Assembly: GCA_030625465.1 (NCBI GenBank)
Contig: DAOUQS010000011.1
Span: forward strand, 1 to 18,270
Length of the DNA: 18,270 nt
Origin: Amylibacter sp.
Lineage (GTDB): Bacteria; Pseudomonadota; Alphaproteobacteria; Rhodobacterales; Rhodobacteraceae
Direction of reading: 5' to 3'
The notes beneath the pieces are model-generated. The model searched no databases and was not told the origin of the DNA. It saw only the letters and a list, made by a program, of their open reading frames with translations. This document shows positions 1 to 18,270 of this stretch, piece by piece (positions within the stretch are counted from its first letter, which is position 1; each line of letters begins with the position of its first letter). The position numbers and the translations under genes were made by a program.

Positions 1-486
1 GGGTTCAATCCAAACCTGATCGCTGGTGAAGAGCCAGAGTTATGTGTGCGGTTGCGTGCCCACGGCTGGCAAATCTGGCGCTTGGATCATGCAATGGCCT
101 TGCATGATGCGGCGATTACACGGTTTGGACAATGGTGGAACCGTGCGCGGCGCGGTGGTCATGCCTATGCGGAAGGCGCCGCACTTCACGGCGCCCCGCC
201 GGAACGGCATAATGTGGCACAGGTCCGTCGTGCGTTGGCATGGGGTCTGGTATTGCCGGTTGTGATTTTATTGCTATCGCTTGGAAGTGTCTGGGCAATG
301 CTATTATTGCTTGTTTACCCCTTGCAAGTAATCAGGCTTGCATTGCGAGATGGATTATCGACGCGGGAAAGCTGGGAACGTGCGTTTTTTCTGACACTAT
401 CAAAGTTTCCCGAAACGGTCGGGATATGTGGGTATTGGTGGCGGAAGCTTGCAAATAGACCCAAGCGTCTTATCGAATACAAATGA
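1..486 (+). CDS. Glycosyltransferase family 2, C-terminal part (5' truncated by window edge)
   Basis: Frame 1 is open from the first base to a TGA at 484-486, giving 161 residues of a longer protein whose start lies outside the window. The opening stretch (GFNPNLIAGEEPELCVRLR) matches the C-terminal part of the GT-A fold in family 2 glycosyltransferases: an acidic Glu-Glu pair followed by a helix with Arg residues, then a short strand ending in a His-Asp-Ala segment. From about residue 78 a long hydrophobic stretch (roughly residues 78-108) forms one or two membrane helices, so this is probably an inner-membrane sugar transferase for a lipid or surface glycan. The acceptor and donor cannot be read from this fragment. 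The family call is fairly safe because of the E-E-x-E-L-x-x-R-L pattern; the exact substrate is unknown. It converges on the hydroxylase-like gene at 523-1242. Confidence 0.75.
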   Translation, partial: GFNPNLIAGEEPELCVRLRAHGWQIWRLDHAMALHDAAITRFGQWWNRARRGGHAYAEGAALHGAPPERHNVAQVRRALAWGLVLPVVILLLSLGSVWAMLLLLVYPLQVIRLALRDGLSTRESWERAFFLTLSKFPETVGICGYWWRKLANRPKRLIEYK

Positions 487-522
487 ATGCGAAGCTGTCA
501 CAAGCGTATCATTAAAAACCGT

Positions 523-1242
523 CTAAACCACCGCTGCCCGTTCAATTTCCACCTTGGTAAACCCGTATTTCCCGGCAAAGCGCAGACGTGCGGCGACCAG
601 TCGGGGGTCATCGGGGCGCAGGCCCATGGTGCGGATGAATTCCATGCGTTGCTGTTGTTTCAGGGCCTCGTGGTTAATCGCAGTACCCATCAGGCGATCA
701 ATAACATGCCCGCCGGGTGAGACATGAAACCACTTGGAAAAATCACGAAAATGGTGCTGGTTGTGCAATGTCGTGACATGGCGCTCCACCCAAACCTTAG
801 GCACATTCAGATGCGCGGTCATATGGAACCACTCATAGAACAGAAACGTGCCAACCCCGCCGACAAGAATAATGATCGCCGCGACCGGCAAGGCAAGGCT
901 GGTGATGAAAGACAAGGCAAACCAAAGCAGTGTAAAATTCATGCAAAGCATCGGGATGGCAAACCATGCAGGCACGAAAAACAGCCCTTTGTTGGTCGGA
1001 AAATCATGGTGGCCGTAATGCACTTGATACAACAGATCAAACAACCACTGCTTTTTAGGGGCGGGCAGATGGAATAGATAGCGATGGATGGAATATTCGT
1101 TCAGCATCTGCACAAGAACACCCAGCGGCACCAGCAGCCAGACCCATGCAGGGCCAGTTAAGCATACAACCAGCACACCAATAAGAATTGCCGCAGCCAT
1201 AAGCTGAACCGACAAGTGGCTAAACATTATTTTCAAACGCAT
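523..1242 (-). CDS. Fatty acid hydroxylase / sterol desaturase superfamily membrane protein
   Basis: A 239-residue polytopic membrane protein with the clustered histidines of the fatty acid hydroxylase superfamily, which bind a di-iron centre for O2-dependent hydroxylation or desaturation of lipids. The motifs are HRYLFH at about residues 53-58, HYGHH at 75-79, a His pair within FYEWFHMTAH (H140, H144), and HNQHH at 160-164. Hydrophobic segments lie near residues 12-45 and 95-135. The ATG at 1240-1242 is preceded by an AGGGG-type site about nine bases upstream. The C-terminal 50 residues are charged and probably cytoplasmic. Members act on fatty acids, sterols, carotenoids or alkylglycerols; nothing here identifies the substrate. 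It is transcribed divergently from gpmI and does not obviously belong to a larger operon. Confidence 0.85.
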   Translation of the reverse strand: MRLKIMFSHLSVQLMAAAILIGVLVVCLTGPAWVWLLVPLGVLVQMLNEYSIHRYLFHLPAPKKQWLFDLLYQVHYGHHDFPTNKGLFFVPAWFAIPMLCMNFTLLWFALSFITSLALPVAAIIILVGGVGTFLFYEWFHMTAHLNVPKVWVERHVTTLHNQHHFRDFSKWFHVSPGGHVIDRLMGTAINHEALKQQQRMEFIRTMGLRPDDPRLVAARLRFAGKYGFTKVEIERAAVV

Positions 1243-1324
1243 GATGGCGCCCCTTTACAGATTACCTGCATTATAAAGCAGGATTGGGCACGGTCAAAAT
1301 AGAACGTGACGTCATCATGCATGG

Positions 1325-1353
1325 TTGAACCTTCGGGTGGGGGGTATTAGGGT
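1325..1353 (+). promoter_or_regulatory. Possible sigma-70-like promoter upstream of gpmI
   Basis: The 1243-1408 gap lies between the divergent hydroxylase gene and gpmI. It contains TTGAAC (1325-1330), a 17-base spacer and TAGGGT (1348-1353). The -35 is reasonable and the -10 poor. An 8-base palindrome TGACGTCA sits just upstream at about 1308-1315. This is only a plausible promoter for the gpmI–rppH cluster. Confidence 0.22.
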
Positions 1354-1408
1354 CAGGATCTATTAATCTTGCACCTAAGTAATGCATGACGTTACAGAAA
1401 GCCTTCAA

Positions 1409-2932
1409 ATGACCACGCCAAAGCCCGTTGTTTTATGTATTCTTGATGGTTGGGGCCTGCGTGATGAGGTTGAAAACAATGCGGTTGCATTGGCCAGCAC
1501 CCCGACGTTTGATCGTATCATGGCGGAATGCCCTGCGTCCACATTGGCAACATTCGGGCCTGATGTCGGTTTGCCCGTGGGGCAGATGGGCAATTCGGAA
1601 GTCGGGCATATGAACATCGGGGCGGGACGGATCATCGAGACCGACCTGTTCCGCATTCAGGGTATTATTGAACGTGATGAATTTGCAGCATTGCCCGCGA
1701 TCAGGCGCTTTATCGCCGCGCTGAAAACATCCGGCGGCACTGCACATCTTGCAGGGATTTTGTCGGACGGCGGGGTTCACAGCCATATTGATCATATGAT
1801 CGTCACTGCGAAAGCCATTATTGCGGCTGGCGTACCGGTGGCTTTGCACCTGTTTGGCGACGGGCGCGATGTGGCGCCGAAATCTGCCAATGGATATTTG
1901 AACCATCTGGAAGCGGAATTGCCTGCGGGCGTAACTTTGGCGACATTTTCCGGCCGGTATTATGCGATGGATCGCGATAACCGCTGGGACCGGGTCGAAC
2001 GGGCCTATCGCGCCATGGTTTTGGGCAAGGGGCCAAGGGCTGCGCAGGCCCGGGATGTGATTGCAAACGCTTATGCGGATGACATCATAGACGAGTTTTT
2101 TGCGCCCACTGTTCTTGGTGCCTACAAGGGCATGCAGGATCACGACGGGTTGTTGTTTCTGAATTTCCGCGCAGATCGCGCACGCGAGGTTTTGGCCGCA
2201 ATTGCCGATCCGGATTTCAATGATTTTGAAACAGGGCCGCGCCCGAACTTGGCGATCGTTATGGGTTTTGCACAATATTCAACCCGCCATGATACTTATA
2301 TGGATTGCGTGTTTCCCGACCAGGAGATTAAAAATACGCTGGGCGCATGGGTATCCGACCATGGATTGAAACAATTCCGTATCGCGGAAACTGAAAAGTA
2401 TCCGCATGTGACGTTTTTCATGAATGGCGGCATTGAAGAGCCTGCCAAGGCAGAAGTACGCTACTTGGCACCCAGCCCGAAAGTCGCCACCTATGATATG
2501 CAACCGGAAATGTCATCCGCCGAGGTGACCGAACATTTGGTTGATGCGATCAAAACAGGCGGGTACGATTTGATTATCGTGAATTACGCCAACCCCGACA
2601 TGGTTGGTCATACGGGTGATTTGAAGGCGGCAATGGCAGCCTGTGCCTCGGTTGATAGGGGGTTGAAGCAGGTTATCGACGCCCTGTCTGAACAAGGTGG
2701 CGCGATGATTGTTTGCGCCGATCATGGCAATTGTGAAACCATGGTCGATCCCGAAACAGGTGCGCCGCATACCGCGCATACAACAAATCCGGTGCCTGTG
2801 GTCTTGATCGGCGGGCCAAAAGGGGCCAAACTACGCACAGGTGGGCGATTGGCCGATTTGGCACCCACATTACTGCAACTGATCGGGCTTGAGCAGCCCG
2901 ATGAAATGACAGGCGAAACACTGATTTGTTAA
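1409..2932 (+). CDS. gpmI: 2,3-bisphosphoglycerate-independent phosphoglycerate mutase
   Basis: The cofactor-independent, Mn-dependent phosphoglycerate mutase interconverts 3- and 2-phosphoglycerate in the cytoplasm (glycolysis/gluconeogenesis). Counting from ATG 1409 it has 507 residues, normal for the family. The N-terminal metal-binding stretch ILDGWG contains D13. The nucleophile is S63 in MGNSEVGHMNIGAGR. DGGVHSH follows in the transferase domain, and the second metal site shows as ADHGNCE (D438, H439) and HTAH (H454-H457). An in-frame ATG at 1382 would add nine residues. I prefer 1409 because homologues usually begin just before the K-P-V-V-L-C-I-L-D-G-W-G block and a weak AGAAAG lies about eight bases upstream; no Shine-Dalgarno is visible for 1382. 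It is the first gene of the gpmI–envC–ctpA–rppH cluster, and its stop overlaps the envC start. Confidence 0.97.
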   Translation: MTTPKPVVLCILDGWGLRDEVENNAVALASTPTFDRIMAECPASTLATFGPDVGLPVGQMGNSEVGHMNIGAGRIIETDLFRIQGIIERDEFAALPAIRRFIAALKTSGGTAHLAGILSDGGVHSHIDHMIVTAKAIIAAGVPVALHLFGDGRDVAPKSANGYLNHLEAELPAGVTLATFSGRYYAMDRDNRWDRVERAYRAMVLGKGPRAAQARDVIANAYADDIIDEFFAPTVLGAYKGMQDHDGLLFLNFRADRAREVLAAIADPDFNDFETGPRPNLAIVMGFAQYSTRHDTYMDCVFPDQEIKNTLGAWVSDHGLKQFRIAETEKYPHVTFFMNGGIEEPAKAEVRYLAPSPKVATYDMQPEMSSAEVTEHLVDAIKTGGYDLIIVNYANPDMVGHTGDLKAAMAACASVDRGLKQVIDALSEQGGAMIVCADHGNCETMVDPETGAPHTAHTTNPVPVVLIGGPKGAKLRTGGRLADLAPTLLQLIGLEQPDEMTGETLIC

Positions 2933-4074
2933 ACAGATTGTCAGCTATGGTTTTTGCAACCGCAATGCTTTGCTTCATTGCGCCTGTCGTTGTGATTGCC
3001 GCTGAAACACCGATGCGTATGGCACAAGATGCAGCAATTGAATTAAAAGCTGCAGCCGCGACTTTACAAAAGGCCAAAAAATCCAATGACCGCGTTGCGG
3101 CCCTTAGCCAAACAGTGCGCGCCTATGAAAGCGGCTTGCAAGCGGTACGCCAAAGTTTGCGCGCGGCAACCATACGCAAACAGGCATTACAGCTGGAATT
3201 GACAAGCCAACGCGCGCAAATCAGCAGGTTGCTGGGCGTTTTGCAAACCATTGAGCGTGCCAGTACACCGATGCTGATGATCCATCCGGCAGGGCCGGTT
3301 GGAACGGCGCGCTCCGGTATGGTGATGTCAGAGGTGGCGCCGATGCTGCAACAACGCGCAGAAGATTTGCAAATCCGGCTGGAAGAACTGCTTGTGCTGA
3401 ACATCCTGCAAAAAGACGCTGAAAAAGAACTGGAAGGTGGTTTGACAGGCGCCAAAGATGCACGCATCGCCCTGTCAGCGGCAATAAATGACCGCACAGA
3501 ACTGCCTTTGCGCTATGCTGCGGACCCGGTTCACACTCAGATCCTGATGGATAACAGCAAAACACTGGATTCTTTCGCGACCGGACTGACAGATATTCCA
3601 CTGGATGATGATCTGGGCGAACAAAAACCGTTCACAACCACCAAGGGCCAGCTACCTTTACCAACCGACGGTGTATTGTTGCGTGATTTCAACGAAGCGG
3701 ATGCCGCAGGGATTAAACGCCCCGGAATTGTTATCACGGCACGCCCCTTGTCGCTGGTCACCGCGCCGGCACCTGCAACAATTCGATTCGCGGGGTCATT
3801 TCTGGATTATGGTAAAGTCGTTATTCTGGAACCGGAACCGGGATATTTAATAGTCATTGCTGGCCTTCACCAGATTTATGGTGTTTTTGGTCAAATTGTG
3901 AATATTGGCGATCCGATAGGGCTTTTGGGTGGAAAACAACCTCAAGTTCAAGATTTTTTGATTGAAGCGTCAGAAGGTGGTGGCACAATCGGTCAAGAAT
4001 CGCTCTATATAGAAATAAGAAATAATGGTAAGCCTGTTAATCCAACAGATTGGTTTGCTTTAAGCAACATTTAG
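2926..4074 (+). CDS. envC: Murein hydrolase activator, EnvC-like (degenerate LytM domain)
   Basis: A secreted 382-residue protein with the EnvC layout: a signal peptide (hydrophobic core about residues 8-26, probable cleavage near AAE), a long helical coiled-coil region (about 35-110 and 135-190), and a C-terminal LytM/M23 fold (about 243-377) ending in LYIEIRNNGKPVNPTDW. EnvC proteins activate septal cell-wall amidases at the FtsEX complex and do not cleave peptidoglycan themselves. That fits here: the M23 zinc ligands are absent, with GIVITA in place of a G-x-D-type ligand strand and LEPEPGYLIV where a metallopeptidase would have its downstream His region. The start is uncertain. The longest version uses TTG at 2926, overlapping the gpmI stop; ATG at 2947 also leaves an intact signal peptide, and neither has a strong ribosome binding site. 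The position between gpmI and ctpA is common in alphaproteobacteria. Confidence 0.88.
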   Translation: MLNRLSAMVFATAMLCFIAPVVVIAAETPMRMAQDAAIELKAAAATLQKAKKSNDRVAALSQTVRAYESGLQAVRQSLRAATIRKQALQLELTSQRAQISRLLGVLQTIERASTPMLMIHPAGPVGTARSGMVMSEVAPMLQQRAEDLQIRLEELLVLNILQKDAEKELEGGLTGAKDARIALSAAINDRTELPLRYAADPVHTQILMDNSKTLDSFATGLTDIPLDDDLGEQKPFTTTKGQLPLPTDGVLLRDFNEADAAGIKRPGIVITARPLSLVTAPAPATIRFAGSFLDYGKVVILEPEPGYLIVIAGLHQIYGVFGQIVNIGDPIGLLGGKQPQVQDFLIEASEGGGTIGQESLYIEIRNNGKPVNPTDWFALSNI

Positions 4075-4083
4075 GAAAGTATA

Positions 4084-5415
4084 ATGAAGAAACTTTTTAT
4101 AGCCGCAGCTAGCGGGACGATGGCAGGCTTTTTGCTGACAGCGAACTTCACCGGTCCCCTGATCGCACAGGAAACCGAAAAAACAAAATCCACATATGAA
4201 CAGCTGGATTTATTCGGCGATGTTTTTGAACGCATCCGTTCCAGCTATGTTGAAGAAGTGGACGAGGAAAAGCTTATCCAAAGTGCCATTAACGGCATGC
4301 TTACATCACTGGATCCGCATTCCAATTTCATGGCGGCGGAAGAGTTTGATACCATGCGCATCCAAACCCGTGGAGAGTTTGGCGGACTTGGAATAGAGGT
4401 CACCCAGGAAAACGGCTTTGTAAAAGTTGTAACGCCGATTGATGATACACCGGCAGAAAAAGCCGGCATCCAGTCGGGCGATTTCATCACCCAGGTTGAT
4501 GGCGAAGCGATGCTTGGCATGTCCTTAAGTGATGCGGTTGATTTGATGCGTGGGCCCATCGGCTCGGAAATTATCCTGACAATTGTGCGCGAAGGTGTTG
4601 ATGAACCGTTCGATGTCACAATCATACGCGACCAGATAAAGGTCAAAGCCGCCCGCGTTCGTATTGAGGGCGATACCGTCGTCATGCGTGTTTCGGGCTT
4701 CACTGAACAGACGTATAAAAACCTGAAAGAGGGAATTGAAAAGCAGGTGGAAAAAGCCGGCGGCATTGACAAGGTCAGCGGGTTTATTCTGGATTTGCGC
4801 AATAACCCCGGTGGTTTGCTGACGCAAGCCGTATTGGTATCGGATGCTTTCCTGGAAAAAGGCGAGATCGTCTCGACCCGTGGCCGGAATGTGCAAGACA
4901 GCGATCGGCGCAATGCAAAACCTGGTGATTTAACAGAAGGCAAGCCTTTGGTCGTCTTGATCAACGGCGGCTCCGCTTCGGCATCGGAAATTGTTGCCGG
5001 TGCATTGCAAGATCACCACCGTGCAGTGATTATCGGCACAAGAAGTTTTGGCAAAGGCTCGGTTCAGACCATTATGCCACTGCAAAGCGGGTCGGGTATT
5101 AAACTTACAACGGCGCGATATTATACCCCTTCGGGCAGGTCAATTCAGGCATTGGGCGTATCGCCCGACATTCTTGTTGAACAACGTCCGCCACGGGATG
5201 CGGATGATGATGAGACAGCAAACCGCAATCAAAGATTTGAGGCGGATTTGCGCGGATCATTGTCAAATAACAGTTTAACCGAGGATCAGAAAAAACAACT
5301 GGAAGATGAACGTAAAGCGCAGGAAGAGATCGCGAAATTACGTGATAAGGATTATCAATTGTCCTATGCGCTGGATATTCTAAAAGGCCTGACCGTTCTT
5401 TCTGACGCAAACTAA
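4084..5415 (+). CDS. ctpA: C-terminal processing peptidase, S41 family (CtpA/Prc-type)
   Basis: A 443-residue periplasmic serine protease. An N-terminal signal peptide or anchor (about residues 1-28, ending IAQ) is followed by a helical region with SLDPHSNFM, a PDZ domain (about 95-175), and the S41 catalytic core. The catalytic Ser is S299 in GGSASASEI and the Lys is K324 in SFGKGSVQ. The 25-residue spacing is that of the Ser/Lys dyad in Prc and D1-processing proteases. The core ends with [13 protein letters not shown] and GVSPDI. The C-terminal tail (about 370-443) is charged and helical. The ATG at 4084 has AGGAAAG a few bases upstream, nine bases after envC ends. CtpA-type proteases trim or degrade periplasmic proteins, including murein hydrolases and their regulators, so the pairing with EnvC makes sense. 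Length and motifs are complete. Confidence 0.96.
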
Positions 5416-5416
5416 T

Positions 5417-5902
5417 ATGACAGAAGATGATATTCTTGCTTTGCCGTATCGGCCTTGCGTCGGCATCATGATTTGCAATCGTAATGGCGGCGTTTTTGCC
5501 GGGCAACGGCTTGATAGTGCTTCTGACGCATGGCAGATGCCACAAGGCGGCGTTGAAAAAGATGAAGCCCCGGAAGCGGCAGCCTTGCGCGAACTGGAAG
5601 AGGAAACCGGCATCCCTGCGCACGCGGTGGATATCGTGGCCGAAACCATGGACTGGATACCCTATGATCTGCCGCACTACCTGGTTCCAAAGCTATGGAA
5701 AGGCCGGTATCGCGGGCAAAAACAAAAATGGTTTTTGATGCGCTTCAACGGCAATGATGAATTGATAAATATCAATACAGAGATCCCAGAGTTTGCAGCA
5801 TGGGCATGGCTGCCACCGGAAAAATTACTGGAATTGATCGTCCCCTTCAAGCGCAACACTTATGAGCGTGTCATCCGTGAATTTCAAAAAATGGTGAAAT
5901 AA
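5417..5902 (+). CDS. rppH: RNA pyrophosphohydrolase, Nudix family
   Basis: A 161-residue cytoplasmic Nudix hydrolase of the RppH/IalA group, which removes pyrophosphate from 5'-triphosphorylated RNA and so starts mRNA decay. The Nudix box is complete at residues 44-66: G44, E50, R58-E59, E62-E63 and G65-I66. Family landmarks are [11 protein letters not shown] near the start, WQMPQGGV before the box, and the W-F-x-x-R-F segment (KWFLMRFNG) after it. The ATG begins one base after the ctpA stop, so translation is probably coupled. In many alphaproteobacteria a polysaccharide deacetylase gene lies between ctpA and rppH; here it is absent. No convincing terminator was found in the 85-base gap to the convergent adaptor gene. 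Confidence 0.95.
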
Positions 5903-5987
5903 AATTCGGTAAAGCCTGTATGCGATTGTAGTATCACACAATTGTAAAACCAGCCGGTACATGGCCGATCCTGCGTTTGGAATCTGT

Positions 5988-7352
5988 TTATAAATGAGGT
6001 ACTGGTTCTTTTAGAAAAACTTCCCATATTGATTTCCAGATTTCAACCTGCCCGGTTGTTATGTTGGCCGAAAAGCGCTGCACGCCCGCGCCGCTATACC
6101 CGGAAGCCAGAATAATTTCCGCATTTCTTTTTGCATTGCCCTTTAAATCAAGAACGGCTTCCAGTTTTCCATTTGGCTTGCGCAGCACCGCAGCGGTTGT
6201 TGCAATAAGGTGTCCGGGGACCATGTGGTCTTTGCCCAAAGATACGATTGTAGGCGCACCAATTATAAACTTATCCGCGTCCTCTTTCTTTAGTGAAAAT
6301 GACACCGGAAATTCATTATCAATAGGCTGCAGTGTAAAAACGGGGTCGAATTTTTTATAATAATTCCCTGTTTTTGCAATTTTTGTGCCGACAACAGTTC
6401 CGGTTATAGTTGCATATATAAAATTATCATCCAGCTGTTCGTTCAAGTCGCGCAGCTTGCCGTCAAGATAGCGCATATCCTGTGTTGCCTGTTCAATCGC
6501 CGCCCCCAGTTCCTCTTCCTTTTGCAGCTTTCTCAGAAAATAATCTTTACGGGCCGTTTGTAATTTTTGGCGTATTTCCGTAATTTGAACGGTGGGCTGA
6601 AATTGGTCATCCACAACCGTGTTCATGTAGGCTTGACTTTTGTTAGCCGGATAATTGTTGCCATCTTCCCTGTCATATACGACCCTTGGATTTTGCCCCA
6701 GCGGTTGTTTGGTTAAATCACGCTGTTTGGCAATATTTTCCAATAATATGGAATGGTCTTCCAATGCTGCAATTGTCTCTTCAAGCGATTGATCCGCGAT
6801 TGCATTGCGTAAAAGTTCCCGCTCACATTGTTTGACCCTATAAGATACATCGAACTGATCAATAATGTGGTCGACTAGTTTTTGTGCATCATATGGAAGT
6901 TTGAATACAGATTTGTTAGACTGTAATGATACCAGACAATGAAGCTCAATAACCTTGAATGCAAATTCCCGCTGGGCGTCCTCGTAATCCAGTTTTATTG
7001 GTGCCGTCTGAACCGCACCTAACAGCTCACCTTTTTGAACAAGCTGTCCCGAGCTTACAAAAACCTGCTCCAATGCACCGTTAACGTGTGTTTCAATTGA
7101 TACGACAGGTGTAAGGTTTCGGATATGCGCCCATCCTCGTTTTGAAAAACTGATAGGAACCGCGTAAAAATCCAAGACCAAAATAAATGCGGCGATTGTA
7201 AACACCAGTGCAGCTGACACTAAAAGAAAACTTGATTGAAGGTATTGCACGGCCGTGGACTTTTTTTGCTCGGCTGCAATAAAAGCTTCCAGGTTTTGCC
7301 GCGTTAAAGATAATGTCCCTAAGCCTGGTTTTTGAATGCCAAACCTTCGCAT
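5988..7352 (-). CDS. HlyD-like periplasmic adaptor (membrane fusion protein)
   Basis: A 454-residue protein laid out like the adaptor of type I secretion systems: a cytoplasmic N-terminus (1-40), one membrane helix (about 42-61), and a biotinyl-lipoyl half-motif (about 85-113: VNGALEQVFVSSGQLVQKGE). Two long helical segments follow (about 120-215 and 255-308), then the second lipoyl half (about 311-341: ATITGTVVGTKIAKTGNYY) and a beta-barrel-like region (345-410). Such adaptors bridge an inner-membrane ABC protein to an outer-membrane channel; no TolC-like gene is in the window. Residues 215-255 form an unusual loop rich in Asn, Asp, Pro and Tyr between the helices. The ATG follows directly after the stop of the ABC-like gene, so the two are translationally coupled. 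It is the last gene of the minus-strand operon. Because its ABC partner is degenerate, a structural or sensing role is possible. Confidence 0.8.
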   Translation of the reverse strand: MRRFGIQKPGLGTLSLTRQNLEAFIAAEQKKSTAVQYLQSSFLLVSAALVFTIAAFILVLDFYAVPISFSKRGWAHIRNLTPVVSIETHVNGALEQVFVSSGQLVQKGELLGAVQTAPIKLDYEDAQREFAFKVIELHCLVSLQSNKSVFKLPYDAQKLVDHIIDQFDVSYRVKQCERELLRNAIADQSLEETIAALEDHSILLENIAKQRDLTKQPLGQNPRVVYDREDGNNYPANKSQAYMNTVVDDQFQPTVQITEIRQKLQTARKDYFLRKLQKEEELGAAIEQATQDMRYLDGKLRDLNEQLDDNFIYATITGTVVGTKIAKTGNYYKKFDPVFTLQPIDNEFPVSFSLKKEDADKFIIGAPTIVSLGKDHMVPGHLIATTAAVLRKPNGKLEAVLDLKGNAKRNAEIILASGYSGAGVQRFSANITTGQVEIWKSIWEVFLKEPVPHL

Positions 7353-9287
7353 TTAGCCCACCGCCTGTTCAATAGCGCCATTTTCAATTTGTGAATTTAG
7401 AAACCTAATGGTGATGCGGCGATAACCCGCTTTCTGCTTTTGCTCGAAACTGTCCGCATTGGATAGAATACGGGTTACCTCCATATTCTCTGATTTTTCA
7501 CCGTGTGTTACTTCGGTATCAACCTCCAGAAGCTCACCCCTGTCGTGCAGGGAAATTGTGACAGAGTTTACCCCGACCTTTAAATCAAAAATACTATTTT
7601 CTTCTTGTTTGCCGAAACTGTCACGCGGGGCTAAAAACAGCAAATCATTCGCCGCAAGCTTTACGCGCTCCCTGAATTTGTTCGGAAGGTTGATGCTTAG
7701 TTGCGCATCCAGCCAAAGGCCTAGACGAAATGCATCTCTTTTTGTTGGCTTGAATGAAACGCGCACCCATCGTTCATGGTGGCGCGCCAGAACTTCATTA
7801 ACGGGCCCGCGGTCGGTTACAATTCCACGATCCAGCTTAATGACCTCATCTGCGGCGGTCATTAAATAATCGTCATCAGTTGCTAACAATACAACCTTAC
7901 CATCTGTTTTTGCTTTTAATATCAATGCCAAAAGCGCCGCTTTAGAGGCCTTATCCAGAAATAATTCCGGCACGTCAAAAACCAAAATAGCGGGGTTCGT
8001 ATGGAAAGCCCGTGCAATAGACACAATTTGGCCCTGCGCACTGAAATTATTCTCCAACTGATCGTTTAATAAATCTTCGTCACGAAACACATCTTCATAC
8101 GGATCAAGTTGCATAATCACGTCCAAAGCGGCTAATTGGTCAGATTGTGGGTCAAACCCGGTAACATTATCAATGAACGAGCCGGGCAAATTAATTGGAC
8201 TGGAAGGGACATAACCTATCCAGTGTGGATCCAACCCGTTGCGCGCAGCGTTCTGGCCTGCGAATTCGATGCTTCCGGTTTCAAACCTTCCAGTTGCGAT
8301 TGATTTAAGGATTTTGGACTTTCCACAGCCGGATGGGCCAATGAATGCAAGGCATAGACCGGGAAAAACATCACCTGAAAATGCGGCAAACCCGTCCGCT
8401 TTTAGTGCTTTGACTGATAATATACCTGAATGGTTAACTGGGTTTGTATTTTTCGCACGTGCTTGCTCCCTGACTGACAGGATTTTCTCTAGTTGATCAA
8501 TATTATGCCTGGGGGTGCGTAGCGACTGAATTTGATAACACCTAATGAAAACTTCCAGATTTAATTGATTTATGAAAATCGTCGCAATCATTGTTCCTAG
8601 GGAAATACTTGATTCTATGCTCAACCAAGCTGTCATTAGTAAAACCACAACAAACGTAAAACGCCTTAGAAAACTTGTGGTTAACCATTGGCCCAAAGTT
8701 TGAAAATCCAATCGCTGTACAGATGGGAATTTACCTTGCGCAGCCATTTCATAAAATGCGGGACCCAAGCCGCATGCATCGATTTTATCCGCGTCGAAGT
8801 TAGGTAAATCAACATTCTGAAGCCGTTCTTTTCGTAAAGGTTTTCGGAATTTCCATGCTATGAATAAAACGGCGGCGGCGACAACTGAAGGAGCTGTAAG
8901 CAAAGGGTGAATGAACCCAACTAGAAAAGCCCAAAACAATGCAAAGTATGAATCCTGGAAGAATATCACGCCGCGCACATTCACCACATATCGTTGCAAT
9001 GCTTTCATACGCATCAACTCGATCAGGCAAACAGAAACAACAGTTGTGATGCCCAGATAAAAAAGTTTAGGCAAAGCATCACTGTTGCCCGACGGTATTA
9101 TTCTATCAACAATGATTAAAGCGATTGCGGGCAGGCCAACCAATAAGAAACTTGTCATAAAACCTAAAACACCTGATGCCAGCCGCATCCATGCAGGCAG
9201 ATACTGCCCCGGCTTCATATTCTTTGAAATGCCGCGGCTGGAGGTTTTCTTGCTGTTTGAATTAGGGACTGCTAAGTTGTGCAGCAT
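7353..9287 (-). CDS. ABC-exporter-like protein with degenerate ATPase motifs and an extra C-terminal domain
   Basis: Counting from the ATG at 9287 (AGGAGA six bases upstream) this is a 644-residue protein resembling the permease-ATPase of type I secretion. Hydrophobic segments lie near residues 36-60, 74-92, 112-145 and 208-240, and VDRIIPSG matches the usual x-D-R-V-x-P element after the first helix. The nucleotide-binding domain (about 286-500) has a perfect Walker A, GPSGCGKS (317-324). The Q-loop reads YVPSS (Ser for Gln), the signature reads NFSAQGQ, Walker B is LVFDVP (D438 kept, Val for the catalytic Glu), and the switch reads LLATDDD (Asp for His). Binding of ATP is plausible; normal hydrolysis is doubtful. 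Residues about 505-635 are not part of a standard exporter and have the strand-helix-helix-strands-helix-strand pattern of an RsbW-like HATPase. It lies 54 bases after the preceding gene and abuts the HlyD-like gene. Confidence 0.82.
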   Translation of the reverse strand: MLHNLAVPNSNSKKTSSRGISKNMKPGQYLPAWMRLASGVLGFMTSFLLVGLPAIALIIVDRIIPSGNSDALPKLFYLGITTVVSVCLIELMRMKALQRYVVNVRGVIFFQDSYFALFWAFLVGFIHPLLTAPSVVAAAVLFIAWKFRKPLRKERLQNVDLPNFDADKIDACGLGPAFYEMAAQGKFPSVQRLDFQTLGQWLTTSFLRRFTFVVVLLMTAWLSIESSISLGTMIATIFINQLNLEVFIRCYQIQSLRTPRHNIDQLEKILSVREQARAKNTNPVNHSGILSVKALKADGFAAFSGDVFPGLCLAFIGPSGCGKSKILKSIATGRFETGSIEFAGQNAARNGLDPHWIGYVPSSPINLPGSFIDNVTGFDPQSDQLAALDVIMQLDPYEDVFRDEDLLNDQLENNFSAQGQIVSIARAFHTNPAILVFDVPELFLDKASKAALLALILKAKTDGKVVLLATDDDYLMTAADEVIKLDRGIVTDRGPVNEVLARHHERWVRVSFKPTKRDAFRLGLWLDAQLSINLPNKFRERVKLAANDLLFLAPRDSFGKQEENSIFDLKVGVNSVTISLHDRGELLEVDTEVTHGEKSENMEVTRILSNADSFEQKQKAGYRRITIRFLNSQIENGAIEQAVG

Positions 9288-9341
9288 TATATTTCTCCTG
9301 ATACGCTTGTGGGTTGTGCGCAATTGGCAAGGTAATGGGGT

Positions 9342-10802
9342 TTAATTTCGATTTTCTGCCTGCATTATTTTATTCACATAATCAGACAGTGAAATGAATT
9401 CACCCGTATTTTTTACTACGGAAGGCGCAGGTTCTTCCTGTTTTTCAACCGTACCATTCAGTTCTTCCAGCAAGCGTTCAACAATGTTTTTCTTTACCGA
9501 TATTTCCCCGTTTGCAGACGGATTCGATGTGCCAGAACCAATTGAGTTATCTTGTGTGGATTGTTTTAAAATACTTTCGACAACAAGCTTCCGAATCCTT
9601 TCCTCTTCGGAAATCTGTGGATTTGTACGTTCGGGCAGAATGCCTGTGCTTTTTGCATTTTCAGCCAGCCTTTGATATGCTTCGGATAATGATCCATTCT
9701 GCCTAGCGGTATTATTGTCTACGGGTCGTAGCTTATTTGATAACCTCAAGGACAGGTTGTCTATTTTTATTTCAAGGTTACGCAAAGACTCGTTTAATAA
9801 TGCCAGCTCTGCCACTATTTTGAGTGAAGTGCCTTGTGCATTTATTGGATTATACTGTGTTGCTTGAATAGTGTTTTGTCGCTGATTGTTTTGCGATGGT
9901 ATAACTTCAAACCTGTTTACATCCGCGGGTAAACTACGCCCTTGGGCCTGCCGCGCAAAGCTGTTTGCGAAGGTGTCGTAATCGCGGGTTGTAAGTGGTT
10001 GTGCGGGGACTGCTGGAAATTGGGTATTCCCGTTTGTTACCTTTTGCACATTTTGGCGTAATGCCTGTGTGGGTTGGGTCGTTTGAAGGCCGGCACTGCG
10101 TGTATTAACCCAGGCATCCGGTGACGTCAGGTCCGCATTTTGCTGGCCTGTTTGCTGGCTGGGGACGGGCCAACCCCTGGGAAATACAAAAGATGCCTGA
10201 TTTTGTGAGACCCACCTTAGATATGTAACCGTTGCTGCAAAACCGGAAAGTGAAAATGCCTGAAGTGTCTCCAATTCGCGGCGGATGATTAATTTCTCGC
10301 CCGTGGATAGAAGTGCTTCAAGCCTTTGGTCAATCGGACCTAGAATAGAATTAGGCAACGGCAATTCATTTTTCCGGTCGGAAATGAAAAATGTATCCGC
10401 AGGTGTGATCCCGGATATGTTGATCTGGGGATTTCCTTGTGGTGTTAGTCCGATTTCCAGTCCATTTTTTTGCGCTACGCATATCGTTGTTGCATTTTGG
10501 CATGTAACTTCAAATACATCTTCATCCAGCCTCGGGCTTGTACTGAAACGTGCATATCCATCAGGGTCAAACCGAAAATACACCCCTTCAACGAAGCCCT
10601 CTTGAAATGTTGGCCAGCCAAAAGATCCGCGGATTGTTTGTGCGCCTTCCCGCGCACCTATGGCAAAAGGTAACGAAGTATCCAGAATGGCGGTTGCGGT
10701 TTCAGTACCCTCACCGTTAACATTCTGGGCCAATGCCGGATTGGTTAACGGCAACAAACATATCAACAAGGCGGTGATGCATGTATATGATAAGGTTTTC
10801 AT
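9342..10802 (-). CDS. Secreted protein of unknown family with Gln/Asn/Pro-rich linker and coiled coil
   Basis: A 486-residue exported protein I cannot assign to a family. The signal peptide (residues 1-24, cleavage after ALA) is clear. Residues about 30-200 look folded: a beta-rich part (around GSFGWPTFQEGF and YFRFDPDGYARFS) with two cysteines (C101, C108) that could form a disulfide, then a helical part. Residues about 205-325 are rich in Gln, Asn, Thr and Pro and are probably an extended linker. Residues 326-358 form a likely coiled coil (L and I at heptad spacing). The tail holds two further charged helices (about 395-412 and 435-452) and a final segment. The start is the ATG at 10802, which overlaps the upstream TGA as ATGA and has GAAGGAAA upstream; a longer reading frame exists but lacks this support. 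The coupling suggests it works with the DUF3131 protein in the periplasm. Confidence 0.8.
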   Translation of the reverse strand: MKTLSYTCITALLICLLPLTNPALAQNVNGEGTETATAILDTSLPFAIGAREGAQTIRGSFGWPTFQEGFVEGVYFRFDPDGYARFSTSPRLDEDVFEVTCQNATTICVAQKNGLEIGLTPQGNPQINISGITPADTFFISDRKNELPLPNSILGPIDQRLEALLSTGEKLIIRRELETLQAFSLSGFAATVTYLRWVSQNQASFVFPRGWPVPSQQTGQQNADLTSPDAWVNTRSAGLQTTQPTQALRQNVQKVTNGNTQFPAVPAQPLTTRDYDTFANSFARQAQGRSLPADVNRFEVIPSQNNQRQNTIQATQYNPINAQGTSLKIVAELALLNESLRNLEIKIDNLSLRLSNKLRPVDNNTARQNGSLSEAYQRLAENAKSTGILPERTNPQISEEERIRKLVVESILKQSTQDNSIGSGTSNPSANGEISVKKNIVERLLEELNGTVEKQEEPAPSVVKNTGEFISLSDYVNKIMQAENRN

Positions 10803-12730
10803 TGGGTTTCCTTCGTTTGGGCCGGGTGTCGATAGGCGGGTAGCCAATCTGATTTTTGTGGTGGATCCGGCAGTCCGCGTTTTATGCGCAGGTCACGGTC
10901 ACGGAATTGTGTAAACCAGACTTCGGATGTGGCATTTGATGCCGTTAGAATTTTCCCCTGAACCTTGTGTAATAATGAGGCCAGTAAAATACCGTTATTG
11001 TTGGCTGTCTGGATTTCGATAAAGCCATTTCCGCCCTCGTACAGGCCTTCGTAAAAGCCCCGTTCTGGGTCGTATAATTCGATAACAGCTTCATAAAGAA
11101 TATCTGTGTAATAGGTTTCCCATAATGCCCACAATCCGAATGCCGCTTTTGTTGCAATGGCTGCATGTTCAGGTGCATAATCGCCCCTTGGCGTTACAGT
11201 ATTCCACGGATACCCATCCGAGAAAATTGTATCATAAGTGAAATAGGGCGGCCCCTTGACGTTGTGTTCGGACCGCGCGGTCATATACCCCTGAATTTCG
11301 TATCTATTTTGTTGAACCTGATAGATGCGATCTGCAAATTCGGCACGCCAACCGTCCGAATGCACTTGGTCATTTGAAGTATCGTCATGCGGCAGATCCC
11401 AATTCAATTCTAGGCCGTCCAGCAGGTAACTTTCAGTCACAACATAGTTTTGTGAATGGAATATCCGCGGATCACGACCATCATACGGGACACGCACATT
11501 AAAGATGTTTGTGGTCAAATATGGCTCTGCGCGATGTGCAAAATACGGCTTGAAACCCCAAAGTGCAAATCCCTTGGCGGCGTATTCCTCATAGCCAAGC
11601 CGGCCTTCTTGGGCGTAGACGGTTTCTTTGGTCTCTTTATCTATTGCGGCACCGTATAATACACCGTCGGCGTCTATAACATTCGCAAAATCCCAGCGTA
11701 AAAGCATTCTGTCGATCGTGTTGGCCAGATAAGGGTAACGATTTCGAACGATTCGCATCCACACCAGTAAACGCCCTAAATCCAGTGCTGAATATCCGAT
11801 TTCACCGATTTTATTCGTATAATCAACTTGTTCGCCGGTTTTCGTATTATAGACTTTATTGGGGAGTTCCCGCCGAAATAATTTAAGGTTCCGCAATGTT
11901 GTCAGCAGCTTGAGCATACGCTTATCGAATTCCGGTTTTTCAATCAAACACAGCTCAAACGCGGAGACCAGGCCGCTGACATATGATGCCGTATCCCACA
12001 TGGTTGTAGAAGGGTATCCGCCTACCGAATTGGCCAACCCTGTGGTTTCTTGTGTGAATTTCTCAAAATAACCCCATGCGACTTTGGCGGCTTTCAGTTC
12101 CCGTTCATTCAGAAACCCCCGGCGCTGTTTATAGTCACGAACATAAGCATTACTTTTTTTGTAGCCCGTTTTTGCCTGCGCATTCAAACCATCAAGCCTG
12201 TCAAAATAATTTTCCGGCATTTTACACATTCTGAGTGGTGCGAACCGTTTCGGCTGGCCTGTCACAGTAGCCATGGTTTCTATCGGGATCGCACCGCGCA
12301 TCAAGCTTGGTAATTGTTGTAAATTGGTTTCTGCCTGTGGTGTTAAAGTCATTGCACCCAGATTAAAGTCGGCAGGATCATAAATTTTCGCGTCGGTTAA
12401 GGCATTATTCGCCTTCCTATTACCTAAGGAAAGTTTTTGTTGGGCGTTTATCTTGTCTGCCTCTTCTTGCAGATCTTCCCTTCGTTCAATGCGTGCTTTT
12501 TCCTTGGCCATATTACCAACGACTGTTTCGCCGACAGCTTGTCCCAGGATAAGCACTGCTGCAAGAAATCCGCAGGTAACCAAAATGGCCCCTAAACCAA
12601 TCGCCAGTTTTCGAATTTCCAAATTAATAGATAACACACTTACATCCAGTCTGGCCCGTGTAGCGGACATTTCTAATTTGTTTCTAGGGGGATTCAGTAA
12701 ATTTCGTGATAACTGCCAAGAGTAATTCAC
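10799..12730 (-). CDS. Membrane-anchored DUF3131 (glycosidase-like fold) protein
   Basis: A 643-residue protein with one N-terminal membrane helix (about 43-65), a charged helical stalk (73-100), and a large periplasmic domain. Residues about 212-590 match DUF3131. The diagnostic segment is AWGYFEKFTQETTGLANS then MWDTASYVSGLVSA (to about 256), followed by repeated helical hairpins with conserved aromatics and acids (RWDF, LYGA, GLYEGG). DUF3131 is, to my knowledge, related to alpha/alpha six-hairpin glycosidases and often encoded near glycan genes. A glycan-binding or glycan-cleaving role is therefore inferred, not shown. Candidate acids include D246, E310 and E538; I cannot say which are catalytic. 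The long start is GTG at 12730 without a clear ribosome binding site; ATG at 12670 also keeps the membrane helix. Its TGA overlaps the next start as ATGA. Confidence 0.85.
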   Translation of the reverse strand: MNYSWQLSRNLLNPPRNKLEMSATRARLDVSVLSINLEIRKLAIGLGAILVTCGFLAAVLILGQAVGETVVGNMAKEKARIERREDLQEEADKINAQQKLSLGNRKANNALTDAKIYDPADFNLGAMTLTPQAETNLQQLPSLMRGAIPIETMATVTGQPKRFAPLRMCKMPENYFDRLDGLNAQAKTGYKKSNAYVRDYKQRRGFLNERELKAAKVAWGYFEKFTQETTGLANSVGGYPSTTMWDTASYVSGLVSAFELCLIEKPEFDKRMLKLLTTLRNLKLFRRELPNKVYNTKTGEQVDYTNKIGEIGYSALDLGRLLVWMRIVRNRYPYLANTIDRMLLRWDFANVIDADGVLYGAAIDKETKETVYAQEGRLGYEEYAAKGFALWGFKPYFAHRAEPYLTTNIFNVRVPYDGRDPRIFHSQNYVVTESYLLDGLELNWDLPHDDTSNDQVHSDGWRAEFADRIYQVQQNRYEIQGYMTARSEHNVKGPPYFTYDTIFSDGYPWNTVTPRGDYAPEHAAIATKAAFGLWALWETYYTDILYEAVIELYDPERGFYEGLYEGGNGFIEIQTANNNGILLASLLHKVQGKILTASNATSEVWFTQFRDRDLRIKRGLPDPPQKSDWLPAYRHPAQTKETQ

Positions 12731-12748
12731 TAAAATTTTCTATAGTTT

Positions 12749-13198
12749 TTAACAAAAATTAAGAACCAGACGGTTTTCATGTGCAACACGGCGAAACGTA
12801 AAAGAAGTGGTGATTTCACGGATCAGCAACCAGCCAAACCCACCTTCGGGCAAGTCTTCCAAATCGACTTCGCCCTGTAATGGTGTTTCCTTGGTTTCGG
12901 GGGGGGTAAATTCTTTTCCATTGTCGCAAATTTTGGCTACGATAACATTGTTTGTCACGTCAATATCGATACTTACATGGCCGGATCTTTCAAAGGGGAA
13001 TCCGTGTTCGATGACATTGTTCAACGCCTCTGCGATCACAATTTGCACATCGATAATTTTTCCATGGGGGATACCTGTCTGTACCAGCCACTTGCCAACA
13101 TCATCTAGCAAGCCCGGCACAAGTCCCTGACAGTTCGTGATATTTTTATGAAAGGAAAAACCGGTTTGTCTTTTGTGTTTATGAATATTCACATTCAT
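12749..13198 (-). CDS. RsbW-like serine kinase / anti-sigma-type HATPase
   Basis: A 149-residue cytoplasmic single-domain GHKL ATPase of the RsbW/SpoIIAB type. The N-box is AEALNNVIEHGF with E57 and N61, the G1 box is CDNGKEF with D92 and G94, and the glycine lid is LPEGGFGWLLI (G119, G120, G122). These proteins bind ATP, phosphorylate a STAS partner on Ser, and otherwise hold a target protein inactive. All nucleotide-binding elements look intact, so activity is likely. The ATG begins directly after the stop of the STAS gene, the usual antagonist-kinase pairing. No sigma factor is encoded nearby, so the held target is unknown; the C-terminal region of the ABC-like protein or a distant sigma factor are candidates. 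Confidence 0.9.
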   Translation of the reverse strand: MNVNIHKHKRQTGFSFHKNITNCQGLVPGLLDDVGKWLVQTGIPHGKIIDVQIVIAEALNNVIEHGFPFERSGHVSIDIDVTNNVIVAKICDNGKEFTPPETKETPLQGEVDLEDLPEGGFGWLLIREITTSFTFRRVAHENRLVLNFC

Positions 13199-13555
13199 TT
13201 AGGATAATTGCCCTTCTGTATTCTTGGCAGCTTGAAGTGCATCTTCGACAGAGCGATGAACGCGGAATACTTCATCCATACGGGTTAATTTGAATACTTT
13301 TTCAACCATTGGGGTTAGCCCGGTGATTTCAAATTTTTTGTCTGCCCCCATGTATTTCATCACTGAAACCAGCGCGCCCAAACCAGAGCTGTCCATGAAT
13401 TCAACTTTTGTCATATCAAGTAGTATGTATTCGACGCCTTCATCGGCGACCGCACGAATACCCTCTTTGAACTGAATAGCATGTGCCGCATCCAGACGGG
13501 ATTCTTCCAGTTTAAGATGTGTGACCGTTCCGTTTTGTATTGTTTCAAAATTCAT
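13199..13555 (-). CDS. STAS-domain anti-sigma factor antagonist (SpoIIAA/RsbV-like)
   Basis: A 118-residue single STAS domain. The phosphorylation loop is FMDSSGLGALV, with D55 and S56-S57. S57 aligns with the Ser that RsbW-type kinases phosphorylate in SpoIIAA. Other family features are LLDMTKVEF before the loop and F-K-L-T-R-M-D-E-V-F-R-V-H near the end. When unphosphorylated, such proteins bind the partner kinase and release its target. The ATG overlaps the acyltransferase stop (ATGA at 13552-13555) and the stop abuts the kinase start, so acyltransferase, STAS and kinase are probably made in fixed proportion. That ties the switch physically to a membrane acyltransferase and the downstream envelope genes. 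Confidence 0.93.
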   Translation of the reverse strand: MNFETIQNGTVTHLKLEESRLDAAHAIQFKEGIRAVADEGVEYILLDMTKVEFMDSSGLGALVSVMKYMGADKKFEITGLTPMVEKVFKLTRMDEVFRVHRSVEDALQAAKNTEGQLS

Positions 13556-14724
13556 CTGTTACTCCTTTTTGTTATCTTAGGCTGTATAAACCTTGAGATT
13601 TGGCTAATGTTTGGGAAAATTCCCAATCCGATTGTCCAGCCAAGCCCCGGTATTTTCGATAAAACCACAACAGTAATGCTCGACATCAAAATGGCCCATG
13701 TGACCTTTGACAGAACAAAAACAATTGGTGACAAAGTACTATCCCATAAGGTTATTTCCGCTAGATCCAGAAATGCGGGATGCACAAGATATATTCCAAA
13801 GCTATACGGGGCCAAACGTGATAACCAATAAAACCCGCTAAGGCGTTGGCTTGACATAAACAGGAAAAATAAAACGACCGGCATTAAGAAATCAGCCCAA
13901 AACCCAGGTGCATAATTAAATTGCCAGTTTCCGGATTGTATAACACGCATGCTATAAATCAGCTTTAACAGATATAGAATAATACCGGTAAACAGGATCA
14001 TGTTAAAATACGGGGCCAGACCGTTACGGACATTTATATTCTTGTAAATACCCAACCCTGCGGCGGCGACAAAACCATATCCCACGTAAGTAATAATTTT
14101 CACAAACCGGATCAGATAGTCGATACCGGGCACCACATCCGAATGTGCCCATAACCAGATATCAACCTCGCGCTTTGTAAACAGACAAAGCAATACCAAC
14201 ACGCCAATCCACGGTTTTTCAACGGCAATCCAGTAAATCGGATACAACAGAACCAAGCAAAAAAGCGTTGGCAAAAAATGCATGTGGTATTGAACATCCC
14301 CCAGCAAAACAAATCCAACCCAGTCAACAGGGTTGGCCAGCTGCGCCCAAATCGCATCTTTATAACCGAAGAAATGCGCTTTGATCAGGCGGTAAAATGC
14401 GTAAAAGGCCACCCAGAATAAAAACGGCCGCATTAACCTTTTGCTTTGTTTGGTGATCACGGCAGTATAATTGCGCGGGCGATTGTCCAGCGATAAAAAC
14501 AACAGGAAAAGCGCTATGATGATAAACAGTTCTGTGCGGGCCAGATACATCACCGAACGGAACATCACCGGACCGGTGCGTTCCCACAGGCTGAAATCGG
14601 GGAACGGCTGCCCGTTTACATCCGAAGAGGCGTGCAATCCCACCATTGATACGCCTGCGATCAAACGCAGGCCGTCAATCCATACCATTCTGTCCGCTGA
14701 TTCCTGAATCACGCAATCCTTCAT
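13552..14724 (-). CDS. Acyltransferase family 3 membrane protein (OafA-like)
   Basis: A 390-residue integral membrane protein with about ten hydrophobic helices and the Acyl_transf_3 N-terminal signature: W15-I-D-G-L-R20 and, in the first helix, H31 (GLHAS), the conserved His of O-acyltransferases. Near the C-terminus, LSRLAPYSFGIYLVHP is typical of the family. Members move acetyl or other acyl groups onto sugars of polysaccharide, lipopolysaccharide or peptidoglycan. The substrate is unknown; the operon's DUF3131 protein suggests a glycan. The ATG at 14724 has GAAAG four bases upstream; a TTG at 14733 would add three residues. It is the first gene of the seven-gene operon and faces the divergent ompA-like gene across about 130 bases. 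Confidence 0.9.
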   Translation of the reverse strand: MKDCVIQESADRMVWIDGLRLIAGVSMVGLHASSDVNGQPFPDFSLWERTGPVMFRSVMYLARTELFIIIALFLLFLSLDNRPRNYTAVITKQSKRLMRPFLFWVAFYAFYRLIKAHFFGYKDAIWAQLANPVDWVGFVLLGDVQYHMHFLPTLFCLVLLYPIYWIAVEKPWIGVLVLLCLFTKREVDIWLWAHSDVVPGIDYLIRFVKIITYVGYGFVAAAGLGIYKNINVRNGLAPYFNMILFTGIILYLLKLIYSMRVIQSGNWQFNYAPGFWADFLMPVVLFFLFMSSQRLSGFYWLSRLAPYSFGIYLVHPAFLDLAEITLWDSTLSPIVFVLSKVTWAILMSSITVVVLSKIPGLGWTIGLGIFPNISQISRFIQPKITKRSNR

Positions 14725-14856
14725 AACTTTCAAGAATTACTGACACATCTTTCCTAGCAAATTATTACCAATTAAAATTGAAACTATATTTGTTGATCAG
14801 GTTACCAAATCTTCACTGGTTTTGCGTATTCAATATGTAATTGGAGGATCGCAGGA
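14725..14856. promoter_or_regulatory. Divergent intergenic region between acyltransferase operon and OmpA–caspase pair
   Basis: This AT-rich gap must hold promoters for both directions. I see no confident -35/-10 pair. It contains two direct copies of TTACCAA at 14765-14771 and 14802-14808 (37 bases start to start), and a strong Shine-Dalgarno GGAGG at 14843-14847 for the + strand gene. The direct copies could be an operator but may be chance in AT-rich DNA. Confidence 0.4.
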
Positions 14857-15531
14857 ATGAAATCAGTCTACTTTTTTGCCATTATTTTTTTGGCGTTTCA
14901 AATAACGGGGCAAAGCCGGGCCCAGGTTAAATTGCCGTTGGATGCCAGTAATTGTGCCATTTTCAACGCGCTTAATTCCGACAATACACTCTATTGTAGG
15001 CAAGCAGTAAACTTGGGCACGCCTCGCGGGTTGATTGTTACCCTTGGCGGGCTTGTATCGACATCTGAGACACAGAAAACAGCGGCCAAACCACCCGCCC
15101 CTAAGGATAGCCTGACGATTGTTAAGCGGCCGGATATTGTTAAAATAGACCATAAGGCGGCTAAATCAGAAACGGGGTACTATATTCATTTTGCATTTGA
15201 TTCAGATACTCTTGAAAAATCCTACCGCGATCATCTGGATCGTTTGGCGATTGTTTTGAATTCGGAATCGATGAAGGAAAACTGTGTTAAAATTACCGGC
15301 CATACGGATACGGTCGGGAACTTAACTTATAATCTTGACCTGTCGCGTCGGCGGGCAAAATCAGTGTATAATTATCTAGGCAGTCTGAAACAGGTCGACA
15401 AAAATAGGTTTACGGTTGAAGCATTGGGCGAAAGCCAGCCCCTTCCGGATAAGTCGGGCGCAAGCCCATACAACCGGCGCGTGGAATTTTCATCAAAAAC
15501 CGATGCCGCTAAATGTACGCCGGATAGCTGA
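14857..15531 (+). CDS. Periplasmic OmpA-family (peptidoglycan-binding) protein
   Basis: A 224-residue exported protein with a signal peptide (about 1-22, cleavage after SRA). A short N-terminal region has two cysteines (C33, C47), followed by a linker rich in Lys, Ala and Pro, and then an OmpA C-terminal domain (about 107-213). That domain shows FAFDSDTL, ITGHTDTVG and YNLDLSRRRAKSVYNYL. D151 and R166 occupy the positions of the diaminopimelate-contacting Asp and Arg of E. coli OmpA, so binding to peptidoglycan is likely. There is no lipobox and no N-terminal beta barrel, so it is probably a soluble periplasmic protein. The ATG has GGAGG nine bases upstream. The next gene starts at the base after its stop, implying tight coupling with the caspase-like protein. 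Confidence 0.9.
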   Translation: MKSVYFFAIIFLAFQITGQSRAQVKLPLDASNCAIFNALNSDNTLYCRQAVNLGTPRGLIVTLGGLVSTSETQKTAAKPPAPKDSLTIVKRPDIVKIDHKAAKSETGYYIHFAFDSDTLEKSYRDHLDRLAIVLNSESMKENCVKITGHTDTVGNLTYNLDLSRRRAKSVYNYLGSLKQVDKNRFTVEALGESQPLPDKSGASPYNRRVEFSSKTDAAKCTPDS

Positions 15532-16410
15532 ATGGGTGGCGGGTTATATAAGTTTGTGTTTGTGTTTGGGCTGATCTTTTCAGGGCTTTATCCAGCCACC
15601 CTGTATGCGCAATACAATGGCAATAAAATCGCTTTAGTTATCGGCAATACAGAATACACAAATCTGCCACGGTTAAAAAATGCAACAAAAGATGCCTTGT
15701 CCGTTGCCCGTGCATTATCAGACAAAGGGTTCACTGTATTTTTTGCCAGTGATGTGGACGCAGCCAAGCTAAAAGAAACTATTACATTCGTGTCTGCACA
15801 AGCGGTTGATGCCGACCAGATCGTAATTTATTATGCTGGCCATAATGAGATTAGGAACGGAACTTCGCACTTGATCCCGGTTAATGGCAGCCGTGGTTCC
15901 AAATCAACCGGCACCCAATCGCTTTCTATTCCCGATTTGCTGAATTTCTTCGATATTCCGTTTGCGCAAAAAGCAATTATTCTGGATACCTGCCTGCAGG
16001 ATTCCCCCGAGGCATATCAAACTGGCACGCAAACCCTGTCTTTACCCAAGGCCCTTGGGCTGGAAACGCTGTTGGTTTTCGCAACTTCCTTTGGCCAGGC
16101 GGCATATGACGGCACCGGCAATCATAGTGTTTTCACCGGTGCCTTGCTGGACTATATGGCACAAGATAGTCTTGACCTGCAAAGCGCTGCGCAAACGGTT
16201 CGAAAAGATGTTATTCTGGCCTCTCGGGCCAACCAAATTCCGGTTAGCATATCCACGTTAACCCACCCCTATATCCTGAATGCACATGGGATATCTTCGC
16301 AAAGTTTCAGATCGCGAAATGACCTTGTTCAATCCTATTCAAGCTCGGGTTTTGCCGATAAACCGTTGCTGGATATTATAGCGCTGGGGATAAACCCCGC
16401 AGATTTTTAA
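15532..16410 (+). CDS. Secreted caspase-like (peptidase C14) protein
   Basis: A 292-residue protein with a signal peptide (about 5-26, cleavage near LYAQ) followed by a caspase-hemoglobinase fold. KIALVIGNTEYTNLPRLKNA is the typical first strand and loop, YYAGH carries the candidate catalytic H104, and ILDTC the candidate C154. The usual G after the His (GHG) is N here. Residues about 255-292 form a short C-terminal tail with no recognised domain. Bacterial C14 proteins are Cys proteases that usually cut after basic or acidic residues; the substrate is unknown, and a periplasmic location is expected from the signal peptide. It follows the OmpA-like gene with no gap and faces away from the acyltransferase/ABC operon, so its partner or target may be one of those envelope proteins. 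Confidence 0.87.
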   Translation: MGGGLYKFVFVFGLIFSGLYPATLYAQYNGNKIALVIGNTEYTNLPRLKNATKDALSVARALSDKGFTVFFASDVDAAKLKETITFVSAQAVDADQIVIYYAGHNEIRNGTSHLIPVNGSRGSKSTGTQSLSIPDLLNFFDIPFAQKAIILDTCLQDSPEAYQTGTQTLSLPKALGLETLLVFATSFGQAAYDGTGNHSVFTGALLDYMAQDSLDLQSAAQTVRKDVILASRANQIPVSISTLTHPYILNAHGISSQSFRSRNDLVQSYSSSGFADKPLLDIIALGINPADF

Positions 16411-16452
16411 CGGTTAAATCCTGTTATTTTGGGTATTCCCACCCAAACCGTT
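16409..16452 (+). terminator. Possible hairpin terminator after the caspase-like gene
   Basis: TTTGGGT (16428-16434) and ACCCAAA (16441-16447) form a perfect 7-bp stem with a six-base loop. AACGG (16409-16413) and CCGTT (16448-16452) can extend it across a one-sided bulge. The hairpin begins at the stop codon of the caspase-like gene. There is no strong T-run afterwards, so it may be a transcript-end structure rather than a classical terminator. The rest of the 236-base gap before the HU gene shows TTGACT at 16524-16529 but no convincing -10 at normal spacing. Confidence 0.35.
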
Positions 16453-16646
16453 ATTGCTTTGGGGTGCAAAAATTACCAATAAAATAGGTGCCGCTACAAC
16501 AATTAGCTTAAAATAAGTGTTTTTTGACTAAATATTGTGGTTTTTCGCCTATTTTACTGCTGTCTTTTGTTGATACTTCATTCAAAATCGAGTTTATTTA
16601 CGACAGGCTTCATAAAACGAAGCAATTACCTAACAGGAGCAGTGAT

Positions 16647-16937
16647 ATGTCACAAAAACCTATGACAAAGACCCAACTTGTTGCAGCCATCGCCGAAGGC
16701 ATGGATTGCGATAAAAAAACAGCCGATGAATTTTTGGGCACTTTAACATCGATCATTACCGGCGAAGTTGCCGCCGGCGGAGCAGTAACGCTTCCTGGCC
16801 TTGGAAAGTTTTCTTGCCGCGCGCGCCCAGAACGTATGGTACGTAATCCGGCCACAGGTGAACAGTTCCTGAAAGGTGCTGACCGTGTTGCAAAAGTAAC
16901 AATTGCAAAAGCTTTGAAAGATGTGATCAACGCTTAA
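16647..16937 (+). CDS. HU-family DNA-binding protein
   Basis: A 96-residue histone-like protein. Landmarks are MTKTQLVAAIAEG at the start, VTLPGLGKFSCRARPERMVRNPATGEQ containing the RNPATG element of the DNA-binding arm, and the C-terminal AKVTIAKALKDVINA helix. HU dimers bend DNA and organise the nucleoid. The ATG at 16647 has AGGAG at 16635-16639 with a seven-base spacer; an upstream in-frame ATG at 16524 would add 41 residues that do not look like HU, so it was rejected. Sequence differences from canonical HU (for example CRARPERMV) suggest one of several HU paralogues. It is a single gene with its own terminator. Confidence 0.94.
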   Translation: MSQKPMTKTQLVAAIAEGMDCDKKTADEFLGTLTSIITGEVAAGGAVTLPGLGKFSCRARPERMVRNPATGEQFLKGADRVAKVTIAKALKDVINA

Positions 16938-16955
16938 GCCAAGATATATTTTATT

Positions 16956-16983
16956 AAAAGGGCCGCTTTAAGCGGCCTTTTTT
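16956..16983. terminator. Bidirectional rho-independent terminator between HU gene and aroC
   Basis: An almost perfect inverted repeat, GGCCGCTT-T-AAGCGGCC at 16961-16977, is flanked by AAAA on the left and TTTTTT on the right. It therefore works as a hairpin plus T-run on both strands. It lies 18 bases after the HU stop and just before the aroC stop on the other strand. Confidence 0.92.
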
Positions 16984-16986
16984 ATG

Positions 16987-18087
16987 TCAGCCGATCTGGC
17001 CCTGATTTTCACCAACCTGACCGCGGTGCAGCAGGATATGATCCAGCAAAACACAGGCCATCATTGCCTCACCCACAGGAACCGCGCGAATACCGACGCA
17101 AGGATCATGGCGGCCCTTGGTGATTATTTCGGTTTCTTCACCGCTTTTGGTAATCGTTTTGCGTGGCTTCAGGATGGAAGATGTCGGTTTCACCGCAAAA
17201 CGGCAAACCACATCTTGTCCGGTGGAAATACCACCCAGAATACCGCCCGCATGGTTCGATGAATAAACCGGCCCGTCCGGCCCCATGAAAATCTCGTCTG
17301 CATTGTCTTCGCCTGTCAATTCAGCCGCACCCATACCGGCACCTATTTCAACACCTTTCACCGCATTGATCGACATCATCGCGCTGGAAATATCCGTATC
17401 AAGCTTCGCATAAACCGGTGCGCCCAACCCCGCAGGGACACCCGATGCGATCACCTCTACAACGGCCCCAACACTGTTGCCGGATTTACGCAAATCATTC
17501 AGGTATTTTGCCCAAACATCCGCAGCTTTAGCATCAGGTGCCCAGAACGGATTGTTCGTGATTTCGGCCAGATCGACCAGATCCCGATCAATGTGCTTAT
17601 CGCCCATCTGAACCATATAGCCCAAAATCCGCAGATCGGGCATCAGCACATTTAACACAGCGCGTGCGACACCGCCTGCCGCGACCCGCGCTGCAGTTTC
17701 CCGCGCCGAAGATCGCCCGCCACCACGGTGGTCGCGAATGCCATATTTCTGCCAATAGGTAATGTCGGCGTGACCGGGGCGGAACTTATCCAGAATATCG
17801 CCATAATCTTTTGACCGCTGATCGGTATTTCGGATCATCAACTGGATCGGTGTGCCTGTGGTTTTACCTTCAAACACACCGGACAGAATTTCCACCTGAT
17901 CCGCCTCTTGCCGTTGCGTGGTGAATTTATTCTGTCCCGGCTTGCGCTTGTCCAGCCAGACCTGAAGCATCGTTTCATCCAGGGGAATGTTCGGCGGGCA
18001 GCCGTCAACCGTTGCCCCCAACGCAGGTCCATGGCTTTCGCCCCAGGTGGTAACACGGAAAAGATGTCCGAAACTGTTGAATGACAT
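16987..18087 (-). CDS. aroC: Chorismate synthase
   Basis: A 366-residue cytoplasmic enzyme for the last shikimate-pathway step, making chorismate from 5-enolpyruvylshikimate-3-phosphate with reduced FMN. Signatures are [21 protein letters not shown] at the N-terminus (with the active-site His of GESHG), [10 protein letters not shown], then [25 protein letters not shown] in the FMN/substrate region, and [16 protein letters not shown] and [13 protein letters not shown] towards the C-terminus. Length is normal and motifs complete. The ATG at 18087 has AGGAG seven bases upstream; a longer frame to 18126 lacks both a site and homology. It converges on the HU gene over a shared terminator and diverges from the thiamine-riboswitch gene to the right. 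Confidence 0.97.
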
Positions 18088-18174
18088 GGCAAGGCTCCTT
18101 TCCCCAAGCCATAGCTTATGTCGCATTCAAGAAAAAGCCTATTGCTTGCACTTTCTTTCAAAATGTCTAATCTT

Positions 18175-18265
18175 GCCCACACCTCGGGGAGCCGTATTGG
18201 CTGAGATTCTTATGAAAACCCGTATAACCTGAACCGGATAATGCCGGCGTAGGAAAGGTATGGGC
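18175..18265 (+). promoter_or_regulatory. TPP riboswitch (THI-box aptamer)
   Basis: The aptamer shows CGGGGAGCC, then GGCTGAGA after a short loop, then ACCC, then ACCTGAACCGGATAATGCC, GGCGTAGGAAAGG. These are the conserved thiamine pyrophosphate-sensing core and the two arms. The P1 helix forms from GCCCACACCT (18175-18184) and AGGTATGGGC (18256-18265) with one mismatch. It should repress a thiamine synthesis or uptake gene when TPP is plentiful. The expression platform and gene lie beyond base 18270. A weak promoter (TTGCTT 18142-18147, 18-base spacer, TCTAAT 18166-18171) sits upstream. Confidence 0.95.
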
Positions 18266-18270
18266 GTCAA

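Follow-up and report, generated by a model that had tools for sequence, protein, structure and literature searches.

The window, meaning the whole analysed stretch of 18,270 nucleotides, lies on a contig of an Amylibacter sp. genome listed as 84% complete and carries the following genes:

5988..7352, minus strand: HlyD-like periplasmic adaptor (family models), starting directly after the stop codon of the ABC gene
7353..9287, minus strand: hydrolysis-dead, PrtD-like ABC half-exporter of 644 residues, the dead ABC protein of this text (PF00005, E 2.6e-10; PrtD model TIGR01842, E 1.3e-25; fold 5l22; motif counts given below)
9342..10847, minus strand: periplasmic-looking protein without a Pfam match, here called peri (13/13 same-genus cassettes)
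10799..12730, minus strand: DUF3131 protein (PF11329, E 5.5e-114)
12749..13198, minus strand: RsbW-like HATPase of the anti-sigma kinase type, with N-box, DxG and EGGFG boxes present (family models)
13199..13555, minus strand: STAS protein of the RsbV/SpoIIAA type, with an invariant DSSGLG stretch (family models)
13552..14733, minus strand: acyltransferase (Acyl_transf_3, PF01757, E 4.8e-27; OpgC-like by analogy)
14857..15531, plus strand: OmpA-family protein, divergent, a conserved neighbour (family models)
15532..16410, plus strand: caspase-domain (Peptidase_C14) protein, a conserved neighbour (family models)

The ABC frame opens with an ATG at 9287 and closes with a stop codon at 7353-7355, and an AGGAG stands 7 bases 5′ of the ATG, which bears out the long frame with a strong ribosome binding site described in an earlier note on this DNA. 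The one plus-strand frame translated across 7353..9287 contains many stops, and a reading of the interval in that wrong frame was dropped in favour of the minus-strand ORF. The best NCBIfam model by score is PrtD TIGR01842, at 89.9 bits against a cut-off of 510, and the solved fold closest to the whole predicted model is likewise PrtD (5l22_B, E 2.4e-18). The full-length model, with a pTM of 0.46, is not informative on domain arrangement, but does display an exporter fold with six membrane helices. The nearest organism-named relatives are from Amylibacter (P0012 and P0023), and a search of a plasmid collection returned no match.

The protein had been described as a lone half-transporter, a view that the locus qualifies, as the HlyD adaptor gene abuts it with its ATG right after the ABC stop codon. 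The arrangement is conserved: 13 same-genus loci share the order acyltransferase, STAS, RsbW, DUF3131, peri, ABC and HlyD together with the divergent OmpA-caspase pair. DUF3131, peri and ABC were found in 13/13 of these loci, HlyD, STAS, RsbW and the OmpA-caspase pair in 12, and the acyltransferase in 11; two loci (L044 and L050) are cut by contig ends, whereas the acyltransferase missing from L049 has no such cause. In other genera, the dead ABC gene lies in 11 of the 14 loci around peri and elsewhere in the genome for two more. Other ABC ATPase matches occur in the flanks of five of these 14 loci, outside the cassette (L077, L080, L084, L085 and L086). Across 26 loci from a reference collection, HlyD adjoins in 25, DUF3131 in 25 and peri in 24, and a cellulose-synthase-like GT2 gene lies within 10 kb in 19. 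The scan pattern for this set includes a degenerate Walker B (DRPE), so that these numbers count neighbours and are no measure of how often the Glu is lost; some of the genomes are the same as in the 14 other-genus loci, and the L164 DUF3131 is one gene found by both queries. In the window's own genome a GT2 gene and a second DUF3131 gene lie beside a REC-SpoIIE phosphatase gene on another contig, and the system thus has a STAS protein, a HATPase kinase and a SpoIIE-type phosphatase.

The nucleotide-binding domain (NBD) has lost its catalytic motifs. The relevant positions are:

7776..8426, minus strand: NBD, residues 288-504, catalytic motifs lost (alignments)
8316..8339, minus strand: Walker A GPSGCGKS, residues 317-324, intact (Lys in 111/111)
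8202..8204, minus strand: Q-loop position, Ser362 (YVPSS) in place of Gln (Gln in 0/111)
8028..8048, minus strand: degenerate signature NFSAQGQ, of which NFSAQ is residues 414-418 (alignments)
7968..7988, minus strand: Walker B ILVFDVP, residues 434-440, Asp438 kept and Val439 in place of Glu (Asp in 111/111, Glu in 0/111)
7875..7877, minus strand: H-loop position, Asp471 (LLATDDD) in place of His (His in 0/63 with one gap, and in 3/48)

The counts derive from two groups of proteins. Clade A comprises 63 proteins, the window's own among them, of which some are partial (P0025, P0026 and P0063, for example), and clade B comprises 48 more distant proteins (37 from the database, one from G033 and 10 from loci), some of them duplicates where loci and database overlap. 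Motif alignment A1 comprised 34 of 70 homologues and alignment A2 16 proteins; the gap-free alignment was made from selected proteins, both dead and live. The earlier reading of a perfect GPSGCGKS and of Gln to Ser, Glu to Val and His to Asp replacements was accurate. As to the signature, read there as NFSAQGQ and lost, it is indeed degenerate with both glycines gone, but its final Gln survives: the first alignment suggested LSGGQ with a one-residue deletion, and this was dropped when the gap-free alignment placed LSxGQ on NFSAQ. An LSGGQ-type signature is also absent from most relatives, the fourth-position Gly being present in 2/63 clade A and 3/48 clade B proteins.

Aligning the homologues revealed the substituted sites to be conserved as losses in both clades. 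The Q-loop Gln is found in 0/63 and 0/48 proteins of clades A and B, respectively, and so is the Walker B Glu, and the H-loop His was recovered in three clade B proteins and in none of clade A. The replacing residues differ between the clades: at the H-loop position 62/63 clade A proteins have Asp, whereas 37/48 of clade B have Glu (20), Asp (11) or Asn (6), and at the Walker B Glu position 57/63 of clade A have Thr, Ser, Ala, Met or Gln and 42/48 of clade B have Arg. The Walker A Lys and the Walker B Asp are present in 63/63 and 48/48 proteins, and the GxxxxGK[ST] pattern extends to its final Ser/Thr in 111/111, one row having Ala for the second Gly. Conversely, live T1SS relatives keep Gln, Glu and His in 16/16 rows, two of which are identical. 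Loss of all four hydrolysis motifs is consequently real and not local, and the original observation was right and, if anything, understated. The fixed Walker A Lys and Ser/Thr together with the Walker B Asp suggest that Mg-nucleotide is still bound without being turned over, and static binding of this kind is most likely what the domain provides, judging from the residues kept. The earlier interpretation, that the protein binds ATP as a switch or scaffold rather than pumping, is supported in part, namely by the conserved losses, by these fixed residues and by the lack of gene decay described next.

It could be argued that the protein still hydrolyses ATP slowly through an unconventional arrangement. 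The Arg that occupies the Glu position in 42/48 clade B proteins looks selected, and three of the 48 retain the His. Still, Glu and Gln are absent in 111/111 proteins and His in 107/111, with one more row gapped, and we regard residual turnover of this type as very improbable. Another explanation, which we consider hardly credible, would be that the gene is simply a pseudogene in decay or carries mutations confined to this genome. One orthologue, in the metagenome-assembled genome G001, is split into two overlapping frames; the other genomes read have full-length frames except at contig ends, and the same motif losses recur in two clades and 15 genera of the family sample while the Walker A Lys and Walker B Asp stay fixed, so that many marine bacteria retain the dead form. 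Moreover, in six ortholog pairs the synonymous differences are near or past saturation and the nonsynonymous ones few. For the closest pair (G013 and G020), the whole gene has a dN of 0.060 at a dS of ~2.0 and the NBD a dN of 0.024 at a dS of ~2.2, and the NBD dN is below that of the whole protein in 6/6 pairs. Purifying selection acts strongly on the dead NBD. Pseudogene decay and local mutation were rejected on the basis of these values and of the losses conserved in 111 proteins, in agreement with the earlier judgement that the gene is not decaying.

The membrane domain has also been altered, in the part that normally communicates with the NBD:

8448..9200, minus strand: membrane domain, residues 30-280, with six long predicted helices and with ICL1 (coupling helix 1) deleted (alignments and model)

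The stretch aligned to window residues 92-118, corresponding to ICL1, is 27 residues long in 61/63 clade A and 46/48 clade B proteins, compared with 59 residues in 8/8 live tailed T1SS exporters (described below) and 63-67 residues in 8/8 other T1SS exporters. The TM4-TM5 loop is also shorter in the dead clades, mostly 61 and 50 residues against 74. The Q-loop relays signals between the ATP site and the membrane domain, according to PMC7756269. The Q-loop and the coupling loop, both elements of ATP-to-membrane-domain signalling, have been lost together.

These deletions bear on a further possibility, namely that of an ATP-gated passive channel in which nucleotide binding alone opens a path for polymer pushed by the GT2 synthase. 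Such a channel would be consistent with the Walker A Lys and Walker B Asp being fixed in 111/111 proteins, with the adjoining HlyD partner and with the presence of a GT2 in the same system. However, with signature, Q-loop and ICL1 lost, ATP could gate such a channel only in some novel way, and cellulose-type GT2 synthases form their own membrane channel. On balance, we consider gating by nucleotide binding rather unlikely.

A tree was calculated from window columns 30-504 without the motif columns. It contained 24 of the 63 clade A proteins, 26 of clade B (48 reduced to 43 by removing those shorter than 560 residues or at least 90% identical, of which the first 26 were used), eight tailed T1SS and eight other T1SS exporters. 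All 50 dead rows form one clade (SH-aLRT 100) on a long stem, sister to the live tailed T1SS exporters, and the split uniting these two groups against other T1SS exporters received 87. The dead ABC protein hence shares ancestry with the live tailed T1SS exporters, and the one dead clade beside them is most simply explained by one loss long ago. These sister proteins (L052-L055, L146-L154 and L157) have a homologous C-terminal tail and, unlike the dead protein, kept motifs and an RTX-repeat ORF. In other genera, RTX-repeat and HlyD genes adjoin the live exporter in 9/9 cases, and Gln, GQ and Glu are kept in 9/9 of those checked and His in 7/9.

At the genome level, 17 of 248 family genomes gave a match to peri and 16 a match to the tail, and all 16 gave both (Fisher 2.8e-24). 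Class-wide, 2/289 genomes have peri or the tail, both belonging to the same bacterial family. Within the genus, GT2 occurs in 13/14 genomes with the dead ABC protein as against 4/19 without it (Fisher 5.9e-5). The five exceptions are G011, G005 and G028, which are less than 80% complete, G029 at 93%, and G009, whose GT2 piece has stops. The genus screen scored at most 20 candidates per genome, and among these no dead ABC protein was found in four same-genus genomes with GT2. All Fisher p-values are a guide, ignoring as they do shared ancestry and the manner in which the profiles were gathered. The tail profile drew mostly on genomes to which peri had led, and four same-genus rows went into the live-tail profile; because of these narrow sources more divergent members elsewhere may be missed. 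One further genome, G113, has peri-like, DUF3131, GT2 and RsbW genes and no tail match, so that the dead ABC protein is not part of every such system.

The same survey addresses the proposal that the protein belongs to a heterodimeric exporter akin to TAP or TmrAB and is its degenerate half, the live half being encoded elsewhere and the tailed live T1SS exporter being the obvious partner. Exporters of this kind, in which one of the two sites is degenerate, are well documented (PMC7756269), and the live tailed T1SS exporter occurs in 9/248 family genomes, all nine among the 16 with the dead protein and none among the 232 without (Fisher 1.4e-12). Nonetheless, 7/16 dead-protein genomes gave no live tailed exporter at E 1e-6 (two further matches are the dead protein itself), including G020 (completeness listed as 100%) and the genome of the window (84%), and obligate pairing was rejected for this reason. 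The live exporter has its own HlyD and RTX genes beside it. The 13 same-genus loci contain no second ABC match, leaving the cassette with no live partner half, and the dead half has lost both ICL1 and the consensus signature, which it would have to contribute to a composite active site. We therefore deem a heterodimer unlikely. In the reverse direction, two genomes of the genus (G005 and G027) have a live tailed T1SS exporter and no dead one among the candidates scored, at most 20 per genome.

The region following the NBD forms a separate module:

7356..7775, minus strand: C-terminal tail (RsbW/SpoIIAB fold predicted, kinase ATP boxes degenerate), residues 505-644

The tail is predicted to adopt the RsbW/SpoIIAB fold by a single AlphaFold model made from a 26-row alignment (A4, 26 of 28 tails; L042, which contains X, and L080 were omitted). 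The solved folds nearest to this model are anti-sigma factors, some of them complexed with sigma or anti-anti-sigma factors. The fold claim rests on this one model, since sequence profiles barely join the tail to RsbW. Profile comparisons (tails longer than 110 residues, that is 62/63 of clade A and 47/48 of clade B) with the cluster's RsbW gave 0.048, 0.066 and 0.042 for clade A, clade B and live-T1SS tails, against 0.031, 0.65 and 0.66 for the STAS controls; clade A is no better than its control, and the other two are weakly better. A pooled tail profile reached 0.0021 against RsbW, with a STAS control of 0.56 and an hhalign probability of 13%. Searching PDB profiles with the tail returned no RsbW and three unrelated matches (E 0.31 or more), and a Pfam search gave no family for the window's tail and scattered weak matches for others. 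Between the tails themselves, hhalign gave 1.9e-10 for clade B against live-T1SS and 0.0028 for clade A against live-T1SS; the latter is weak on its own, and the kinship of the clade A tail with the live-T1SS tail consequently runs through clade B.

In RsbW-type kinases, the N-box Glu...Asn and the Gly-rich G2 box serve ATP and Mg. Placed in the RsbW profile register, the N-box Asn position of the tails is Leu or Phe in 62/63 clade A (with one gap) and 41/48 clade B proteins, and the Gly-rich G2 pattern is seen in 0/63 and 1/48. The boxes are partly kept in other respects: the acidic N-box residue is Asp in 62/63 of clade A and Glu or Asp in 48/48 of clade B, and the Asp of DxG is present in 62/63 and 44/48. 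The loss of the N-box Asn and of G2, together with the fusion to an ABC exporter, distinguishes the tail from the anti-sigma kinases RsbW, SpoIIAB and UsfX and from SiaB.

The predicted fold raises the possibility of a membrane-tethered anti-sigma factor, with the tail holding a sigma factor until STAS displaces it. The nearest solved folds being anti-sigma factors, and a STAS gene being in the operon, would fit this scheme. Conversely, no sigma factor was detected among the proteins scanned by family models, and the operon already has a separate RsbW-like protein; sequestration of a sigma factor appears quite improbable. In clade B, a STAS domain was found to begin a larger protein encoded in the GT2/acyltransferase cluster (E ≤0.01 in 8/9 such proteins tested, and also in G033). 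Seven of these eight exceed a Pfam cut-off, and most have nucleotidyltransferase and hexapeptide parts. An RsbW gene beside the ABC gene was not found in clade B loci with the one divergent query used.

The reading that we favour, at about even odds, is a nucleotide-binding, hydrolysis-dead exporter which together with HlyD would serve a polysaccharide machine in the envelope, under control by STAS, either as a scaffold or as a passive conduit. The ancestor would have been a PrtD-like T1SS ABC exporter already bearing the C-terminal tail. Once drawn into a polysaccharide system of GT2, DUF3131 and acyltransferase, it would have lost ATP hydrolysis together with the normal coupling between NBD and membrane domain, whereas the retained Walker A Lys and Ser and Walker B Asp most likely hold Mg-nucleotide statically, which would keep the assembly in shape. 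The dead exporter, probably a homodimer in the inner membrane, would form an assembly with HlyD spanning inner membrane and periplasm, serving as regulated scaffold or passive conduit of the polysaccharide machine. The kinase-dead, RsbW-fold tail is a candidate dock for the operon's STAS protein, and the RsbW-like kinase and the REC-SpoIIE phosphatase would set STAS phosphorylation and so determine whether STAS engages the dead exporter. A bolder version, which we offer as tentative and would sooner doubt than assert, is that this fixed double pseudoenzyme is the membrane receptor of STAS and the missing direct output of a sigma-free polysaccharide partner switch, the same switch also steering RTX release by the live tailed sister.

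By analogy, each part of this scheme has a precedent: in MlaB-MlaF, in the STAS polysaccharide switches and in BcsE/PelD. The STAS protein MlaB binds and controls the ABC ATPase MlaF (PMC7367683), although in that case the ATPase is live and its NBD is the very site to which MlaB binds, whereas the presumed dock of the dead ABC protein is its RsbW-fold tail. Similarly, STAS, kinase and phosphatase control polysaccharide in the SypA/SypE and HmpUVW systems; according to the accessible text of PMC8256260, it is not known what unphosphorylated SypA acts on, and the target of HmpV is likewise unsettled; a dead ABC protein is not mentioned there. BcsE and PelD use catalytically dead domains as regulators or recruiters in synthase-dependent exopolysaccharide secretion, but their degenerate modules are RecA-like, REC and GGDEF domains (PMC7439463, in part) and here an ABC exporter would take that place. 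A counterpart in composition is the Klebsiella 'block 3b', with a cellulose synthase, three DUF3131 proteins, OpgC and an anti-sigma factor with its antagonist, hence the same core of GT2, DUF3131, acyltransferase and partner switch as the window's system; the published description used for this comparison names no ABC or HlyD protein in its available part (PMC12974863). The accessible portions of PMC12974863 and PMC6382750 give no function for DUF3131.

Compared with exporters proper, the dead ABC protein resembles the PrtD-type T1SS (5l22; TIGR01842) in fold match, best model and the HlyD gene next to it, and differs from it by the lost motifs and ICL1, the extra tail and the absence of an RTX substrate gene from its neighbourhood. 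TAP, TmrAB, TM287/288 and BmrCD share the Glu loss accompanied by H-loop or signature changes (PMC7756269, in part), yet in those exporters one site and the partner half are still live, whereas the dead ABC protein has lost every site. Neither this family nor the combination of its parts was found in the open-access literature among the matches listed. The protein is described here as a T1SS-type exporter that is fixed in a hydrolysis-dead state, bears a tail for which the RsbW fold is predicted, and is linked in Rhodobacteraceae to a polysaccharide system with GT2 and DUF3131. Dead NBDs are familiar from transporters whose other half is live; a complete family of exporters in which the motifs and the coupling loop are lost and the ATP-binding residues fixed is a natural experiment on a turnover-free ABC fold. 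The tail, in turn, is a concrete candidate target for unphosphorylated STAS in polysaccharide-controlling partner switches. Cultured hosts carry the cluster, namely Phaeobacter italicus (CECT 7645), Shimia marina (CECT 7688) and a Sulfitobacter sp., and the STAS protein, the kinase and the tail are all small.

The C-terminal tail of the dead exporter, the PrtD-like half-exporter that retains Walker A and has lost its hydrolysis motifs, is also found, as a homologous domain, on live T1SS ABC exporters:

Loci L052, L053, L054, L055, L146-L154 and L157: live T1SS ABC exporters carrying the tail, ~640-710 aa

Across the 248-genome sample of the bacterial family, these live tailed exporters are confined to genomes that encode the dead exporter. 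Exceptions exist within the genus: in G005 and G027 the live form is present and no dead exporter was found. RTX-repeat and HlyD genes adjoin most of the live tailed exporters.

Within the dead exporters themselves, Arg occupies the catalytic Glu position of Walker B in 42 of the 48 proteins of clade B, the more distant group. This replacement looks selected, and the Arg could possibly provide a fixed contact with bound nucleotide. The orthologue in one MAG, G001, is split into two overlapping frames (L040, 2479-4065 and 4047-4412), which may reflect either an assembly error or real decay.

The periplasmic-looking protein encoded in the same cassette (peri, window 9342-10847, minus strand) matched no Pfam or NCBIfam model. 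Its first 250 residues are conserved, and it was found in 17/248 genomes of the family; class-wide it was detected in 2/289 genomes, both belonging to that same family. The cassette is adjoined by a further gene pair:

Window 14857-16410, divergent: OmpA and caspase-domain pair

Of the 13 same-genus loci, 12 keep this pair beside the cassette, and the remaining one (L044) is truncated by the end of its contig.

A cluster in genome G113 (L089) comprises GT2, two DUF3131 genes, AcylT, RsbW and REC-SpoIIE, together with a weak match to peri. Neither the dead exporter nor its tail was found there; the locus is a natural comparison for judging what the exporter might contribute to such clusters. 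In the window's own genome, a REC-SpoIIE phosphatase has as neighbours the gene for the GT2 synthase and the genome's second DUF3131 gene (L102, 8140-9465 and 9542-12762), on a separate contig from the dead exporter. In other genera, a sugar-nucleotidyltransferase domain with hexapeptide repeats is fused to a STAS domain (L078, 13144-14643; L079, L080, L083, L087 and L108), a possible link between the partner switch and precursor supply.
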